Origin: Robertkochia marina
GTDB taxonomy: Bacteria; Bacteroidota; Bacteroidia; Flavobacteriales; Flavobacteriaceae
Direction of reading: 5' to 3'
Assembly: GCF_004799345.1 (NCBI RefSeq)
Contig: NZ_SSMC01000003.1
Span: 1-64,000 of the forward strand
DNA: 64,000 bases
Position 1 is the first letter of the stretch. Every line of letters begins with the position of its first letter. Both the position numbers and the translations under genes were made by a program. Positions 1 to 64,000 of the stretch are shown one piece after another. A model generated the notes under the pieces. The model did not search any database. It had not been told where the DNA came from and saw only the letters and a list, made by a program, of their open reading frames with translations.

Positions 1-75
1 CCATTCCGAACAGAGCAGTTAAGCCCGACAGCGCCGATGGTACTACGAAAGTGGGAGAGTAGGTCGCCGCCTTCT
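1..75 (+). rRNA. rrf: 5S ribosomal RNA, 3' part
   Basis: The window opens inside a 5S rRNA. The conserved segment CCATTCCGAACAG and the following GTTAAGCCCGACAGCGCCGATGG region match the loop B/loop C part of bacterial 5S rRNA, and the 3' strand ends near GCCGCCTTCTT. The 5' part lies before position 1. A strong terminator follows directly, so this is probably the end of an rrn operon. The exact 3' end is estimated. Confidence 0.93.
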
Positions 76-79
76 TTGA

Positions 80-112
80 AAGCCCTTCACGAAAGTGAGG
101 GGCTTTTTTTAT
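80..112 (+). terminator. Rho-independent terminator of the rRNA operon
   Basis: The stem AGCCCTTCAC / GTGAGGGGCT closes on a GAAA loop and is followed by a run of T residues, a few bases after the 5S 3' end. Confidence 0.9.
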
Positions 113-120
113 GGCCTGAA

Positions 121-168
121 GTCACAGGTAACAGGTCACAGGTGACAGATAACAGGTAACAGGTGACC
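121..168. repeat. Heptamer tandem repeat (ACAGGTN)
   Basis: About six units of seven bases follow the consensus ACAGGTN (ACAGGTA, ACAGGTC, ACAGGTG, ACAGATA, ACAGGTA, ACAGGTG). The spacing is exactly 7 bp. Other 7-bp arrays with different unit sequences occur at 59.9, 60.4, 60.5 and 61.8 kb. Confidence 0.8.
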
Positions 169-264
169 ATGCCTGCGGCTTGGCAGGCAAGTAAAAGGTA
201 TCGTCTACGCGAGGTTTTTGAAATCCAGATTTCTTGTGTATCGTCATGACGGATTGAAAAATAA

Positions 265-415
265 AACAACAACGGGCTCCTTCCCCTGGTCAGGGGAAGG
301 TGACGTCGCCGCAGGCGGAGTCGGAAGGGGTTGTTGGCCACATGACTTATCCTTACAACCCACCCCGTCAGCGATTTAATCGCTGCCACCCCTCCCTGAC
401 CAGGGCGGGGAGCCT
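265..415. repeat. Head-to-head pair of REP-like palindromic repeats (family A)
   Basis: Two modules face each other. The right one (about 353-412) reads CAACCCACCCCGTC, then an AGCGAT/ATCGCT hairpin, then CCCTGACCAGGG and GGGGAGCC. The left one (about 268-337) is the inverted form, with GGCTCC, a CCCCTGGTCAGGGG palindrome, a second hairpin and GGGGTTGTTG. Related copies lie at 20275-20350 (inverted) and 59686-59745 (direct). The remainder of the 113-625 gap holds no convincing gene. Confidence 0.75.
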
Positions 416-532
416 CCATTTATTTTTAACTTTATTAAAATCCGTCAGCGGTAAACCTGCAGAGCAGGTTGTGGCGATCTTTTCATTAAAAAACAAGAGC
501 TTCATCGAAAATATCTCAGAATATTTGTTTAT

Positions 533-554
533 AATATAGAAAATATTCTATATT
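533..554. promoter_or_regulatory. Perfect inverted repeat upstream of the surface-protein operon
   Basis: AATATAGA and TCTATATT form an 8-bp perfect inverted repeat with a 6-base AT-only spacer, about 70 bp before the start at 626. It could be an operator or simply AT-rich promoter DNA. No clear TAnnTTTG box is seen here. Confidence 0.3.
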
Positions 555-625
555 GCATATCCCTTTTTACATCGTACTACACATAAAATCAGATTGATAG
601 CAGCCAATAATTCAATTTTTCACCA

Positions 626-3600
626 ATGAAAGAATGGTCGCTGCTGCTTGTTACCTTCCTCATGACCCTTAATGGGTTGTATGGGTTTTCCTGTGCTTTA
701 GTATCTGAAAGAAACGAAAATGACAGCATTTTCATAAATAAACCCGATCCGGAGGAAAGTAAACGATCAAAAGAGCTGGCCGGGATGACTCTGAGAACGT
801 TTCCGGAAATGGAAGTCGGGAGAAACATTTCTGACTTCTACAGTCTGGAAGATCGCAGCATGATAGAATTTACTCCCGAATATTTGTCGCAGGTACTCGG
901 GATAGATAAAACAGCAGATTCCATAATTGCCATTGCCGGTAATGTTTTTAATGAGATACAGAAACATCAACGGTTTATTGATGTTCTTTCCGGGAAGAAA
1001 ATATTAGACTTACCGGTGGGTATTCGAAAAAAGGTTTCTCCGACTTCTCATTTAAGTATTGGCGTGGTTAAGGCCAGTTTTCATTCACTTTATGCCGAGG
1101 TAGATCTCTTTGCCAGGCTTGAATTGAATGAATTGAATGCGGTATTGTACTTTGCCGCTGCCAACGTTAAGATCTCGCGTAAAGGTGGAATTTATGAAGA
1201 AGCAAAGCTCCACCTGGTAAAAGATTTTCCGGTGATCCAACAAGGGGGTCAGTGGTTGTTAACCTTCAGGGGTGACTACCGCCGTAATGGTTCTCCAAAT
1301 GATGAGAGTTTTATAACCATAGATTGCGAAGGCAACCTGGTAGATCTTTCCCTGTCAGCCGATGTCAGGATTTCGAAGAACATAGCCGTGCCCTTAAAAA
1401 CTAATGGTGATTACGCTTTTCCGGACCAATTGGAACCGAATTCCGGAAGTAATCCTGTAAACAATAAAAGCTATTTGGGGGCTGGTTTTAAGATCCACGC
1501 CAACCAAACCGGGGATTTTATTTTCAGTCTTTCCTTACCACTTTTTGAACTCAGGTCTTTGAAAGGATGGGGATTTAAGTTTAAAGACTGTACGCTGGAT
1601 CTTAGTGATGTGCAGAATTTTTCCGGGATGAAATTTCCAAAGGCCTATACGGAGAATGGATTTTTAATCAGGGGGCAACGGGAATTATGGCGTGGGTTTT
1701 ATGCCAGGGAGGTTGAAGTGATGTTACCTCCCGAATTCAAGCTTACCGCTTCTGAGGAACGGATCAGCATTGGAGCCTATGACCTGATCATAGATGAACA
1801 TGGTGTTACGGGAGAGTTCTTTGCAGAAAATATTATTCCCCTCAATAAAGGCAATGCTGGAGGGTGGCAGTTTTCAGTATCTGAATTAAAAGCTGCTGTG
1901 GTGGCGAACGTTTTTACCGGGGCAGGGTTTGCCGGGGAGATAAGGCTTCCGGTTACAGAGCAAGGTCAGGGCGGAGGGATGGACTATGAGGGGTTTATTT
2001 CTCCTTATAATGAATACCTGTTAGAGGTAGCGGTAGACAAAGAACTGGATTTCGACCTTTTTAAGGCGAAGGCGAGAATTTTTAAAGGCTCGTACATACG
2101 TCTGGAAGTATCTGATCAGACATTTTATCCGGAGGCCAACCTCACGGGGATAATGCAGTTTGGAAACCAGAATAGGGGCATCCCTGATTCTGTTGACACA
2201 AAAAGTGTCTCAGATCATGGCATAAACAGGCTTGAATTAAATGGTTTACTATTTCAAAACCTCCGTATAGCTTCTAAAGAACCTCCCTTTTTGGAGGCAG
2301 ATTACCTCGCATTCACTGATAGTATTTCGTCTCCGAAGTATATGGGGTTTGAATTGGGGGTACACCAAATAACGCTCAACACAGCACAAGAAGGGCAAGC
2401 TGTATTAAATTTCAATGCTTTTCTTAACCTGGATAAAGAAGGCATAAAGGGAGACGTTGCTATGCGTATTGAGGCTTCGATGCAGAAGGGCGACCTGACA
2501 CAATGGAAGTTTCAACGCTTCCATGTGGGCTCAGTAGGAATTGACATTCGAAAAAGCAACTTTGAGCTGACAGGGAATTTACACTTCGTTGAATCGCATG
2601 AAACATACGGCGATGCACTCGCAGGGCATTTGCAGCTTCTAAGCCAATCCCTGAAACTGGAAATTGGGGCAAAGGCAATATTTGGAAAAAAAGACGGATT
2701 CCATTATTGGTTTGCAGATGCTTTTGGCATGCCATCTTCTACAGGTAGCAATACTTTGAAAATATATAATCTCTCCGGAGGGCTGTATCATCATATGAAA
2801 AAGGTGGGTTATGACAGGAATTCCGGAAATCCCTCCGGAATACTCTACGAGCCTGATATCAATACCAATATAGGATTTAAAGCTATGGTAGCATTTGAGG
2901 TAAAAAAGAAAGTGATGTTTACCGGTCTCGCCGGGCTTGAAATGAGCTTCAATTCATCAGAAGCAGGAGGGGGTGTTCGAAGAATTGGTTTTTATGGAGC
3001 AGCTTCCCTTTTAAACCCTGTAAATACTTTAGAGGGTGGGAGCAATACCCTGGGAGATCTTCGGGAGGTTCAGGAATTACAATCAGAGAAGGAGACCGCA
3101 TTGTCGGCAACAAATGATTTATCATTGGACCGGATGGGGATTCGCTACTTTGCTTCGGAGGTTTTTCCTGATATCCTCAGTGGCAAGGAGGTATTTGCAG
3201 CCCAGGTAGCCATAGATTATGACCTGAGTAACGACATTTACTGGGGTATGTTTGACACCTATCTTAACCTTGGAGGAATAAAAGGAGATGGAGAAAAGAA
3301 CCGGTTGGGCTACCTTGAATTTTACAGTGGTCCCGAAGATTGGTATGTCTATGTGGGCACCCCTGAAAAGCGTTTCGGGGTAAGAGATATTCCGGTGGGT
3401 CCGTTCATGGCTCGTGCTAATTTGTATTATATGGCAGGCACCTTGCTGCCCGCTCCCGCACCACCTCCTGCACATATTGCTGAATTGCTGAACGCTCAGG
3501 ATTTAGGTACTTCTTTTAATCATGCGTATTCCGATCAACCTTTTAATGACCAGGGCTATGCCTTTGGAGCATCGCTGGCATTAGGAGTCGGATTCGACTG

Positions 3601-5392
3601 GGGGCTCGTCTATGCAAATGTAGAGGCAGGAGTAGGCTTTGACCTAATGATGAAGAATTTTGGAGACGTTGGTTGCACGGGCAATTCGGGACAGTTGGGA
3701 ATGAACGGATGGTATGCCTCCGGACAATCTTATGCCTACCTGCAGGGAGCTATCGGGGTCAGGGTTGATCTGTTTTTAATGAAAATGGATATTCCGGTAA
3801 TTCGCGGCGGATTGGCCTTATTGGCCCAGGCGCAACTTCCGAACCCCTGGTTCATAAAAGGATATGCCGGACTTGAATTCCATGTGTTGGGGCATATACA
3901 TATCAAGACGAGATTAAAAGTAGTCTTGGGAGAACCTTGTGACTTCATGAATAAGCAAGGACTTGAAGAACTAGACCTGATAGCCGATATGAGTCCGCAT
4001 GACGGGGCTGATAATGTTGATATATTTGAATCTGTAGGCGTTGCCCTGAATATGCCGGAAGGAGAAATGATCAGGGTAGAAACGGTTTCCGGCAAAAGGT
4101 ATTTTAAGGCGGTACTTGATACCCTGGTCGTTTATCAGGACAATAAAAAGTTGCCCGGACAGATCACTCGTAATGACCAAGGTGATCTTTTTACATGGAG
4201 CTCACCGGAAGTCTTACCTGAAAAAAGTAATCTTATGGCCTGGGTAAAACTAAGCTTCCTTGAATATAAAAACGGCACCTGGGAAACCCTTACTCAAGAT
4301 GGCCTCCCGGTTACTGAAGAGCGAAAAATAAGCTTTACCACCGGGGAGGCACCTCAAAGTATCCCCTACAGCAATATCTCAAGCATGTATCCGGTGGTGT
4401 CTCACAATTTCATGTTTCCGAAGGAATTTGAAAAGGGGTATGTAAAATTAAAAAAGGGTCAGGATTATCTCTTTGACGACGGTCTCATAACCAAGGCTGT
4501 TATATCCCCGAAAGGAGAGGGTAAAGCTGAATTTTGCGTCTTTACTTACGACAAGACCAATAATATTATCCGCTATACCTTACCGCCTTTAGGAAATGGC
4601 CGCGATTACATTTTTCAGTTAATTTCTTTTCTGCCTGCAATGCAACAGGCCGGAAACAATTCCGTATACAAGAATATTGACGAGGATCTCTCAGTATCCG
4701 GCAACAGTATAAACAGGACAGGTAATAGCAATGCAGTGTTTAAAAGACTGGAGTTTGATTTCAGTACAAGCCGATACGATACTTTCAAGGAAAAGATAAA
4801 AGCGATGAATGTGGTTAATCACTCTCTTTTTATTGATGGAGATGATGATGTTGCAGGTTTTTCAATTCAGACAGCTCAAAGTGAACGCTGGGATATTCAT
4901 GATCTTACCGGAGCACGCTATAATGAAGGAAAAGCATTTATAAGGCCACTTGCTTATATGACCGATGATTACTATGAATTGGAGGTCGAACCTCTGCTAT
5001 ACCATAATTACCCTCCCGACAAGGGAATTAGGTTTTTACGAGATACCACTATTTATGGATTGGTGCCTCAAAAAGCTATAGAGCCCTCCTTGATCTATAT
5101 CAGCCTGATAAGATCTGATCCCGGGCATCCTTATTTAGAGTCCCAATTTCCTTTTCACTGGCGAATGGCTCGTGTTTATAAGAGAGATTTCAGAGATCTT
5201 CAGCAGCAATTGGTAGAAAGATATTTGAATACTGACAGGATTGATCTCGCAGCTTACGAAAAATACAAATACCTGATCAATGGGGTGTTTCCTTATGTGA
5301 ATACAGAGAAGTACAAGGTTTACCTGCATTATATATTACCAACCAGAACCACCGGAAATAAGATCAGGGTGGATTACCAAAACACGTTTTGA
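626..5392 (+). CDS. Very large exported protein of unknown function (1588 aa)
   Basis: The function is not recognised. Residues 1-24 form a typical signal peptide (MKEWSLLLVTFLMTLNG...), so the protein is exported. The long body is rich in aromatic and glycine residues with alternating hydrophobic positions, which suggests beta structure. Around residues 1120-1225 the pattern 'SPHDGADNVDIFESVGVAL' resembles bacterial Ig-like domains. I see no T9SS C-terminal sorting domain. The stop codon overlaps the next start (TGATG), so translation is probably coupled with the fibronectin-III protein. The third gene of the operon has a T9SS signal. Inference: the three proteins form one cell-surface or secreted assembly, perhaps with this member as an outer-membrane or periplasmic partner. 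Codon use looks like the rest of the chromosome. Confidence 0.85.
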   Translation: MKEWSLLLVTFLMTLNGLYGFSCALVSERNENDSIFINKPDPEESKRSKELAGMTLRTFPEMEVGRNISDFYSLEDRSMIEFTPEYLSQVLGIDKTADSIIAIAGNVFNEIQKHQRFIDVLSGKKILDLPVGIRKKVSPTSHLSIGVVKASFHSLYAEVDLFARLELNELNAVLYFAAANVKISRKGGIYEEAKLHLVKDFPVIQQGGQWLLTFRGDYRRNGSPNDESFITIDCEGNLVDLSLSADVRISKNIAVPLKTNGDYAFPDQLEPNSGSNPVNNKSYLGAGFKIHANQTGDFIFSLSLPLFELRSLKGWGFKFKDCTLDLSDVQNFSGMKFPKAYTENGFLIRGQRELWRGFYAREVEVMLPPEFKLTASEERISIGAYDLIIDEHGVTGEFFAENIIPLNKGNAGGWQFSVSELKAAVVANVFTGAGFAGEIRLPVTEQGQGGGMDYEGFISPYNEYLLEVAVDKELDFDLFKAKARIFKGSYIRLEVSDQTFYPEANLTGIMQFGNQNRGIPDSVDTKSVSDHGINRLELNGLLFQNLRIASKEPPFLEADYLAFTDSISSPKYMGFELGVHQITLNTAQEGQAVLNFNAFLNLDKEGIKGDVAMRIEASMQKGDLTQWKFQRFHVGSVGIDIRKSNFELTGNLHFVESHETYGDALAGHLQLLSQSLKLEIGAKAIFGKKDGFHYWFADAFGMPSSTGSNTLKIYNLSGGLYHHMKKVGYDRNSGNPSGILYEPDINTNIGFKAMVAFEVKKKVMFTGLAGLEMSFNSSEAGGGVRRIGFYGAASLLNPVNTLEGGSNTLGDLREVQELQSEKETALSATNDLSLDRMGIRYFASEVFPDILSGKEVFAAQVAIDYDLSNDIYWGMFDTYLNLGGIKGDGEKNRLGYLEFYSGPEDWYVYVGTPEKRFGVRDIPVGPFMARANLYYMAGTLLPAPAPPPAHIAELLNAQDLGTSFNHAYSDQPFNDQGYAFGASLALGVGFDWGLVYANVEAGVGFDLMMKNFGDVGCTGNSGQLGMNGWYASGQSYAYLQGAIGVRVDLFLMKMDIPVIRGGLALLAQAQLPNPWFIKGYAGLEFHVLGHIHIKTRLKVVLGEPCDFMNKQGLEELDLIADMSPHDGADNVDIFESVGVALNMPEGEMIRVETVSGKRYFKAVLDTLVVYQDNKKLPGQITRNDQGDLFTWSSPEVLPEKSNLMAWVKLSFLEYKNGTWETLTQDGLPVTEERKISFTTGEAPQSIPYSNISSMYPVVSHNFMFPKEFEKGYVKLKKGQDYLFDDGLITKAVISPKGEGKAEFCVFTYDKTNNIIRYTLPPLGNGRDYIFQLISFLPAMQQAGNNSVYKNIDEDLSVSGNSINRTGNSNAVFKRLEFDFSTSRYDTFKEKIKAMNVVNHSLFIDGDDDVAGFSIQTAQSERWDIHDLTGARYNEGKAFIRPLAYMTDDYYELEVEPLLYHNYPPDKGIRFLRDTTIYGLVPQKAIEPSLIYISLIRSDPGHPYLESQFPFHWRMARVYKRDFRDLQQQLVERYLNTDRIDLAAYEKYKYLINGVFPYVNTEKYKVYLHYILPTRTTGNKIRVDYQNTF

Positions 5393-7458
5393 TGAAGACT
5401 GCAATACACACTTTTTTTATAGGGCTTCTGAGTATTTCACATGGTATAGCTCAGGATACCCCTCTTGCTGAGAGCATCCTATACCTGAAAACTTTTACAG
5501 GGAACAACGAGGTGTTACTAAGGTGGGCGCCGTCAGATAAATACTTATGGAAAGATGGATTGACTTTTGGGTATCAATTAATCCGTAAAACCATTTCCCG
5601 GAACGGACGGGTTTTGGAGTATCCCGAGGTAGTCACCTTGGCATCAACCATAGTACCTGCTGAACTTAAAGCCTGGGAACACCTTGTAAGTACAGATCCG
5701 TTGGCAGGGGTGGTGGCCCAGGCTATTTACGGCAAATCGTTTAATACCTCAGGAATCAGGCCTTCTTCCGGAATTGGTGAATTCATACTCGAAGCAGATG
5801 AGCTGACCCAACGTTTTGCCTTTTCCCTCCATGCGGCCGATCTAAGTTTTCAGGCGGCGGTGATGGGAGGTCTCGGCTTTACAGACCGGTCTGTAGTGGC
5901 AGGAGAAGACTATGTTTACCTGTTAACGTTGAACAACCCTGATCATCCCGGTAGGTTCGAGTCTTTAGCCTATGTACAAACTGAGAAAGCATCGAGGTTA
6001 CCAATACCTGAGGGTCCGGTAGCCGTGGCCAAAGATAGTATAGTGCTTCTTGCCTGGAATTTTGAGGAAAAGCTTGAGCATTATACCTCCTATCATATTG
6101 AAAGATCTGTTGACGGAACTGAATTTTATCGCATAAATGAGCAGCCAATTTCACCTGTATCCTCAGACGGAAAGGGAAATACCAACTATTTGGATAATCC
6201 CGGATCTTTCGGAGATTTTTGGTATCGCATTACAGGCCTGGATGTTTTTGGTAATGAAAGCAATCCTTCCGAGGCTTTTCGCGTTCGTCTGTTACCTCCC
6301 TTTGTTGCTAACCCGGAAATAACAGGATATGATACGGGTACCGATGGAAAGATAATGCTTCATTGCCGAATTCTTCAGGATACAAATCTCCCTGCCGGGT
6401 TTATGCGACTAACAGTGTCTGACCATCCAACAGGAGATTTTAAAGTGTTGCTGGATTCCATCCCATATTATAAGGCGACCATAGAGGTGCCACAATCAAA
6501 AGAGGTAGCTTATTATCGCCTGCTGGCAATAGATGCTTACCAGCGTTCACGGGCATCTAATACTTTTCAGGTACAGACCGTGGACACCCTTCCACCATCG
6601 ATCCCACAGAATGTGATTGCTGAACAAGATGAGGCCGGGAATATCAAGATTACCTGGGATGATGTTCCGGAGCCGGATTTAATGGGGTATGATATCTTCT
6701 TTTCGCCCGCTAAGCAATTTGAATATTCCATGCTGAATAAGACACCAATTCCACATTCAGGTTTCACCTATTCCTTAAAGAAAGATCACAGTCTTACCTC
6801 AGTCAGATTCAAAGTTCGATCGGTCGATAAACGTTACAATGTATCCAAGGATTCTGAGCCGGTACGGCTGGTGTTCAAACGCAAACTGCAACCGCCTGTT
6901 ATAAAAGATTTTTTTTACCGGATCGGGACTGGATTGGAGGTTTCATGGATAGCAGAACACCATCCGGATCTTGTATTTCAGATTTATCGTCAGGACACCC
7001 ATCAGGCTGAAATAAATCAGTGGCAGCTGTTGGCTGCATTAAAACCCCAAAAGGATGACCGGTTTGTAGATAAAGACGCTATCCCGGGCAAAACCTACAG
7101 GTATACTATAGTTGGAAGGACAGAGCTCCATGGAGAAAGTGAGCCTTCCGAACCTATAAGGATTAAAATTCCGGTTGAACCCTCCCTCGTTTTAAATGAT
7201 GAGTTAGGTCTTTATGCAAACAGGGATCAGCGATCTATCCACATTCAATGGAAGCTGGATAGTGAAAACCTGAAGGAAGTGCTTTTGTACCGTCGCAAAG
7301 GCAACGATCCCTTCACCTTGTATAAAACTTTTTCGGGTGCGATAAAACGTTATTCTGATGACGAAGTTGCTCCTAACAACACCTATAGTTATTTAGTGAC
7401 CGGTCTGTATGGCAATGGTCAAAAAATAGTACTCCCTGAGGGTACAGTAATCTTCTGA
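5392..7458 (+). CDS. Exported fibronectin type III domain protein
   Basis: The preferred start is the ATG at 5392, which overlaps the preceding stop as TGATG. A TTG one codon upstream is less likely. Residues 1-21 form a signal peptide ending near GIAQ. At least three fibronectin-III-like domains are visible, about residues 205-300, 400-500 and 500-600. They show the typical 'I.ITWDDVPEPDLMGYDIF' and 'TYRYTIVG' patterns and are rich in Trp, Tyr and Pro. Such domains act as spacers or binding modules in extracellular bacterial proteins, and no catalytic motif is visible. It is the middle gene of a three-gene operon, 4 bp before the SprB-repeat protein. No T9SS C-terminal domain is evident. Confidence 0.82.
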   Translation: MKTAIHTFFIGLLSISHGIAQDTPLAESILYLKTFTGNNEVLLRWAPSDKYLWKDGLTFGYQLIRKTISRNGRVLEYPEVVTLASTIVPAELKAWEHLVSTDPLAGVVAQAIYGKSFNTSGIRPSSGIGEFILEADELTQRFAFSLHAADLSFQAAVMGGLGFTDRSVVAGEDYVYLLTLNNPDHPGRFESLAYVQTEKASRLPIPEGPVAVAKDSIVLLAWNFEEKLEHYTSYHIERSVDGTEFYRINEQPISPVSSDGKGNTNYLDNPGSFGDFWYRITGLDVFGNESNPSEAFRVRLLPPFVANPEITGYDTGTDGKIMLHCRILQDTNLPAGFMRLTVSDHPTGDFKVLLDSIPYYKATIEVPQSKEVAYYRLLAIDAYQRSRASNTFQVQTVDTLPPSIPQNVIAEQDEAGNIKITWDDVPEPDLMGYDIFFSPAKQFEYSMLNKTPIPHSGFTYSLKKDHSLTSVRFKVRSVDKRYNVSKDSEPVRLVFKRKLQPPVIKDFFYRIGTGLEVSWIAEHHPDLVFQIYRQDTHQAEINQWQLLAALKPQKDDRFVDKDAIPGKTYRYTIVGRTELHGESEPSEPIRIKIPVEPSLVLNDELGLYANRDQRSIHIQWKLDSENLKEVLLYRRKGNDPFTLYKTFSGAIKRYSDDEVAPNNTYSYLVTGLYGNGQKIVLPEGTVIF

Positions 7459-7462
7459 TACC

Positions 7463-10400
7463 ATGAGAAAACTGCTCATTTGTTTTTTATTCTTTACGTT
7501 TTATATGGTTGAAGCGCAGAAGTTCCGGGTGGTGACCCTTCCCGTTTCCTATGATTATGAATTCAATGATGGGTTTGCAGATGGCAGTGGTACCTGTTCT
7601 TCATGCTGGACCTATGCTGACCGTACTCCCGGGTTGATCCTTTCAGAAACATTAAGTGAAATTTCAGACGGATACCTCACAGACCTGGAGGAGTTATCAG
7701 TCTCATTTTATGAGAAGGCATCTAAAGATCAAAACAAACCTTTTGAACAGATCGATTATTGTCAAAGCAACAGGTATAATGTCCGGGATGCTTTTACCGG
7801 AAAAATGAACTCCTACTGTGAGGCCAGGGTAAACAGGGAAGATATGATGCTCAGGAAAGAAGTTCCGTTGGTGTATGGAAATTATGCCTCCACCAATCTC
7901 TCCAACCCTGATCATAACGAAGCTTTGAGCTATATGAAGGTATGGCTTCTGCCTAATATCATACGGGAGAATACTGCATTGGGGTATTGCGAACAACTTT
8001 TTGAAGGAAAGGGTGTTACTATTAGTGATGGGCAGTGGGAGTTTCTTGGTGATGAATCATCTGAATGGATGCCTCTGGATGGACCTTTTAAAGATCGATA
8101 TCCTTTGGATGTTACCCTGGAGGAACTTGATATGAGTACTTCAACGGGGTTAAGATCTTTCCAATTTATCAAATTGAGATTTGTCATTAAGGCATCGGGT
8201 AGTGGTTCTTTTCATGGGTTTAATACCTCTAATGCATCCTCGGAGTTAGAAACAAAAGGTCAGGGTAAGGCTGTTTTAGGCCCATACAGCTTTACTGTTT
8301 ACCGCTGTTCTCCCGAATTGACACAATCTCCACAGGTTTTTGATGTTGCCTGTCATGGAGATAACTCAGGAAGCTTCAGGCTCTCGTTCAACAGAGAACT
8401 CTATGCTGATCATTCAGAGAAGATGATCGTGATGCTATATCGCCTTATAGGTGAAGAGTTTGAATTTTTGGAAAGTCAAACCCTAAGTGCTTTGGACCTT
8501 TCTGAGGCAACCTGGCAATGGCATTCGGTTTTATCTCCCGGGACGTACCGGGTAAGATGGATGACCAAGGAAGGAGATGATGATCTTTCAAGTATACCTG
8601 ATATAGCAAGAGAAAGTAATGTTTTTAAAATTGGTGAGCCAGAGCCATTGGTCATGCAACTCACTAAAAAAGATGTCCCATGCCGGGGAGGGGCAGAGGG
8701 TACGATAACAGTTGAATTAACAGGAGGGGTGTCGCCTTATACCTATTCTATAGATGGGGAGAAGTGGAAGGAAGCCAAAATGTTTGAAGGGCTAAAAACA
8801 GGTAGCTATTCCATAACGGGAAGAGATGCCAACGGCTGTGAGATTCAGGGAGAGGTCTTTTTAGAGGAGCCGGAAACAATTCCGAAAGCTGCTTTTTTAT
8901 TAACCTCTTCACCTACCGCCTTTGAGGCTGATGACGGATTTGTTAAGATGTTCGTCACAGGGGGTAGTGAGCCCTACTCGTACTTATGGACCAAAGATGG
9001 TGAACCGTTTTCGGAGGTTATGGATCTTAAGAACCTGGGACCTGGAGAATACCAATTTTTTGCGACTGATGCCCTGGGTTGTACTGCCGAAACCCCGGTT
9101 CTCAAACTGGAGCAACCGGATCCACTTAAGGTGTTATTCTTTGCAGAAAAGGATACGCTTTTTTGTGCGTATGATAAAACCGTACTTCGGGCTCAAGGCA
9201 CAGGGAGCGCCTCTGAAGTAGATAACAGCTATACCTACCTGTGGTCAGATGGAACTACAGATCCGGTGTTAACCAGTGTTGCCGCAGGAAATTACAGGGT
9301 TACCGTTTTCGATAAATACTGGAACAGTACCACTTCCGAATTCAAAATTACGGCACCGGCAGTCATTGAAACAAACACAGAGGTAACCCATGTAAAATGC
9401 TATGGGATGTCTGACGGGGAAATTACATTGAATATTAATGGGGGAACTCCCCCCTATAAGGTAACATGGAACCTGATGGAAGATTCCGGTTTTTACAGGG
9501 AAGGTCAGGATCTTGAGGGGTTGGAGCCTGGGAGATATTTCTATAGGGTAGTTGATGCGAATGATTGTGAGTACACCAATGCAAATACCCCGGTTGAAAT
9601 AATGGGCCCCAATAAAAAACTAGAAATTGAAAGTGTAAGTATTATCAATTTAAGTGAGCCTGGAGCTGATGACGGCAGTTTAATGATAGAGATAGCCGGA
9701 GGCACCCCCCCTTATAGTTATCAATGGGTCGGATCTGACGGCTTTTCAGCGGAGACTCCTTCTATTCATAACCTCAAGAAAGGAAAATATACGGTTATAG
9801 TAACGGATGCTAATGCCGGATCAGAACTGATCCCAGCTTGTAAAATACAGCAGGAATTTGAGGTAATTGCACCCGAACCTCTGCTTACAGAGCTCTCTGT
9901 AGTACAGCCATTACGTTGTCATGATTCTAATGATGGACTTCTGGAAGCCGGGATCACGGGTGGAGTGCTTCCATATACCATTTCCTGGTATGGGAAATTC
10001 TCAGAAGAAGTTCATGAAATAACGAATTCCTCTACTGTTTTGGAAGGGGTGTCCTCCGGAGTGTATTTTTTTGAGGTTATTGATGCAAACGGCATAATAG
10101 CTATCTCAAAGGAGGTAACCCTTGAAGTCCCGCCTCCACTAATGTTAGGAACAGCCAACATTACGCATGCCAGTTGCAGTAATGCCCGGGACGGTGAAAT
10201 TATGATGGAGATCACTGGGGGTGTTCCACCTTATTTTATTACCTGGGAAACAGGAGAGAATACAACACTGCATCAGGGACTGTCTCCGGGTGTATACCCC
10301 GTAAGCGTAGAAGATAGTAATGGTTGTATCATTACCGAGGTTTACCGGGTGCAAGGCGAAAATGAACTCGAGTTGATCGTAACCCGGGCAGATGATCCCT

Positions 10401-11602
10401 CGGAATATCAGGGAAATGACGGGGAGCTTCTTTTTGAATTTCAGGATGGGGCTCCACCTTTTGAACTTTATGCCAATGATCAATTGGTTTACCGTGGCAG
10501 TGATCGTGTATATCGTTTATCTGAATTAAAAGCGGGCACCTACCATATGGAATTGCGTGATGATAGTGGCTGTAATAGTTTCCGGGAAGTAATTCTGAGG
10601 CAGCCACCTCAATTGGAAATAATTACAACCCCACCCACCTGCGCTGAATCATGTGACGGTGCCATAGTAATCATGCTAAACGATCCCGATCTTAATCCGG
10701 TGCAATATGCATGGAGTAACGGAGTCTATGGACCTCAGGTGTTGAATTTATGCCCCGGCGATTATTCAGTTGATGTTTTGATGGAGGACGGGCAGGTAGT
10801 CTCAATTGAGATAAACGTTTCTCAGGCAGAGAGCTACACGATTCAGGTTCCGGATGTTGTTACCCTTTGCACTGCGGGGGAGGCTTTGCTTGAAGCCGGA
10901 TCTGACAAGGTAAATACACGCTATGAATGGTGGTACAATGAAATGTTGTTATCAGAAAACAGAATCATGCGGGTTTCTCAAACAGGCACCTACCTGTTAA
11001 AGGTAAGTTCCGGTAAGTGTGTTTACAGCAAATCTTTCGATGTGATCCGGTCAAATACAGAAGTGAAACCGGAGTTTATCATGTCGTCTTTTGGGTTTGT
11101 TGACGAAGAGATCATTGCGATCGATCTGACTACCCCGGTGCCGGAAGATATTTCCTGGCAATTGCCTGCCAATGCCCGGCTTTCTGATGAAAACAAGGAT
11201 GGAATATCCTTTTTCTTTAAAGAAGCAGGGGAATATGAGATAGGAATGAGCGTAAAAACCGGAGGGTGTCAAAGCACCCTGTATAAAAAGATCGTGATCA
11301 CAGATAAAGAAACGAATTCAGGTACCGATCAGGCAGAAGGAGACTTTGCCTTGAAAGTTATCAAGGTGTATCCTAATCCAACAGATTCCTTTTTTTATGT
11401 GAATCTTGAATTAGAAGAACCCGCTCCGGTTAGCCTAAAGGTTTTTAGCCTGGCCAGCAATAACCTCCTCTCTCAGAGTATAGGCTTAGGAAGTACTACC
11501 TATGAAAAGAGAATGGAGATGGGTAACGCCCCTCCCGGAATTTATGCTCTGGTCGTCGAAGTAAATGGCAGGAGGAAGGTGTATAAGGTGATGAAACGTT
11601 GA
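7463..11602 (+). CDS. SprB-repeat surface protein with T9SS type A sorting domain (1379 aa)
   Basis: A signal peptide (about residues 1-18) is followed by a unique N-terminal region with several cysteines. Then come at least six SprB-type repeats with the pattern C-x-G-xx-DG-x-I-x-GG-xPPY-x-W and 'L..G.Y...V.D.NGC', for example starting at 'DVPCRGGAEG', 'HVKCYGMSDG', 'LRCHDSNDG' and 'ASCSNARDG'. The last 80 residues (from 'IKVYPNPTDSFFYVNL' to the terminal 'VYKVMKR') are a classic type A C-terminal domain. That domain directs export through the type IX secretion system and attachment or release at the cell surface. SprB repeats are known from the flavobacterial gliding adhesin SprB and from many other surface proteins, so gliding function cannot be assumed. 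Last gene of the operon. Confidence 0.92.
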   Translation: MRKLLICFLFFTFYMVEAQKFRVVTLPVSYDYEFNDGFADGSGTCSSCWTYADRTPGLILSETLSEISDGYLTDLEELSVSFYEKASKDQNKPFEQIDYCQSNRYNVRDAFTGKMNSYCEARVNREDMMLRKEVPLVYGNYASTNLSNPDHNEALSYMKVWLLPNIIRENTALGYCEQLFEGKGVTISDGQWEFLGDESSEWMPLDGPFKDRYPLDVTLEELDMSTSTGLRSFQFIKLRFVIKASGSGSFHGFNTSNASSELETKGQGKAVLGPYSFTVYRCSPELTQSPQVFDVACHGDNSGSFRLSFNRELYADHSEKMIVMLYRLIGEEFEFLESQTLSALDLSEATWQWHSVLSPGTYRVRWMTKEGDDDLSSIPDIARESNVFKIGEPEPLVMQLTKKDVPCRGGAEGTITVELTGGVSPYTYSIDGEKWKEAKMFEGLKTGSYSITGRDANGCEIQGEVFLEEPETIPKAAFLLTSSPTAFEADDGFVKMFVTGGSEPYSYLWTKDGEPFSEVMDLKNLGPGEYQFFATDALGCTAETPVLKLEQPDPLKVLFFAEKDTLFCAYDKTVLRAQGTGSASEVDNSYTYLWSDGTTDPVLTSVAAGNYRVTVFDKYWNSTTSEFKITAPAVIETNTEVTHVKCYGMSDGEITLNINGGTPPYKVTWNLMEDSGFYREGQDLEGLEPGRYFYRVVDANDCEYTNANTPVEIMGPNKKLEIESVSIINLSEPGADDGSLMIEIAGGTPPYSYQWVGSDGFSAETPSIHNLKKGKYTVIVTDANAGSELIPACKIQQEFEVIAPEPLLTELSVVQPLRCHDSNDGLLEAGITGGVLPYTISWYGKFSEEVHEITNSSTVLEGVSSGVYFFEVIDANGIIAISKEVTLEVPPPLMLGTANITHASCSNARDGEIMMEITGGVPPYFITWETGENTTLHQGLSPGVYPVSVEDSNGCIITEVYRVQGENELELIVTRADDPSEYQGNDGELLFEFQDGAPPFELYANDQLVYRGSDRVYRLSELKAGTYHMELRDDSGCNSFREVILRQPPQLEIITTPPTCAESCDGAIVIMLNDPDLNPVQYAWSNGVYGPQVLNLCPGDYSVDVLMEDGQVVSIEINVSQAESYTIQVPDVVTLCTAGEALLEAGSDKVNTRYEWWYNEMLLSENRIMRVSQTGTYLLKVSSGKCVYSKSFDVIRSNTEVKPEFIMSSFGFVDEEIIAIDLTTPVPEDISWQLPANARLSDENKDGISFFFKEAGEYEIGMSVKTGGCQSTLYKKIVITDKETNSGTDQAEGDFALKVIKVYPNPTDSFFYVNLELEEPAPVSLKVFSLASNNLLSQSIGLGSTTYEKRMEMGNAPPGIYALVVEVNGRRKVYKVMKR

Positions 11603-11687
11603 TTGTTTTAGGGATGTAGGGATGTAGGGATAGATAAATTTTAATATTTTCCCTACCCGCCTACCCGCGTTGCCCTCCCGCCAGCTG

Positions 11688-11755
11688 GCTCCCCTGTCTG
11701 GCGACAGGCAGGATCGCTAAAAAGGTCTGCAAGACCTTTTTTTACGCTCGGCCCT
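11688..11755. repeat. Dispersed palindromic repeat, family C, copy 1
   Basis: GACAGGCAGGATCGCTAAAA is followed by an AAAAAGGTC / GACCTTTTT hairpin and ACGCTCGGCCC. Related copies lie at 20404-20478 (same strand) and 15624-15712 (inverted). The hairpin with flanking A and T runs has the form of a bidirectional terminator. The neighbouring DNA also carries GGGATGTA and CCGCCTACC short repeats. Confidence 0.65.
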
Positions 11756-11816
11756 CCGCCTACCCGCCTACCCAGGTATCTCGTAATTTACTACCTTAGT
11801 TCACCAAAGAACACTC

Positions 11817-13127
11817 ATGAATCTCAAATCCTGCTTGTACTTTACCCTTTTGGTATTTTCCACCTCTGTTTACGCGCAGCACGACCTGGAATCAGACATG
11901 CTGTTAACGCCATACACGGTTTATGAGGACACCTTGGTGGCAGGACTGAAGGATAAGGCAGCCCTCATTATGGAGGAAGCTATAAAGACACTGGCCTTTC
12001 CGGGAGCACAATTCATGGCGGTGAAAGAAGGGGAGGTGATCTTTCATGAAACCTATGGCTACCATACCTATGATAGTTTGGTTCCTGTGGGAAGGAAGGA
12101 CCTCTATGACCTGGCGTCCGTAACTAAAATAGCAGGACCTCTCCCTGCCTTGATGAAATTGGTTGAGGAAGGAAAGATCGATCTCGATGCACCCTTCAGC
12201 AACTATTGGGAACCCTGGAAAAATAAAAAGGATAAAGCCGGGATTACTTTTCGGGAAGTGCTGGCTCACCAGGCAGGGCTCAAGCCTTATATCGCCTTTA
12301 TGAATCACCTTATGACCGATGAAGGTTACAATAAGAAGTATGTCAATACGGTAGCTGATAAAAAATATACGAAGCCTGTAAACAATGAACTCTTTGTCTC
12401 AAAAAAATTCAGTAAGCGAATAGTTCGTGACATCAGCAAATCTTCGGTGAGTGATCAAAAAACGTATAAATATTCCGGTCTTTCCTTTTTGCTCTATCCT
12501 GATATGATAGAGCAGATTACAGGGATGTCTTATCGCACCTATGTGAGGAAAAACTTTTATGAACCTATTGGTGCAACCACCCTGATGTTTAATCCCAAAG
12601 GTTGGTATCCTGAGCAATTGATCGTGCCTACAGAAAAGGACACCCTGTTTCGAAAGTCTTTGGTGAAAGGTTATGTGCATGATGAGAATGCCGCCATTAT
12701 GGGGGGAGTTTCCGGAAATGCAGGGCTTTTCGGAACAGCCGAGGATCTGGCCAGGCTCATGCAACTCTATTTGAATAAAGGAGTGTTTAACGGAAAACAA
12801 ATACTCAGTGAAGCCGTGGTGAATGAATTTACCAGGGTGCAATTCCCGGAAAATGGGAACAGACGGGGACTCGGGTTTGATAAACCCTTGCTTGATAATG
12901 GACAATTGGATATCCAGGAGGCTTATCCGGCGCCCGGGGCAAGTGAAGCCAGCTTTGGCCATTCAGGATTTACCGGCACCTTTGTCTGGGCAGACCCTCA
13001 GGGCGAATGGATTTTTGTATTTCTCTCTAACAGGGTGTATCCTGATCGCAGCCACCGGGCGATTTATTCCCTTAAGGTTAGAGAGCGACTGATGCAGTTG
13101 TTTTATGAAACGTATCAGTCTCAATAA
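11817..13127 (+). CDS. Exported serine hydrolase, beta-lactamase/class C fold
   Basis: A signal peptide (residues 1-20, ending VYAQ) is followed by a penicillin-binding-protein-like beta-lactamase domain. The catalytic S-x-x-K box is SVTK (S101, K104). A Tyr motif is at Y219-S220-G221, and the C-terminal triad region is 'GHSGFTGTFVW'. The length (436 aa) suits this family. Such proteins include esterases, D-aminopeptidases and peptidoglycan-modifying enzymes, and the substrate cannot be read from the sequence. The Y-x-N box is replaced by YSG, so beta-lactamase activity is unlikely to be the main role. It stands alone, after a repeat-bearing gap. Gene order gives no clue to a partner. Confidence 0.88.
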   Translation: MNLKSCLYFTLLVFSTSVYAQHDLESDMLLTPYTVYEDTLVAGLKDKAALIMEEAIKTLAFPGAQFMAVKEGEVIFHETYGYHTYDSLVPVGRKDLYDLASVTKIAGPLPALMKLVEEGKIDLDAPFSNYWEPWKNKKDKAGITFREVLAHQAGLKPYIAFMNHLMTDEGYNKKYVNTVADKKYTKPVNNELFVSKKFSKRIVRDISKSSVSDQKTYKYSGLSFLLYPDMIEQITGMSYRTYVRKNFYEPIGATTLMFNPKGWYPEQLIVPTEKDTLFRKSLVKGYVHDENAAIMGGVSGNAGLFGTAEDLARLMQLYLNKGVFNGKQILSEAVVNEFTRVQFPENGNRRGLGFDKPLLDNGQLDIQEAYPAPGASEASFGHSGFTGTFVWADPQGEWIFVFLSNRVYPDRSHRAIYSLKVRERLMQLFYETYQSQ

Positions 13128-13144
13128 TAGGAGGGAGATCTGCA

Positions 13145-13681
13145 TTATTTCTCCCAACGGTCATAAGTCAGGATCTGCAATCCTTCTTCAAAGCTTTCTT
13201 TTTGACTTAATTTCCAATGAACTGTTTTAGGGGAGTTGCCGAACAGTTTGATTCCATTACCCAGGATAAAGGGATTGAGCTTTAATTTTAATTGATCGAT
13301 AAGGTCGTTGTCTAAAAGCCATCCCGCGAAGGTTCCTCCGCCACACAAATAGATATCCGTATCAGAATCTCTTTTTATTTCCTCAATGCGATCAACCGAA
13401 CAACTTTCAACATGAACCGCATCGGCAATATTTTCTAACTGAAGCGAGTCTGAGAAAATATAGTGTTCCATATGAGGGTAGGCGGGTTGTCCCGGTTCGA
13501 GACCGTATTGATAGCCGAATTCATAGGTTCTGCGACCCATGATCACCGTTTTAAATTCTTTTAGATCGGCCAGGTATTTTTCTACCCCCTTTCCACCTTT
13601 GGGGAAAGCGCTCACATCATCATCGGGTCCGGCGATATATCCGTCAAGAGAAGTGGCTACATAGTAAATGATTTTCGACAT
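13145..13681 (-). CDS. Dihydrofolate reductase/RibD C-terminal domain family protein
   Basis: The 178-aa protein has the RibD C-terminal fold signature. The N-terminus 'IIYYVATSLDGYIAGPDDD' is followed by 'VIMGRRTYEFG', and 'DIYLCGGGTFAGWLLDNDLIDQLKL' forms the NADPH-binding region. Members of this family (YwjB/YyaP-like) are probable NADPH-dependent reductases of unknown substrate. It is not the riboflavin enzyme, because the deaminase domain is absent and there are no rib genes nearby. It converges with the preceding hydrolase, 17 bp away. Confidence 0.85.
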   Translation of the reverse strand: MSKIIYYVATSLDGYIAGPDDDVSAFPKGGKGVEKYLADLKEFKTVIMGRRTYEFGYQYGLEPGQPAYPHMEHYIFSDSLQLENIADAVHVESCSVDRIEEIKRDSDTDIYLCGGGTFAGWLLDNDLIDQLKLKLNPFILGNGIKLFGNSPKTVHWKLSQKESFEEGLQILTYDRWEK

Positions 13682-13742
13682 GATATTTGTGGTGTTTTGT
13701 TACCGGGGGAAGCTCCTTTTTTTACTGAATGATGAGAAAATT

Positions 13743-14160
13743 TTATTCGTTTTCGTATTCATTTAATTCATTGTTTACTAGGTTCAATCCCTTTTCAATA
13801 GTACTCTTGATATGGGGTATTTTATGCTTGTAGAAGTTTAAATTGTCCTGTGCTATTTTAATCCGGTCAAGCAACTCAGGTTTTTGTAAAAACTTTTCCG
13901 GATCTACGGGCCGACTTACGATCTTATAAGTGCCCTTAGGGGTGGGTACCTGAACTCGTTTCCATAGTTTATTATGCAGCCGTAACTTATATTCGTGATT
14001 ACGGGGTTCCCTGTCTGTGCTGCTTCCAATTGTTTGTTTGTAAGGCAATAAGAATTCCTAATACCACTAAAACAATTTCGCCGAATGCATATTTAAGATA
14101 CTTCCCCATACTGCCTTGTTCAATTAATGATCGCCGTATGTGACGGAAGATTTGAATCAT
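13743..14160 (-). pseudogene. Decayed DUF6090-family membrane protein
   Basis: From the ATG at 14160 the minus strand encodes 'MIQIFRHIRRSLIEQG', then a hydrophobic segment 'GEIVLVVLGILIALQTNNW'. This is the hallmark N-terminus of DUF6090 proteins, which are common in Flavobacteriaceae. That frame stops at about residue 50. The reading continues in another frame ('RNHEYKLRLHNKLW...' to 'LVNNELNEYENE'), giving a coiled C-terminal part ending at 13743. Family members are usually much longer (about 230-260 aa). The gene therefore carries a frameshift and appears to have lost its middle section. A 101-aa open frame starting at TTG 14048 exists but is unlikely to be a native gene. Function of DUF6090 is unknown. 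Confidence 0.7.
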
Positions 14161-14393
14161 GGTTCAATATTGGTCTTAAAGTTATTTCAATAGCGTTAGG
14201 GAATGACATCATCCTTTTGGTTAGGACAATTTGAAAAGAGGTAAGGTGCTAATAATGAGTTGGGAATCTCTAATCTATGAAAATAGAATGAATAATGCAG
14301 GGTAGATATATCTTGGGTGTATTTGAGTAAGGGCTTAGATAAGAAAATAATAAAATTAATGCTCTGGTTTTTGGGGAGGAAGAAGGTATTTAG

Positions 14394-14774
14394 TTACGAT
14401 TTTACCCTCCATGGCGGGTTAAGACGGTTCTCACCGGCATAGTACAACACCAATTGGTTACCATCTAAATCTTTAAGGCGGGCTTCTCTCCATAACCAAT
14501 TTTGATCAGTGGGCTCCTGGTCGAATGCAATGCCTTGCTTTTTTAAAAGCTCAACTCTTTCATCCAGATCGTTACACTCAAAATATACATAGATTCCTTC
14601 TCCTTCAGGAAGTTTTTCCACCCGGTGTATAGAAAAGGTAGCGTTCCCATCCGGGCATTCGAACCTTGCATAATGGGGTAGGGCATCTACAATAAGCAAA
14701 AGCCCTAATTTTTGGTAAAAGGGAACAGACCTGTTAAGGTCCAATGAGGGTATGGTGATCTGGTTTAAGTTCAT
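14394..14774 (-). CDS. VOC (glyoxalase/bleomycin-resistance fold) protein
   Basis: The 126-aa protein has a single VOC domain: 'QITIPSLDLNRSVPFYQKLGL' (beta-alpha-beta start), 'YVYFECNDLDERVELLKKQGI', and 'WLWREARLKDLDGNQLVLYYAG' with the metal-site-like glutamates at the C-terminal end. VOC proteins bind metal and include lyases, dioxygenases and antibiotic-binding proteins, so the substrate is unknown. It is a lone gene. The 233-bp gap upstream (14161-14393) shows nothing recognisable. Confidence 0.85.
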   Translation of the reverse strand: MNLNQITIPSLDLNRSVPFYQKLGLLLIVDALPHYARFECPDGNATFSIHRVEKLPEGEGIYVYFECNDLDERVELLKKQGIAFDQEPTDQNWLWREARLKDLDGNQLVLYYAGENRLNPPWRVKS

Positions 14775-14873
14775 ATGATTGATATTGGAGTTATTTATAA
14801 ATTAAGCACAACTTCTTGTATTTAAAAATAAGAATATACTTAAATAGGTGCGGTTTTAGTTTTTTTCAGGGTT

Positions 14874-15524
14874 TCACCCTCGGGGAATCTTGAAAACGAT
14901 GCCACCGCCAAGAGCGAATTGGTAGATGGTAGAATAGCTGTTAAAACTAATCCCGGAACCTCCTGTGCCGAAATAAGCCCCGCCACCAACGGCCTGTACT
15001 ACCGACATGAGGGAGGCCTGTACCCTGAAAGCCAGCCGGGGACTCAACCATAGATTAGCCCCACCACGGATCTGCCAGGCGAATTTAGTGGCAGAATCAC
15101 TGATACGCTGTTCAGGATTTTTAATATTAAAGATGCCCAATCCTATTCCTCCGCTCAGGAAGGGTTCTATGGGTTTGTTGTATGAAAAATAGCGGGTGCT
15201 GTTCAACATGATGTAGTTAATACCCAGATCAAAATTGGTGAATTGTACCGATCCAAATCCGCCTCCACGATAAGAGGTTGGCGCCTTGGTATCTTGTCTG
15301 AGGTATTGTAATTCTAATGCTGTACCCTGTCCCATCAGAAATTCAACTCCGGCTCCCCACCGAAAGCCATCTTCAACCTTTCCTTCAAAATAGGAGTTAT
15401 TACCGAAATAGGAACTGAACCGGTCCTGGAATACGTAATCGGCATAGGTGTTCAGACGTATTTCCTGTGCTTGTAATGAGAAGTAAAAACAGAATAGGAA
15501 AAATGAAAGTAAACGGATCTTCAT
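14874..15524 (-). CDS. Outer-membrane beta-barrel protein
   Basis: A signal peptide (MKIRLLSFFLFCFYFSLQAQ) precedes a 195-residue region of short amphipathic strands with many Gly, Phe and Tyr. It looks like an 8-stranded OmpA/OmpW-like barrel ('GVEFLMGQGTALELQYLRQ', 'FDLGINYIML', 'LAFRVQASLMSV', final strand 'FALGGGIVFKI'). No enzyme motif is seen. Single gene, probably located in the outer membrane. The role could be structural or small-molecule uptake. Confidence 0.8.
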   Translation of the reverse strand: MKIRLLSFFLFCFYFSLQAQEIRLNTYADYVFQDRFSSYFGNNSYFEGKVEDGFRWGAGVEFLMGQGTALELQYLRQDTKAPTSYRGGGFGSVQFTNFDLGINYIMLNSTRYFSYNKPIEPFLSGGIGLGIFNIKNPEQRISDSATKFAWQIRGGANLWLSPRLAFRVQASLMSVVQAVGGGAYFGTGGSGISFNSYSTIYQFALGGGIVFKIPRG

Positions 15525-15623
15525 AATAGTGGTATTTAATGTGATTGACTAAGATCCGGGGAATTGTTTTGAAAATCTAAGTTAATGAAAATCAATTAGT
15601 TTTTTAGGGATATGGGGGCGAGC

Positions 15624-15712
15624 ATTAATAAAAGGTCCGGTGGACCTTTTTAGCGAATTTACCTGCCATGAAACAGACTTGCCTGGTGGCGGCAGCCAGG
15701 CTCGTCCCTTAA
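15624..15712. repeat. Dispersed palindromic repeat, family C, inverted copy
   Basis: This is the reverse-complement form of the repeat at 20404-20478. It has an AAAAGGTCCGGTGGACCTTTT hairpin core, then AGCGAA on the right and a cluster of GCCTGG-type palindromes. It lies in the 1.1-kb gap between the barrel protein and the glycosyltransferase. Confidence 0.65.
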
Positions 15713-15841
15713 ACTCAAACCCTTAACTAATTGATTATGAGCTACACTTAGTTGGTTTAATCCTACAAACCCAAAAGCAATAATCGATTAAATGCATAAA
15801 ATGCTGATAAAAAGCAAATTAAAGTTGTTTTTATACAAGAG

Positions 15842-15868
15842 TTGAAATGGGGTAGCACCCTATATTTG
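15842..15868 (+). promoter_or_regulatory. Bacteroidetes-type promoter for the putative small RNA
   Basis: TATATTTG at 15861-15868 matches the -7 consensus TAnnTTTG exactly. A TTG at 15842-15844 lies 16 bp upstream as the -33 element. Transcription would start near 15873-15876. No credible coding start follows. Confidence 0.7.
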
Positions 15869-15873
15869 CAGTG

Positions 15874-16073
15874 TTGAAATTTTGAAAAGACAGTTGATCG
15901 GGAGGTTTTTACCTCTGGTATCACTCTAAAAATATCACTTATCCTACTTGAGATAAGTCCTTGTTTCACGCCCCCCCTTGAAACAGGAGATAAGGTCTCA
16001 TAATTATTAGTTGATTTTGATTATATAAATTGGTTGGTTTTACTGAAAAGGTCACGAAAAGTGGCCTTTTTTT
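15874..16073 (+). ncRNA. Putative structured small RNA of about 200 nt
   Basis: A good promoter and a good terminator (16047-16073) bound a 200-base segment with no supported gene. Three hairpins follow one another. GAGGT/ACCTC at 15902-15915 has a 4-base loop and possible outer pairs. ACTTATC/GATAAGT at 15937-15958 has an 8-base loop. TGTTTC/GAAACA at 15962-15985 is extended by CC/GG and carries a loop with seven consecutive C residues. A C-rich loop is typical of small RNAs that pair with purine-rich ribosome binding sites, which is inference here. It could instead be the flavobacterial 6S RNA (6S-Flavo). I cannot decide without a covariance search. Confidence 0.55.
16047..16073 (+). terminator. 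Terminator of the putative small RNA
   Basis: AAGGTCAC and GTGGCCTT pair (one G-U) around a GAAAA loop, followed by seven or more T residues. Confidence 0.8.
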
Positions 16074-16515
16074 ATATGTGGAATTTTAGGTCGTTTGCCT
16101 TCTTACTGTTTAACCAAGCCTAAAAAGGAGTATTAAATAATTTATCCCGGAATATCTCACGGGCCTGGGAAGTAGGATCATTTAAAATACTGATTCTTTC
16201 TAAAATAATTGTAGGGCCTTCAATGCAGGTAATTCGTTTCATATTTCCCAAATGAATAAATATCTGATTCAGTCATCCCGATGCTACAGGAGATCATCAT
16301 CAATTTTCTTTAAAACTGCCTGCACAATATGAGACAAAACCTCATTTATTTTCAAGTACACCCGGGTAACATCGGGTGATGTCACCAGATTTAAAATGGA
16401 TATATAAAGAGAAAATGATCCTCTCCAGAGAACAATATCCTTTGAACTTGAATGATGAAACTGTAAAGGCTCCGTTTGTTTTAAAAATAGTGACCTTCAT
16501 TTCATCAAATCCTCC

Positions 16516-16523
16516 TATTTTTG
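16516..16523 (+). promoter_or_regulatory. Probable -7 element for the glycosyltransferase gene
   Basis: TATTTTTG matches TAnnTTTG and is followed by GCAGTG, the same context as the small-RNA promoter. It lies about 90 bp before the start at 16612. No clear -33 TTG is visible. The gap from 16074 to 16515 shows no supported gene. Confidence 0.5.
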
Positions 16524-16611
16524 CAGTGTCAGAATATACAATGTTGCAATGTGCATGATTTAGGTTAAGGGTTTGATCATTGGGTTATTCTTTTAGAGGT
16601 AATACATAAGG

Positions 16612-17610
16612 ATGAAAATTTTAATAGTTGATAATTCTGTAATTCCGGTGAACCTTTATGGCGGTACAGAAAGAGTCATTTGGGCCCTTGGAAAGGAGTT
16701 AACAGATCTTGGTCACAGCGTAACGTATTTGGTGAAAAAAGGTTCTTCCTGCGATTTCGCTTCTGTAATACCCATCGATGACGATATCCCCCTGTTAAAA
16801 CAAATTCCGGCCGATACGGAGGTGGTTCATTTCAATTTCTTTCCTGAGAACCTGGAAGACCTAAATGTGCCTTACATCATAACGATGCATGGCAATGTTA
16901 ACAATGAATTTGTTTTTGACAAAAACACGGTATTTGTTTCTAAAAATCATGCAGAAAGATATGGTTCGGTGTCTTATGTACATAAAGGACTGGATTGGAG
17001 CCAGTATTCAAAACCTAATGTAAACCGATATAGTAATTCTTTTCATTTTTTAGGACGGGCTGCCTGGGGTGTAAAAAATTTAAAGGGTGCTATTGATATC
17101 ATCAAAAAGGTCAAACAGGAGAATTTAAATGTATTGGGCGGCAGGCGATTCAGTGAACGGGTATTTAAATTAGGGCCGACCTATATGTTTTCCAGAAAGG
17201 TGAATTTCAGAGGTATGGTTGGTGGGGTAGAAAAAGAAACCTATTTGAATCAATCACGAGGTCTTATCTTTCCTGTGTTATGGCATGAGCCCTTTGGCCT
17301 GGCCATTATTGAAAGTTTATTTTATGGTTGTCCGGTATTTGGAACGCCATATGGTTCACTGAAGGAGATCGTTATCCCCGAAGCAGGCTTTCTGAGCAAT
17401 AAGAAAGATGTTATTGCAGAGGCCATAGCTAATGATTATCATTACAACCCAAGATGGTGTCATGAATATGCCGTTGAGAATTTTAATAGCAAGATAATGG
17501 CACTGCGTTACCTCGAAAAATACGATACCGTACTCAAGGGTAAAACCCTGAATGAGACCAATCCTCAGTTAAAGGTGATTCAGAAAGAGAGGTATCTGCC
17601 TTTTGATTGA
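16612..17610 (+). CDS. Glycosyltransferase, GT4-like (GT-B fold)
   Basis: The 332-aa protein starts 'MKILIVDNSVIPVNLYGGTERVIWALGKELTDLGHSVT', which is the N-terminal Rossmann domain of GT-B enzymes with the glycine-rich acceptor loop. The C-terminal domain has 'HEPFGLAIIESLFYGCPVFGTPYGSLKEIV', the E-x7-E nucleotide-sugar-binding motif of family 4. It probably transfers a sugar from a nucleotide donor to a cell-envelope glycan. It stands alone, so the acceptor cannot be inferred. There is no signal peptide, so it is cytosolic. Confidence 0.88.
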   Translation: MKILIVDNSVIPVNLYGGTERVIWALGKELTDLGHSVTYLVKKGSSCDFASVIPIDDDIPLLKQIPADTEVVHFNFFPENLEDLNVPYIITMHGNVNNEFVFDKNTVFVSKNHAERYGSVSYVHKGLDWSQYSKPNVNRYSNSFHFLGRAAWGVKNLKGAIDIIKKVKQENLNVLGGRRFSERVFKLGPTYMFSRKVNFRGMVGGVEKETYLNQSRGLIFPVLWHEPFGLAIIESLFYGCPVFGTPYGSLKEIVIPEAGFLSNKKDVIAEAIANDYHYNPRWCHEYAVENFNSKIMALRYLEKYDTVLKGKTLNETNPQLKVIQKERYLPFD

Positions 17611-17647
17611 TTTGTGTTTTATGCTTTTTATTCAAGTATGATCGTAA

Positions 17648-17717
17648 TTCTCCTCCCTTTTTGGGGCCTGCCTACCGGAAGGCGGGGATACCCGGAGGGC
17701 AGAGGGGGGCTTTTTTT
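17648..17717. repeat. Dispersed repeat, family B, copy 1
   Basis: TTCTCCTCCCTTT, GGG, CCTGCCTACCGGAAGGC and GGGATACCCGGAGGGC, then GGGGGGCTTTTTTT. A second copy with the same order and a few substitutions is at 19755-19825. The terminal G run and T run resemble a terminator. The rest of the 17611-18015 gap shows no gene. Confidence 0.7.
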
Positions 17718-17985
17718 CGGGATTATGTTTTAGGAAATACTACTCCACTACCGCGTCTGCCTTCCCGCGGATAGCAAGCAGGGACGTCTTTGTATTTGGT
17801 ATTTCTGTTAAATAATACTACTCCCGACTAACAACTAACGATTCCCGAGATTTGGTGATCTACACAAACCATCCCCGTCCTGTTTACCTGCCTTGAATTG
17901 GCAGGCAAGAACAAACGCTTCCGTACAACCTTTGCGCTAGCCTTTTGTGAATTAAAATTCTCCATCTTGTATTCGGTAAATGAGT

Positions 17986-17993
17986 TACCTTTG
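17986..17993 (+). promoter_or_regulatory. Promoter -7 element for the ABC-F gene
   Basis: TACCTTTG is a perfect TAnnTTTG match, 23 bp before the ATG at 18016. The 15-base string TACCTTTGCGCCTTC is identical to the one in front of typA at 57594. Confidence 0.7.
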
Positions 17994-18015
17994 CGCCTTC
18001 TAAAAAACGGAGCAA

Positions 18016-19656
18016 ATGATCACCATAGACGGACTCGCAGTAGAATTTGGAGGAACCACCCTTTTCAGTGAGGTGGGCTTTTCCATCAATGAGAAAGACA
18101 AGATCGCCCTTATGGGTAAGAATGGGGCGGGAAAGTCCACCTTATTAAAGATTATTGCAGGGGTAAACAAGCCTACCCGCGGTCAGATCTCAGCGCCAAA
18201 AGAGGCAGTGATTGCTTATCTGCCACAGCATTTACTGACCAACGATGACGCTACTGTTTTTGAGGAAACTTCCAAGGCGTTTGCCTCCCTTTTCAAAATG
18301 AAGGAAGAGATTGATGCCCTCAATGAAGAGCTCACGGTACGCACCGATTACGAGAGCGACGATTATATGAAGCTCATAGAAAAGGTGACCGAACTTAGTG
18401 AGAAATACTATTCGATAGAAGAAGTGAACTACGAGGCAGAGGTAGAACAGGTATTGTTAGGACTTGGTTTTTTACGAGAAGATTTTACCAGGCCAACCTC
18501 TGAGTTTAGTGGTGGGTGGCGTATGCGTATCGAACTGGCCAAGATCCTGTTACAGAAACCGGACCTGATCCTGTTGGATGAGCCTACCAACCACCTGGAT
18601 ATGGACAGTATCCAATGGCTGGAAGACTTTTTGGTGAACCAGGCCAAGGCGGTTATGGTGATCTCTCACGACCGGGCTTTTGTAGATAATATTACCACCA
18701 GAACGATCGAGGTAACCATGGGGCGCATATACGATTACAAAGCCAAATATTCCCATTACCTGGAATTGCGCAAGGAAAGGCGGGAGCATCAGCAAAAGGC
18801 CTATGATGAACAACAAAAAATGATCGCAGAGACCAAAGCCTTCATCGAGCGTTTTAAGGGTACCTATTCGAAAACACTACAGGTGCAGTCGCGGGTTAAA
18901 ATGCTGGAAAAGCTGGAATTGGTGGAAGTGGATGAGGTCGATACCTCTGCCCTGAACCTGAAATTTCCTCCTGCTCCCCGTGCCGGGAAATATCCGGTTG
19001 TTGTGGAAGAGCTCACCAAGTCATACGGCGATCACCTGGTTTTTCAGAATGCCAATATGGTGATCGAACGCGGACAAAAAATAGCATTCGTGGGAAGAAA
19101 TGGCGAAGGAAAGTCTACCATGATCAAAGCCATTATGAATGAGATTGATTTTGAGGGGAATCTGGAAGTGGGTCATAATGTGAAGATCGGATATTTTGCC
19201 CAGAACCAGGCCTCCCTGCTCGATGAATCCATCACGGTTTTTGATACCATAGATCGTATTGCCGAAGGAGATATCCGCACCAGGATCAAAGACATTCTAG
19301 GGGCCTTTATGTTCGGCGGAGATAACTCCACAAAGAAAGTTAAGGTGCTTTCGGGAGGTGAAAAGACCCGATTGGCCATGATCAAACTCCTTCTGGAACC
19401 GGTCAATCTTCTTATTCTCGATGAGCCTACCAACCATCTTGATATGAAAACCAAGGATATTATTAAGGAAGCACTGAAAGATTTTGACGGTACCCTGATC
19501 CTGGTATCGCACGATCGTGATTTCTTAAGCGGATTAGTGACCAAGGTTTTCGAATTCGGTAATAAGCGTGTCAAAGAACACTTCGAAGATATCAATGGCT
19601 TCCTGGAACTTAAAAAGATGGAAAACCTCAGGGAGATCGAAAAGAAAGTAGTTTAG
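18016..19656 (+). CDS. ABC-F family ATPase (ribosome-associated type)
   Basis: The 546-aa protein has two ATP-binding cassettes and no membrane segments. The first cassette has Walker A 'GKNGAGKST', signature 'FSGGW' and Walker B 'DLILLDEPTNHLD'. The second has 'GRNGEGKST', 'LSGGEKTR' and 'NLLILDEPTNHLD'. Between them lies the charged helical linker ('KERREHQQKAYDEQQKMIAETK...') typical of ABC-F proteins. ABC-F members bind the ribosomal E site and tune translation or protect against antibiotics. This domain layout fits the housekeeping YbiT/Uup-like branches, but I cannot assign a subfamily. It is a single gene under its own promoter. Confidence 0.92.
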   Translation: MITIDGLAVEFGGTTLFSEVGFSINEKDKIALMGKNGAGKSTLLKIIAGVNKPTRGQISAPKEAVIAYLPQHLLTNDDATVFEETSKAFASLFKMKEEIDALNEELTVRTDYESDDYMKLIEKVTELSEKYYSIEEVNYEAEVEQVLLGLGFLREDFTRPTSEFSGGWRMRIELAKILLQKPDLILLDEPTNHLDMDSIQWLEDFLVNQAKAVMVISHDRAFVDNITTRTIEVTMGRIYDYKAKYSHYLELRKERREHQQKAYDEQQKMIAETKAFIERFKGTYSKTLQVQSRVKMLEKLELVEVDEVDTSALNLKFPPAPRAGKYPVVVEELTKSYGDHLVFQNANMVIERGQKIAFVGRNGEGKSTMIKAIMNEIDFEGNLEVGHNVKIGYFAQNQASLLDESITVFDTIDRIAEGDIRTRIKDILGAFMFGGDNSTKKVKVLSGGEKTRLAMIKLLLEPVNLLILDEPTNHLDMKTKDIIKEALKDFDGTLILVSHDRDFLSGLVTKVFEFGNKRVKEHFEDINGFLELKKMENLREIEKKVV

Positions 19657-19754
19657 ATTTTTGCAGCCTTGGCTTCAAATGCCTTTACCGCTGACATGGC
19701 TGTTTATTGCAAGAAAGATTCCAGCTCATTCTATAAGTTCAAATATAATCGGAA

Positions 19755-19825
19755 TTCTCCTCCCTTTGGGGGGACCTGCCTACCGGAAGGCAGGGATGCC
19801 CGAAGGGCAAAGGGGGGCTTTTTAC
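19755..19825. repeat. Dispersed repeat, family B, copy 2
   Basis: Same architecture as 17648-17717, including the shared segment CCTGCCTACCGGAAGGC and the terminal GGGGGGCTTTTT. The two copies flank the ABC-F gene in direct orientation. Confidence 0.7.
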
Positions 19826-19836
19826 ACTAATTCAGA

Positions 19837-19991
19837 GATTACCTCCTCGGTGATGTCTACCGTTTCCGTGCTGCAAGAACAAGCCCCTACAAAGGCCTCG
19901 TCTTTGCTCTTGACTCTTGGCTCAACGAAGATTACCTCCTCGCTTCGCTCTTCGGTGATCTCCGCCATTCCAGTACTGCAAGAACAAACCC
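19837..19991. repeat. Imperfect duplication of about 60-90 bp
   Basis: The blocks ATTACCTCCTCGGTGAT...GCAAGAACAAGCCC (from 19839) and ATTACCTCCTCG...TCGGTGATCTCC...GCAAGAACAAACCC (from 19930) are diverged direct copies. On the minus strand they lie in one open frame that reads CSCST..ITEE twice and stops at 19822. No start or known domain supports a gene. Confidence 0.45.
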
Positions 19992-20105
19992 TGCCGGGCA
20001 CTATGTGCGCAGCGGTTTTGTGTTTTCCGGTTGTTCGCTGAAGTAAACTTCGCTCACCCCAGAAAACACAAAACCCCGCAGCATCCGCTGCGGGGTTTGT
20101 TCTTG
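19979..20105. terminator. Long inverted repeat and original tmRNA-side terminator
   Basis: CAAGAACAAACCC and GGTTTTGTGTTTTC in the left arm (19979-20027) pair with GAAAACACAAAACC and GGGTTTGTTCTTG in the right arm (20062-20105) across a 34-base loop. The right arm alone forms a strong CCCCGCAGC/GCTGCGGGG hairpin. Read on the minus strand this hairpin is followed by TTTTGTGTTTT, like a terminator. It lies about 4 bases beyond the partial tmRNA 3' end at 20109. It is probably the terminator that served ssrA before the island inserted. Confidence 0.6.
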
Positions 20106-20108
20106 ATC

Positions 20109-20123
20109 GTGGAGTCGGGGAGA
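20109..20123. other. attL: Left attachment site (partial tmRNA 3' end)
   Basis: GTGGAGTCGGGGAGA is identical to 31330-31344. After one mismatch, TCGA also matches. The rest of the tmRNA is absent here, as expected for the distal att copy. Confidence 0.75.
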
Positions 20124-20181
20124 GTCGACCGAAGTCTGTAATCGCAATGTTTACAAGGCTTCCGGGAGGGAGTCAATTTTA

Positions 20182-20208
20182 TGGTCCCGAATACCCACCT
20201 TTTTAACA
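20182..20208 (+). repeat. Island-end direct repeat, left copy
   Basis: TGGTCCCGAAT, then seven bases, then TTTTTAACA. The right copy is 31209-31235, the same length with three mismatches in the middle. It lies 58 bp inside the left att core, so it is a candidate recombinase arm site. Confidence 0.6.
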
Positions 20209-20274
20209 TAGTTTAACTTCTTTAAGGTGTAGTTGAAAACATTTTGAGGGGATTTACCCCCCAAATTATAATTA

Positions 20275-20350
20275 GTAACAGGCTCCCCGCCCTGGTCAGG
20301 GCGGGGTAGATCAGGGTGTAACCCTGAGACGGGGTGGGTTGTTGCCATGA
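20275..20350. repeat. REP-like repeat, family A, inverted copy
   Basis: GGCTCCCCGCCCTGGTCAGG, GCGGGG, a CAGGGT/ACCCTG hairpin, and GACGGGGTGGGTTGTTG. It shares both ends with the copies at 265-415 and 59686-59745 but has a different inner hairpin. Confidence 0.7.
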
Positions 20351-20403
20351 GAATCCTTTCCGCCCATTCCATGCATGTTATTTGTAATAAAGGCCAGCGC
20401 GCC

Positions 20404-20478
20404 TTCTGGCCCCCCTGGCTACCGCCAGGCAGGTTCGCTAAAAAGGTCCACCGGACCTTTTCTAAACGCTTGGTCCCC
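20404..20478. repeat. Dispersed palindromic repeat, family C, copy 3
   Basis: GGCTACCGCCAGGCAGG, TTCGCTAAAA, an AAAAGGTCCACCGGACCTTTT hairpin and CGCTTGGTCCCC. It lies inside the island although the family also occurs outside it. The rest of 20124-20737 shows no supported gene. Confidence 0.65.
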
Positions 20479-20737
20479 CATAATCTTCCATAACTAACCT
20501 ATGAAATGTTGTGGTAAAACTGTAATAAAAGGTCTTTAAGTGATGGATAACATGCAACATGCTAGTTCATCAGTAATAACAGGGGTTAAGGGGAATTATG
20601 GATAAAAGCAACGAGCTTCAGCGCGTTGCCCTCTTGCTATTCCCCTTTATTAATTTTACTAACCATTATTTAAGTATGCCTTTCAGCTTATCAAACTATA
20701 GGAGAGAAGGTATTGAATCGTAATTATAAACAGTACA

Positions 20738-20839
20738 ATGGATAAAATCTCAATTAAAGAATTTAATCTATATCTTAGTAAGACTAAAATTATCGATACC
20801 CCTTCCTCTCCCTCCCCCAAGATTTATCTAATTAATTAG
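20738..20839 (+). CDS. Possible 33-codon small ORF
   Basis: ATG at 20738 to TAG at 20839 encodes a short Lys/Ser/Ile-rich peptide beginning MDKISIKEFNLYLSK. No clear ribosome binding site and no recognised family. It lies just before the helicase gene and could be a leader or chance. Confidence 0.2.
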   Translation: MDKISIKEFNLYLSKTKIIDTPSSPSPKIYLIN

Positions 20840-20879
20840 TAGCGAATTAATACTAATTCTAGGATTTAAATTTGTTTTG

Positions 20880-23441
20880 ATGTATAGTACTGAAAAATTA
20901 AAGGCTGAATTAAATAATGAACAATTTCAAGCTGTAACGTCGACAGAGGGGTACGTGAGAGTTATTGCGGGAGCAGGCTCGGGAAAAACAAGAGCTCTTA
21001 CCTCTCGATATGCATATATCATTGGTGCTTTAGGCATTAGCTCATCAAATATTCTTTGTGTCACTTTTACTAATAAGGCCGCAAGGGAGATGCGAATTCG
21101 GGTGAAAAAGCTAATAGGGGGTAATTCGGATTTAGGATATATAACCACCTATCATGGATTTTGTGTCAGAATTCTCCGGGAGGACATAAATAAAATAAGT
21201 TATCCGAAAAATTTTATCATAATGGATGTTGAGGACCAAAAAACGGTTCTTCGCGATATATACCGTGAACTGGGAATTACTTCCAAGGAATTGACCTTTA
21301 AACAAGTTTTACGGTTTATAAGTAGACAGAAAACACAATTGCATTACCTCGAGTACATCTTAGATTCTAAGAAAAATAAATCAAAAGATAAGATCGATAA
21401 AATTTTTATAAGGTACTTAGAGAAACAACAGAGAAATTTTGCCTTGGATTTTGATGATCTTATAAATTTCACTCTTTATATACTAGCTAAGTATCCAGAT
21501 ACACTTCTAAAATGGCAAAAGAGACTTCATTATATTTTAGTTGACGAAACTCAGGACAGTTCAGACAAGCAATTTAAATTAGTTGAATTGTTATCTAGGT
21601 TTCATAAAAACCTTTTTGTTGTTGGAGATCCAGATCAAACCATTTATGAATGGCGTGGTGCTAAACCTGAAATACTTGTAAATTTTGACAAGACCTATCC
21701 TGATAGCAAAACGATAGTAATGAATCAGAACTATCGGTCAACACCAAACATATTAAGTCTTGGAAATCACATTATAAAAAACAATAAGATACGTGTCGCA
21801 AAGGACATGTTTACCCAAAATCCGGAAGGTGTTGAAGTGATTCATTTTCATGCGCAAAATGATAATGAAGAAGGCTTATGGGTAGCAACCGAAATTAAAA
21901 AACTCGTATACGAGGATAATTGCAAATATTCAGATTTCGCAATACTATACAGAGCAAACTATATCTCTAGAAATATTGAGCAATCCTTTATCAGGGAAAA
22001 CATCCCATACTCTGTCTTTGGTGGGATTAGATTTTTTGAGAGGAAGGAAATAAAAGATGTATTAGCCTATTTACGCTTAATTGAATTTGAAGATGATTTT
22101 TCTTTTTTGAGAGTTGTAAATGTTCCAAGTCGAGGTTTAGGTAAACGATTTATTCAAAATGTCGCTGAAATTGCTGAAAAGGATAATGTTTCATTGTATC
22201 AAGCATTAAAAACTAATGTTTCAAGGAAAGGATTAAATAGAAAAGGTGCAATTGAATTTATTGAATTGATTGAGAGTAAAAGAAAAATAAAAGATTCAAT
22301 TTCAGTTTCGGATTTAATAAAGGAAATAATGGATGAAAGTGGTTTATCAGGCTACTATAGACTTGATGGTGACACGGACAGGTTGGAAAATGTGAAGGAG
22401 TTACAAAATTCAATAATAACTCAAGAAAATAATACTGAAGAGAATTTCACCTTAACAGAGTACCTCCAGGAAATTGCTTTGTACACCGATATGGATATTG
22501 ATGATAATAGAAATGACAGGGTAAAACTAATGACCATTCATACATCCAAAGGATTAGAGTTTCCGCATGTTTTTTTATGTGGATTTACAGAGGGGATTTT
22601 ACCAAGTGCAATGTCCATAAAGGAAAGAGGCAAGAAAGCTATAGAAGAAGAGCGTCGCTTGACATATGTTGCAATAACCAGAGCAGAAAAAGCCTTTTAC
22701 ATGACTGATTCAGAAGGATTTAATTTTAGTACTGGCTCCAATAAATATCCTTCTCGCTTTTTATTTGAAATAAGTGATAATTTTTTTGTTAGAAAAGGAA
22801 AATTAAGTCAAGATATAATAGATGAAGCAAAAAAAAAGTTTCAGTTAGAATTAAATGGGCTACCCAAGCCTAAAAGTTTTAAGCTGAAAGATTTGGTACA
22901 TCACCCAATTTGGGGCTATGGAAAAGTTATAGAGATAAATTTAGATAGAGAAGAATATTTAATCGATTTTGAAAAAACCGGAAAGACCAAACCTATTAAT
23001 TTCTACTTTCGAGGGCTTTCGTCGGCAAAAGACGCATTAAATCATTCTCAAATCACAAAAGAAAAAGGGAAAGAAAATTCTACATCAGTGGGTGGGATTG
23101 AGTCTTCCGATAAAAGGGTAAAGGATTTGGGCGAAAAAAGTATTGAGGTAGTACCAGATACCCAGGATTTAGTTAAGGTAAAGGATCAAAAAGAGGAGGA
23201 ATATAACGAGGAACAACTTGAACGTTACAAAGAAATTTTAAGCAATTTGAATCAGAAGGCAATAGAGGATGATTGGATTCAAGATAAAAATTCACACACC
23301 GATTTATCGAAAGAAGGGAATAGTACAAAAGGTTTATCAACTGCCAAGGATTATGAAAATGACCTACCAGGAATTAAGAGTAAAACTAAAGGAAATTTCT
23401 GGTCAATTATAACAAGTATGTTTAGGTCAATCTTTTGTTAA
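20880..23441 (+). CDS. UvrD/PcrA-like superfamily 1 DNA helicase (island-borne)
   Basis: The ATG at 20880 is preferred over a TTG at 20877. The 853-aa protein has all SF1A motifs: Q-motif 'LNNEQFQAV', Walker A 'AGAGSGKT' (about residues 31-38), Walker B 'ILVDETQDSSD', motif III 'VVGDPDQTIYEWRGA', motif IV 'NYRSTPNI', motif V 'VKLMTIHTSKGLEF' and motif VI 'RRLTYVAITRAEK'. A PcrA-type Tudor-like C-terminal domain ('VHHPIWGYGKVIEINLDREEYLIDF') and a charged linker follow. It should be a 3'-5' ATP-dependent helicase or translocase. It is AT-rich compared with the flanks and sits in the island, so it is a mobile paralogue, not the housekeeping gene. UvrD proteins occur in defence systems such as Gabija, but no GajA-type nuclease is present. 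Confidence 0.92.
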   Translation: MYSTEKLKAELNNEQFQAVTSTEGYVRVIAGAGSGKTRALTSRYAYIIGALGISSSNILCVTFTNKAAREMRIRVKKLIGGNSDLGYITTYHGFCVRILREDINKISYPKNFIIMDVEDQKTVLRDIYRELGITSKELTFKQVLRFISRQKTQLHYLEYILDSKKNKSKDKIDKIFIRYLEKQQRNFALDFDDLINFTLYILAKYPDTLLKWQKRLHYILVDETQDSSDKQFKLVELLSRFHKNLFVVGDPDQTIYEWRGAKPEILVNFDKTYPDSKTIVMNQNYRSTPNILSLGNHIIKNNKIRVAKDMFTQNPEGVEVIHFHAQNDNEEGLWVATEIKKLVYEDNCKYSDFAILYRANYISRNIEQSFIRENIPYSVFGGIRFFERKEIKDVLAYLRLIEFEDDFSFLRVVNVPSRGLGKRFIQNVAEIAEKDNVSLYQALKTNVSRKGLNRKGAIEFIELIESKRKIKDSISVSDLIKEIMDESGLSGYYRLDGDTDRLENVKELQNSIITQENNTEENFTLTEYLQEIALYTDMDIDDNRNDRVKLMTIHTSKGLEFPHVFLCGFTEGILPSAMSIKERGKKAIEEERRLTYVAITRAEKAFYMTDSEGFNFSTGSNKYPSRFLFEISDNFFVRKGKLSQDIIDEAKKKFQLELNGLPKPKSFKLKDLVHHPIWGYGKVIEINLDREEYLIDFEKTGKTKPINFYFRGLSSAKDALNHSQITKEKGKENSTSVGGIESSDKRVKDLGEKSIEVVPDTQDLVKVKDQKEEEYNEEQLERYKEILSNLNQKAIEDDWIQDKNSHTDLSKEGNSTKGLSTAKDYENDLPGIKSKTKGNFWSIITSMFRSIFC

Positions 23442-23449
23442 TTATTGTA

Positions 23450-24490
23450 TTATAAACTTTTTCTTAAGACAATTTCAAAACTGTTGATACCATAATCAAT
23501 ACCGCGTATATTTTCGATTTCATCTCCAAAATGAATATTGAATTCACCATGATTCAACTGGATCATTTGGTTTATCCTCCATAATCCTATACCGTCACCA
23601 CTTTTACCTAACTTTTTAGCTAATCGACTTGAAAACCCTTCGTTCAATATACTTTCTCTTTCTTCAATAGGGACATAAAGACTGGTCATATTCATTTTAA
23701 TCGCTACGGTATCTTTATCCTCTTTAAAATCAACCGTTACTATAGAGTTGGGGAGCGTGTATTTTGTTGAATTCTCAATTAAATGGTAAAATGCTACCTG
23801 CATTGTTTCATAATCAATTTGGGTTTTTCCTTCGAACTCTCTAACATCTACATATATTTCATTATTAGAAAAATCAGAAAAAAAGGTGTGTAAAACATTT
23901 AAGAACACCTTTCTTACGGGTAGTGATTTTATTTCCAGGTCTTTTGAGTCTAATCTTTCTATTTTCTTATATATAGAGAACTCTGATTTCATATGGATGT
24001 TATTTTTAGCAATCCTTAAAAATAACATTGCCGCTTTATCGGGGTCAGATATAATTTCTCTTTTAATGAACTCTAACTGTTTTTTCCAATTACTAGATAG
24101 AGTTTCTTGCGGTACGAGATCATATATTTCCTGAATATTGTATGCGTTAATTGAGGTTAAGTTATGTATCAGGCGATTTACTTTTGTTTGTTCAGTTTTT
24201 TTGATGTTTTCTGTAATCTCATTTACTGGAAGTTCAATATCTCCCATGGCATAGGACAAGGCATCAAGCTTATTTTTGAATAGTGCGGTAGTTTTTGATT
24301 GATTACAGCAAAGAAAAATATTTGATTTCTTAGTTTGTTTGAAACCTTGCTTTCTGCGATCATTGTATACCGGACATGGATTAACACTTTTGTAAATATC
24401 ATTACAATTTGCCATGCATACCCGACACTCGTCTAATAGATTCTGGGATGTAATGGATTTATATGGAACATTTATAGAAAAGTGTTTCAT
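23450..24490 (-). CDS. Cytosolic histidine kinase with N-terminal cysteine cluster
   Basis: The 346-aa protein has no membrane segment. The first 65 residues hold six cysteines (C22, C25, C29, C39, C61, C62; C-x2-C-x3-C-x9-C plus CC), suggesting a zinc or iron-sulfur site. H109 in 'RLIHNLTSIN' is a possible phospho-accepting His. The C-terminal GHKL ATPase domain shows an N-box 'HLIENSTKYT' and a G-box 'GKSGDGIGLWRINQMI', followed by a normal final strand. It starts 12 bp after the receiver-domain gene, so the two form an operon. It may sense redox or metal and phosphorylate the receiver partner, which is inference. The classic F-box is not clear. No named defence system with this exact pair is known to me. 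Confidence 0.8.
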   Translation of the reverse strand: MKHFSINVPYKSITSQNLLDECRVCMANCNDIYKSVNPCPVYNDRRKQGFKQTKKSNIFLCCNQSKTTALFKNKLDALSYAMGDIELPVNEITENIKKTEQTKVNRLIHNLTSINAYNIQEIYDLVPQETLSSNWKKQLEFIKREIISDPDKAAMLFLRIAKNNIHMKSEFSIYKKIERLDSKDLEIKSLPVRKVFLNVLHTFFSDFSNNEIYVDVREFEGKTQIDYETMQVAFYHLIENSTKYTLPNSIVTVDFKEDKDTVAIKMNMTSLYVPIEERESILNEGFSSRLAKKLGKSGDGIGLWRINQMIQLNHGEFNIHFGDEIENIRGIDYGINSFEIVLRKSL

Positions 24491-24502
24491 TTGAGAAATG
24501 AA

Positions 24503-25057
24503 TTAAATTAAGCTTTCTATGAGAGTTATAAATTCATAAGGTTCAGCATTTTTTGCAAGACAATCATCAACTTCCCTTAACGCTTTATGAAAACGGTCAC
24601 CTTTGTTTTCAGCTGAATATAAAACAATCTTCTTATCTGGATGTCTATCCTTTAAAGCTGAAGCAAGGCCAAGTCCTTGATCCTTAAACATAGAGGTGCC
24701 AACTCCGTTTATGTCTACAAAAATTATATGTGCATCTCTAACCTTATAATCATCTAAATTGGTTATATCCTTTACTCCTTTAGTATTAACCCAACCTGAT
24801 CTTTTTAATATTGAAATGATCTTATAGTCGGAATACTGGTCATCAATAAACAAAATTTTAATCGCACCTTTTTCAGGTGATTTTTGTTTCTGCGGATGAT
24901 TAGGTTTATCAATAGCGGAAGGGCTAATATTAATATTATTAATAATTCTATTGGCGAAATTAGGTTTAATCGATTTCTTTAAAAAAGGAAAAGTTCCAAC
25001 TAAAAGTGTTGCAATAATTCCTCCAATCCACTCAATGTTTTCCAATATATATTCCAT
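24503..25057 (-). CDS. Receiver-domain protein with predicted N-terminal membrane anchor
   Basis: Residues 8-27 form one hydrophobic segment ('IEWIGGIIATLLVGTFPFL'), followed by a basic stretch and a linker with many Pro and Lys. Residues 66-184 form a response-regulator receiver: acidic pair D72-D73, phospho-acceptor D115 in 'IIFVDINGVG', S148 in 'VLYSAEN' and K169 in 'CLAKNAEP'. No output domain follows. The arrangement is unusual because the receiver, not the kinase, is tied to the membrane. The gene is first in an operon with the cysteine-rich kinase (12-bp gap). The output could be a protein contact at the membrane. Promoter candidate on the minus strand near 25092-25099 is only a weak match. 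Confidence 0.8.
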   Translation of the reverse strand: MEYILENIEWIGGIIATLLVGTFPFLKKSIKPNFANRIINNINISPSAIDKPNHPQKQKSPEKGAIKILFIDDQYSDYKIISILKRSGWVNTKGVKDITNLDDYKVRDAHIIFVDINGVGTSMFKDQGLGLASALKDRHPDKKIVLYSAENKGDRFHKALREVDDCLAKNAEPYEFITLIESLI

Positions 25058-25220
25058 AAAGAGATAATTAGTTTTACGCTAAAGGATTACTAATATAGGA
25101 ACAGTCTAAGGTTCTGTAGGTGTAATGGAATAGTGAATTATCAACAATTGTTGTGAATAATCAATAAAATTCTTACAATAAATGCTTTTAACTTCGTAAC
25201 AACTATCTGCTTTTGGATAA

Positions 25221-25318
25221 GCTCGTTCCCTGATCCTGGAGGCGGATCGGGTGAACAAGCCATTCAAATTCTTTTCTTCGAATGGAAAAATTTCAAAACG
25301 TTGTAAACGTTTAAAAAT
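25221..25318 (+). repeat. 97-bp hairpin repeat in the island, copy 1
   Basis: GCTCGTTCCCTGATCCTGGA starts a stem-loop closed by GAACAAGC. CATTCAAAT, TTCGAATG and AACGTTGTAAACGTTTAAAA follow. The second copy, at 29683-29779, is direct and nearly identical. Between 25058 and 25508 there is no supported gene. Confidence 0.8.
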
Positions 25319-25431
25319 GGAATTGTTGGGACCTGTGTAATACAATTAGAATAAATATTAGGCAGGTTTTCTGATTAATATCTCATTCTAGGTTTCTACT
25401 CAAATAAATAATAAATTTAAGAATTCAACCG

Positions 25432-25500
25432 GGCTTTCCATCGCTGCCGGGGACAACTATAGCATTCCCCCGCCACGAGCCTTAGCCTAATCGGTAATAC
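25432..25500. repeat. GC-rich palindromic boundary before the thioredoxin gene
   Basis: A GC-rich block in AT-rich DNA contains GCCGGGGA and TTCCCCCG as inverted arms around an AT-rich loop. It ends 8 bp before the gene start. Similar GC-rich palindromes precede the next two genes. Confidence 0.45.
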
Positions 25501-25508
25501 CTCAAAAA

Positions 25509-26942
25509 ATGAACTGCAAGTATCTAACGATATGTTTTATTGCCTTCCTTATAATTTCCTGTAGTCCAGAAAAAAATAAAGATTTCACAATTCTCAAAGG
25601 AAGTATTTCAGGAGGCTTAGTTGAAACGGTTTATTTAGAAAAGAAGGGATACAGCAATAAGTTCAAGAAAGTTGATTTGTCTGTATCAAATAACCAAACA
25701 TTCCAGGAGAACCTGGAAATAACGAGTGGGTATTATTCACTGAAAATTGGAAATAAAAACATTAATATTTATCTGGAACCTAATTTCGATTTAACGCTAC
25801 ATATTGATCTTGAAAAAAATATAATCACATTCGACGGTATAGGTGAAATCGAAAATGACTACTTAAAAAAGAAGGATTCTCTGCAAAAGGAAACTTTTTA
25901 CTTCGACAATTACAAGTACCATGCAAAACTATCTGAAAATCGTTTCCTTCAAATAAATGATTCTATTAGAAACTTATACATAGACTTGCTTCAAAAAAGC
26001 ATTTCCAACAATAAAAAATTTGAAGAATTGGAACGAAAATCAATTCTTTTGGACAATGTCTATAATTTGATGGGATTTGAAATTAGTAAAAGATTATTGA
26101 CTGAACATAAGGACTTCAAGGTATCTGGTTCATTTCCTCATCCCGAGGAAACATTGGATTTTAATGACGAGAGCTTTTTAGATATACCCTTATTCATCCC
26201 ATTAATAGCAAATAATCCGTATTACTTTTTGAAAAATAAAATTAATCTGGATACATCTACAGAGAAGTTGAAATGCTTGAATTGTGATTTATACCTTGAG
26301 CATTTGAACAATTTGGAATCATTTCTCAACAATAAAAAAATAATAAATGAAACGTCATTCCTAATATCAAAATGGTGGTTAGGAAAGGCACAGAATCTTG
26401 ATGGTTTTTACGAGTCTTTTAAAGCGATCAATTCAAACCAAGAATATTTAGAATTTGTCCAAAATATTTACAATAATTTGAATACTAAACGACTTGAATC
26501 TTTTCTTTCGCATGAATTTTTAAAGGACACAAAAGGGGAGCTAATTTCGCTGAATGAATTTAAGGGTAAAATTCTTTACCTGGACTTTTGGTCTTCCTCA
26601 TGTGCTCCCTGCATTAGAGAGTTTACTTATCTAAACCAATTGTCGGTCAACAATCAAGGAGAGAAATTTGAAGTAATTGGCATAAATATTTGGGATACAG
26701 AGGAGCGCTGGAAAAAAACAATCCGAACTCATAATTTGAAAGGAATTCAGTTATCCTTGGCTAACGATCCAAAATTTCTTGAAAAGGTAGGTATTAGCAG
26801 TATTCCCAGATATATGGTTATAGATGATGCTGGTAACATTGTTGACTATAATGCAGAGCCACCTTCGGACTTTAATGCAAAAAAACAAATCAAAGATTTA
26901 ATGAATAATCAAGAACGAGCGATAGCCAACAAGGAGTTATAA
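25509..26942 (+). CDS. Thioredoxin-like (TlpA/AhpC-TSA family) lipoprotein
   Basis: A lipoprotein signal ends in the lipobox 'LIISC', with the likely acylated Cys at residue 18. Residues 25-110 resemble the DUF4369-type N-terminal domain often found in Bacteroidetes TlpA proteins. A helical middle follows. The C-terminal thioredoxin domain (from about 340) has 'GKILYLDFWSSSCAPCIREF', with redox cysteines C365 and C368, and the cis-Pro region 'GISSIPRYMVID'. It should reduce or isomerise disulfides in the periplasm. It is AT-rich and part of the island, and lies inside the pair of 97-bp repeats. A chromosomal relative with WCGPC is at 54542-56437. Confidence 0.88.
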   Translation: MNCKYLTICFIAFLIISCSPEKNKDFTILKGSISGGLVETVYLEKKGYSNKFKKVDLSVSNNQTFQENLEITSGYYSLKIGNKNINIYLEPNFDLTLHIDLEKNIITFDGIGEIENDYLKKKDSLQKETFYFDNYKYHAKLSENRFLQINDSIRNLYIDLLQKSISNNKKFEELERKSILLDNVYNLMGFEISKRLLTEHKDFKVSGSFPHPEETLDFNDESFLDIPLFIPLIANNPYYFLKNKINLDTSTEKLKCLNCDLYLEHLNNLESFLNNKKIINETSFLISKWWLGKAQNLDGFYESFKAINSNQEYLEFVQNIYNNLNTKRLESFLSHEFLKDTKGELISLNEFKGKILYLDFWSSSCAPCIREFTYLNQLSVNNQGEKFEVIGINIWDTEERWKKTIRTHNLKGIQLSLANDPKFLEKVGISSIPRYMVIDDAGNIVDYNAEPPSDFNAKKQIKDLMNNQERAIANKEL

Positions 26943-26988
26943 ATCACAATATTCAACTTACAATATTTAGACTATTTCCTTATATTGA

Positions 26989-27118
26989 ACTCCAAGAACA
27001 AAAATGAAGCGTCACGTTTCCAACGTGGCTCTGAGCCTCGCCAGAGGTAAAGGCCAACGCCAGGCTCAGATCCACATACCACAAGGCCTCATAGCCTGCC
27101 GTTGCTAACAATTTAAAA
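26989..27118. repeat. GC-rich imperfect palindrome between island genes
   Basis: CACGTTTCCAACGTG is followed by GTGG, TCTGAGCCT and, after about 20 bases, AGGCTCAGA and CCAC, a long stem in otherwise AT-rich DNA. It ends with CCGTTGCTAACAA shortly before the next ATG. The layout resembles an integron attC-like site but does not match the consensus. Confidence 0.5.
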
Positions 27119-27131
27119 CGTACGACCGAGA

Positions 27132-28541
27132 ATGATAAAATGGTTAAGGAAAAAACTCGGAATTGATACAATCGACAAAAATATTGTCGAAAGCAATTCT
27201 ATGACTCAAAACCAACTAATTGAGATTTATAACTCAATAGAAAATCTAAAACCAAAAAAAAAAGAAACCGAAATTATTGAGATAGCAGATAGTTTTAATT
27301 TGAAAAATGATATTTCAGATTTAGGTTTCAAGTTAAACAATAATATTTGTATCGATAAAAGTTGGTCCTTAATAACTACTCAAAACAACAAATTAAATTT
27401 TCTCTCTCAAATTGCTGGAACTTCATCTATTGGAAGTTCAGTCGCTTATACAGCAAATGGATTATATACCGCAACCGCGAATACAAGAAGTTTAATGACT
27501 TACGGAAATGGCTCGTTGAGTTCAATAACAATGAACGGTTCTCAATTCGGAAGTCACGCAGGTTTTGTTAGTGCAAATCCTACTGTTTTTACACCAATTT
27601 TAGCTGTCCAATTTGCTGCAATGCTAACTGGTCAATATTATTTTAATGGCTTAACAAAGCAATTAGAATCAATCAAAAAAGGAATTGATGAACTAATAAA
27701 CATCTATCATAATGAAAGATTGGCAAAATTGAGATATATAAACACTAAAATAAACGAATTAAACAATCGGAATTTTTTCACTACCGAAGATTATGTTACC
27801 GTCGATAGATTAAAATATGACTTGTCAATTATTCGATTTGAATACTTACTGTCTGCTCAAAAAGAAATCATAAACACTTTTGAGAGGAAAAAAGGAGATG
27901 AAAAAAAGGAAGAAATAATTGACACAATATCAGAAGATAGTTCTAAGCTTGAGAGAAGGCTTATTACAACCAAAAGGGAAGTCAAAATAATGTCATCCCG
28001 TTTATCTAACTTAATAAAAGGAGTTGATGATAAAATAAAGCCATTGACTGAAAACTCCCTTAAAGAAATCAATCAGATTGTAAGAAAAATTAATGATAGC
28101 AAGTTCTTTAAGTATTCGGAAATTGCCTTGAAATCCGAACAATTATACCAGCTTATTAAAATTATAGAACTAAAAATAAATCTATCTAATAAAAAGCCAA
28201 GCCCTAACAGGATTGGTAAAATTGAAGAGATATATAATTCCATTATAGAGTTTAATTTTGAAGATAGTATTTATGACGAAATGGATCAGCTTAAATCTGA
28301 TTTAAAAGATCATATATTAACTCAAATTATAACTCATCGAAATAATAGTAAATTAACAAGAAGTGAGATTGACAAAAGATCCTCAGTAATATTAGAAGAA
28401 TTCTCTATTCTTGAAGAGAACTTGAGAGATAAGGAATTAATATTTGAAAACTTAGAAAATATAAGAAATGAATTTGAAAAACCACTTCAAATTCTAATTG
28501 ATAATAGAACAAATCCAACAAAAATATATACAAAACTCTAG
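27132..28541 (+). CDS. Unknown island protein: Gly/Ala/Ser hydrophobic segment plus long helices
   Basis: I recognise no family. Residues 1-75 are charged and helical. Residues about 91-175 are rich in Gly, Ala, Ser and Thr with hydrophobic stretches ('QIAGTSSIGSSVAYTANG', 'TPILAVQFAAMLTGQYYF'). Residues 176-469 are strongly helical and charged, with coiled-coil character. There is no signal peptide. A central hydrophobic hairpin within long helices resembles the layout of alpha-helical membrane-active proteins, which is a weak analogy only. Very AT-rich. It is bracketed by GC-rich palindromes, like the HEPN gene that follows, so each may have been acquired as a separate unit. Confidence 0.7.
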   Translation: MIKWLRKKLGIDTIDKNIVESNSMTQNQLIEIYNSIENLKPKKKETEIIEIADSFNLKNDISDLGFKLNNNICIDKSWSLITTQNNKLNFLSQIAGTSSIGSSVAYTANGLYTATANTRSLMTYGNGSLSSITMNGSQFGSHAGFVSANPTVFTPILAVQFAAMLTGQYYFNGLTKQLESIKKGIDELINIYHNERLAKLRYINTKINELNNRNFFTTEDYVTVDRLKYDLSIIRFEYLLSAQKEIINTFERKKGDEKKEEIIDTISEDSSKLERRLITTKREVKIMSSRLSNLIKGVDDKIKPLTENSLKEINQIVRKINDSKFFKYSEIALKSEQLYQLIKIIELKINLSNKKPSPNRIGKIEEIYNSIIEFNFEDSIYDEMDQLKSDLKDHILTQIITHRNNSKLTRSEIDKRSSVILEEFSILEENLRDKELIFENLENIRNEFEKPLQILIDNRTNPTKIYTKL

Positions 28542-28542
28542 C

Positions 28543-28722
28543 CAACTTCGGCTATACCCAAGCGCTATCATTCTTACAAGTAGCGACCATATTACTTATC
28601 TTCAAATTCAGAACAAACTAAATGCTACGTGACTCGCTGTCCTGGCCTCGGCCAATAGAAAAGGCCCAAAGGTCGGCCAGGCCAGCCAACCACACTGGGG
28701 ATAACCCGACCGTTAGCTGCAA
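28543..28722. repeat. GC-rich palindrome and GTTAGCTGC tag before the HEPN gene
   Basis: TAGCC/GGCTA forms a small hairpin over the preceding stop. Further on, CCTGGCC and GGCCAGG (about 28640-28671) form a GC-rich stem. The block ends in CCGTTAGCTGC, and the exact complement GCAGCTAAC occurs right after the HEPN gene at 29334. Confidence 0.55.
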
Positions 28723-28724
28723 TA

Positions 28725-29342
28725 ATGAAAACTCAAATGACATATACCCTAAACTTATTTTCAGATAACATCAAATCAATACTTACGATTTATGAAGACT
28801 CAAATAAGATTAGAGAAGAAAAAAGAGATCAGTCTTGGGAAAAGATAATGGAGCAATCAAAATTCAGTCAAGAAGAATTTGATGAATTTAATCTTTATGA
28901 CTTCCATTTTGAATGGATTTTATTGCACTCACTATTTATTTCTTCCTACTCCTATTTTGAAAATTTCATGCTTTCATGTGCAAAACAGATTCAGAAAAAA
29001 TTAAACTCCAAGATTGAAATTAAAGATATAAAAGGCAATGGAGATATAGACTCTTACCGGAAGTACTTGAACCTTATTGGCGAAATTGAATTTGCAGATC
29101 CGACAAACGAGGGCTGGAAAAAATTAATGGAATTCAAAGCTATTAGAAATTCAATCATTCATAAGTACGGTGAGATTAATCAAAATCTTTCAATCATTCG
29201 GGAGCATAATATTTATTTTGGACCAAGTCAAAAAATGATTCGAATAAACAATAAAAGCTTTCTCGAAGATTTCAGTCAGTCATCAATTGAATATATGTCG
29301 AATCTAACAAAAGAAATAAATAAGAAATATTACTGCAGCTAA
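28725..29342 (+). CDS. HEPN-domain protein (probable RNase, RiboL-PSP-like)
   Basis: The 205-aa all-helical protein has 'HSLFISSYSYFENFM' in the first long helix and 'FKAIRNSIIHKYGEI' in the last, giving the HEPN R-x4-H motif (R141, H146). HEPN proteins with this motif are usually metal-independent endoribonucleases, often toxins or abortive-infection effectors. No antitoxin such as an MNT-type nucleotidyltransferase sits next to it, although a short one could be missed. Flanked by the inverted tags GTTAGCTGC and GCAGCTAAC, so it looks like a mobile single-gene unit. The RNase role is inferred from family knowledge. Confidence 0.78.
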   Translation: MKTQMTYTLNLFSDNIKSILTIYEDSNKIREEKRDQSWEKIMEQSKFSQEEFDEFNLYDFHFEWILLHSLFISSYSYFENFMLSCAKQIQKKLNSKIEIKDIKGNGDIDSYRKYLNLIGEIEFADPTNEGWKKLMEFKAIRNSIIHKYGEINQNLSIIREHNIYFGPSQKMIRINNKSFLEDFSQSSIEYMSNLTKEINKKYYCS

Positions 29343-29347
29343 CAACA

Positions 29348-29515
29348 ATGGTGTATAAACCATAAATGAAACTTCCTTCAGCTCGTTTAAAGGCCCTCAA
29401 ACCAGTACGTGTAAACGAGCTATTTTTATCACATTACTTTATTAGGCAGTTCCCAAACAACCCAAACATGAAAGCACCTTAAAAGTACTGCTCTCAACCA
29501 TGGCATATAAACCAT
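29348..29515. repeat. Palindrome-rich gap after the HEPN gene
   Basis: ATGGTGTATAAACCAT (29348-29363) and ATGGCATATAAACCAT (29500-29515) are two 16-base near-palindromes. Between them AGCTCGTTTA and TAAACGAGCT (about 29382-29420) form a perfect 10-bp stem followed by ATTTTT, a likely terminator. Confidence 0.55.
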
Positions 29516-29682
29516 TACGATCTCATTCTGAAATTCCTTGTTCTATTAACTTTTCAAGAATGCAAACCTTAAATTTAGATTTTTGAATATGACTTATTTG
29601 ATTTCAGGATTAACTCAGGTTTTTTGACGAACCTGACGGGGTAAGTTTATAGGTCAAAAATTTAAACTGGAAGAAATTTTTG

Positions 29683-29779
29683 GCTCGTTCCCTGATCCTG
29701 GAGACGGATCTGGTGAACGAGCCATTCAAATTTTTAGCTTCGAATGAAAAGACGTAAAAACGTTGTAAACGTTTAAAAA
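29683..29779 (+). repeat. 97-bp hairpin repeat in the island, copy 2
   Basis: Here the outer stem GCTCGTTC/GAACGAGC is perfect and the inner stem GATCC/GGATC is kept. It ends with AACGTTGTAAACGTTTAAAA. Direct orientation relative to the copy at 25221. The two enclose three genes. Confidence 0.8.
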
Positions 29780-29815
29780 CGGATATTTAATTTTCTTTTC
29801 AAGGTGTAGCGAAGT

Positions 29816-31057
29816 TTAACTACTCACCTGATTCTCTTTGGTCTTCTTAACCAACTTTGATTTCAAAACACCCATATCCTCGCTGATCTTCCGGTCTAAT
29901 ACCTGGGCATAGATCTGGGTGGTTCTCAGATCCCGGTGTCCGAGCATTTTACTCACCGTTTCAATAGGTACTCCATTGGTTAGGGTTACCGTGGTGGCAA
30001 AAGTATGCCTGGCCAGGTGGGTGGTGAGTCGTTTTTTAATACCGCATAGATCGGCGATCTCTTTTAAATAGGCGTTGGCTTTCTGGTTGGTGAGTACAGG
30101 GATCAGACAGTTCCCATTTTCCACCTCAGGATGGTCTTGGTACTTATCCATGATGCTGAGGGCAGGAGGGAGGAGGGGGATCCTGCTTTTGGATTCCGTC
30201 TTGGTTCGATTGATCCGAATCCAGAGATCTCCATCGATTCCGGTAACTACATGATCCCGGGTAAGCTTTTTGATGTCGGCATAGGCAAGGCCGGTATAAC
30301 AACAAAACACAAACATATCCCGCACCTGGGCAATCCTGGGGATGGTTATCTCTTTATTGATCAAGGCATCGAGTTCACTTTGGGTAAGGTATTCTCTTTC
30401 TTTCCATTGGTAGGAGATCTTATAACCGTAAAACGGATCTTTGGTGATCCATTCATTGGCTACCGCGATCCGAATGATCTTTTTGAAGTTGTTCACATAC
30501 TTCATGCTGGTATTGTGGTTACAGTTGCGCCGGGTCTTTAAGAAGTATTCAAAGCGTTGAATAAAAGCCCGGTCTACTTCATTCACAGGCATATCCTGCC
30601 AGCCGTATTCCTCCTCTATGAATTGGGATAAATGGTCTTTGGTCGTATTGTACCGTATCACGGTGGCAGGTGCATAGCCCTTACCTGAAAGCTTCTTTAA
30701 TTGCTCATTGTGTTCCCTGAAGATCTCCAGGATCATCTTTGAAGGCTTTGCTCTGTTCTGCACCATCTTGCGAAGTTGGTGGATGGTAAAGGGCTTGCCG
30801 TTATCCTGAAGCTGCTGGAAGTATTTGTTGGTCTGGTAAATAAGCTGTTCCAGGTGGGCGTTGATCTGCAGGTTTTCCTTCTGGGTTCCTGTTACCCGTT
30901 CATTCCTGCTGCTCCATAGATTAGGGTTCACCTTTCTTTGGGTGCTGATTTCGATACGTTGTCCGTTCAGCGTTATTCGCTGATAAATGCGACATTTCCC
31001 TTGTTTGTCCAGCTTGTTTTTGCGGATAATGAAGCGGATGGAATAGGTGTTTTTCAT
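29816..31057 (-). CDS. Tyrosine-type site-specific integrase of the island
   Basis: The 413-aa protein has the layout of Bacteroidetes integrases. An N-terminal arm-binding region ('YSIRFIIRKNKLDKQGKCRIY') is followed by a SAM-like core-binding domain (about 110-200, ending near 'NHNTSMKYVNNFKKII'). The catalytic domain has R in 'CCYTGLAYADIKKL', H-x-x-R in 'LTTHLARHTFATTV', the 'MLGHRDLRTT' motif and the nucleophile Tyr in 'TTQIYAQV'. All key residues are present, so it should be active. It lies about 270 bp from the tmRNA 3' end and reads away from it. Its base composition is closer to the chromosome than the rest of the cargo. Confidence 0.93.
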   Translation of the reverse strand: MKNTYSIRFIIRKNKLDKQGKCRIYQRITLNGQRIEISTQRKVNPNLWSSRNERVTGTQKENLQINAHLEQLIYQTNKYFQQLQDNGKPFTIHQLRKMVQNRAKPSKMILEIFREHNEQLKKLSGKGYAPATVIRYNTTKDHLSQFIEEEYGWQDMPVNEVDRAFIQRFEYFLKTRRNCNHNTSMKYVNNFKKIIRIAVANEWITKDPFYGYKISYQWKEREYLTQSELDALINKEITIPRIAQVRDMFVFCCYTGLAYADIKKLTRDHVVTGIDGDLWIRINRTKTESKSRIPLLPPALSIMDKYQDHPEVENGNCLIPVLTNQKANAYLKEIADLCGIKKRLTTHLARHTFATTVTLTNGVPIETVSKMLGHRDLRTTQIYAQVLDRKISEDMGVLKSKLVKKTKENQVSS

Positions 31058-31208
31058 ACCCTTAAATTTAAGGTGCCAAAATTGGTCACCAGAATTCCTA
31101 TTTAAGGTACAAAAACTCTGGAAATCAAATGTTAAAGAAAATCGTGACAGCCCCTATGAATACAGGTGGTTTGAAAAAGCTGGTGACCAAATTTCAAGTT
31201 TTAAAAAT

Positions 31209-31235
31209 TGGTCCCGAATTACCCCCTTTTTAACA
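31209..31235 (+). repeat. Island-end direct repeat, right copy
   Basis: TGGTCCCGAAT, seven bases, TTTTTAACA. It matches 20182-20208 at 24 of 27 positions and lies 94 bp inside the right att core. Confidence 0.6.
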
Positions 31236-31270
31236 GTATTTAAAGGGTTTTAATTGAATGTAAGAAAAAT

Positions 31271-31307
31271 AAAAAACCCCGTAAACACTGGTGGTTTAAG
31301 GGGTTTT
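31271..31307 (-). terminator. Terminator now serving the tmRNA gene
   Basis: On the minus strand AACCCC and GGGGTT plus TTAAAC/GTTTA arms form a stem followed by TTTTTTA. It lies on the island side of the att core, so it was brought in by the island. Confidence 0.7.
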
Positions 31308-31330
31308 GGTGAATTTTAAAGTCCACCCAG

Positions 31331-31727
31331 TGGAGTCGGGGAGATTCGAACTCCCGTCCAAACAAGCAATTAAAATGCTTTCTACATGCTTAGTTACCGT
31401 TTGGTTTTCGACGCAAGGCTGACCGGAAACTGCCTACCTTACGCTTAGCTTCTTAAGATTTAAGATCGTGACGAAGCTACACGACCTCTATGTTGACTTT
31501 TATGGTGCCTCAAAACGGGACGCCATCAACAAGGGCTTCCCAGAGACATCTCGCCTCCCCGCCTTGCGGGGACGTGGCCGAAATCCTACTATAAATTCAG
31601 ATTAGGCAGCAAGAGCGTAGTTATTCTCGCCATTTAAAAAGGTTGAAATATGAGATTTAAGAGCTGTATCCCAGCGCTCTGCATGCTTACACTCCAATTA
31701 GACTCGCTGTCAAAACCAGTCGACCCC
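31331..31727 (-). ncRNA. ssrA: Transfer-messenger RNA (tmRNA)
   Basis: The 5' end GGGGTCGACTGGTTTTGACA and the 3' end with the T-arm GTTCGAATC and CGACTCCA form the tRNA-like domain; the acceptor strands GGGGTCG and CGACTCC pair. The tag reading frame at 31602-31631 encodes GENNYALAA and a stop, a typical Bacteroidetes tag. CCA is not encoded. tmRNA rescues stalled ribosomes. The 3' end is the island attachment site, and the gene remains intact because the same bases are restored by the att core. The end positions follow from pairing of the acceptor stem. Confidence 0.95.
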
Positions 31728-31806
31728 AATATTTTTCAAAGAACCTCCCTTTTCTCTTTCGGGAAAAGCAGGATAGCAAAACTACAATTTTTTCTGATAC
31801 TGCTAC

Positions 31807-33456
31807 CTACTCTGTTAATACAAAAGTTATACCACTCTTTGCGCATTCGTGTTTCCTGGGTTTTACCGAAATTTTGTCACCTTGGGGCGTCTTATCTTTT
31901 CCGATGTTATCCATATTATAAAAGCCACCCCGGTTTTCTGTACGACCCCTCGACTGGCAAATGATGAGGTGGGCAATATTTACCATATTGCGTAATTCGC
32001 AAAGCGCAGTGCTCACCTTTGATTCCCGGTAGAGCGATTCCACCTCCTCGTAAATGTTTTCCAGGTTTTTTCCTGCCAGTTCCAGTCGCTTGTCACTTCT
32101 TACGATGCCTACATAATCGCGCATGAGGGCCTGTAACTTTTTACGGTTGTGTTCAATGACCACGTGCTCCTTTGGTACTTCGGTGCCCTTATCATTCCAA
32201 TCTGGAATAGCATGGGATAATCCGGGGTTAACCGGAATAAGCTCGCTGTGGCTTTTAAAAATATTATGCGCATAGACCAGGGCTTCCAGCAGGGAGTTGG
32301 AGGCCAGTCGGTTAGCTCCATGTAGTCCCGTTCTGCTGCATTCACCGCAGGCATAGAGGTTGCCTACCGTTGTTCTCCCTTCGGTATCAACTTCGATACC
32401 TCCGCAGAGGTAATGCGATGCCGGCAATACAGGTATCCAATCCCTGGCGGGGTCAATGTGCCGATGAATGCATTCTGAGTAGATATTCGGGAAGTGACTT
32501 CGAAAATCATCTTCAGGAAGGTGGGTGCAGTCGAGGTAAACGCATTCTTCTCCACTTTTCTTAAGTTCCCTGTCGATCCCCATAGACACAATATCCCGGG
32601 AGGCAAGTTCGCCCCGTTCGTCGTAATTGAACATAAACCGTTCTCCCTTACGGTTACGCAACCGTGCGCCGTAGCCGCGAACAGCTTCAGAGATCAGGAA
32701 TGATTTGCCGTCTTTACGTTCGTAGAAAACCGTAGGGTGAAACTGCACAAATTCCATATCTGTGACTCTCGCTTTTGCCCGGTAGGCCATGGCGATGCCA
32801 TCTCCGGTAGCTACACAGGGGTTGGTGGTATGCCCATAAACCCTGCCAATACCTCCGGTGGCCAACAGGGTAGTGACGGCCAATATGGTAATGATACTGT
32901 CGCTCTGTTGATCCAGTACATAAGCTCCGTAGCAATGTATAGATTCCGGGAGGCAGTTCATGAAATGGTGTTCAGTGATCAGGTCAATGGCAAAATGATG
33001 ATCGAGCAAGGATATATTAGAAAGTTGCTTCACCCTGTTTAGTAGTGATCTTTCTATTTCATACCCGGTAATATCCTTATGATGAACGATCCTGTTCTCA
33101 GAGTGTCCGCCCTCCCGTCCGAGTTCAAGTTTTCCCCGAGGATTACGGTCAAAACGGGTACCCCATGTAATAAGCTCCTCAAGGCGAGGCGGACCTTCCT
33201 TAACTACCATTTCTACAACATTCCGGTTACAAATACCATCGCCGGCCTTCAGGGTATCTTCTACATGATTGTTAAAAGAATCCCGGTCATTATTCAAAAC
33301 CACTGCTACTCCTCCCTGGGCATACCTGGTATTGCTTTCTTCTTTTTCACCCTTGGTAATAATCGTGATACTTCGTTCCGGGAACCTTTCAGCCATTTTG
33401 ATGGCATAGGTAAGTCCCGCTATACCCGAACCAATGACGAGATGATCTGTTTTCAT
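31807..33456 (-). CDS. nadB: L-aspartate oxidase
   Basis: The 549-aa flavoprotein starts with the FAD-binding motif 'LVIGSGIAGLTYAIKMAE'. It has the fumarate-reductase-family signature 'NTRYAQGGVAVV' and 'GEGGHSENRIVHHKDITG' (as GREGGH...). 'PASHYLCGGIEVDTEGRTTVGNLYACGECSRTGLHGANRLASNSLLE' is the conserved C-terminal FAD region. It oxidises aspartate to iminoaspartate, the first step of de novo NAD synthesis. The partner quinolinate synthase lies 11 bp upstream in the same operon. Confidence 0.95.
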   Translation of the reverse strand: MKTDHLVIGSGIAGLTYAIKMAERFPERSITIITKGEKEESNTRYAQGGVAVVLNNDRDSFNNHVEDTLKAGDGICNRNVVEMVVKEGPPRLEELITWGTRFDRNPRGKLELGREGGHSENRIVHHKDITGYEIERSLLNRVKQLSNISLLDHHFAIDLITEHHFMNCLPESIHCYGAYVLDQQSDSIITILAVTTLLATGGIGRVYGHTTNPCVATGDGIAMAYRAKARVTDMEFVQFHPTVFYERKDGKSFLISEAVRGYGARLRNRKGERFMFNYDERGELASRDIVSMGIDRELKKSGEECVYLDCTHLPEDDFRSHFPNIYSECIHRHIDPARDWIPVLPASHYLCGGIEVDTEGRTTVGNLYACGECSRTGLHGANRLASNSLLEALVYAHNIFKSHSELIPVNPGLSHAIPDWNDKGTEVPKEHVVIEHNRKKLQALMRDYVGIVRSDKRLELAGKNLENIYEEVESLYRESKVSTALCELRNMVNIAHLIICQSRGRTENRGGFYNMDNIGKDKTPQGDKISVKPRKHECAKSGITFVLTE

Positions 33457-33467
33457 GTTTGTCTGGT

Positions 33468-34391
33468 TTAAGATAATTCGAGCATTCGCTCAATAGGTTG
33501 CAGGGCACGTTCCTGAAGGGCTTTATCAAGAACGATCTCAGGGGTCTCATCCTGCAGACAGGCATGGAGTTTTTGGAGGGTATTTAATTTCATGTATGCA
33601 CATTCACTACAGGCACAGCTGTTATTTTCGCTAACAGGAAGCGGAATGAGTTGGGTGCCGGGCACCTCTTTTCGGAGCTGATGGAGGATACCTGCCTCTG
33701 TACCTACCAGGTACTTCTTTTCGGGCTGGTCTTTTATGTATTTGATCATGCCGGCTGTAGATCCGATGTATGCTGCGGTAGCCAGAATATGAGATTCCGA
33801 TTCGGGATGGGCGATGATCACGGCATCGGGATGAAGCTCCCTGAGTCGGTTGAGCTTTTCTAAACTAAAGGCTTCATGAACCATACAACTCCCGTCCCAG
33901 AGTTTCATATCACGACCGGTTTTGGAAATAATATACTTGCCAAGATTTCGGTCGGGGGCAAAGATAATGGGCTGGTCTTCCGGGATCGAATTTACGACGG
34001 TTATGGCATTAGAGGAGGTGCACACCACATCGCTCAGGGCTTTGATCCCTGCAGAACAATTTACATAGGTAATTACGGTATGATCGGGATGTTGTTTTAT
34101 AAAGGTTTCAAAATCATCCGGATGGCAGGAATCGGCCAACGAACAACCCGCATTCAAATCAGGGAGCACCACTTTTTTGTCAGGGTTGAGTATCTTGGCT
34201 GTTTCTGCCATGAAGTGCACCCCGGCAAAAACGATCATATCTGCGGTGGTTTCTGCAGCCACCCTCGAAAGTCCGAGGCTGTCTCCCACATAGTCGGCAA
34301 GATCCTGTATTTCCGGTATCTGGTAGTAGTGAGCCAGGATGACCGCATTCTTTTCTTGTTTTAACCGGGATATTTCTTTCGCTAGATCCAT
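33468..34391 (-). CDS. nadA: Quinolinate synthase (4Fe-4S)
   Basis: The ATG at 34391 is preferred over an upstream TTG at 34397. The 307-aa protein starts 'MDLAKEISRLKQEKNAVILAHYYQIPEIQDLADYVGDSLGLS', a classic NadA N-terminus. Cysteines for the 4Fe-4S cluster occur in 'LNAGCSLADSC' and 'NNSCACSECAYMKLNTL', and 'HPESESH' is a conserved active-site segment. It condenses iminoaspartate with dihydroxyacetone phosphate to make quinolinate. Operon with nadB; cytosolic. Confidence 0.95.
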   Translation of the reverse strand: MDLAKEISRLKQEKNAVILAHYYQIPEIQDLADYVGDSLGLSRVAAETTADMIVFAGVHFMAETAKILNPDKKVVLPDLNAGCSLADSCHPDDFETFIKQHPDHTVITYVNCSAGIKALSDVVCTSSNAITVVNSIPEDQPIIFAPDRNLGKYIISKTGRDMKLWDGSCMVHEAFSLEKLNRLRELHPDAVIIAHPESESHILATAAYIGSTAGMIKYIKDQPEKKYLVGTEAGILHQLRKEVPGTQLIPLPVSENNSCACSECAYMKLNTLQKLHACLQDETPEIVLDKALQERALQPIERMLELS

Positions 34392-34593
34392 TTTCAATAG
34401 TGTTTTTATCCATAACCCCGTTAAGCTAGCAGGGTATTATAACTGTTTTCAGCGAGCTAATGTACTGGGCAAAACCTTCTTATTCAGTGATAAATATCAC
34501 TTAATCCTTAAATGGATAATCCCTTTTATGCAAATAGTACTTCCGTTTGTGTATTCTTTCGGAAGCGGTTATTTTAGCCGGAAAAGAAAGAAC

Positions 34594-35808
34594 ATGATCA
34601 CCTTCGGAATAATTAAAGAACGCAAGAATCCGCCCGACAGAAGGGTAGTCTTTTCTCCAGAAGCCTGCCAAAGTGTCCTGAATAAATTCCCTGAAGCTCA
34701 GATCGTTGTGGAACCTTCAGATATCCGGGTCTATGCTGATCAGGCTTATCGTGATGCCGGCCTGGTGGTTAGCGACGATCTGACTGTTGCCGATGTATTG
34801 CTCGGAGTGAAGGAAGTACCTATAGATGCGTTGATTCCGAATAAGAAATACTTCTTCTTTTCTCATACTATTAAGAAGCAGCCTTATAACCGCGAGTTAT
34901 TAAGGGCGGTACTCGAAAAGAATATTGAACTCTATGATCATGAGGTGATCACCAATCAAAAAGGGCAGCGGCTGGTTGCCTTTGGACGTTATGCCGGACT
35001 GGTGGGTGCTTATAACGGTATACGAACCTATGGATTAAAATTTGGTCTTTTCGATCTGCCTAAGGCAGAAACCCTTCCGGACCTTAAGGGAATGATCGCC
35101 ACTTTGAAAACGGTTGAACTACCTCCTGTAAAGATCCTTCTGACCGGAAAAGGGCGAGTTGGCGGCGGGGCCAAGGAGATCCTCGATGCTATGCGAATTC
35201 GTGAGGTGTCTGTAGAGGAGTATCTTCATGAAGAGAATGCGCACCCGGTTTATTGCCAACTTGATGTGCTTGATTACAACAGGCACGCTCAAGGTGAAGA
35301 CCATTCGGTGCATCATTTCTATTTTCATCCGGAAGAATACGAGTCGGATTTTATGAAATTTGCCCGGGTTACCGATATGTTCATAGCAGGACACTATTAT
35401 GGAGATGGATCTCCCTATCTCTTTACCAGGGAAGATGCCCGTTCAGATGACTTTAAGATCAGGGTAGTGGCCGATATCAGCTGTGATATTGATGGCCCTG
35501 TTGCTACCACCATAAGACCTTCTACCATTGAAGATCCGATCTATGGTTATGATGCCGGGTCTGAAAAAGAGGTTGATTTCAAGGCTTCAGATGCCATAGC
35601 GGTTATGGCTGTAGATAACCTGCCATGTGAGCTGCCTGCCGATGCCAGTGTAGGATTTGGTGAAAGCTTCCTGCAATACGTGATCCCGGCCTTTTTCGAT
35701 GATGATGCCGAGGGCATCCTGGAACGTGCCAGGATGACTAAAGACGGGAAACTCACCGAACGATACAGCTATTTGCAGGACTACGTTGACGGTACTGATC
35801 AGGTATAG
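34594..35808 (+). CDS. NAD(P)-dependent dehydrogenase, alanine dehydrogenase/saccharopine dehydrogenase-like
   Basis: I take the ATG at 34594 ('MITFGIIKERKNPPDRRVVFSPE'), because the open frame upstream overlaps nadA and reads as noise. The 404-aa protein has the AlaDH/PNT N-terminal domain with the conserved 'KERKNPPDRRV' start. A Rossmann region follows around 'KILLTGKGRVGGGAKEILDAM'. Homologues in Flavobacteriia are labelled alanine dehydrogenase or saccharopine dehydrogenase (LYS1-like); the sequence does not settle which. It overlaps the 3' end of the TPR gene by 10 bp in convergent orientation. Confidence 0.82.
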   Translation: MITFGIIKERKNPPDRRVVFSPEACQSVLNKFPEAQIVVEPSDIRVYADQAYRDAGLVVSDDLTVADVLLGVKEVPIDALIPNKKYFFFSHTIKKQPYNRELLRAVLEKNIELYDHEVITNQKGQRLVAFGRYAGLVGAYNGIRTYGLKFGLFDLPKAETLPDLKGMIATLKTVELPPVKILLTGKGRVGGGAKEILDAMRIREVSVEEYLHEENAHPVYCQLDVLDYNRHAQGEDHSVHHFYFHPEEYESDFMKFARVTDMFIAGHYYGDGSPYLFTREDARSDDFKIRVVADISCDIDGPVATTIRPSTIEDPIYGYDAGSEKEVDFKASDAIAVMAVDNLPCELPADASVGFGESFLQYVIPAFFDDDAEGILERARMTKDGKLTERYSYLQDYVDGTDQV

Positions 35809-37484
35809 TGTTCCAGAAGTTCTTCCACGGCCTGTGGAGGGGTCATTAGAATACCGTCAGACCTCAGGGTGCTGAAATCTTTCATAAGCGTTTCTTTCAT
35901 GGATTTTTTATCCTCATTTTTAAGGGGCAAAATTTGTTTGTAGAACTCAAGAGCTCGCAATTCATTGCCGGAGAGGAGGTAGTAATGCGCCAAATTGCAT
36001 TTTGCTTCGGAAGACAGGTCACTTTTTAGTTGTCGCATTTCTCTCAAGAGGGCTGCGGCCTTTTTAGTTTTTCCTAACCTGAGGTAATACCACGCCTGTT
36101 CGCTCAAAGCATCGGAAAACGATTCCATGCCCCTGTAGTGACCGGGAAACTTCATGACGTGACCGCGCAGGATCTTCAGGATCTTTTCCTGGTAGGCGAT
36201 CTTTTCTCCGGGAAGTATGGTAGAATTGACTTCTTGCCTTAAAGGCATCATCTCCCTGCTTATTTTTAGATAATGCAACCCTGATACATCCTCATTTCTG
36301 AAACGGCCATTGTAATAGTCAAGGTCATTGAGTATGTTTTGAACGGCCGGATGGTTTACGGGAAGTTCTTTAGCTATTTTATCTGTCATTCCCAATAAAG
36401 CCAGGGCCTTACTTTTAAATTCCTTTTTAAGGGTAAATTCCCAGCGAGAATGATAGAGTTCAACAAGATTCATGAGGCTTGCGGCCAGATCGGCATTAAA
36501 AGCATGAGGCTCTTTATCAGCGAGACCTCTTCTAAGGGTTATCGCTTTTCTGAAATAATCCTCTGCCTTATCAGGGTCATTTTCCATAAACAACACCCCC
36601 ATATTATGGAGACTGGTAGCCAGGTAATGCTCATAATGTTCAGGTTCCTTTTTACTCAGGTGAGTGTATACCTTCAGGGCTTTATCACCATAATACATCG
36701 CTTCTTCGGTAGATTGATGCTCTGCATAAAGATTGCTGAGGTTGGTGAGTGTTGACCCTATCCATGGAAGAAACCCCTGTGACTTTGATTCGAGGGTTTC
36801 GTAGTGTTCCAGCGTTCTTTTAAAATAATCTTCCGACTGTTTGAAGGACTCCATTTGCCGGTAGGTGACCCCTAAATTATTCAAAAGGCTCCCTATGATC
36901 ATGGCAATATCTGCTTCTTTTCCGGAGTAGATCTGCTGATAAATATCCAAAGCCTTTTTGTAATGATTCCGGGCATCAAAGAGCAGCAGCTTCTCGCTGT
37001 AGAGTTGCCCCAGTTGATCATGAGCCCTGGCCTTGGCTTCGAAGACCTGCCCTGTTTCTACTCGATTAAAATACACAAGACACTCCTTCAGGTATTTCTT
37101 GGTATAATATTCATCTTTTAAGTGGGTGAAAAGTTGACTTAATTGGTAGTTTACCCCGGCAATTCGAAGCGCATTTTCCATTTCATTCTCACGATACAGT
37201 TTATCGGCTTCCCTGAAGCTCGAAATAGCTTCCTGGATGGCGGTGCTTTTTAACAGCAATCCGAGATTGTTGTAAAGGGCAGCCAGGGTATTACTGTCTG
37301 AGCGGTCACCCTCACTTTGATCCTTTATAATGGTACGCAGTAAGGCAACAGCCTCCTCCATCCTGTTCGTTTTTCGATAGAGTTCAACAAGATAGTTTTG
37401 CAGGGTAAAGCGTTCGGCATGATCGCGGGTTGTTTCCAGCGCCTTTTCTACATTTTCAATAAACATTGAGGGTTCCATAATCAT
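35799..37484 (-). CDS. Tetratricopeptide repeat protein
   Basis: The start is taken at ATG 37484 (MIMEPSMF), because a longer frame would run into aat; ATG 37478 is equally possible. The protein is about 561 aa, all helical, with many TPR units ('ALYNNLGLLLKS', 'KARAHDQLGQLYSEKLLLFDARNHYKKALDIYQ', 'IIGSLLNNLGVTYRQMESFKQSEDYFKRTLEHYE', 'ATSLHNMGVLFMENDPDKAEDYFRKAITLRR'). TPRs mediate protein contacts. No signal peptide and no enzyme domain. It directly follows aat and may belong to the hypA-hypB-hypC-aat transcript. A link to hydrogenase assembly is conceivable but unproven. Confidence 0.85.
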   Translation of the reverse strand: MIMEPSMFIENVEKALETTRDHAERFTLQNYLVELYRKTNRMEEAVALLRTIIKDQSEGDRSDSNTLAALYNNLGLLLKSTAIQEAISSFREADKLYRENEMENALRIAGVNYQLSQLFTHLKDEYYTKKYLKECLVYFNRVETGQVFEAKARAHDQLGQLYSEKLLLFDARNHYKKALDIYQQIYSGKEADIAMIIGSLLNNLGVTYRQMESFKQSEDYFKRTLEHYETLESKSQGFLPWIGSTLTNLSNLYAEHQSTEEAMYYGDKALKVYTHLSKKEPEHYEHYLATSLHNMGVLFMENDPDKAEDYFRKAITLRRGLADKEPHAFNADLAASLMNLVELYHSRWEFTLKKEFKSKALALLGMTDKIAKELPVNHPAVQNILNDLDYYNGRFRNEDVSGLHYLKISREMMPLRQEVNSTILPGEKIAYQEKILKILRGHVMKFPGHYRGMESFSDALSEQAWYYLRLGKTKKAAALLREMRQLKSDLSSEAKCNLAHYYLLSGNELRALEFYKQILPLKNEDKKSMKETLMKDFSTLRSDGILMTPPQAVEELLEHYT

Positions 37485-37488
37485 TCGT

Positions 37489-38154
37489 TTAGGGGTGGTT
37501 CGTAATCGCATTCATTTTACAGTAGTCAACATAACTTAGTCTTGATATTTCATCACAAGGCACCTCCGGGCTTTGGAAGGTTGGTTTTTGCATATCGATC
37601 AGTTTAAATCCGTTCTTATTACAATGATCTGCCAGGGTGTATATTCCCAATGCCATGGCCTCACTGTCAGGTGCCCAGATATACTCTCCGAAGAATATCC
37701 TGCCAATAGCAGTACCAAAGAGCCCGCCGATAAGTTTACCTTCTTCCCGGATAGCGAATAGTTTCAGGTAATTTCTCTGCTGCAACTCAGAAAAGATGCG
37801 GAACATGCGTTCTGATAACCATTGGGAATCCATCTTTTCTTTTATGTTCACTACTGTTTGCAGGTGCCTTAAAAGGTTTTCAGCGTCTTCGGTGGGCGTC
37901 ACTTTTAATGTTGGCCTGACAGTTCTAAGCTCCGGTTGGGGGCTTTCTACCGGCAATTGCAATACCATTCTCGGATCAGGAGACCACCATTTGATATGCT
38001 TCATAGGGTGGTGCCAATAGTAGAGCCCATTATTATAGGCCTTTAAAAGTATATCAGCATCAATATCACCGCCTACAGCCACGAGTCCGTCGATATCGGC
38101 AAAGTGGGCGGGCGGAAATTCGGTTGCTCCTTTTTTAAGTTCAAAATACGGCAT
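37489..38154 (-). CDS. aat: Leucyl/phenylalanyl-tRNA-protein transferase
   Basis: The 221-aa protein has the Aat core: 'FPPAHFADIDGLVAVGGDIDADILLKAYNNGLYYWHHP', 'WWSPDPRMVL', and 'GKLIGGLFGTAIGRIFFGEYIWAPDSEAMALGIYTLADHCNKNGFKLIDMQ'. It transfers Leu or Phe to N-terminal Lys/Arg of proteins, marking them for ClpAP degradation (N-degron pathway). The usual Phe/Glu residues differ slightly from enterobacteria, as is common in Bacteroidetes. It lies 4 bp downstream of hypC. Confidence 0.92.
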   Translation of the reverse strand: MPYFELKKGATEFPPAHFADIDGLVAVGGDIDADILLKAYNNGLYYWHHPMKHIKWWSPDPRMVLQLPVESPQPELRTVRPTLKVTPTEDAENLLRHLQTVVNIKEKMDSQWLSERMFRIFSELQQRNYLKLFAIREEGKLIGGLFGTAIGRIFFGEYIWAPDSEAMALGIYTLADHCNKNGFKLIDMQKPTFQSPEVPCDEISRLSYVDYCKMNAITNHP

Positions 38155-38158
38155 AGTC

Positions 38159-38419
38159 TCAGGTGTTATCGGGAGGTCTTAGTTCATCAAGTTCTCCAAG
38201 CTGTTTCAGCACCTCAAAGGTTTTTTTAGCCTCCTCTTCATCTACAATACTTATGGCAGCCCCGACATGAACCATTACATAGTCATTCACCTTTGCCTGG
38301 GGAACCAGGGTGAGACTTACATTTTTAATAACCCCGTCAAACGATACTTTCCCGGTTCTGAAAGTATCGTCCAACACCTGGTCTATAGCAATTAATTTTC
38401 CTGGTATTGATAAGCACAT
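38159..38419 (-). CDS. hypC: Hydrogenase assembly chaperone HypC
   Basis: The start is set at ATG 38419 because HypC must begin MC: here 'MCLSIPGKLIAIDQVLDD', with the essential Cys2. An upstream frame lies in hypB. The 86-aa protein fits the family, including 'QAKVNDYVMVHVGAAISIVDEEEAKKTFEVLKQL'. HypC binds HypD and carries the Fe(CN)2CO unit to the hydrogenase large subunit. It is 2 bp from the end of hypB. Confidence 0.95.
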   Translation of the reverse strand: MCLSIPGKLIAIDQVLDDTFRTGKVSFDGVIKNVSLTLVPQAKVNDYVMVHVGAAISIVDEEEAKKTFEVLKQLGELDELRPPDNT

Positions 38420-38421
38420 TA

Positions 38422-39285
38422 TTATTTTATTTCCGGGGTTGCTTTCATCTTTTTCTCCAACCATTCATACCATTGGTCCATACCCTCGCCGGTGGTGGCT
38501 GAGACTTCTATAAACTCCAGAGACGGATTTACTTTTAGGGCATTCTCCTTAAGCTCGTTCAGATCGATGCCAAGGTAGGGCAGCAGGTCTGTTTTATTAA
38601 TGATGCATACCCGGGAGGTCAGGAACATGTCAGGATACTTGATAGGCTTGTCGACCCCTTCCGTGGTTGAGATGATCACAATGCGATCGGTTTCCCCGAG
38701 ATTGAACATGGCCGGGCACACCAGGTTGCCTACATTTTCTATGAACAGAATACTGTTTTGATCAGGATCCAGTTTTTTTACGGCCCTGTATATCATATCA
38801 CTTTCCAAATGACACCCTTTTCCCGTATTGATCTGCACTACGGGGATATCATGGGCAGCAATGCGGTTTGCATCGTTTAATGACTGCTGATCGCCTTCGA
38901 TCACATAAAAGGAGAAATCATCTTTCTTATCCGTCAGCGTACGTTCTAATAAACTGGTCTTACCCGATCCCGGAGAACTCACCAGGTTTAAAGCAAGTAT
39001 ATTCCTGCCTTCAAAATAGCCGCGGTTGCGCGCTGCCATTAATTCGTTATGTTGCAGCACATCCTGCTCTACCGCGATCACCTTCTGTTTATGATCGTGT
39101 TGGTGATGATCATGCTCATGCGTATGTCCGTTTCCATGATGGTGGTCATGGTGATGTTCATGACCATTTTCGTGATGGTGATCATGGTGGTGATGATCAT
39201 GATGATGATGATCATGGTGATGATGTTCTTTACCCAGCAGAATGATGTTATTCTCATCTCCTCCGCAGCCACATGTTCCGCACAT
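38422..39285 (-). CDS. hypB: Hydrogenase nickel-insertion GTPase HypB with histidine-rich domain
   Basis: The 287-aa protein starts with the high-affinity nickel motif MCGTCGCG (C2, C5, C7). Residues 21-65 hold 29 histidines among Asp, Gly and Asn, an unusually long nickel-storage tail. The GTPase domain has Walker A 'SSPGSGKT' (103-110), 'IEGDQQSLNDANRI', and 'INKTDLLPYLG'. A Ni/Zn site is seen in 'GKGCHLESDM', with a second Cys in 'VGNLVCPAMF'. HypB delivers Ni(II) with HypA during maturation of the [NiFe] site. It acts in the cytosol and lies between hypA and hypC. Confidence 0.95.
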   Translation of the reverse strand: MCGTCGCGGDENNIILLGKEHHHHDHHHHDHHHHDHHHENGHEHHHDHHHGNGHTHEHDHHQHDHKQKVIAVEQDVLQHNELMAARNRGYFEGRNILALNLVSSPGSGKTSLLERTLTDKKDDFSFYVIEGDQQSLNDANRIAAHDIPVVQINTGKGCHLESDMIYRAVKKLDPDQNSILFIENVGNLVCPAMFNLGETDRIVIISTTEGVDKPIKYPDMFLTSRVCIINKTDLLPYLGIDLNELKENALKVNPSLEFIEVSATTGEGMDQWYEWLEKKMKATPEIK

Positions 39286-39301
39286 AATATTTCAATTTAA
39301 A

Positions 39302-39643
39302 TTATTCTACTTCCAGGGCCTGTACCCTTAATTCCTTTCCCTGAATGATCCCTTTCAGGTAGCTGTTGCATTCCGGACAGGGATCATATACCTGTTTTAC
39401 TGCAAATTCTGTGTCGCATTCCAGGCAGGTTGCTTTGCCTTCTATTTTATTTACCCGGCGTTCTGCAGTTTCCAATACGGTATCTTTTACTGCCATAGGC
39501 CATACAAAGTCAAGGGCTTCAAATTCAATGCCTGCCAATTTTCCGATATCCAGATCGATGCGCAGGATCTTATGGGCCCCTGATTTTTTCAGTTCCTGTC
39601 GGGCAATTTTAACGATCCCCATGGCTATTGATAATTCGTGCAT
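39302..39643 (-). CDS. hypA: Hydrogenase nickel chaperone HypA
   Basis: The start is set at ATG 39643 because HypA begins 'MHELSIAMGIV', with the nickel-binding His2. Length 113 aa, as expected. The zinc site is C73-x2-C76 and C89-x2-C92 ('CLEC', 'CPEC'). It hands nickel to the large subunit together with HypB. It is the first gene of the leftward hyp operon and is divergent from the structural genes, with a 147-bp intergenic region. Confidence 0.95.
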   Translation of the reverse strand: MHELSIAMGIVKIARQELKKSGAHKILRIDLDIGKLAGIEFEALDFVWPMAVKDTVLETAERRVNKIEGKATCLECDTEFAVKQVYDPCPECNSYLKGIIQGKELRVQALEVE

Positions 39644-39691
39644 TGTGGATTTTTCAGTGATACTCCGTGTTATAATCAATATTAACAACTA

Positions 39692-39736
39692 AAAAAGGAG
39701 ATAAACATGACAACAGTCAGATTTTTAACAGTTTAG
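39692..39736 (+). promoter_or_regulatory. Strong ribosome binding site with a 9-codon leader ORF before the hydrogenase
   Basis: AAAAAAGGAG lies 6 bp before the ATG at 39707, which opens a 9-codon frame (MTTVRFLTV) and a stop at 39734-39736. The frame is the same as that of the small-subunit gene, whose own start at 39791 has no visible Shine-Dalgarno sequence. It may be a leader peptide or a relic start. Confidence 0.4.
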
Positions 39737-39790
39737 GAATGGTATTTTTAAAGGACTTTACCAAAAACCACTCCAGTAAATACCAAACAT

Positions 39791-40915
39791 ATGGCAACCA
39801 GGAAAGAAGGGAGGGAGACCTATTATGAGAGCATTATCAAGCAGGGGTACAGCCGGCGTGACTTTATGAAGTTCGCCACTTATATCGCAGCCTATATGGG
39901 TGTCGAAACCTCCATGATAGGGCAGGTGGTCAATTCTCTCGAAACCACGTACAGGGTGCCTGTGATCTGGGAGCATTTTCAGGAATGCACCTGTTGCAGT
40001 GAATCCTTTATCCGATCTGATCACCCTATTGTGTCTGACATTATTCTCAACAAGATCTCTCTTGATTATACCCTTACCCTGATGGCCGCTTCAGGCCACC
40101 AGGCAGAGAAGGCCAAGCACGATACCATGGAAAAATACAAGGGTGAATACATTTTATGTGTAGAGGGCTCAGTACCTATGGGGGCCGATGGTAATTATTG
40201 TTGTATAGCCGGCCGATCGGCTAAGGATATTCTCCTGGAGGCTGCAGAAGGAGCAAAAGCCATCATTGCCTGGGGTAGTTGTGCTTCTAATGGTTGTGTA
40301 CAGGCTGCCTATCCTAACCCTACTGATGCCACCCCTATTCACAAGATCATAAAAAACAAACCTATTATACGCGTTCCCGGGTGTCCGCCCATAGGGGAAG
40401 TCATGGCAGGGATCATTGTGCATATGGTCACCTTTGGCAGGCTGCCTGAATTGGATCAGATGGGCAGGCCTAAGGCTTTTTATGCGAAACGCGTTCACGA
40501 TTCCTGCTACCGACGACCTTATTATGATGCCGGACTGTTTGCAGAATCATTTGATGATGAAAATGCCAAGAAAGGATATTGTCTCTACAAAGTAGGCTGC
40601 AGGGGGCCTATGACCTATAACTCCTGCGGTACCATTAGATGGAATAATGGAGTGAGTTTCCCTATTCAATCCGGGCATGGATGTATTGGCTGTAGTGAAG
40701 ATGACTTTTGGGATAACGGACCCTTTTATGAGCGTCTTACAGGGCTGGACAGGTTTGGTATTGAAAGTTCGGCAGATCAGATAGGAAAAGTAGCAGCCGG
40801 TGTGGTGGCCGGAGGTATAGCAGCCCACGCCATTGCTGTCAATATCTCTAAACGCAAAGAGCTTCGTACCCGGACCAGGGGCGGCAGGGAAAACGAACAA
40901 AATTTAGACCTCTAA
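39791..40915 (+). CDS. hyaA: O2-tolerant [NiFe]-hydrogenase small subunit
   Basis: The twin-arginine motif S-R-R-D-F-M-K (residues 21-27) directs folded export. The proximal cluster region is C66-T-C68-C69-SES, and 'GSCASNGC' has C164 and C169. The extra cysteines C68 and C169 are the signature of the 4Fe-3S cluster of O2-tolerant group 1 (1d-like) enzymes; O2-sensitive enzymes have Gly in these places. The medial and distal cluster motifs are in '[14 protein letters not shown]' and '[13 protein letters not shown]'. A C-terminal hydrophobic helix ('[17 protein letters not shown]') anchors it to the membrane beside cytochrome b. It passes electrons from H2 to the quinone pool. Confidence 0.96.
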
Positions 40916-40927
40916 AAAATAATCATC

Positions 40928-42661
40928 ATGGCAAACAGAATAGTAGTTGATCCGGTTACCCGAATAGAAGGCCACCTTCGCATAGAAGTAGAGGTCAAAG
41001 ACGGGAAGATCACAGACGCCTATAGCTCAAGTCCGATGGTAAGAGGGTTGGAGAACGTTGTAAAGGGCAGAGATCCCAGAGATGTGTGGGCCTTTGTACA
41101 GCGGGCCTGTGGTGTGTGTACCACGGTGCACGCCCTGGCTTCAGTGCGTTCTGTAGAAGATGCCCTGGGAATTACCATCCCGCCAAACGCCGAGATGGTA
41201 CGCAATATCATGGAAGGAGCCCTTTATATGCATGACCATACTGTCCATTTTTATCACCTGCATGCCCTTGATTGGGTTGATGTGGTTAATGCGATAAAGG
41301 CTGATCCTGCAAAAACCTCCGAATTAGCACAGAGCATTTCTCCATGGCCAAAAAGCTCGGTGGGGTATTTTACCGATATCAAGAAAAAGATCACCCGTTT
41401 TGTAGAGAGCGGGCAGTTGGGAATTTTTGCTAATGGCTATTGGGGGCATCCGCAGATGAAATTACCTGCTGAGGTGAACCTGCTGGCAGTAGCGCATTAT
41501 TTGGAAGCCCTTGAATGGCAAAAGGAGATCGTAAAAGTACACACCATCTTTGGTGGTAAGAACCCACACCCTAATTATCTGGTTGGAGGTATGGCCTGTG
41601 CCATAAATACAGAAGATCCGGGCGGACTCAATGCAGAGCGGCTGGCCTATGTTGGTAAGCTTCTCGAAGAAGGGAAACAGTTTATTGAGCAGGTGTATAT
41701 TCCCGACTTGCTGGCCATTGCTTCGTTTTACAAAGATTGGGGCGCTATTGGGAAAGGATTCGGAAACTATATGTCTTATGGAGATTTTCCGGTGAATGGG
41801 TACAACGATCCTTCCGGCTTTAAGTTTCCTCAGGGGGCTATCCTGAATTTTGACCTCTCCAAAGTTCATGATGTTGATCGAAGAAACAACGATATCGAAG
41901 AATTCGTGAATAATTCCTGGTACGAACCTTATGGAGAAGGTGCTGATACCGGAAGACATCCCTGGGAAGGAGAAACCAATATCAATTATACCGGACCGCA
42001 ACCACCTTATGATCAATTGGATGTGAGTGACCGCTACAGTTTTATAAAAACTCCAAGATGGAAGGGCCATCCTATGGAAGTAGGGCCGCTCTCCAGAATG
42101 TTGGTAGGCTATGCCCGTGGCAATAAGGAGATCCAGGAGATCGTGAATGCAAGTCTTGTGAAACTCGATGTTCCTGTGGAGGCCTTGTTTTCAACCCTGG
42201 GAAGAACGGCTGCAAGAGGCATTGAAACCCAATTGGTGGCCAATTGGACCATGGAATTTTATGATACCCTGATCAACAACATCAAGAACGGAGATACCCG
42301 AATGGCCAACGCTAAAGAACGGGAGCCTGAACGATGGCCGCAGGAATGCAAGGGGGTAGGGCATACCGAAGCGCCACGTGGAGCCCTGGCACATTGGATT
42401 CGAATCAAAGATCAAAAAACAGAGAATTATCAGTTGGTGGTGCCCTCTACCTGGAATGCATCTCCCAGAGATCCGAAAGGGCAGCGATCGGCCTATGAAT
42501 CGACATTGCTGGGCACTCCCGTGGCCGACGTAGAACTGCCTTTGGAGATCATTAGAACCATACATTCATTTGATCCCTGTATCGCCTGCGCAGTGCATCT
42601 TTACGATGAGCATGGAAAACACATATCTCAGGTATCCAATGTTGCCGGATGTGAGATCTAA
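40928..42661 (+). CDS. hyaB: [NiFe]-hydrogenase large subunit
   Basis: The 577-aa catalytic subunit has the two nickel-ligand motifs: 'RACGVC' (C61, C64) and 'DPCIACAVH' (C551, C554). It starts 'RIVVDPVTRIEGHLRIEVEV', with the conserved Glu. After H557 there are 20 residues ('LYDEHGKHISQ...'), the extension removed by the maturation protease. It oxidises H2 at the Ni-Fe(CN)2CO centre and is exported with the small subunit. The gene starts 12 bp after the small-subunit gene, in one operon with cytochrome b and the protease. Confidence 0.97.
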   Translation: MANRIVVDPVTRIEGHLRIEVEVKDGKITDAYSSSPMVRGLENVVKGRDPRDVWAFVQRACGVCTTVHALASVRSVEDALGITIPPNAEMVRNIMEGALYMHDHTVHFYHLHALDWVDVVNAIKADPAKTSELAQSISPWPKSSVGYFTDIKKKITRFVESGQLGIFANGYWGHPQMKLPAEVNLLAVAHYLEALEWQKEIVKVHTIFGGKNPHPNYLVGGMACAINTEDPGGLNAERLAYVGKLLEEGKQFIEQVYIPDLLAIASFYKDWGAIGKGFGNYMSYGDFPVNGYNDPSGFKFPQGAILNFDLSKVHDVDRRNNDIEEFVNNSWYEPYGEGADTGRHPWEGETNINYTGPQPPYDQLDVSDRYSFIKTPRWKGHPMEVGPLSRMLVGYARGNKEIQEIVNASLVKLDVPVEALFSTLGRTAARGIETQLVANWTMEFYDTLINNIKNGDTRMANAKEREPERWPQECKGVGHTEAPRGALAHWIRIKDQKTENYQLVVPSTWNASPRDPKGQRSAYESTLLGTPVADVELPLEIIRTIHSFDPCIACAVHLYDEHGKHISQVSNVAGCEI

Positions 42662-42670
42662 ATTGAGGTT

Positions 42671-43411
42671 ATGAGAACAAAAGATTTTAAACGGGTTTAT
42701 GTTTGGGAGCTCCCTGTGCGCATCTTCCACTGGGTGAATGTCATGTGTATCGTGGTTCTTGGAGCAACGGGGTTTATGATCGCAGATCCACCGCCCATCA
42801 TGTCTGCAGCAGAAGCCAGTGAATCTTTTTGGTTCGGCACCATCAGGGCCATTCATTTTGGTACGGCCTATATATTCTTTTTCAATATGCTCATGCGTAT
42901 CTACTGGTCGTTCGTAGGGAATCGTTTTGCCAGCTGGAAACAGTTTCTTCCTTTTACCAAAAAGGCCTGGCATAACTTTATACACGTGGTCAAGATAGAT
43001 GTACTGCTTCAAAATGAAAAGAAATTTGATCTGACCAATATTTCGGTAGGACACAATAGTGTGGCTGCGTTCTCATACCTGGTGCTTTTCTTCCTGGCCC
43101 TTATCCAGGTATTTACCGGGTTTGGTCTCTATGCCGATAATTCCGGGTGGTGGTTACCTAAGTTATTTGCCTGGGTACCCGATTTCCTGGGAGGCGATTT
43201 TATTACCCGCACCATTCATCATGTAACTACCTGGCTGTTCATCCTCTTTACCCTCGTACATGTATACCTGGTGTTTTACCACGATTGGCTGGAAGGCAGG
43301 GGAGAGGTTTCTTCCATGTTCGGGGGATATAAGTTCGTACGGGATGAAAGGGTGAAGGAAAAAGTAGAGCAAACACAACCTGAAGAAGAATCAACAATAG
43401 AGCAATGTTAA
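42671..43411 (+). CDS. hyaC: Hydrogenase b-type cytochrome subunit
   Basis: The 246-aa integral membrane protein has four hydrophobic helices, near residues 18-38, 58-80, 128-152 and 178-208. Histidines for heme b occur in 'WELPVRIFHWVNVM', 'AIHFGTAYIF', 'TRTIHHVTTWLF' and 'TLVHVYLVF'. It takes electrons from the small subunit and reduces menaquinone. Position directly after the large-subunit gene is standard for group 1 operons. The C-terminus is a charged cytosolic tail. Confidence 0.95.
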   Translation: MRTKDFKRVYVWELPVRIFHWVNVMCIVVLGATGFMIADPPPIMSAAEASESFWFGTIRAIHFGTAYIFFFNMLMRIYWSFVGNRFASWKQFLPFTKKAWHNFIHVVKIDVLLQNEKKFDLTNISVGHNSVAAFSYLVLFFLALIQVFTGFGLYADNSGWWLPKLFAWVPDFLGGDFITRTIHHVTTWLFILFTLVHVYLVFYHDWLEGRGEVSSMFGGYKFVRDERVKEKVEQTQPEEESTIEQC

Positions 43412-43428
43412 ATTAAAATATACACCCT

Positions 43429-43968
43429 ATGGAACCATCTCATCAACAACCAGTGGCTATAAGCAGCGATTCATTTTTTTATGAAAAGGACAAATCGGAT
43501 ACGACCCTCATTTTGGGGGTGGGTAATTACCTGATGGGAGATGAAGGTGTTGGCGTTCAGGTTATTCAGTATATGGCCAGGCAGGAGCTGCCTCCAAAAA
43601 CTGATATCCTGGATGGAGGTACAGGTGGTTTTCTGTTGCTCAATTGTTTTGAGGCTTATAAGAATATCATTTTTATCGACGCCACTATGGATGGGAAACC
43701 TCCGGGAACGGTTCGTTTACAGAAACCCAAATTTGCATCCGATTTTCCCAGCGCCCTGAGTGTTCACGATGTAGGGTTAAAAGATATGATCGAAGCGGTG
43801 TATTTGATGGATCTTCAACCGGAGCTTTATCTGATGACCATCTCTATCTCCGAGATCTACCCGATGAGCACCACCTTAAGCCTGGCTGTAAGGAATGCTA
43901 TTCCCAAGGTTACTAAAATGGCCTTTACCATGGCCAGGACACTGGCTGCCAAGACTGAAGTCTCGTGA
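43429..43968 (+). CDS. hyaD: Hydrogenase maturation endopeptidase
   Basis: The 179-aa HyaD/HupD protein has 'LILGVGNYLMGDEGVGVQVI' with the nickel-sensing Glu, 'DILDGGTGG' with the second ligand Asp, and 'LSVHDVGLKD' with the third ligand His. It cuts the C-terminal extension of the large subunit once nickel is inserted. An N-terminal extension of about 25 residues is longer than usual. The gene overlaps hypF by 4 bp (GTGA), indicating translational coupling. Confidence 0.94.
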   Translation: MEPSHQQPVAISSDSFFYEKDKSDTTLILGVGNYLMGDEGVGVQVIQYMARQELPPKTDILDGGTGGFLLLNCFEAYKNIIFIDATMDGKPPGTVRLQKPKFASDFPSALSVHDVGLKDMIEAVYLMDLQPELYLMTISISEIYPMSTTLSLAVRNAIPKVTKMAFTMARTLAAKTEVS

Positions 43969-46253
43969 AGGTAACACGAAAGATAACGATCTGCGGATTG
44001 GTACAGGGCATTGGGTTCAGACCCTTTGTACACCAGGTGGCAGATCGTTTTCATCTGAAAGGCGAGGTGTGCAACAATGAGAAAGGAGTACAGATACTCG
44101 TTACCGGAGATCAGGCAGTAATCGATGACTTTTACAACGAACTATTGCATTATCCCTATGAGTTGGCCAGGATAAGAAGTTTTAAGATCGAACCACATCC
44201 GCTTCAGAAATTCACAGTCTTTCAAATCGTTCCTTCCCCTGAAGGCAAAACCCTCAATTTGCCTTTTACCCCGGATATGGCTATTTGTAAAAAATGTTCG
44301 GAAGAACTTGAAGATCCTTCAAACAAACGCTTTTCATACCCATTTACTGCCTGTGTGGAATGCGGACAGCGTTGGGCCATAGCAGCGGATTATCCTTTTG
44401 AAAGAGCGCATACCTCCTATCGCGATCATCCCATGTGCGATTCCTGTCAACATGAGTATACCACCCTGAAAGATCGCAGATATCATGCCCAGACGATCAG
44501 CTGCCCTGAATGTGGATTCTATTGCTGGCTGGAAGCTGATAAACAACCCCTGGCAGTTACCGGAGAGGAAGTTTTTAAGGAGGCGGCTGAAAAATTACAA
44601 CAGGGGCAGATCCTTGCCGTAAAGAACAGCTCAGGATTTCTGCTGTGTTGTGATGCTTCAAATGAAACCTCCGTTAATCAATTACGAACCCGTAAACATC
44701 GTCCTTCCAAACCTTTTGCAGTGCTCTTCCCCGATATGGAACAGGTGAAGGAAGTGGTTCACTGTGCTGAGAAGGCAGCACAAGAACTAAAGGGAAGGGT
44801 GAGCCCCATAGTGATCCTTCCTATGAGGAAGAAACCCGAAAGGCAGCTGGCCTTTACTGCCCTTGCTCCTAACCTGGAACACCTTGGGGTCATGATACCC
44901 TATAACGGAATCCTGAAACTATTAGCGGCTGCCTTTGGAGCCCCCCTTGTGGCCACCAGCGGAAATTTACATGCCATGCCTGTTATAGCTGATAATCAGG
45001 AGGCCTTGAGTAAGCTTGCGGAAGTGGCAGACGTATTTTTACTGCATAACCAGTATATCATAAACCCTCAGGATGATACGGTGGTAAAATTCACTCCCAA
45101 ACACCACCGACAGATTGTATTCAGAAGATCACGGGGATTAGCCCCTAATTACTTTGATGCTCCTTATACCACCGAAAAGAAATGGGTGGCTATGGGCGGT
45201 GAATTGAAGTCGGCCATTGCAATGATACCCAATAGCTATTTATACATCAGTCAATATCTCGGAGCTCTTGGAAGCCTGGAAACGTATACCCGATACCACG
45301 CTGTACTTCAAAGGCTGCAAAGCATGTTCAGATTTACTCCTGATATTGTTCTGGCCGATAAACACCCGGCTTATCAAAGCCGTGCTGAAGGGAAAAAGCT
45401 GGCAGGGAAATCAGGTGCAGAATTTCAGTTAATACAGCATCATAAAGCACATTTTGCCGCTGTACTGGCTGAAAACAACCTTTTCGATCAACCTCATGAT
45501 GTACTGGGGGTGGTGTGGGATGGCACCGGATATGGTGACGATGGACAGGTTTGGGGTGGAGAGTTTTTTCGGTATGAAGATCACAGGATCAGCAGGCTGA
45601 GCCATCTTGAATATTTTCCGTGGATCGCAGGTGATAAAATGGCAGTAGAACCTCGTGTAGCTTTGCTGGCCATGACTGATGATCCAGAGGTGTTAAAATA
45701 CCTATCTGAAGAATTCTCACGGGAGGAATGGACAGTCTACCAAAAGTTAAAAGAGAAAAACACCCTTAGAAGCTCTTCAATGGGTCGCGTTTTTGACGCA
45801 GTGGCAGCCTTACTGAAGATATGCCATCACAATAGTTTTGAAGGGCAGGCCGCTATGCAATTGGAAGCACTTGCGGAAAAGGCAGATCCTGAAGAAGCTG
45901 TGGCCTGGAACGATCTGGTGGCTGACGGAGATCTGAATCCGGCTGCGCTTATCAGCCGGGTATTCAATGAATTACAGCAAGGTTATTCGCCTGAGGTATT
46001 GGCCATGAGCTTTTTGAAAACCCTGGGAAGGTTTATCTTTAAGGTAGCTGAAAACTACCATTTCAATCACCTTGCATTTAGTGGAGGTGTATTTCAGAAT
46101 GCCATTCTCACTGATCTGGTTATTGACGAGGCAGGGAATAACTACAAGCTGTATTTTCATAAAGAGTTAAGCCCTAATGATGAGAATACATGCTTTGGGC
46201 AATTGATGTACGCCCTTAACTGTAAACAGGAAGAAGATGAAGTATCTGGATGA
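43965..46253 (+). CDS. hypF: Carbamoyltransferase HypF
   Basis: It starts with GTG at 43965. Domains in order: acylphosphatase ('ICGLVQGIGFRPFVHQVAD', residues 9-27, Arg and Asn of the active site); two zinc fingers ('CKKC...CVECG' and 'CDSCQHEY...CPECG', about 105-190); YrdC-like adenylation domain ('LAVKNSSGFLLCCDA', about 200-380); and the Kae1-like carbamoyltransferase domain ('QHHKAHFAAVLAEN', 'VWDGTGYGDDGQVWGGEF'). HypF makes the thiocarboxamide on HypE from carbamoyl phosphate, the source of the CN ligands. Length 762 aa is normal. It overlaps hypD by 17 bp. Confidence 0.96.
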   Translation: MKVTRKITICGLVQGIGFRPFVHQVADRFHLKGEVCNNEKGVQILVTGDQAVIDDFYNELLHYPYELARIRSFKIEPHPLQKFTVFQIVPSPEGKTLNLPFTPDMAICKKCSEELEDPSNKRFSYPFTACVECGQRWAIAADYPFERAHTSYRDHPMCDSCQHEYTTLKDRRYHAQTISCPECGFYCWLEADKQPLAVTGEEVFKEAAEKLQQGQILAVKNSSGFLLCCDASNETSVNQLRTRKHRPSKPFAVLFPDMEQVKEVVHCAEKAAQELKGRVSPIVILPMRKKPERQLAFTALAPNLEHLGVMIPYNGILKLLAAAFGAPLVATSGNLHAMPVIADNQEALSKLAEVADVFLLHNQYIINPQDDTVVKFTPKHHRQIVFRRSRGLAPNYFDAPYTTEKKWVAMGGELKSAIAMIPNSYLYISQYLGALGSLETYTRYHAVLQRLQSMFRFTPDIVLADKHPAYQSRAEGKKLAGKSGAEFQLIQHHKAHFAAVLAENNLFDQPHDVLGVVWDGTGYGDDGQVWGGEFFRYEDHRISRLSHLEYFPWIAGDKMAVEPRVALLAMTDDPEVLKYLSEEFSREEWTVYQKLKEKNTLRSSSMGRVFDAVAALLKICHHNSFEGQAAMQLEALAEKADPEEAVAWNDLVADGDLNPAALISRVFNELQQGYSPEVLAMSFLKTLGRFIFKVAENYHFNHLAFSGGVFQNAILTDLVIDEAGNNYKLYFHKELSPNDENTCFGQLMYALNCKQEEDEVSG

Positions 46254-47331
46254 ATATCGCGACCGGGATGCCACCAGGGTTTTTCTAAAACAGATCCGGG
46301 AAACGGTAACCCGCCCCTGGAAGATCATGGAGATCTGCGGAGGGCAAACCCATGGATTGGTTAAAAACGGACTATTAGATCTGCTCCCTGATGAGGTGCA
46401 AATGATACATGGCCCCGGTTGTCCGGTCTGTGTGACCCCGAAAAGCCTAATTGATATGGCGGTTCAGCTCATGGAAAAAGGAGTTGTTGTCTGTTCTTTC
46501 GGAGATATGGTTCGGGTACCGGGAACCACTAAAAGTTTATTGCAGGCAAAAGCCGAAGGAGGCGACCTCAGAGTGCTTTATAGTCCTATAGAAGCAGTAA
46601 CCATAGCCCGTGACAACCCTGAAAAAGAAGTGGTTTTTTTCGCTGTAGGCTTTGAAACAACCGCCCCTGCTGACGCCCTTTCTGTATTGCATGCAAAAAA
46701 GGAGGGACTTACCAACTATTCGATACTGGTTTCTCATGTGCTGGTGCCTCCGGCCATGGAGGCTATCCTGGCCGATGAGCATGCTGTCATTGATGCTTTT
46801 CTGGGAGCAGGGCATGTATGTGCCATCATGGGTACGACCGCTTATGAGCCATTAGCCCGAAAATATCAAATTCCTATTGTGGTTACCGGATTTGAACCTC
46901 TGGACCTGGTTGATGGCATCTACAGGGCAGTAAAACAGTTGGAAGCAGGCAAGTATAAGGTGGAGAATCAATATTCAAGGGTGGTTCGCAAGGAAGGGAA
47001 CCTCGAAGCCAGAAAGGTGATCGAAACTGTGTTTGAGGTCGCTACCCGTGAATGGAGAGGTATTGGCCCCATTCCCGATAGTGGGTATAGGCTTCGGGAT
47101 GCCTTTGTCGATTTTGATGCAGAACTTAAATTCGGAGTGTGTTCTGATACGGCTGAAAACACATCCGGATGTATTGCAGGCGAGATCCTGAAAGGGTTAA
47201 AAAAACCACATCAATGTCCGTATTTCGCAAAAGAGTGCACCCCTGCGAAGCCCCTGGGGGCCCCTATGGTATCGTCTGAAGGGGCTTGTGCAGCCTATTA
47301 TCATTTTTCCGATCACCTGATTAAAACCTGA
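46237..47331 (+). CDS. hypD: Hydrogenase Fe-cofactor assembly protein HypD
   Basis: The 364-aa protein has C34 in 'MEICGGQTHGL' and C62/C65 in 'HGPGCPVCVTP', the conserved redox and iron-binding motifs. 'FFAVGFETTAPA' follows. The C-terminal 4Fe-4S cysteines lie in 'CSDTAENTSGC', 'HQCPYFAKEC' and 'SSEGACAAYYH'. HypD with HypC is the scaffold on which the Fe(CN)2CO unit is built. Overlaps hypF and is followed 6 bp later by hypE. Confidence 0.96.
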   Translation: MKYLDEYRDRDATRVFLKQIRETVTRPWKIMEICGGQTHGLVKNGLLDLLPDEVQMIHGPGCPVCVTPKSLIDMAVQLMEKGVVVCSFGDMVRVPGTTKSLLQAKAEGGDLRVLYSPIEAVTIARDNPEKEVVFFAVGFETTAPADALSVLHAKKEGLTNYSILVSHVLVPPAMEAILADEHAVIDAFLGAGHVCAIMGTTAYEPLARKYQIPIVVTGFEPLDLVDGIYRAVKQLEAGKYKVENQYSRVVRKEGNLEARKVIETVFEVATREWRGIGPIPDSGYRLRDAFVDFDAELKFGVCSDTAENTSGCIAGEILKGLKKPHQCPYFAKECTPAKPLGAPMVSSEGACAAYYHFSDHLIKT

Positions 47332-47337
47332 ATTGAA

Positions 47338-48348
47338 ATGGATAAAAAAAAGATCGAGCTGGGACATGGCAGTGGAGGCCTTCTTACCAGAGAGCTGCTG
47401 GATGAATTGATATTCTCTACCTTTCGTAATCCGTATATTGATCAAAAGCATGACGGGGCGGTACTTCCTCTAACAGGGGAGGTGGTCATCTCAACAGATA
47501 GTTTTGTGGTGTCTCCCATATTCTTTAAAGGAGGGGATATTGGAGAGTTAGCGGTAAATGGCTCTGTCAATGATGTGGCTATGTGCGGGGGCATACCCAA
47601 GTATCTTTCTCTTGCTTTTATTATTGAAGAGGGATTGCCGGTGGAAGATCTGAAAAAGATCTTACAAAGTATCAGCATAGCGGCTAAGCGTAGCGGTGTT
47701 GAGGTGGTTACCGGCGATACAAAGGTGGTGGAAAAAGGCAAGGGTGACCGAATCTTTATTAATACCACTGCTGTCGGAATGAAGCATCCGGGGGCTGATA
47801 TTACCATGTCGAGAATTCTGCCCGGCGACCAGATCATTGTAAACAACAGTTTGGCGCAACACGGTATGGCGATTATGTCTGAACGGGAAGGGCTTGCTTT
47901 TGAATCAGCTATTTCCAGTGATACCACCAATCTTAATTATGTAGTCTCTGATATTCTGGATCGTTTTGGAACACAAATACATTTGTTAAGGGATGCAACC
48001 CGTGGTGGTGTGGCCGGAGTGCTTAGCGAGATCGCTGTAGACACATCCCTGGGAGTATTTCTGAAAGAAGAAGCGATTCCTCTTCAAAAGCAGGTGGCAG
48101 CTGCCTGCGATCTTCTGGGGCTTGACCCCTTGTATGTAGCCAACGAAGGGGTGTTCCTTGTGGTTGCTCACCAAGACATTGCCCATGATCTGCTGGAAGC
48201 GTTAAAAGTACAGGATCCGGAAGCATCGCCTGCCATTATCGGAGAGATTACTACAGCTCATCCTGAAATGGTTGTTTTGGAAAGTAAAATAGGAGGCCGA
48301 AGAGTGGTAACTCCTTTGATAGGAGAACAACTGCCGAGGATCTGTTAA
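47338..48348 (+). CDS. hypE: Hydrogenase maturation dehydratase HypE
   Basis: The 336-aa PurM-like ATP-binding protein starts 'IELGHGSGGLLTRELLDELIF' and ends 'LPRIC', where the last Cys carries the thiocarboxamide that is dehydrated to thiocyanate. ATP-site motifs include 'STDSFVVSPIFFKGGDIGELAVNGSVNDVAMCGG' and 'LRDATRGGVAGVLSE'. It supplies CN to the HypC-HypD scaffold. It is the last gene of the rightward operon. Its stop overlaps the stop of the converging permease gene by 4 bp. Confidence 0.96.
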   Translation: MDKKKIELGHGSGGLLTRELLDELIFSTFRNPYIDQKHDGAVLPLTGEVVISTDSFVVSPIFFKGGDIGELAVNGSVNDVAMCGGIPKYLSLAFIIEEGLPVEDLKKILQSISIAAKRSGVEVVTGDTKVVEKGKGDRIFINTTAVGMKHPGADITMSRILPGDQIIVNNSLAQHGMAIMSEREGLAFESAISSDTTNLNYVVSDILDRFGTQIHLLRDATRGGVAGVLSEIAVDTSLGVFLKEEAIPLQKQVAAACDLLGLDPLYVANEGVFLVVAHQDIAHDLLEALKVQDPEASPAIIGEITTAHPEMVVLESKIGGRRVVTPLIGEQLPRIC

Positions 48349-48974
48349 TTGATCAAGATCCAGTAAATCCCGATCGCAATGGCTGCTATTCCCGAGATAA
48401 TCCGCAGTGATTTCATAAAGTTTTTCTTGTTGGCAGAGGAAGGAAAAGAACTGATTTTTCCTAATGCAAAGGTGAAAATGACCATGGCAGCCACAGTTCC
48501 AATGGCAAACCCAATGATGTAAAAAACAGACTCAGACCTGGACTCAAACCCCAGGACAGGGAGAAAAAGAATAAAATGGGCAACCCCGGCCAACCCGTGA
48601 AGGGAGCCGATAGAGAAAGAGGCCAGGTGATCTTTATTACCATGAGTATGGGGCCTGTGAGCAACAGTTCCGGCGTTCGGCGCAAAGGCCTTGATAAGAG
48701 CCCAAATTCCGATTCCGATCAATACGAACCCTACAAGGGCCTCACTGTAAGAAGAGATCACTTCAAGAGGAGGAAAGTCCTGCAGCAGGGTAAATAATAC
48801 CCCGACCAACAACATACCTGCCAGGTGCCCCAGTCCCCAGAATAACCCTATTTGCCAGCTTTTTGCCGAACCTCCTACGGCCAATGGGGCCACTGCGGCC
48901 AGATGATCCGGCCCGGAGAATACATGGGCGGCTGCGGCAAGGCATCCGGTAATGATGGCATAACTAATATTCAT
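48345..48974 (-). CDS. Probable nickel permease (UreH/HupE/NicO-like)
   Basis: The start is taken at ATG 48974 ('MNISYAIITGCLAAAAHVFSGPDHLAAV'); the longer frame adds a non-hydrophobic stretch overlapping the next gene. The 209-aa protein has about six membrane helices. The first helix has H17-x5-D23-H24, like the metal-selectivity motif H-x4/5-D-H of nickel and cobalt transporters. A cytosolic loop is His-rich ('AHRPHTHGNKDH'), and a second motif 'GSLHGLAGVAHF' lies in a later helix. Position at the end of the hydrogenase cluster supports nickel supply. Substrate is inferred. Confidence 0.72.
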   Translation of the reverse strand: MNISYAIITGCLAAAAHVFSGPDHLAAVAPLAVGGSAKSWQIGLFWGLGHLAGMLLVGVLFTLLQDFPPLEVISSYSEALVGFVLIGIGIWALIKAFAPNAGTVAHRPHTHGNKDHLASFSIGSLHGLAGVAHFILFLPVLGFESRSESVFYIIGFAIGTVAAMVIFTFALGKISSFPSSANKKNFMKSLRIISGIAAIAIGIYWILIN

Positions 48975-49056
48975 GACTGAAATTCGATGAACCCTGTTAA
49001 AACTACAAAATTTATGCCCTTCATTTCCTGATATTTGACAGCTTATCCGCCCGGTA

Positions 49057-49998
49057 TCAGATCGAGATCTGTTTTTCGGGATCGAAGGATTCAAACCAGG
49101 AAAAATGTTTATCGATCACCTGTTGCTTTTGAGATTCTACATATTCCAGGTAAGCTTTACTGGCGGGAGTTAATTCCTTATCTGAAAGCCACACCAATTG
49201 CCAGTAGGTAGTTATGGGTAGTCCTTTGATAGGAATGATCTGGAGATCACCTTTTTTAAGGTCATTTCGTATGCCTATCAGAGGCATGATAGAAATACCC
49301 AACCCTGCAATCACCGCTTGTTTTACGGCCTCATTAGAAGTAAGGGCGATCTGTTTATGCGAATCTACCTCATGCAGTCGAAGGTAATCCTCCATGGCCC
49401 CCCGTGTAGCTGATCCCTTTTCACGAAAAATAAGGGAGGTGTCTTCCAGATCTTTGGGTTTGCGAATCTGATATTCTTTTCCTGAGGCACCCACCAGGCA
49501 TAGGGTGTTTTTCATGAGCTGAATGGTGTTTACCTTAAGCTTTTCGGGAATAACCGATACCATAGCAAAATCAACCTCATTATTGTTCAGAGCTCTTATC
49601 ACCTTTTGCTTATTGGTAACGTCCATGGTCAGGTCAAGTCCGGGATGCCGATTCATGAACTCGGAGAGAAAATACGGCATCACATATTTAGCTGTAGAGG
49701 CTATGGAAATTTTCAGCTCACCTGCCAAATACCCCTTATAGGCCATGGTCTGGTGCTTCATCTGCTCCATTTCCCTGACGATACTCCTGGCGTGTTTTTC
49801 CACCTCTCTTCCAAAAGGGGTTATATATAATTTGCGTCCGATGACCTCGGTAAGAGGTACATCGAATTGATCCTGCATGTTTCTAAGTTGTATGGATACA
49901 GCAGGTTGGGTGAGAAATAACTCTTCTGCTGCCCGGGTGATACTTCCCAGTTCGGCGACCTTCAAAAAGATCTTCATTTGATGCAAAGTGAAATCCAT
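49057..49998 (-). CDS. LysR-family transcriptional regulator
   Basis: The 313-aa protein has a winged helix-turn-helix at residues 1-60 ('MKIFLKVAELGSITRAAEELFLTQPAVSIQLRNMQ') and a periplasmic-binding-like effector domain (about 90-295: 'GELKISIASTAKYVMPYFLSEFMNRHPGLDL'). The sequence is closest in style to the CbbR/RbcR branch, which senses metabolic state. It lies beside the hydrogenase cluster, so it may control it, but the target is not shown. It reads the same way as the permease gene. Confidence 0.88.
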   Translation of the reverse strand: MDFTLHQMKIFLKVAELGSITRAAEELFLTQPAVSIQLRNMQDQFDVPLTEVIGRKLYITPFGREVEKHARSIVREMEQMKHQTMAYKGYLAGELKISIASTAKYVMPYFLSEFMNRHPGLDLTMDVTNKQKVIRALNNNEVDFAMVSVIPEKLKVNTIQLMKNTLCLVGASGKEYQIRKPKDLEDTSLIFREKGSATRGAMEDYLRLHEVDSHKQIALTSNEAVKQAVIAGLGISIMPLIGIRNDLKKGDLQIIPIKGLPITTYWQLVWLSDKELTPASKAYLEYVESQKQQVIDKHFSWFESFDPEKQISI

Positions 49999-50230
49999 AA
50001 TTTTTTATTTATGTAAAGAGTAATAAATATAAATAAAATATTATGAAAATTACCTAGCATATTTGCCCACTCCAATGCCATCCTATTGGTGATCGGGAAT
50101 GAACAACATGAGGTGGAGAGACGGCTAAAGCGATAAATGAAGCCGACCTGACCACGTGAAAACAGGTATCCCGGGTTTCGGAAATCTTCTTCTTCTTTTT
50201 TCTTTATTTATATCGGAGCCCGGGTTTATT

Positions 50231-50827
50231 TTAATCAGAAGACATTTCTGAACGCATATTATCCTTTAGATCATCAAGTTTGTCAAGGATCTTTTTCTTG
50301 CCCTTTTTCAATTTAACCCCCAGGAAAATTAATGCGACCCCAGCCAAAAGAAAACCTATTCCCATTACCCAAACCAGAAAGGAAACCGCAAGGTAGGGTG
50401 TGGCTGCTATGGCCAGTCCGAGTAGAAGGGTAAGAAAACCATTAAAGATCACCCAGCCTTCTCCTTCCATTTCTTTGCGCAATCTTAGACCCATCAGGAT
50501 GCGGTTGATACCGATAAAGATGAACCAGAAAGCTACGGCCAGTCCGATAAAAGTCATAGGGATTTCCGGGGATACGAAGAGAACCGCTCCAACGATTAGT
50601 CCCAGTACACCCTCCAGAAGAAACCGCCATTTATGTTCCCTTTCTTTCCATTCGCGAATGGCTGTGATCAGGGTAATAATACCGTCCAGAGCGATCATGA
50701 TGGCGAACCACATGACGATACTGGCAGCCGTAGCGGTTGGATTGCTAAACATTAATAATGCAAGGATGATCAGAATAATACCTTTAAAGATGAGGGCCTT
50801 CCAGCTGTTTGCAAGAGATTTTAACAT
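50231..50827 (-). CDS. HdeD-like membrane protein (DUF308)
   Basis: The 198-aa protein has six hydrophobic helices with the DUF308 repeats ('GIILIILALLMFSNPTATAA', 'LIVGAVLFVSPE', 'LTLLLGLAIAATPYLAVSFLVW'). HdeD is linked to acid-stress resistance in E. coli, but in other bacteria the role is unknown. The C-terminal tail is charged ('KKGKKKILDKLDDLKDNM'). Inner membrane; single gene. The gap 49999-50230 shows nothing recognisable. Confidence 0.85.
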   Translation of the reverse strand: MLKSLANSWKALIFKGIILIILALLMFSNPTATAASIVMWFAIMIALDGIITLITAIREWKEREHKWRFLLEGVLGLIVGAVLFVSPEIPMTFIGLAVAFWFIFIGINRILMGLRLRKEMEGEGWVIFNGFLTLLLGLAIAATPYLAVSFLVWVMGIGFLLAGVALIFLGVKLKKGKKKILDKLDDLKDNMRSEMSSD

Positions 50828-50890
50828 AGTGAATGAATTTTTGGTTTTGTCTTATTTAGTTGATTGCCGATGAGGCCTGTTTCAGTTTTA

Positions 50891-51970
50891 TTAATCAAGT
50901 TCCCATCCAAAAGTAGCCTGGAAAATATAATCTTCTCTGGCGGCCGTTTCTACCGGTTGTGAGTCAAAGTTCAGGGTGTAACCAAGGGTGATAAAAAAAT
51001 CTTTTGGCAGATCGTACTTGAGATCTGTCTTAAAGTCTGCCCGTATCCTGTTTGATTCGGTTAAACTTGGATAAGCAAAAAGACTGGCGTACACCTTAAA
51101 ATCACCAAGGTCAAAAGCGTTAAACTGACTCCCTAAAACGGCCTCCAAACTGTTCCGATTCGTGTTTTCTGCATCGCTGAAATTTTCATTGTTCCAACCG
51201 ATCCCTCCAACACATGCCAAATAGATCCTGTTAGAATGTATCAGGTATTTTCCTATGTAACCTTTCAGGGCAGTTCTCAGATCAAGTTGTTGCTCTTCAT
51301 TGGCCAGAAAATCTGCGTTCAACCCGACGAACCAATCCTTTTTCAGAAAGTACATGGCGCCGATGTCGGCATCAGTCCGAGCTGTCGATTCTACACCTTC
51401 CTGGGTATTACTAATTGTATTGATCGAAGCACTGGCGGCCCAAATTCGCGCACTATACGCTAAGCGGCCCTTAATGCTGAATTGTTGCAAATTGTTGCTT
51501 TTAGTAAAATTAAACCCAACTGATATGGAGGCATCAAACCTGGAAATTACCTGCGATTCTATGGGATGTAAATACACGATCTTTTCAAGATCAATGGTAT
51601 GTGTGCCTTCAAAGGTATACAGGGTTACTACAGAGCTGTCTCTTTCTCTTGTTCGCATGGTGCCATTGTATCTGCCTCCGTCCTCGAGGGTAAGCAGGTA
51701 ATATTGGGTAGACCGGATCACCGCCACATCCAGCCAGGTGATCTCAAAATCTTTTTTACCATAATCGGTTTCAACCTTTAAAACGCCGTTCACTAAGCTC
51801 TTGATCTCTCCTATGATCCTGTCCTGATTTTTTAAAAAGATGGTGTCGTTTTGGGTTTGACTATATCCCTGGATAAAGCATATCAGAAAGGTTAAAACCC
51901 ATAGAAAACCTGACAGCCCACGATGCGGGATGTATGTTTTATGATGTGATCTGTTATTCTGCCGATGCAT
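50891..51970 (-). CDS. DUF481-family outer-membrane protein
   Basis: The ATG at 51970 is preferred over a TTG at 51985. After a long signal segment ('LSGFLWVLTFLICFIQGYSQ') come strands of a small barrel. The N-terminal part ('DTIFLKNQDRIIGEIKSLVNGVLKVETDYGKKDFEI') looks like a short beta-rich module. The C-terminal part with 'DASISVGFNFTKSNNLQQFSIKGRLAYS' is the DUF481 barrel pattern, ending in an aromatic residue region 'IFQATFGWELD'. Function unknown. The start lies 11 bp after the end of the upstream lipoprotein gene, probably one operon. Confidence 0.8.
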   Translation of the reverse strand: MHRQNNRSHHKTYIPHRGLSGFLWVLTFLICFIQGYSQTQNDTIFLKNQDRIIGEIKSLVNGVLKVETDYGKKDFEITWLDVAVIRSTQYYLLTLEDGGRYNGTMRTRERDSSVVTLYTFEGTHTIDLEKIVYLHPIESQVISRFDASISVGFNFTKSNNLQQFSIKGRLAYSARIWAASASINTISNTQEGVESTARTDADIGAMYFLKKDWFVGLNADFLANEEQQLDLRTALKGYIGKYLIHSNRIYLACVGGIGWNNENFSDAENTNRNSLEAVLGSQFNAFDLGDFKVYASLFAYPSLTESNRIRADFKTDLKYDLPKDFFITLGYTLNFDSQPVETAAREDYIFQATFGWELD

Positions 51971-51981
51971 ATCATCGGTTA

Positions 51982-52635
51982 TCAACTTTCAGGCTCCCGT
52001 AGTCCGTCTTTTTCCAGCCTTTTTATCAGGGCCTCTGTATAATCCTGAGTAAACGACTCTAAACTGGAGGGGTTGTATGTTTTCGATTGCGCAGACCAAA
52101 GCAATTCGCCTGACTGTGCATCGTAAAGATTGCTCTCCAGGTAATAGATCTTATCAGTGGTATAATGGCCCGGGTCGTAGGCTATGGGTCTCATGGTATT
52201 ATAATAACCATAGAAACTGCCGTAATAGCTGTAAGAGAGCGGATTATACCCGTAAGCATAATTGGTGTTGCCCGGAACATAACGGGTTTCACTTTGTTCA
52301 TCCAGGAGGGAAACAGCAAAAATGGCATCAGCCCCGCTATTTTGTATGATCTCAAGAATAGCTTCTTTGGAGGGCGTGTTACCTTTTATAAAGGTAGCGG
52401 GAAAAACCTCATGACTTTTTATAGCCCTGGTACCACTTTTCTCGGCATAAAATGCAAGTTCATCTTCTATCAGGGTTTTTGCAGCCATATTTCCCGTAAT
52501 GGCCACAATGAATACGTTTTTATAACTCTTGGTGGTTAATTTTTCTTTGTTGGTCCATGACTCGCTGATCGAGGTGCTGGAACCACAAGAAACCAGGAAT
52601 AATCCTATTGCGAAAAGAATGTAAATAGATCTCAT
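51982..52635 (-). CDS. Lipoprotein of unknown function (DUF4136-like)
   Basis: Signal peptide with lipobox 'LFLVSC' (lipidated Cys at about residue 17). The 200-residue mature part is unlike any enzyme I know. It has 'YKNVFIVAITGNMAAKTLIEDELAFYAEKSG' and 'IIQNSGADAIFAVSLLDEQSETRYVPGN', and a Tyr/Gly/Ser-rich middle. The DUF4136 link is tentative. It is first in an operon with the DUF481 protein. Confidence 0.72.
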   Translation of the reverse strand: MRSIYILFAIGLFLVSCGSSTSISESWTNKEKLTTKSYKNVFIVAITGNMAAKTLIEDELAFYAEKSGTRAIKSHEVFPATFIKGNTPSKEAILEIIQNSGADAIFAVSLLDEQSETRYVPGNTNYAYGYNPLSYSYYGSFYGYYNTMRPIAYDPGHYTTDKIYYLESNLYDAQSGELLWSAQSKTYNPSSLESFTQDYTEALIKRLEKDGLREPES

Positions 52636-52803
52636 AAATGTACTTTTTAGAGGAATAACAAGGTGTAACGTCCGGTAAACTTACCAGGCACATAAATGAG
52701 GTGAGTGAGCAGGGCATAGGGGTTTTTAAATTTAGCGAAAAATAATGTTCTGATTGTCAGTTATTTAGTATAGTGCAGAAATTTTAGACGAATGTATACT
52801 TAT

Positions 52804-53625
52804 TTAATCTGTCTTCCTGAAAACCATCAGGGGATGGTTCGGGTTGGAGAGCATTAAACGGTTGTTTTCAATGCTATAGGTGGTGGTTTTACGCAGCTTG
52901 TCAAGAAACTCACCTTCTTTGTTTTCAGGAAGGCAGGCTTTCCTGGTAGAGATCACATCAGTGAACCTTAAGAGTCCGGGCTCCCAAAAAATATTACCCC
53001 TCATCTGATTGCAGCCGGCGTACCCCGTAAATCGATTTTCAGCAACGTTCACTTCCATGGTCGGAGGTTCTTTGGCAAACCAACCTTCTTGAACAATTTC
53101 CTCTCCCAGTTTTTCCAGGATCCAGATATCCTGAAGTCTGTAGTCGGTCACATAATTCCCGCATCCTTTTAAGGAAACCGGTTTGCTATCTCCGGTTAAC
53201 TGTACTTCCAGAGCCACCTGGTATTCATAATTGTTGTCGGCCATGGTATCTGCGCAGGGCTCATGTGTAATGGTAGCTGTTAGGGTAACCTTTTCAGTTG
53301 CTGCCCGGTATCGTTTTACATTGGCATCTGCAGCCCTGTTCACCTGCGGGAGAGGCGTGATGAACTCTTCATATCCTTCCAGCATTGAGGTGAATATGAG
53401 TTGTTGGTCATTAAGGGTTAAATTCCAAAAGGGCTCATTGCCCTGTGCCTTAAAAAATGTCATGGTCTCTTTCTGTTTAGAACTGTCAGATGCTTTAAAC
53501 CGGTCGTTGACTTCCGATTTTTCCGGCCGGCTCTCACTATTGTTTTTTTGTTCCTTTTGGCCGCAGCCGGCAATGGTCATAACAAATAGGGTTAGCAGAG
53601 CGCAAAATGGTTTTAATTTCATCAT
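52804..53625 (-). CDS. META-domain lipoprotein with COG3650-like region
   Basis: A lipoprotein signal ends 'MTIAGC'. Residues about 55-165 ('FKAQGNEPFWNLTLNDQQLIFTSMLEG...') resemble the COG3650 domain with a conserved cysteine pair (CADTMADN, LKGCGNY). The last 95 residues are a META/HslJ domain ('NRFTGYAGCNQMRGNIFWE', 'STRKACLPENKEGEFLDKLRKTTTYSIENNRLML'). META proteins are envelope-stress related in E. coli; exact role unknown. It overlaps the upstream META gene by 4 bp. Confidence 0.8.
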   Translation of the reverse strand: MMKLKPFCALLTLFVMTIAGCGQKEQKNNSESRPEKSEVNDRFKASDSSKQKETMTFFKAQGNEPFWNLTLNDQQLIFTSMLEGYEEFITPLPQVNRAADANVKRYRAATEKVTLTATITHEPCADTMADNNYEYQVALEVQLTGDSKPVSLKGCGNYVTDYRLQDIWILEKLGEEIVQEGWFAKEPPTMEVNVAENRFTGYAGCNQMRGNIFWEPGLLRFTDVISTRKACLPENKEGEFLDKLRKTTTYSIENNRLMLSNPNHPLMVFRKTD

Positions 53626-54056
53626 AATTCGGTGTTTTTAACAAAGCGCATTAAGGGCACCTTTTTACCATATAGAAAAAGTCGGTTTTCTGAAACGCTG
53701 AAACTGTCAACGGCCTTTAATTGCCCCATAAAAAAATCGGCTCCCGGTCCGGGGCAAGCCTTTCGGGTTTGTTTACCGGTTTCTGAAAACTCCAGGCCAT
53801 TGCCTTCTACCTGATAAGAAATAGAAAAGTCATTACATCCATTATATCCATGTACCATCATACTTTCACTATTGAAAATAATTAAGGGCGGCTTTTCAGG
53901 GTATAGGGCATCTAAAGGCATTTGTAATCCTGATATAAAATTCAATTGCCATGTGATCAGATCAGGGACTGAAATGGGTTGCGATTTATGTCCTGCGCAA
54001 GAGCATAGAACGAACAAAGCACAAAGAGCAAAAGTAGTTAAGCTAAGGGTTCTCAT
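53622..54056 (-). CDS. Small META-domain lipoprotein
   Basis: Signal peptide with lipobox 'LCSC', then a single META/HslJ domain: 'SMMVHGYNGCNDFSISYQVEGNGLEFSETGKQTRKACPG' and 'SFSVSENRLFLYGKKVPLMRF'. It looks like a diverged relative of the adjacent C-terminal META domain, suggesting local duplication. Overlap ATGA links the two in one transcript. Confidence 0.8.
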   Translation of the reverse strand: MRTLSLTTFALCALFVLCSCAGHKSQPISVPDLITWQLNFISGLQMPLDALYPEKPPLIIFNSESMMVHGYNGCNDFSISYQVEGNGLEFSETGKQTRKACPGPGADFFMGQLKAVDSFSVSENRLFLYGKKVPLMRFVKNTEL

Positions 54057-54150
54057 GGGGAGGAATAATTTAAATATACAAAAAAAAGGTTTCTTTATAG
54101 GTAAACGTCAATAGAAGCTTCGTGTTATATTACCAGCCTTAAAATGCAAA

Positions 54151-54495
54151 ATGATGAACCCAGCAGAACAGTATATTCTACAGCAAAAGGAACCCTGGAG
54201 AGACTTTTTGTTACAACTGAAAGTATTGGTGGAAAAACAAGTGCCCGAAGCAGATTTATTGTTCAAATACGGTATCCCTTTTTACTACTTGAAAGGACGT
54301 CCTTTTTGCTATTTACTGGCCAACAAAAAGTACGTTGATCTGGGGATCGTGAGGGGTAACAGATTAACGAACAACCTGGATAACCTGGAAAAAGGAAAAC
54401 GACAAACCGTGAGATCCCTGCGTTATAAAGATCCGGATGATTTTGATCTCGAGGTATTGCAAACCGTGCTGGATGAGGCTGCCGGCTTGTATTAA
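54151..54495 (+). CDS. DUF1801 (YdhG-like) small protein
   Basis: The 114-aa protein has the DUF1801 pattern: 'PAEQYILQQKEPWRDFLLQLKVLVEKQVPEADLLFKYGIPFYYLKGRPFCYLLANKKYVDLGIVRG'. These small proteins are widespread and their role is unknown. No signal peptide. A second possible start is the next codon, ATG 54154. Followed directly by a terminator. Confidence 0.82.
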   Translation: MMNPAEQYILQQKEPWRDFLLQLKVLVEKQVPEADLLFKYGIPFYYLKGRPFCYLLANKKYVDLGIVRGNRLTNNLDNLEKGKRQTVRSLRYKDPDDFDLEVLQTVLDEAAGLY

Positions 54496-54496
54496 A

Positions 54497-54528
54497 AAAA
54501 AGCACTCCTGGGAGTGCTTTTTAATATA
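54497..54528. terminator. Bidirectional terminator between the DUF1801 gene and the TlpA gene
   Basis: AAAGCACTCCTGGGAGTGCTTT forms a perfect stem-loop with A runs on one side and T runs on the other, between two converging genes. Confidence 0.85.
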
Positions 54529-54541
54529 TGATCTGACTTGT

Positions 54542-56437
54542 TTACGATTGCGCCAATTCTACCATGATTTCGATTTCCTTTAAAAGTTTTTCTGCGCTTC
54601 CGTTCCAACCTACAGACTTGAATTTGATCTTCCCGTCAGGGCCTATAATGAACTTTGTAGGAATGCCCGATACATTGTAATTCTCAACCACCTCGAAGGC
54701 ACTGGTTTCCGGATCGTAATTGTCGAGCAGAACGTTGAAGTCATACCCCTTTTTCTCCATGAAGTTAGCGGCCAGCTTGAGTCGCTCTTCATCAGACTTA
54801 CCTTCCCAGGTATTGATGAACAGGAATACGACTTTGTCATTATCAGCATATTTTTCTTTGGCTTGCTGCATTCCCGGGAAGGAGGCAATACAAGGCCCGC
54901 ACCAGGTGGCCCAAAAGTCGAGGATCACGGTTTTGCCCTTTAGCTCAGCCAATGAGATCTCTTCTCCGGCGGTATTTTTAAGGGTAAATCCTGAAGCCTG
55001 TTCATTCAGCATCTCTTTCATAAGCTCTTCCCTGAATTTCTCTTCAGCCTCCAGTTCGAGAGATGCGAGGTAATCGGCAAAAACACCTTCACTGCCGTTT
55101 TCCGAAAAAGCAACCTCCAGGTATTCTGAGATCTTTCCTGTAGCCGCATTGTTTCTAATGTATAATGCTGCTTTCTCTTGTGCAAGAGGGTATTGTTTAT
55201 CTTCAATTAAATACTGAATATATTTCTCATTAACATCAGGAGCTGATTCAACTCCTGAAGCCAGTCCCTGGTATTTTATAGCCTCTTTGATATTTCCTTG
55301 TTTGTATAAGATAAGGGCGTAGGTATCTCTATACATATTAAGGGAGTAATCTAATTGGAGTTGTGTTAGCGTTTTCGTTGAAAATGTTGGATCCCAATCC
55401 GGAGCGTCCATGGCATCCTGTATAACATCTAATGACGTTTTAGAGAGCTGGGCTGCACGGTCAAGATCTTCTCCCTTTTCCGCAAGGCTCCAGGCCAAGG
55501 AATTTAAGGCTCTACCTCGAGATTGAGGATCGTTAATGAGAGCTACCGTGGTGTTGAACTTATCATAGTCTCCCTCCCGTCCATAGGCCTGGGCAAGGCT
55601 GGAAGTCAGGTATCCGGCAGTAACATGTTCCGGATGGGCGGCTATAAATTCTTTGGTGGCAGCATCTTTCTCCTCCAGGTCCTTCATCTGTTGAATATCA
55701 TTAAATTGCTTCCTGATACCCGGATTACTGTTTGGGTAGTTGTCTGCTAATACTCCGTAGATCGAATCTACCTTTCCGCGGTTGTCCATGGCCATGTATA
55801 CATCTGATAATCTTGTCAGTTCTTTCATAGCCAGGCTGTCTTTTTCCAAAAGTTCGTTTTCCATGGAGTTTAACATGGCCTTTCCATCTTCTTTACTGGA
55901 TTTGATCAAAAGAAAGGCATATGCGATATCGTGATCCGGGCTGATTTCCGGGTAGGTCTCCAGGTCCTGCTTATAAAGTGCAAGAATACTGTCATTGTCG
56001 ATATTGTGACCGAATCTCTTGCCCGTATATGTTAAATAGTAGGCCTGGCCTGCCAGGGCACCGGGTAAAGCGGCTCCCTCTTCAGAATAGACGGCTATAG
56101 CCGCCGTCTCATTAACGGCTTCATATTTTTTCATGAAATCGAAGGCCATACTAACAGCGCTGTCGGGCACCTGAAAATTGGCGGTAACCCCCTCGTTGGT
56201 ATGTTGAAATTCAAGGTCTTTTAAGTACCCTTTCTTTCCCGTGTGGTAGTATAAAATAACGTTGTCTACTTCTTCGTCAGCAGCAAAGGCCAGCTGTATG
56301 GAGTCACCCTGAACAGGATATGTTTTTGAAATATGAACATCACCAACAGTAATGCCCGGGTCGTTTTTTGATGTTTCCTGACAGGCAACAAAGCAAGAGG
56401 TTACTGCCAGCAGGGTGATGAATTTAAAGGTTCTCAT
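54542..56437 (-). CDS. TlpA-family thioredoxin-like lipoprotein
   Basis: Lipoprotein signal ending 'TSCFVACQE' (lipobox 'CFVAC'). The long middle (about 120-470) is helical with TPR-like features. The C-terminal thioredoxin domain begins near 480 ('FTLKNTAGEEISLAELKGKTVILDFWATWCGPCIASFPGM'), with redox motif C-G-P-C near residue 512 and cis-Pro in 'YNVSGIPTKFIIGPDG'. It acts as a periplasmic disulfide reductase. Similar in style to the island thioredoxin at 25509 but with a different middle. Single gene. Confidence 0.88.
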   Translation of the reverse strand: MRTFKFITLLAVTSCFVACQETSKNDPGITVGDVHISKTYPVQGDSIQLAFAADEEVDNVILYYHTGKKGYLKDLEFQHTNEGVTANFQVPDSAVSMAFDFMKKYEAVNETAAIAVYSEEGAALPGALAGQAYYLTYTGKRFGHNIDNDSILALYKQDLETYPEISPDHDIAYAFLLIKSSKEDGKAMLNSMENELLEKDSLAMKELTRLSDVYMAMDNRGKVDSIYGVLADNYPNSNPGIRKQFNDIQQMKDLEEKDAATKEFIAAHPEHVTAGYLTSSLAQAYGREGDYDKFNTTVALINDPQSRGRALNSLAWSLAEKGEDLDRAAQLSKTSLDVIQDAMDAPDWDPTFSTKTLTQLQLDYSLNMYRDTYALILYKQGNIKEAIKYQGLASGVESAPDVNEKYIQYLIEDKQYPLAQEKAALYIRNNAATGKISEYLEVAFSENGSEGVFADYLASLELEAEEKFREELMKEMLNEQASGFTLKNTAGEEISLAELKGKTVILDFWATWCGPCIASFPGMQQAKEKYADNDKVVFLFINTWEGKSDEERLKLAANFMEKKGYDFNVLLDNYDPETSAFEVVENYNVSGIPTKFIIGPDGKIKFKSVGWNGSAEKLLKEIEIMVELAQS

Positions 56438-56529
56438 TAGGTTGTATTTGTGGTTAAAAGCCTACAAAATAATGAGTTTACGCCAACTATTTGTTAATGA
56501 GATGTTATAAGTTGTTCACTGCTCACAAA

Positions 56530-56556
56530 AAATGCCGGGATTTCCCGGCATTTTAG
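56530..56556. terminator. Terminator after kdsA
   Basis: AAATGCCGGGATTTCCCGGCATTTT is a perfect stem with A and T runs on both sides, so it can work for either direction. Confidence 0.85.
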
Positions 56557-56576
56557 CAATATATAGTATCTGAATT

Positions 56577-57395
56577 TTAAAGTGAATTTACTGTTTTTCT
56601 AATCGCTACAAGGTTACTCAACAACTTTTCCAAATGATCCAGGTGAAGCATATTGGCTCCATCACTCTTGGCATTGGCAGGGTCGAAATGGGTTTCCATG
56701 AAGAGTCCGTCAACTCCTGTAACTACTCCTGCACGGGCAATGGTTTCGATCATATCCGGACGTCCTCCGGTTACCCCGCTGCTTTGATTAGGTTGTTGGA
56801 GAGAATGGGTAACATCAAGTACCACCGGTGCGTATTGCTTCATGGTGGGAATACCTCGAAAATCAACGATCATGTCCTGGTACCCGAACATGGTGCCTCT
56901 GTCGGTGATCATAGCTTGCTCATTGCCGCTGTCGTATACTTTTTTAGCGGCATGCTGCATGCTTTCAGGACTCATGAACTGCCCTTTTTTAAGATTTACG
57001 GTTTTGCCGGTCTGTGCTGCAGCCACCACCAGATCGGTCTGCCTTACCAGGAAAGCAGGGATCTGCAGGATGTCTACATATTCTGCAGCCATGGCAGCGT
57101 CGGTTACCTCGTGGATGTCGGTAACTGTTGGTACCTCGAAGGTTTCTGAGACCTTCTTCAGGATCTTAAGTGCTTTTTCATCGCCAATTCCGGTAAAGGA
57201 ATCGATCCTGCTGCGATTAGCTTTTTTAAAACTCCCCTTAAATACATAAGGGATCTCCAGTTTATTCGTGATCTCTACCACCCTTTCAGCAATGCGCATC
57301 GCCATCTCTTCGCCTTCTATAGCGCAGGGTCCGGCTAATAAAAAGAAGTTGTTGCTATCCAGGTGTTTTAACTGAGGAATATGTTCCAGTTTCAT
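56577..57395 (-). CDS. kdsA: 3-deoxy-8-phosphooctulonate synthase
   Basis: The start is taken at ATG 57395 ('MKLEHIPQLKHLDSNNFFLLAGPCAIEGEEMAMRIAE'); upstream residues are a chance extension. The 272-aa protein shows the KdsA motifs 'LAGPCAIE', 'FKGSFKKANRSR', 'PTVTDIHE', 'LRKGQFMSPE'-like ('LKKGQFMSPESMQ') and 'VFDVTHSLQQP' (as 'VLDVTHSLQQP'). It condenses arabinose-5-phosphate and PEP to Kdo-8-phosphate for lipopolysaccharide. Cytosolic; single gene, divergent from typA. Confidence 0.95.
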   Translation of the reverse strand: MKLEHIPQLKHLDSNNFFLLAGPCAIEGEEMAMRIAERVVEITNKLEIPYVFKGSFKKANRSRIDSFTGIGDEKALKILKKVSETFEVPTVTDIHEVTDAAMAAEYVDILQIPAFLVRQTDLVVAAAQTGKTVNLKKGQFMSPESMQHAAKKVYDSGNEQAMITDRGTMFGYQDMIVDFRGIPTMKQYAPVVLDVTHSLQQPNQSSGVTGGRPDMIETIARAGVVTGVDGLFMETHFDPANAKSDGANMLHLDHLEKLLSNLVAIRKTVNSL

Positions 57396-57593
57396 GATGC
57401 TGTTCAATTTTGAGCGCAAAGATAGGATAATAAACGGTATTAATGCAGAAAGGATAGGAAGCATGAGGAAGTATGTGACTCTTCAAAGTGCTTTGTTTGT
57501 TTGAGTGCAACTTCCTTGTTTTGAGTCACGTAGGGTGTTGTGGTGCAGCTAAATAAATTTTGCGAATACAGTGATACAACTAAAAGAATACCG

Positions 57594-57601
57594 TACCTTT
57601 G
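57594..57601 (+). promoter_or_regulatory. Promoter -7 element for typA
   Basis: TACCTTTG, a perfect TAnnTTTG, 23 bp before the ATG. The following GCGCCTTC is shared with the ABC-F gene promoter at 17986. Confidence 0.7.
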
Positions 57602-57624
57602 CGCCTTCAAATTAAAAGGCTAGA

Positions 57625-59430
57625 ATGACATCTATTAAAAACATTGCCATCATTGCACACGTTGACCACGGTAAGACGACCCTGGTTGATAAGATTCTGC
57701 ATCATTGTGAATTGTTCAGAGATAACCAGGAAACCGGAGAACTTATCTTAGACAACAACGATCTGGAAAGAGAAAGGGGTATTACCATTCTTTCTAAGAA
57801 CGTTTCGGTTAATTATAAAGGAACCAAGATCAATATTATTGACACTCCCGGCCACGCCGACTTCGGGGGAGAGGTTGAACGTGTTCTCAACATGGCAGAT
57901 GGGGTTTTGCTGTTGGTGGATGCCTTTGAAGGGCCTATGCCGCAAACCCGTTTCGTACTGCAAAAAGCCATCGAAATGAAATTGAAGCCCATCGTGGTGG
58001 TGAACAAGGTTGACAAAGAGAACTGTACTCCTGATGAGGTGCACGAATCTGTTTTTGACCTGATGTTCGAACTGGGTGCTGAAGAATGGCAGCTTGATTT
58101 TCCAACAGTTTATGGTTCGGCCAAAAATAACTGGATGTCTGACGACTGGAGAAATGAAACAAAAAATATAGAGCCTCTTCTTGATATGGTTGTGGAGCAT
58201 ATTCCATCGCCAAAGATCGAGGAAGGGAGCACCCAAATGCTGATCACCTCTCTTGACTACTCGTCTTTTACCGGGCGAATCGCCATCGGACGACTTCAGC
58301 GAGGCAGCCTGAAAGCAGGGATGAATATTTCGCTGGTAAAGCGCGACGGTTCAGTGGTAAAATCAAGGATCAAGGAGTTACATGTTTTTGACGGACTTGG
58401 ACGTAAGAAAGTTGATGAGGTAGTAGCCGGTGATATTTGTGCTATTGCAGGATTAGACGGTTTCGATATTGGAGATACCATAGCCGATTTCGAGGCTCCG
58501 GAAGCCCTGCCTACCATCGCGATCGATGAGCCTACCATGAGTATGCTCTTTACCATCAATGATTCTCCTTTCTTTGGGAAGGATGGGAAGTTCGTGACTT
58601 CAAGACATATTAAGGAGCGTCTGGAGCGTGAACTGGAAAAGAACCTGGCGCTGAGAGTAGAGCCTACAGACAGTGCTGATAAATTCATGGTATTCGGACG
58701 AGGCGTACTTCACCTTTCTGTACTTATTGAAACCATGAGAAGAGAAGGGTATGAGCTTCAGATCGGACAGCCTCAGGTAATTATTAAGGAGATTGACGGA
58801 GTGAAGTGTGAGCCTGTTGAAGAGCTGACCATTGATCTTCCGGAGGATGTTTCAGGTAGAGCTGTAGAAATGGTAACCCAGCGAAAAGGTGAAATGCTGA
58901 GCATGGAACCCAAAGGAGAGCGTATGATTATCCGATTCAATATTCCTTCCAGAGGTATTATCGGGTTGAGAAACCAGCTGCTTACCGCTACTGCCGGAGA
59001 AGCCATTATGAATCACCGCTTCCTGGAATACCAGCCATATAAAGGAGAGATCCCGGGTCGTATTAACGGGTCGCTGATCTCTATGGAAAAGGGAACTTCA
59101 ATTCCTTATTCGATGGATAAACTTCAGGAAAGAGGACGTTTCTTTATCCACCCCGGAGAAGAGATCTATACCGGACAGGTGATCGGAGAGAATTCCAGGG
59201 GAGATGATATGACGGTGAATGTTACTAAGACCAAGAAGTTGACCAACATCCGTTCTGCAGGAGCTGATGATAAGGTAAAACTTGCTCCACCGATCAAATT
59301 CTCTTTAGAGGAAGCCCTTGAATACATTCAGAAAGATGAATATGTTGAGGTAACTCCGAATCATATGAGATTGCGTAAGGTCTATCTCGATGAGAACGAA
59401 CGTAAGCGTATGCAGAAGCAAATAGGATAA
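57625..59430 (+). CDS. typA: Ribosome-associated GTPase TypA/BipA
   Basis: The 601-aa GTPase has G1 '[10 protein letters not shown]', switch 'RERGITI', G3 '[14 protein letters not shown]', G4 'NKVDKEN', and EF-G-like domains II, III and V. The unique BipA C-terminal domain follows ('[47 protein letters not shown]'). It binds the ribosome and supports large-subunit assembly and growth under cold or stress. Length is normal. It is followed by a strong terminator. Confidence 0.96.
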
Positions 59431-59431
59431 C

Positions 59432-59462
59432 AAAAAAGAGACCGGGAGGTCTCTTTTTTTTG
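59432..59462 (+). terminator. Terminator of typA
   Basis: AAAGAGACC / GGTCTCTTT stem around GGGA, followed by a run of T, directly after the typA stop. Confidence 0.9.
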
Positions 59463-59463
59463 T

Positions 59464-59484
59464 TATACAGTTATGCGGTTATGC
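59464..59484. repeat. Octamer tandem repeat, short copy
   Basis: GTTATACA GTTATGCG GTTATGCA units of 8 bp. Larger arrays of the same octamer are at 60369-60427 and 61880-61905. Confidence 0.6.
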
Positions 59485-59685
59485 AGAGATGTCTTCGCGA
59501 AGGAGCGAAGTGACTGAAGCGATCTTTTGAAACTTTAACGGTAGTCACCTTGAGAGATCCTATTCCGCGGGATCGTATTGGAAGGCTTAATATCTTGAAG
59601 TATCCTCGATATACCACGCATTCAGCGTGACGCCCGCTTATCGCAGGCGAAGTCGCGAGGGGTTGCATGTTAGGTTAACCTGAAT

Positions 59686-59745
59686 CAACCCGCCCCGTCA
59701 GCGATTTTATCGCTGCCACCCCTCCCTGTCCAGGGTGGGGAGCCA
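59686..59745. repeat. REP-like repeat, family A, copy near 59.7 kb
   Basis: CAACCCGCCCCGTCAGCGAT, a TATCGCTG hairpin arm, CCACCCCTCCCTGTCCAGG and GTGGGGAGCC. Very close to the copy at 353-412. The rest of 59463-59885 holds an imperfect AGCGA..GTGACTGAAGCGATCTTTTGAA duplication and heptamer-phased DNA, but no gene. Confidence 0.7.
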
Positions 59746-59861
59746 CACTTTATATACTTTTTCAGCAGAATATATAAATCCGTCGGTGGTGGGAGCGAAG
59801 CGACTGAAGCGATCTTTTGAAGCTTCAGCCGGAGTCATCTTAAGTAAACCTCATTACTAAT

Positions 59862-59892
59862 TCACCATTTACAATTTATAATTCATCATTGA
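59862..59892. repeat. Degenerate heptamer array before the GNAT gene end
   Basis: Units such as CTAATTC, ACCATTT, ACAATTT, ATAATTC and ATCATTG follow one another at 7-bp spacing. Confidence 0.5.
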
Positions 59893-60365
59893 TCCCGCCT
59901 TTGCGGGATCAAACCCTTCTCAAAACACCTGCTGTTGTCCATATTCCTGTATTGACCATAGCAAGGCATCAGGGTATAGCCACAGCGTTGATACAGGGCG
60001 ATAGCCGATGTTTGCCGGGTGCCGGTTTCCAGGATGCATCTTGAATACCCCAGTTCAGCAGCCCAGTTTTCCAGGGCTTCAAGAATGGTTTCTGCCAAAC
60101 GCAAGCCCCGGAGCGATGGTTTGGTGAACATTCGTTTGATCTCAGCACTTTCCTTATCATATTCCTTAAGGGCTCCGCATGCCACTGCCTCCTTATTCAG
60201 GTAAAGCAGCACCACATGCTGAATAGCATCCAGTTTATTGAACTGATCGTAAAAGGCATGTTCATCGCCATCGGTAATGGCTAAAAAGGCGTCAAGCTCC
60301 TTAACCAGGGGGATAAAATCTTCGTGCTCTGAGTTGGTTCTGATGATATGAATTTCGGGTTTCAT
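59886..60365 (-). CDS. GNAT-family acetyltransferase
   Basis: The 159-aa protein has the GNAT core with acetyl-CoA-binding motif 'MFTKPSLRGLRLAETILEALENWAAELGYSRCILETGTRQTSAIALYQRCGYTLMPCY' (R/Q-x-x-G-x-G/A equivalent: 'SLRGLRLA'). It transfers an acetyl group to an amine; the substrate is unknown. No signal peptide. The gene is bounded by repeats on both sides. Confidence 0.87.
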   Translation of the reverse strand: MKPEIHIIRTNSEHEDFIPLVKELDAFLAITDGDEHAFYDQFNKLDAIQHVVLLYLNKEAVACGALKEYDKESAEIKRMFTKPSLRGLRLAETILEALENWAAELGYSRCILETGTRQTSAIALYQRCGYTLMPCYGQYRNMDNSRCFEKGLIPQRRDQ

Positions 60366-60368
60366 ACA

Positions 60369-60427
60369 ACGGTTATATAGTTATACAGTGATGCAGTTAT
60401 GCGGTTATGCAGTTATGCGGTTATGCA
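60369..60427. repeat. Octamer tandem repeat (GTTATGCR)
   Basis: Seven or more 8-bp units: GGTTATAT, AGTTATAC, AGTGATGC, AGTTATGC, GGTTATGC, AGTTATGC, GGTTATGC. It sits right upstream of the GNAT start, where it could affect expression. Confidence 0.8.
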
Positions 60428-60428
60428 G

Positions 60429-60461
60429 AGTAGATTATAGATTATGAATTATAGATTATAG
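60429..60461. repeat. Heptamer tandem repeat (TAGATTA)
   Basis: TAGATTA, TAGATTA, TGAATTA, TAGATTA, TAGATGG at exact 7-bp spacing. Confidence 0.7.
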
Positions 60462-60517
60462 ATGGGGTTTGTATCAGAATTAAAACTTCAGAATGTCTGG
60501 AAAATCTAGATTTATTA

Positions 60518-60575
<58 letters not shown>

Positions 60576-60655
60576 AAATATCTCTGCGTACCCTCGTACT
60601 TCCGTAACTTTCAAAATCAAACTGCAAACTCCTCCCTATAACTGAAACTCCTCCC

Positions 60656-61441
60656 TCAAACTGACCTCAAATACCCTCCATCCAACGGGATGGCCGTTCC
60701 TGTAAGATAGGCAGCCTTGTCTGAGGCCAGGAAACACACCAGGTAACCGTATTCTTCGGGTTGCCCGATACGATTGAGTGAATTCTGAGCGGCCATTTCG
60801 GCCTGAAGTTCGTCCATGCTTTTACCGCTGCGTTCCGCTTTTTTACGGTTCACTTCTTCCAGACGTTCGGTGTCGAAATACCCGGTAAGAATAGAATTCA
60901 CCGTGATACCAAAGGGGCCAAGTTCCTGCGAAAGCGATTTGGCCCAGGTAATGATCGAAGCCCTGATGGTGTTTGAAAGCACCAGCTCCGGCTTGGGCTC
61001 TTTAATGGTTACCGAGGTTACATTAATAATCCGTCCAAAACCTGTAGACTTCATATGCTCAGTAACAGCCTGGGTGGTAAAATTAATGGTCCTGAATAAA
61101 AGGTCAAAAGCTTTGGCATAATCTTCATCCCGGAGTTCACCAACAAAGCCAGGGGGTGGCCCGGGGGTATTATTCACCAGGATATCGACCGGATATTTCT
61201 TAAGATGTTCAAGGATGTCGTTTTTATATCGCTCCAGGTGCATCATGTCGGTGGTCAGGTAATGATGTTCCTGCCCGTTACTGCTGTCCAGTTCGTTCAC
61301 CAGGATTTGCAGTTTACCCTCACTGCGACCCATCACGGTGACACTGGCACCACAGCGGGCAAGTTCTCTGGCGATACCCTCGCCTATGCCTTTGCTGCTT
61401 CCGCCCACCAGGGCGTGCTTTCCAATTAAACTTATTTCCAT
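60656..61441 (-). CDS. Short-chain dehydrogenase/reductase
   Basis: The start is taken at ATG 61441 ('MEISLIGKHALVGGSSKGIGEGIARELARCGASV'), 2 bp after the stop of the cupin gene. The 261-aa protein has the cofactor motif 'GGSSKGIGEGIA' and 'ILVNNTPGPP' (NNAG-like). The usual YxxxK is not in its standard form: after 'IINVTSVTIKEPKPELVLSNTIRASIITWAKSLSQEL' the Tyr position is not obvious, though 'WAKSLSQEL' keeps the following Lys. This is the 'SDR without classic Tyr' pattern seen in some 3-oxoacyl-reductase-like proteins. 'GTAIPLDGGYLRSV' ends the protein. Likely an operon with the cupin. Confidence 0.86.
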   Translation of the reverse strand: MEISLIGKHALVGGSSKGIGEGIARELARCGASVTVMGRSEGKLQILVNELDSSNGQEHHYLTTDMMHLERYKNDILEHLKKYPVDILVNNTPGPPPGFVGELRDEDYAKAFDLLFRTINFTTQAVTEHMKSTGFGRIINVTSVTIKEPKPELVLSNTIRASIITWAKSLSQELGPFGITVNSILTGYFDTERLEEVNRKKAERSGKSMDELQAEMAAQNSLNRIGQPEEYGYLVCFLASDKAAYLTGTAIPLDGGYLRSV

Positions 61442-61443
61442 GA

Positions 61444-61761
61444 TTATTGATATTCTTCCCGGGGTGGACAAAAAATGTCAGTGATCTTACAGGGGGTAAG
61501 GGCCTTACCGCCGTGTTTGATGTGGGGCTCAAGATATACAACCGTGCCCGGACCGTATACCCTGCTAACCCCGTCAACGGTCAGTTCAAATTCGCCTTCA
61601 GTAACCTGCATGATCTGCTCGTGGTAGTGACTGTGCTCGGGAATTTCAGATCCTGCTTCCACCTCCCAGTAGGCGATGGTCGATTTTGGGGTATGAATCA
61701 TTTTTCCGTGAAATCCCGGAATAAGTTCTTTGGTGGGAACGTCTTTAAGTTCTATGTCCAT
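61444..61761 (-). CDS. Cupin-domain protein
   Basis: The 105-aa single cupin has motif 1 'GSEIPEHSHYHEQIMQVTEGEFEL' (G-x5-H-x-H-x3-4-E-x6-G, metal ligands) and motif 2 'YGPGTVVYLEPHIKHGGKAL' (G-x5-P-x2-H-x3-N-like). Such proteins bind a metal and act as isomerases, dioxygenases or small-molecule sensors. It is the first gene of a likely operon with the SDR enzyme. Confidence 0.86.
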   Translation of the reverse strand: MDIELKDVPTKELIPGFHGKMIHTPKSTIAYWEVEAGSEIPEHSHYHEQIMQVTEGEFELTVDGVSRVYGPGTVVYLEPHIKHGGKALTPCKITDIFCPPREEYQ

Positions 61762-61762
61762 T

Positions 61763-61838
61763 GAGTTAAGAGTTAAGAGTTAAGAGTTAAGAGTTAAGAG
61801 TTAAGAGTTACGTGTTACGTGTTACGTGTTACGTGTTA
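61763..61838. repeat. Two fused heptamer arrays upstream of the cupin gene
   Basis: Seven AGAGTTA units run directly into four CGTGTTA units in the same 7-bp phase, followed by decaying units (CCTGTTG, and so on). The array begins two bases before the cupin start codon, inside its 5' leader. Confidence 0.85.
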
Positions 61839-61906
61839 CCTGTTGCAAGGTTATGAAGTTACGAAGTTATATGTTATTTCGGTTATGCGGTTATGCGGTT
61901 ATGCAT

Positions 61907-61968
61907 GTCGGTCGGTCGGTAGGTAGGTAGGTAGGTAGGTAGGTAGGTAGGTAGGTAGGTAGGTAGGC
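61907..61968. repeat. Tetranucleotide microsatellite (GTCG)n-(GTAG)n
   Basis: Three GGTC units lead into about twelve GGTA units, ending AGGTAGGCGG. Such runs are prone to slippage. No gene overlaps it. An octamer array precedes it at 61880-61905. Confidence 0.88.
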
Positions 61969-62021
61969 GGTTTTTTTGAAACTCGTCCCTGACACTGAAA
62001 CTCGTCCCTCAAGCTGAGATC

Positions 62022-62058
62022 AAAAAAGCCGGCTTGCTTTCGCAAGACCGGCTTTTTA
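62022..62058. terminator. Terminator of pruA
   Basis: AAAAAAGCCGG...CCGGCTTTTT stem with TTGC/GCAA inner pairs. On the minus strand it is followed by TTTTTTGATC, downstream of pruA. Confidence 0.85.
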
Positions 62059-62079
62059 AAACTATATATTCGATTGAAA

Positions 62080-63705
62080 TTATCCTAAGAACGGATAACG
62101 GTAATCTGTTGGAGTCACGAAGGTCTCCTTGATCAATCTTGGTGATACCCAACGCAGGAGGTTCTGCATAGAACCGGCCTTGTCGTTGGTTCCTGATGCT
62201 CTGGCACCACCAAACGGCTGCTGCCCTACAACGGCACCGGTTGGCTTATCGTTAATGTAGAAGTTTCCGGCACTGTTCTGAAGCGCTTTGGTAGCCTCTT
62301 CAATAGTGTAACGGTCTCCTGAGAATACGGCACCTGTAAGTCCGTACTCAGAAGTGGTATCAACCAGTTTCAGGGTTTCGCTCCACTGGTCATCCTCGTA
62401 AACATATACGGTTACTACAGGTCCGAACAGCTCGGTGGTCATGGTCACGTATTGCGGGTCGGTGGTAACGATCACGGTAGGCTGAACGAAATATCCTTTA
62501 GACTTGTCATATGATCCTCCGGCAAAGATCTCAGCTTCCTTATCTTCTTTGGCGCGATCAATAAAGCCGGCCAGTTTATCGAAAGAGCCTTCGTGGATCA
62601 CGGCTGTAATGAAGTTCTCCATATCTTCAGGAGATCCCATCTTGAAGGAAGCGATATCTTCTTTTACAAAGTTCAATACCTCGTCGGCCAGAGATTTCGG
62701 AAGGTATACCCTTGATGCGGCACTACATTTTTGTCCCTGGAACTCAAAAGCTCCACGGCTAATGGCGGTAGCTACCTGCTTGGCATTGCTGGTGGGGTGG
62801 GCAATGATAAAATCTTTACCTCCGGTCTCCCCAACAATTCTTGGGTAGGTCTTATACTTGTCAATATTGTTTCCGATCTTTTTCCAAAGTCCTTTAAAGA
62901 CCTCTGTAGATCCGGTAAAGTGGATTCCGGCAAAATCAGGACTGTCAAGAAGGGTGTCTGTGATCATTACCGGATCTCCGTAAACCACGTTGATCACTCC
63001 ATCAGGAAGCCCGGCCTCTTTCAATACATCTACGATCACTTTGGCCGAAAAGATCTGGTGGTCGCTGGGTTTCCATACCACCACGTTCCCCATCATGGCT
63101 GCACTCGTTGGAAGGTTCCCTGCAATAGCGGTAAAGTTAAACGGGGTAATGGCATATACGAATCCTTCTAACGGACGGTATTCCACACGGTTCCAGATAC
63201 CTTCATCAGAAATAGGCTGATCTTCGTAAATGCGAGACATGAATTCTACATTGAACTTCAGAAAGTCAATGATCTCACATGCTGCATCGATCTCTGCCTG
63301 GTGAATGTTTTTAGATTGTGCGATCATCGTAGAGGCATTCATCTTATCGCGGTAAGGTCCGGCAATAAGGTCTGCAGCCTTCAAGAATACTGCTGCGCGC
63401 TGTTCCCATGAAAGGTTAGCCCATTTTTCTCTTGCTTCCAGTGCGGTAGAAACTGCACTCTCTACATGAGTTTTTTCAGCCAAATGATAGGTTCCCACCA
63501 CGTGTTGGTGATCGTGTGGAGGCGACATGGTGCGTGTATTCCCTGTTCTGATCTCTTCTCCATTAATATATAAAGGCACATCTACCTTGCCATTGTAATA
63601 TTCCTTGTACTGTTTTAAAACAGACTCTCTTTCGGGAGATCCCGGAGCGTACGACCTAACCGGTTCATTTACCGCTACGGGTACTTGAAAAAATCCTTTT
63701 CCCAT
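62080..63705 (-). CDS. pruA: L-glutamate gamma-semialdehyde dehydrogenase (P5C dehydrogenase)
   Basis: The 541-aa aldehyde dehydrogenase starts 'MGKGFFQVPVAVNEPVRSYAPGSPER', typical of the PutA-separate P5CDH type. Motifs: NAD-binding 'GSTEVFKGLWKKIG', 'VGETGGKDFIIAHPTS' with the general base region, catalytic Cys in 'FQGQKCSAASRVY' and 'FGPVVTVYVYED'. It oxidises glutamate semialdehyde (from proline) to glutamate with NAD+. Length is normal for the family. No proline dehydrogenase gene is within the window. Confidence 0.94.
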   Translation of the reverse strand: MGKGFFQVPVAVNEPVRSYAPGSPERESVLKQYKEYYNGKVDVPLYINGEEIRTGNTRTMSPPHDHQHVVGTYHLAEKTHVESAVSTALEAREKWANLSWEQRAAVFLKAADLIAGPYRDKMNASTMIAQSKNIHQAEIDAACEIIDFLKFNVEFMSRIYEDQPISDEGIWNRVEYRPLEGFVYAITPFNFTAIAGNLPTSAAMMGNVVVWKPSDHQIFSAKVIVDVLKEAGLPDGVINVVYGDPVMITDTLLDSPDFAGIHFTGSTEVFKGLWKKIGNNIDKYKTYPRIVGETGGKDFIIAHPTSNAKQVATAISRGAFEFQGQKCSAASRVYLPKSLADEVLNFVKEDIASFKMGSPEDMENFITAVIHEGSFDKLAGFIDRAKEDKEAEIFAGGSYDKSKGYFVQPTVIVTTDPQYVTMTTELFGPVVTVYVYEDDQWSETLKLVDTTSEYGLTGAVFSGDRYTIEEATKALQNSAGNFYINDKPTGAVVGQQPFGGARASGTNDKAGSMQNLLRWVSPRLIKETFVTPTDYRYPFLG

Positions 63706-63791
63706 TTATAGTGTTTTTATACGTTTTTTACGCAAACAAATGTAATAAATGGCTTGTGCTTAAAAAAATGAATCAGGAGTTAAACACGCTG

Positions 63792-64000
63792 TTAATTAAG
63801 GGTGAAGGGTGCGCTTAGTCGAAAGGTGGGGATAAATACTTTAAAATGCCCCGCGGAGGCATAATTCAACATGAGGTAATTACCTCTCATGGCCCCGATA
63901 GGAGAAGTTAATAAGCATCCGGAACTATACTTATGGGTCTCTCCGGGATGCAACACCGGCTTTTTTCCAATAACCCCTTCTCCGTCAACCACCTCGGTCT
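63792..64000 (-). CDS. apaG: ApaG domain protein, C-terminal part (cut by window end)
   Basis: The frame is open to the window edge, reading 'TEVVDGEGVIGKKPVLHPGETHKYSSGCLLTSPIGAMRGNYLML' and 'FIPTFRLSAPFTLN' before the stop. This is the second half of ApaG, a small fibronectin-like protein. The start lies beyond 64000. It ends 87 bp before the pruA start. ApaG is often annotated as Co/Mg efflux related, but the biochemical role is uncertain. Confidence 0.85.
   Translation of the reverse strand, partial: TEVVDGEGVIGKKPVLHPGETHKYSSGCLLTSPIGAMRGNYLMLNYASAGHFKVFIPTFRLSAPFTLN

Follow-up and report, generated by a model that had tools for sequence, protein, structure and literature searches.

A non-conjugative genomic island at the 3′ end of the Robertkochia marina tmRNA gene, with putative arm-type integrase sites

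Introduction

The window analysed here is a 64-kb stretch of Robertkochia marina DNA in which ARAGORN finds a single tmRNA gene (31330-31727, minus strand, tag GENNYALAA). The locus raises the question of whether the region next to this gene (ssrA) is a mobile element, and if so how it entered, what it carries and how it left the gene whole. We conclude that it is almost certainly an 11.2-kb non-conjugative genomic island, inserted at the ssrA 3′ end by its own tyrosine integrase; its insertion site and borders, an empty site and a sister island were all observed directly.

Attachment cores and the tmRNA gene

The borders of the island are given by two exact copies of GTGGAGTCGGGGAGA.

20109..20123, no strand: far-end attachment core of 15 bp (when the repeat is extended, 19 of 20 bases are alike)
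31330..31344, no strand: near-end attachment core, formed by the final 15 nt of ssrA (ARAGORN and repeat match)
31330..31727, minus strand: intact tmRNA gene, ssrA (ARAGORN and Rfam; Rfam span 31328-31727)

An earlier note on this DNA had tied position 20109 to the tmRNA 3′ end by a 15-base repeat, and these are indeed its only two copies: a third is not found within the 64-kb window at up to two mismatches, 0.07 matches are expected by chance, and two copies occurred in 0 of 100 shuffles. One copy of the duplicated core completes the RNA gene, as in tRNA/tmRNA-integrated islands, and the gene is whole according to both programs, in line with the claim that it survived the insertion intact. 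Crossover would fall within a common stretch of 15-22 bp (the T-arm and acceptor end of the tmRNA), and ssrA would stay whole because the element brings identical last bases. At the far core identity is gone beyond 15 bp, which may mark a settled island.

Empty, unlike and occupied sites in the genus

A search for relatives yielded four congeners (G001, G002, G003 and G004), giving five genus genomes in all. The site is empty in G001 (L044), where window positions 19955-20128 align with 8469-8641 and 31330-31790 with 8622-9083; the alignments of both island flanks overlap at the core alone, and an ABC-F gene lies near the ssrA junction. In G004 (L049), the left flank is joined to an uninterrupted ssrA end, the match extending over only ~200 bp at 75% identity. 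The comparison that the earlier note had called for thus gave the expected picture, the left flank running through a single core into ssrA in both genomes (over ~200 bp in G004). The ssrA gene of G002 has neither island nor integrase beside it, and its flank is unlike that of the window. Each of these three ssrA regions contains one exact core, and none of the seven island proteins was found in the 16-19 kb around ssrA. The island is missing at ssrA in three of the four congeners, with the left flank matched in two of those (G001 and G004).

The fourth congener, G003, has a sister island at the same ssrA site, with an integrase that is 89% identical and equally distant from ssrA. The right ends of the two islands are alike in 236 of 274 aligned columns; many of the 38 differing columns lie beside the four arm sites described below, and some elsewhere. 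The left core of G003 has 22 bases in common with the tmRNA end. A contig end interrupts this island, and no homologues of the other six island proteins were found on the two contig ends examined; one 112-bp piece of its cargo side (L046 14217-14327) resembles window 25378-25488 at 77%. Integration module and cargo are separable: in a sister species, this module occupies the same ssrA site but is accompanied by other genes.

The ssrA terminator

The same comparisons bear on how ssrA transcription may end after insertion.

20071..20098, minus strand: native ssrA terminator hairpin, displaced to a position beyond the island's far end (empty-site comparison)
31271..31308, minus strand: putative element-borne ssrA terminator (hairpin and U-run by folding, kept in G003)

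In G001 and G004, where the site is empty, a hairpin resembling that at 20071..20098 lies directly 3′ of ssrA. The element appears to replace the ssrA terminator with one of its own just past the attachment core, and would in this way supply a new transcription terminator adjoining the core. By eye, a hairpin similar to 31271..31308 is also seen in G344.

The integrase

The earlier note had placed an integrase next to the tmRNA-side repeat, and the gene there encodes a three-domain tyrosine integrase.

29816..31057, minus strand: tyrosine integrase, 413 aa, with IntCTnDOT-type domains (Pfam)

Arm-DNA-bind_5 (PF17293), Phage_int_SAM_5 (PF13102) and Phage_integrase (PF00589) all score above cut-off, and the protein has the arm-binding, core-binding and catalytic domains of the IntCTnDOT subgroup. 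Its start codon is ~270 bp from ssrA, which puts the gene at the island end that adjoins the RNA gene, as in tRNA/tmRNA-integrated islands. On reading the sequence, the first catalytic arginine is missing (TGLAYAD).

Among 123 related integrase loci, 109 are beside a tRNA or tmRNA gene (tmRNA in 25 of these), and no such neighbour was found at the remaining 14. In the 18 genomes with tmRNA elements, a second core occurs 27-168 kb away on the same contig in six and on another contig in two; a far core with the exact pattern was not found in ten. None of the seven island ORFs searched resembled an excisionase gene. From its sequence, we infer that the island may be active at present.

Cargo composition and genes

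The cargo between the repeats had been described as AT-rich. GC content is 0.30-0.35 over 21-30 kb against 0.445 in the rest of the window, and 0.459 in the integrase gene, so that the description holds for the cargo and not for the integrase.

20880..23441, plus strand: divergent PcrA/UvrD-like helicase, 853 aa (Pfam UvrD-helicase, UvrD_C); start taken at ATG 20880, the ORF lister having TTG 20877
23450..24490, minus strand: PDC-M43B, histidine-kinase-like, 346 aa (PADLOC PDLC04647, E 4.6e-129)
24503..25057, minus strand: PDC-M43A, receiver-domain protein, 184 aa (PADLOC PDLC04646, E 8.1e-67)
25221..25321, plus strand: 101-nt repeat, first copy, separating the M43 pair from the genes that follow (88% identity with copy 2)
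25509..26942, plus strand: TlpA/redoxin-type protein, 477 aa (Pfam Redoxin, AhpC-TSA)
27132..28541, plus strand: orphan protein, 469 aa (no matches)
28725..29342, plus strand: 205-aa protein, weakly HepT-like (Pfam HepT-like, E 0.0056, below cut-off)
29683..29783, plus strand: 101-nt repeat, copy 2, at the cargo/integrase border (88% identical to copy 1)

Among 31 genomes, the island helicase is 36-41% identical to its best other match, and 40% identical to a second PcrA-like copy in the same genome (G000:C2:801931). The TlpA-like protein has a lipoprotein-like start on reading of its N-terminus. The 469-aa protein has no match among plasmids, phages, genome_contigs or viral_contigs, while the 205-aa protein has three weak plasmid matches. 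Structure models of these two from single sequences reached mean pLDDT values of 39.3 and 47.3, too low to support a fold search. The 101-nt repeat is also present at the cargo/integrase border of G003; as a widespread cassette border it was rejected, since in 31 genomes it occurs only in the window and G003 islands, with one weak match in G024.

The M43A and M43B genes are adjacent here and in five relatives, the arrangement of a PDC-M43 candidate. Both proteins are phage-defence candidates in PADLOC, and their architecture is like that of a two-component pair. Invariant across six aligned sequences are H109, N240, G298, G300 and G302 of M43B, and D72, D73, D115, S148 and K169 of M43A. The pair is a candidate for phage defence and may act through a phosphorelay. 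By eye, M43A has an N-terminal hydrophobic segment. The pair is not common in the group, as E values below 1e-70 were found in only four of 395 phylum-sample genomes, its own included; for the other 333 matching genomes, the matches listed are confined to the ATPase half. A scan of genome_contigs with a single M43 protein returned none, and a string search for PDC-M43 found no paper within the library consulted.

Nature of the element

The single core of the empty sites would also be left by a deletion between the 15-bp repeats, had the region been ancestral in the genus and cleanly lost from relatives by recombination. We regard this history as highly improbable in view of the low-GC cargo set against host-like flanks, the three of four congeners without the region, the same integrase and site with different cargo in G003, and the lack of any match to M43B (E limit 1e-15) or the 469-aa protein (E limit 1e-4) in the other 294 of 295 class-sample genomes. 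With only five genus genomes compared, the direction, gain rather than loss, is deduced. It is quite unlikely, too, that a prophage or integrative conjugative element decayed here until only its ends, its integrase and part of its cargo survived. Six related tmRNA elements span 27-168 kb and the helicase has a match to a family of phage helicases (PHROGs), as such decay would have it, but the ORFs appear whole, and the sister island, judged from its ORF list alone, has no phage or conjugation genes either. The earlier note had described the cargo as free of such genes, and this is borne out for the seven main ORFs: Pfam, NCBIfam and PHROGs reveal no phage structural or packaging genes, and no relaxase or mating-pair genes of a conjugative or mobilizable element, the sole phage trace being a sub-threshold Terminase_2 match of M43B (E 0.082). 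PHROGs matches with a named function are limited to helicase, kinase and integrase, short of a temperate prophage.

Rather doubtful is a dedicated defence island whose helicase, M43 pair, 469-aa protein and 205-aa protein would form a single system. The PADLOC matches of the M43 proteins and the weak HepT likeness of the 205-aa protein would fit, as would G618 (L102), where the M43 pair adjoins type I restriction-like ORFs and an integrase (as read from ORF starts). However, no such helicase was seen next to the M43 pair in the regions examined in five relatives (three by blastp, one of these stretches stopping 254 bp past the pair, and two by incomplete annotation tables), which led us to reject a fixed helicase-M43 system; moreover, a copy of the 101-nt repeat stands between the M43 block and the genes beyond it, and the TlpA-like protein has no match among the PADLOC defence models. 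Two known systems were also rejected for want of their partner genes. The helicase matches GajB models, yet the GajA nuclease that adjoins GajB in Gabija is missing, as the remaining island proteins match none of the Gabija models. Its top PADLOC match is RTasHel, the helicase of a defence-associated reverse transcriptase (DRT) system, but there is no reverse transcriptase among the seven ORFs. The earlier description as a small defence or signalling island is supported only in part, by the candidate M43 pair; most other cargo is without an assigned role.

Putative arm-type sites and a proposed arm code

Within the ends of the non-conjugative island, alignment revealed short sites to which the integrase probably binds, building a recombination complex.

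20183..20192, minus strand: putative far-end arm-type site, reading ATTCGGGACC on that strand (aligned ends)
31084..31098, no strand: putative arm-type site 1, near end (GGTCAC in the window, ACTCAC in G003)
31180..31189, no strand: putative arm-type site 2, near end (aligned ends)
31210..31219, no strand: putative arm-type site 3, near end (aligned ends)

These putative sites are ~74 bp inside the far core and ~115-246 bp from the near core. At the far ends of seven other elements a like-oriented site lies 72-74 bp from the core, and six of the seven depart from TTCGGT by at most one mismatch. The four matched sites of the window and G003 islands show a concerted switch, GACC against GAGT, and the two integrases differ at 46 amino acids, 20 of which fall among the 95 arm-domain residues (of 413 in all). 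Related integrase loci have similar, putative element-specific arm sites, which vary with the integrase N-terminal domain. The ~4 bases following TTCGGT tend to agree within an element and to differ between elements. On balance, we lean towards the view that this Bacteroidota integrase family reads element-specific arm sites, composed of a shared TTCGGT half and ~4 bases that change with the N-terminal arm domain.

Arm codes were called at 83 of the 123 loci (40 were dropped), of which 71 were left after removal of near-identical loci; for the window and G003 islands the codes were assigned manually on the basis of the aligned ends. The same-code excess has a z of 8-9 for the arm domain and 0.1 for the core-binding domain, but also 4.2 for the catalytic domain, so that shared descent is only partly removed. 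Thirteen of the best 20 columns are within residues 1-100, while three of the best eight (321, 299 and 260) are outside the arm domain. In disjoint pairs (21 same-code and 17 different-code, the latter including window and G003), the top residues are 72, 46, 12, 75, 122 and 10, of which 122 falls beyond the arm domain. None of the 413 columns stays significant under strict correction, and residue 26 lacks significance. Residues around 10-12 are among the best candidates for code-linked positions. The idea that co-resident elements shun each other's arm code found no support, as four of 21 same-genome pairs with called codes share a code against 11.8% expected (loci retrieved only). Nor was there support in G276 and G867 for the idea that elements with disagreeing ends are tandem arrays, a second integrase or inner core being found in neither.

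Significance and comparison with known systems

The window island adds a new case to a kind of mobile island that is already well known. For a tmRNA island it is comparatively well proven, a single genus having sites that are empty, sites that are occupied and a site loaded with other cargo. It also shows an island taking over a tmRNA end, apparently with its terminator, while leaving the gene whole. The arm-site switch and its co-variation with the integrase are the part that goes beyond this kind. If true, the proposal would amount to a readable protein-DNA recognition code across many natural elements, independent of the RNA gene entered, and the sister islands offer a natural before-and-after pair for a ready test of arm-domain DNA specificity.

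Genomic islands specific for ssrA occur in Dehalococcoides, a member of another phylum, with other cargo and a module of several integration-associated genes, whereas one integrase was recognised in the window island (PMC3146451). In the 10K island of Riemerella anatipestifer, an integrase and attP fragment gave integration and excision; this 10-kb island is alike by description in that its tyrosine integrase, which is IntN1-like, adjoins an RNA gene, but it uses tRNA-Arg and a 53-bp repeat in place of tmRNA and a 15-bp repeat (PMC6764341). The IntCTnDOT subgroup and the window integrase have arm-binding, core-binding and catalytic domains in common, and the first catalytic arginine, absent on reading here, is weakly conserved in the subgroup; its members include the conjugative CTnDOT and the mobilizable NBU1, whereas no transfer gene was recognised in the window island (PMC8138268). 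Cluster K mycobacteriophages likewise integrate at tmRNA and have a putative terminator between core and arm site, but are complete temperate phages. Their putative arm-type sites differ among close relatives along with integrase residues 17 and 19, in a handful of elements and without a family-wide survey in the parts of the source compared, and so provide a smaller precedent for concerted change of arm sites and integrase (PMC3203893).

Island layout and borders

The genomic island at the 3′ end of the tmRNA gene is real and well bounded; it is ordinary in kind and carries candidate defence cargo. Its main features in the window are as follows.

20109-20123, far (left) copy of the 15-base core repeat
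20880-23441, plus strand, helicase gene
23450-24490, minus strand, candidate gene PDC-M43B
24503-25057, minus strand, candidate gene PDC-M43A
25509-29342, plus strand, TlpA-like, 469-aa and 205-aa protein genes
29816-31057, integrase gene
31330-31344, near copy of the core
31330-31727, minus strand, tmRNA gene (ssrA), the sole one in the window, from tmRNA prediction

The earlier note had joined position 20109 to the tmRNA 3′ end by a 15-base direct repeat, and had described an adjacent integrase and AT-rich cargo between the repeats. Both repeat copies were confirmed, one of them at the 3′ end of ssrA, and at up to two mismatches they are the only copies in the window (0.07 expected by chance). 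Between them lie the integrase, which does adjoin ssrA, and six other main ORFs, and the cargo is indeed AT-rich: the GC content of these six ORFs is 0.28-0.33, versus 0.445 for the rest of the window and 0.459 for the integrase gene. Short intergenic repeats are found to the left of the island (19843-19991), with related stretches adjoining ssrA in the congeners G001 and G004, and window bases 1-75 are the end of a 5S rRNA gene.

Empty sites in congeners

A search of relatives covered four other genomes of the genus (G001-G004). The empty site proposed as a check was found in G001, where the sequence to the left of 20109 continues across one core into ssrA with no gap (window 19955-20128 aligned with 8469-8641, and 31330-31790 with 8622-9083, of the G001 ssrA stretch L044), as was also confirmed by direct reading. 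The G001 ABC-F gene, 93% identical, lies ∼1.3 kb from ssrA. The same continuity is seen in G004 over a shorter left match of ∼200 bp at 75% (window 19929-20128 aligned with 9347-9141 of the G004 stretch L049, ssrA starting from 9160). In G002, ssrA is present next to a flank unlike that of the window. The 16-19 kb ssrA regions of G001, G002 and G004 each contain the exact core once, and a tblastn search of them with all seven island proteins gave no match. Thus, among the four congeners, two sites are empty with a matched flank, one lacks the island and has another flank, and one, in G003, is occupied by a sister island.

Beyond the 15 common bases, the left core copy reads on as GTCGACC in the window; in G003 the continuation is TTCGAAC, and 22 bases are shared with ssrA there; crossover is therefore placed within 15-22 bp. 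The element supplies the last bases of ssrA, and hence the gene is intact. Judging from sequence and folding, it also seems to provide ssrA with a new terminator, the native one having been moved to the far side of the island: a strong hairpin directly follows ssrA in G001 and G004, a similar hairpin now lies beyond the far core in the window (20071-20098), and the element's own hairpin and U-run, conserved in G003, stand right after ssrA (31271-31308).

The sister island

In G003, ssrA (C63:115436-115835) is accompanied by an integrase 89% identical to that of the window (C63:116106-117344), and the far core, together with the ABC-F gene (96% identical), is found on a different contig, C54. 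The two islands have in common the integrase, the right end (236 of 274 columns alike) and ∼110 bp of the left end. On the two G003 contig ends the integrase is the only ORF matching an island protein, and one 112-bp cargo-side stretch matches window 25378-25488 at 77%. Translations read from the G003 cargo include a MutS-like ATPase and small proteins resembling membrane or secreted ones. A 101-nt direct repeat with a strong hairpin, present in the window as two copies 88% identical (25221-25321 and 29683-29783), flanks a 4.4-kb block holding the TlpA-like, 469-aa and 205-aa genes; the single copy of G003 lies where cargo meets integrase. This arrangement suggests that the island has grown by blocks.

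Putative arm-type sites and the integrase family

The main interest of the system is a natural integrase pair with switched putative arm sites. Four such sites, three at the right end (within 31058-31344) and one at the left (within 20109-20220), change in concert from GGTC[A/C]C in the window to ACTC[A/C]C at the G003 ends (L045, L046). End differences between the two islands cluster in and beside these sites, with others elsewhere, and the arm domain of the integrase (95 residues) holds 20 of the 46 amino-acid differences (Fisher p 0.0012).

Many of 123 related integrase loci (36 scanned first, plus 87 from the best matches listed) show similar element-specific putative arm sites. Of the first 36, six lie beside tmRNA, 21 beside tRNA and nine beside neither. 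Assigned by the closest RNA gene at up to 600 bp, the 123 loci comprise tRNA-Ser 43, tmRNA 25, none 14, Lys 10, Asp 9, Pro 6, Leu 4, Glu 3, Phe 3, Arg 2, Tyr 2, Met 1 and Ala 1. Among the loci examined, the window's genome has four more such integrases, beside tRNA-Ser, tRNA-Leu and two tRNA-Pro genes.

Exact TTCGGT sites, the shared half, cluster ∼80-110 bp from the integrase start on one strand; on the opposite strand the cluster is at ∼110-140 bp. Across the first 63 loci, GGT+NNNN heptamers are identical in 234 of 2395 pairs within a locus versus 4089 of 146850 between loci; under permutation, within-locus identity averages 69 pairs and reaches at most 105 in 2000 runs. A code, meaning the variable bases after the shared half, was called in 83 loci, or 71 after removal of near-identical ones. 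Arm domains of same-code pairs resemble each other more than would be expected from the remaining domains (excess 0.035, permutation sd 0.0042, 0 of 2000), although a same-code excess is also seen in the catalytic domain (z 4.2); the arm-domain effect persists in 38 disjoint nearest pairs (p 0.0011). The code does not track the target gene, as tmRNA elements use GAC, GAG, GTC and TAC.

A pattern search for a second core in 18 genomes with tmRNA elements placed it on the same contig in six, at a distance of 27-168 kb, and on a different contig in two; ten genomes gave none. Seven far ends located by the core pattern alone each carry a site in the matching orientation at 72-74 bp from the core; six of these sites differ from TTCGGT by at most one base, and the seventh has the expected variable half. 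The far and near ends carry matching codes in six of nine elements (G815, G948, G764, G774, the window and G003); they differ in G276, G867 and G934, and the two ends of G934 are on separate contigs. Between the two tmRNA cores of G867 (C6:122312-157630) and of G276 (C9:23991-62246), neither a second integrase nor an inner core was found.

Cargo genes

The island had been proposed to be a small defence or signalling island. PADLOC assigns its minus-strand gene pair to the candidates PDC-M43A and PDC-M43B, which upholds defence as a candidate role only; the 469-aa protein is an orphan, with no relative in the searches made. The abbreviation 'PDC' means phage defence candidate (PMC11514479), and the string PDC-M43 was absent from the literature searched. 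The two genes are also neighbours in three other genomes (G618, G629 and G596), as they are on Shewanella baltica and Escherichia coli plasmids. Alignments of six sequences keep D72, D73, D115, S148 and K169 in M43A, and H109, N240, G298, G300 and G302 in M43B. These residues presumably correspond to phosphoacceptor and catalytic positions of two-component systems, and the pair is accordingly taken to be a small phosphorelay, with a putative receiver lacking an output domain. The G629 and G596 proteins lack the hydrophobic N-terminus seen in the window M43A, so that membrane anchoring is not general. In G618 (L102, 429-11692) the pair lies near ORFs that resemble an integrase and the genes of a type I restriction system. 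The island helicase is 36-41% identical to its best other match among 31 genomes; the best other matches are presumably housekeeping PcrA, of which the window's genome has its own copy (C2:801931).

Comparison with known systems

A survey of this size, or the form with a shared and a variable half, was not found in the literature searched, which included few subscription journals. PMC8138268 covers the integrase subgroup, and ssrA islands of Dehalococcoides have an integration module distinct from the cargo (PMC3146451). Riemerella anatipestifer has a 10-kb island at tRNA-Arg with an IntN1-like integrase, and integration and excision were obtained with a cloned fragment carrying integrase and attP (PMC6764341). 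Cluster K mycobacteriophages integrate at tmRNA, and among close relatives their putative arm-type sites vary together with residues 17 and 19 of the integrase (PMC3203893). Given these precedents, neither the island type nor the principle of arm-site change is new.
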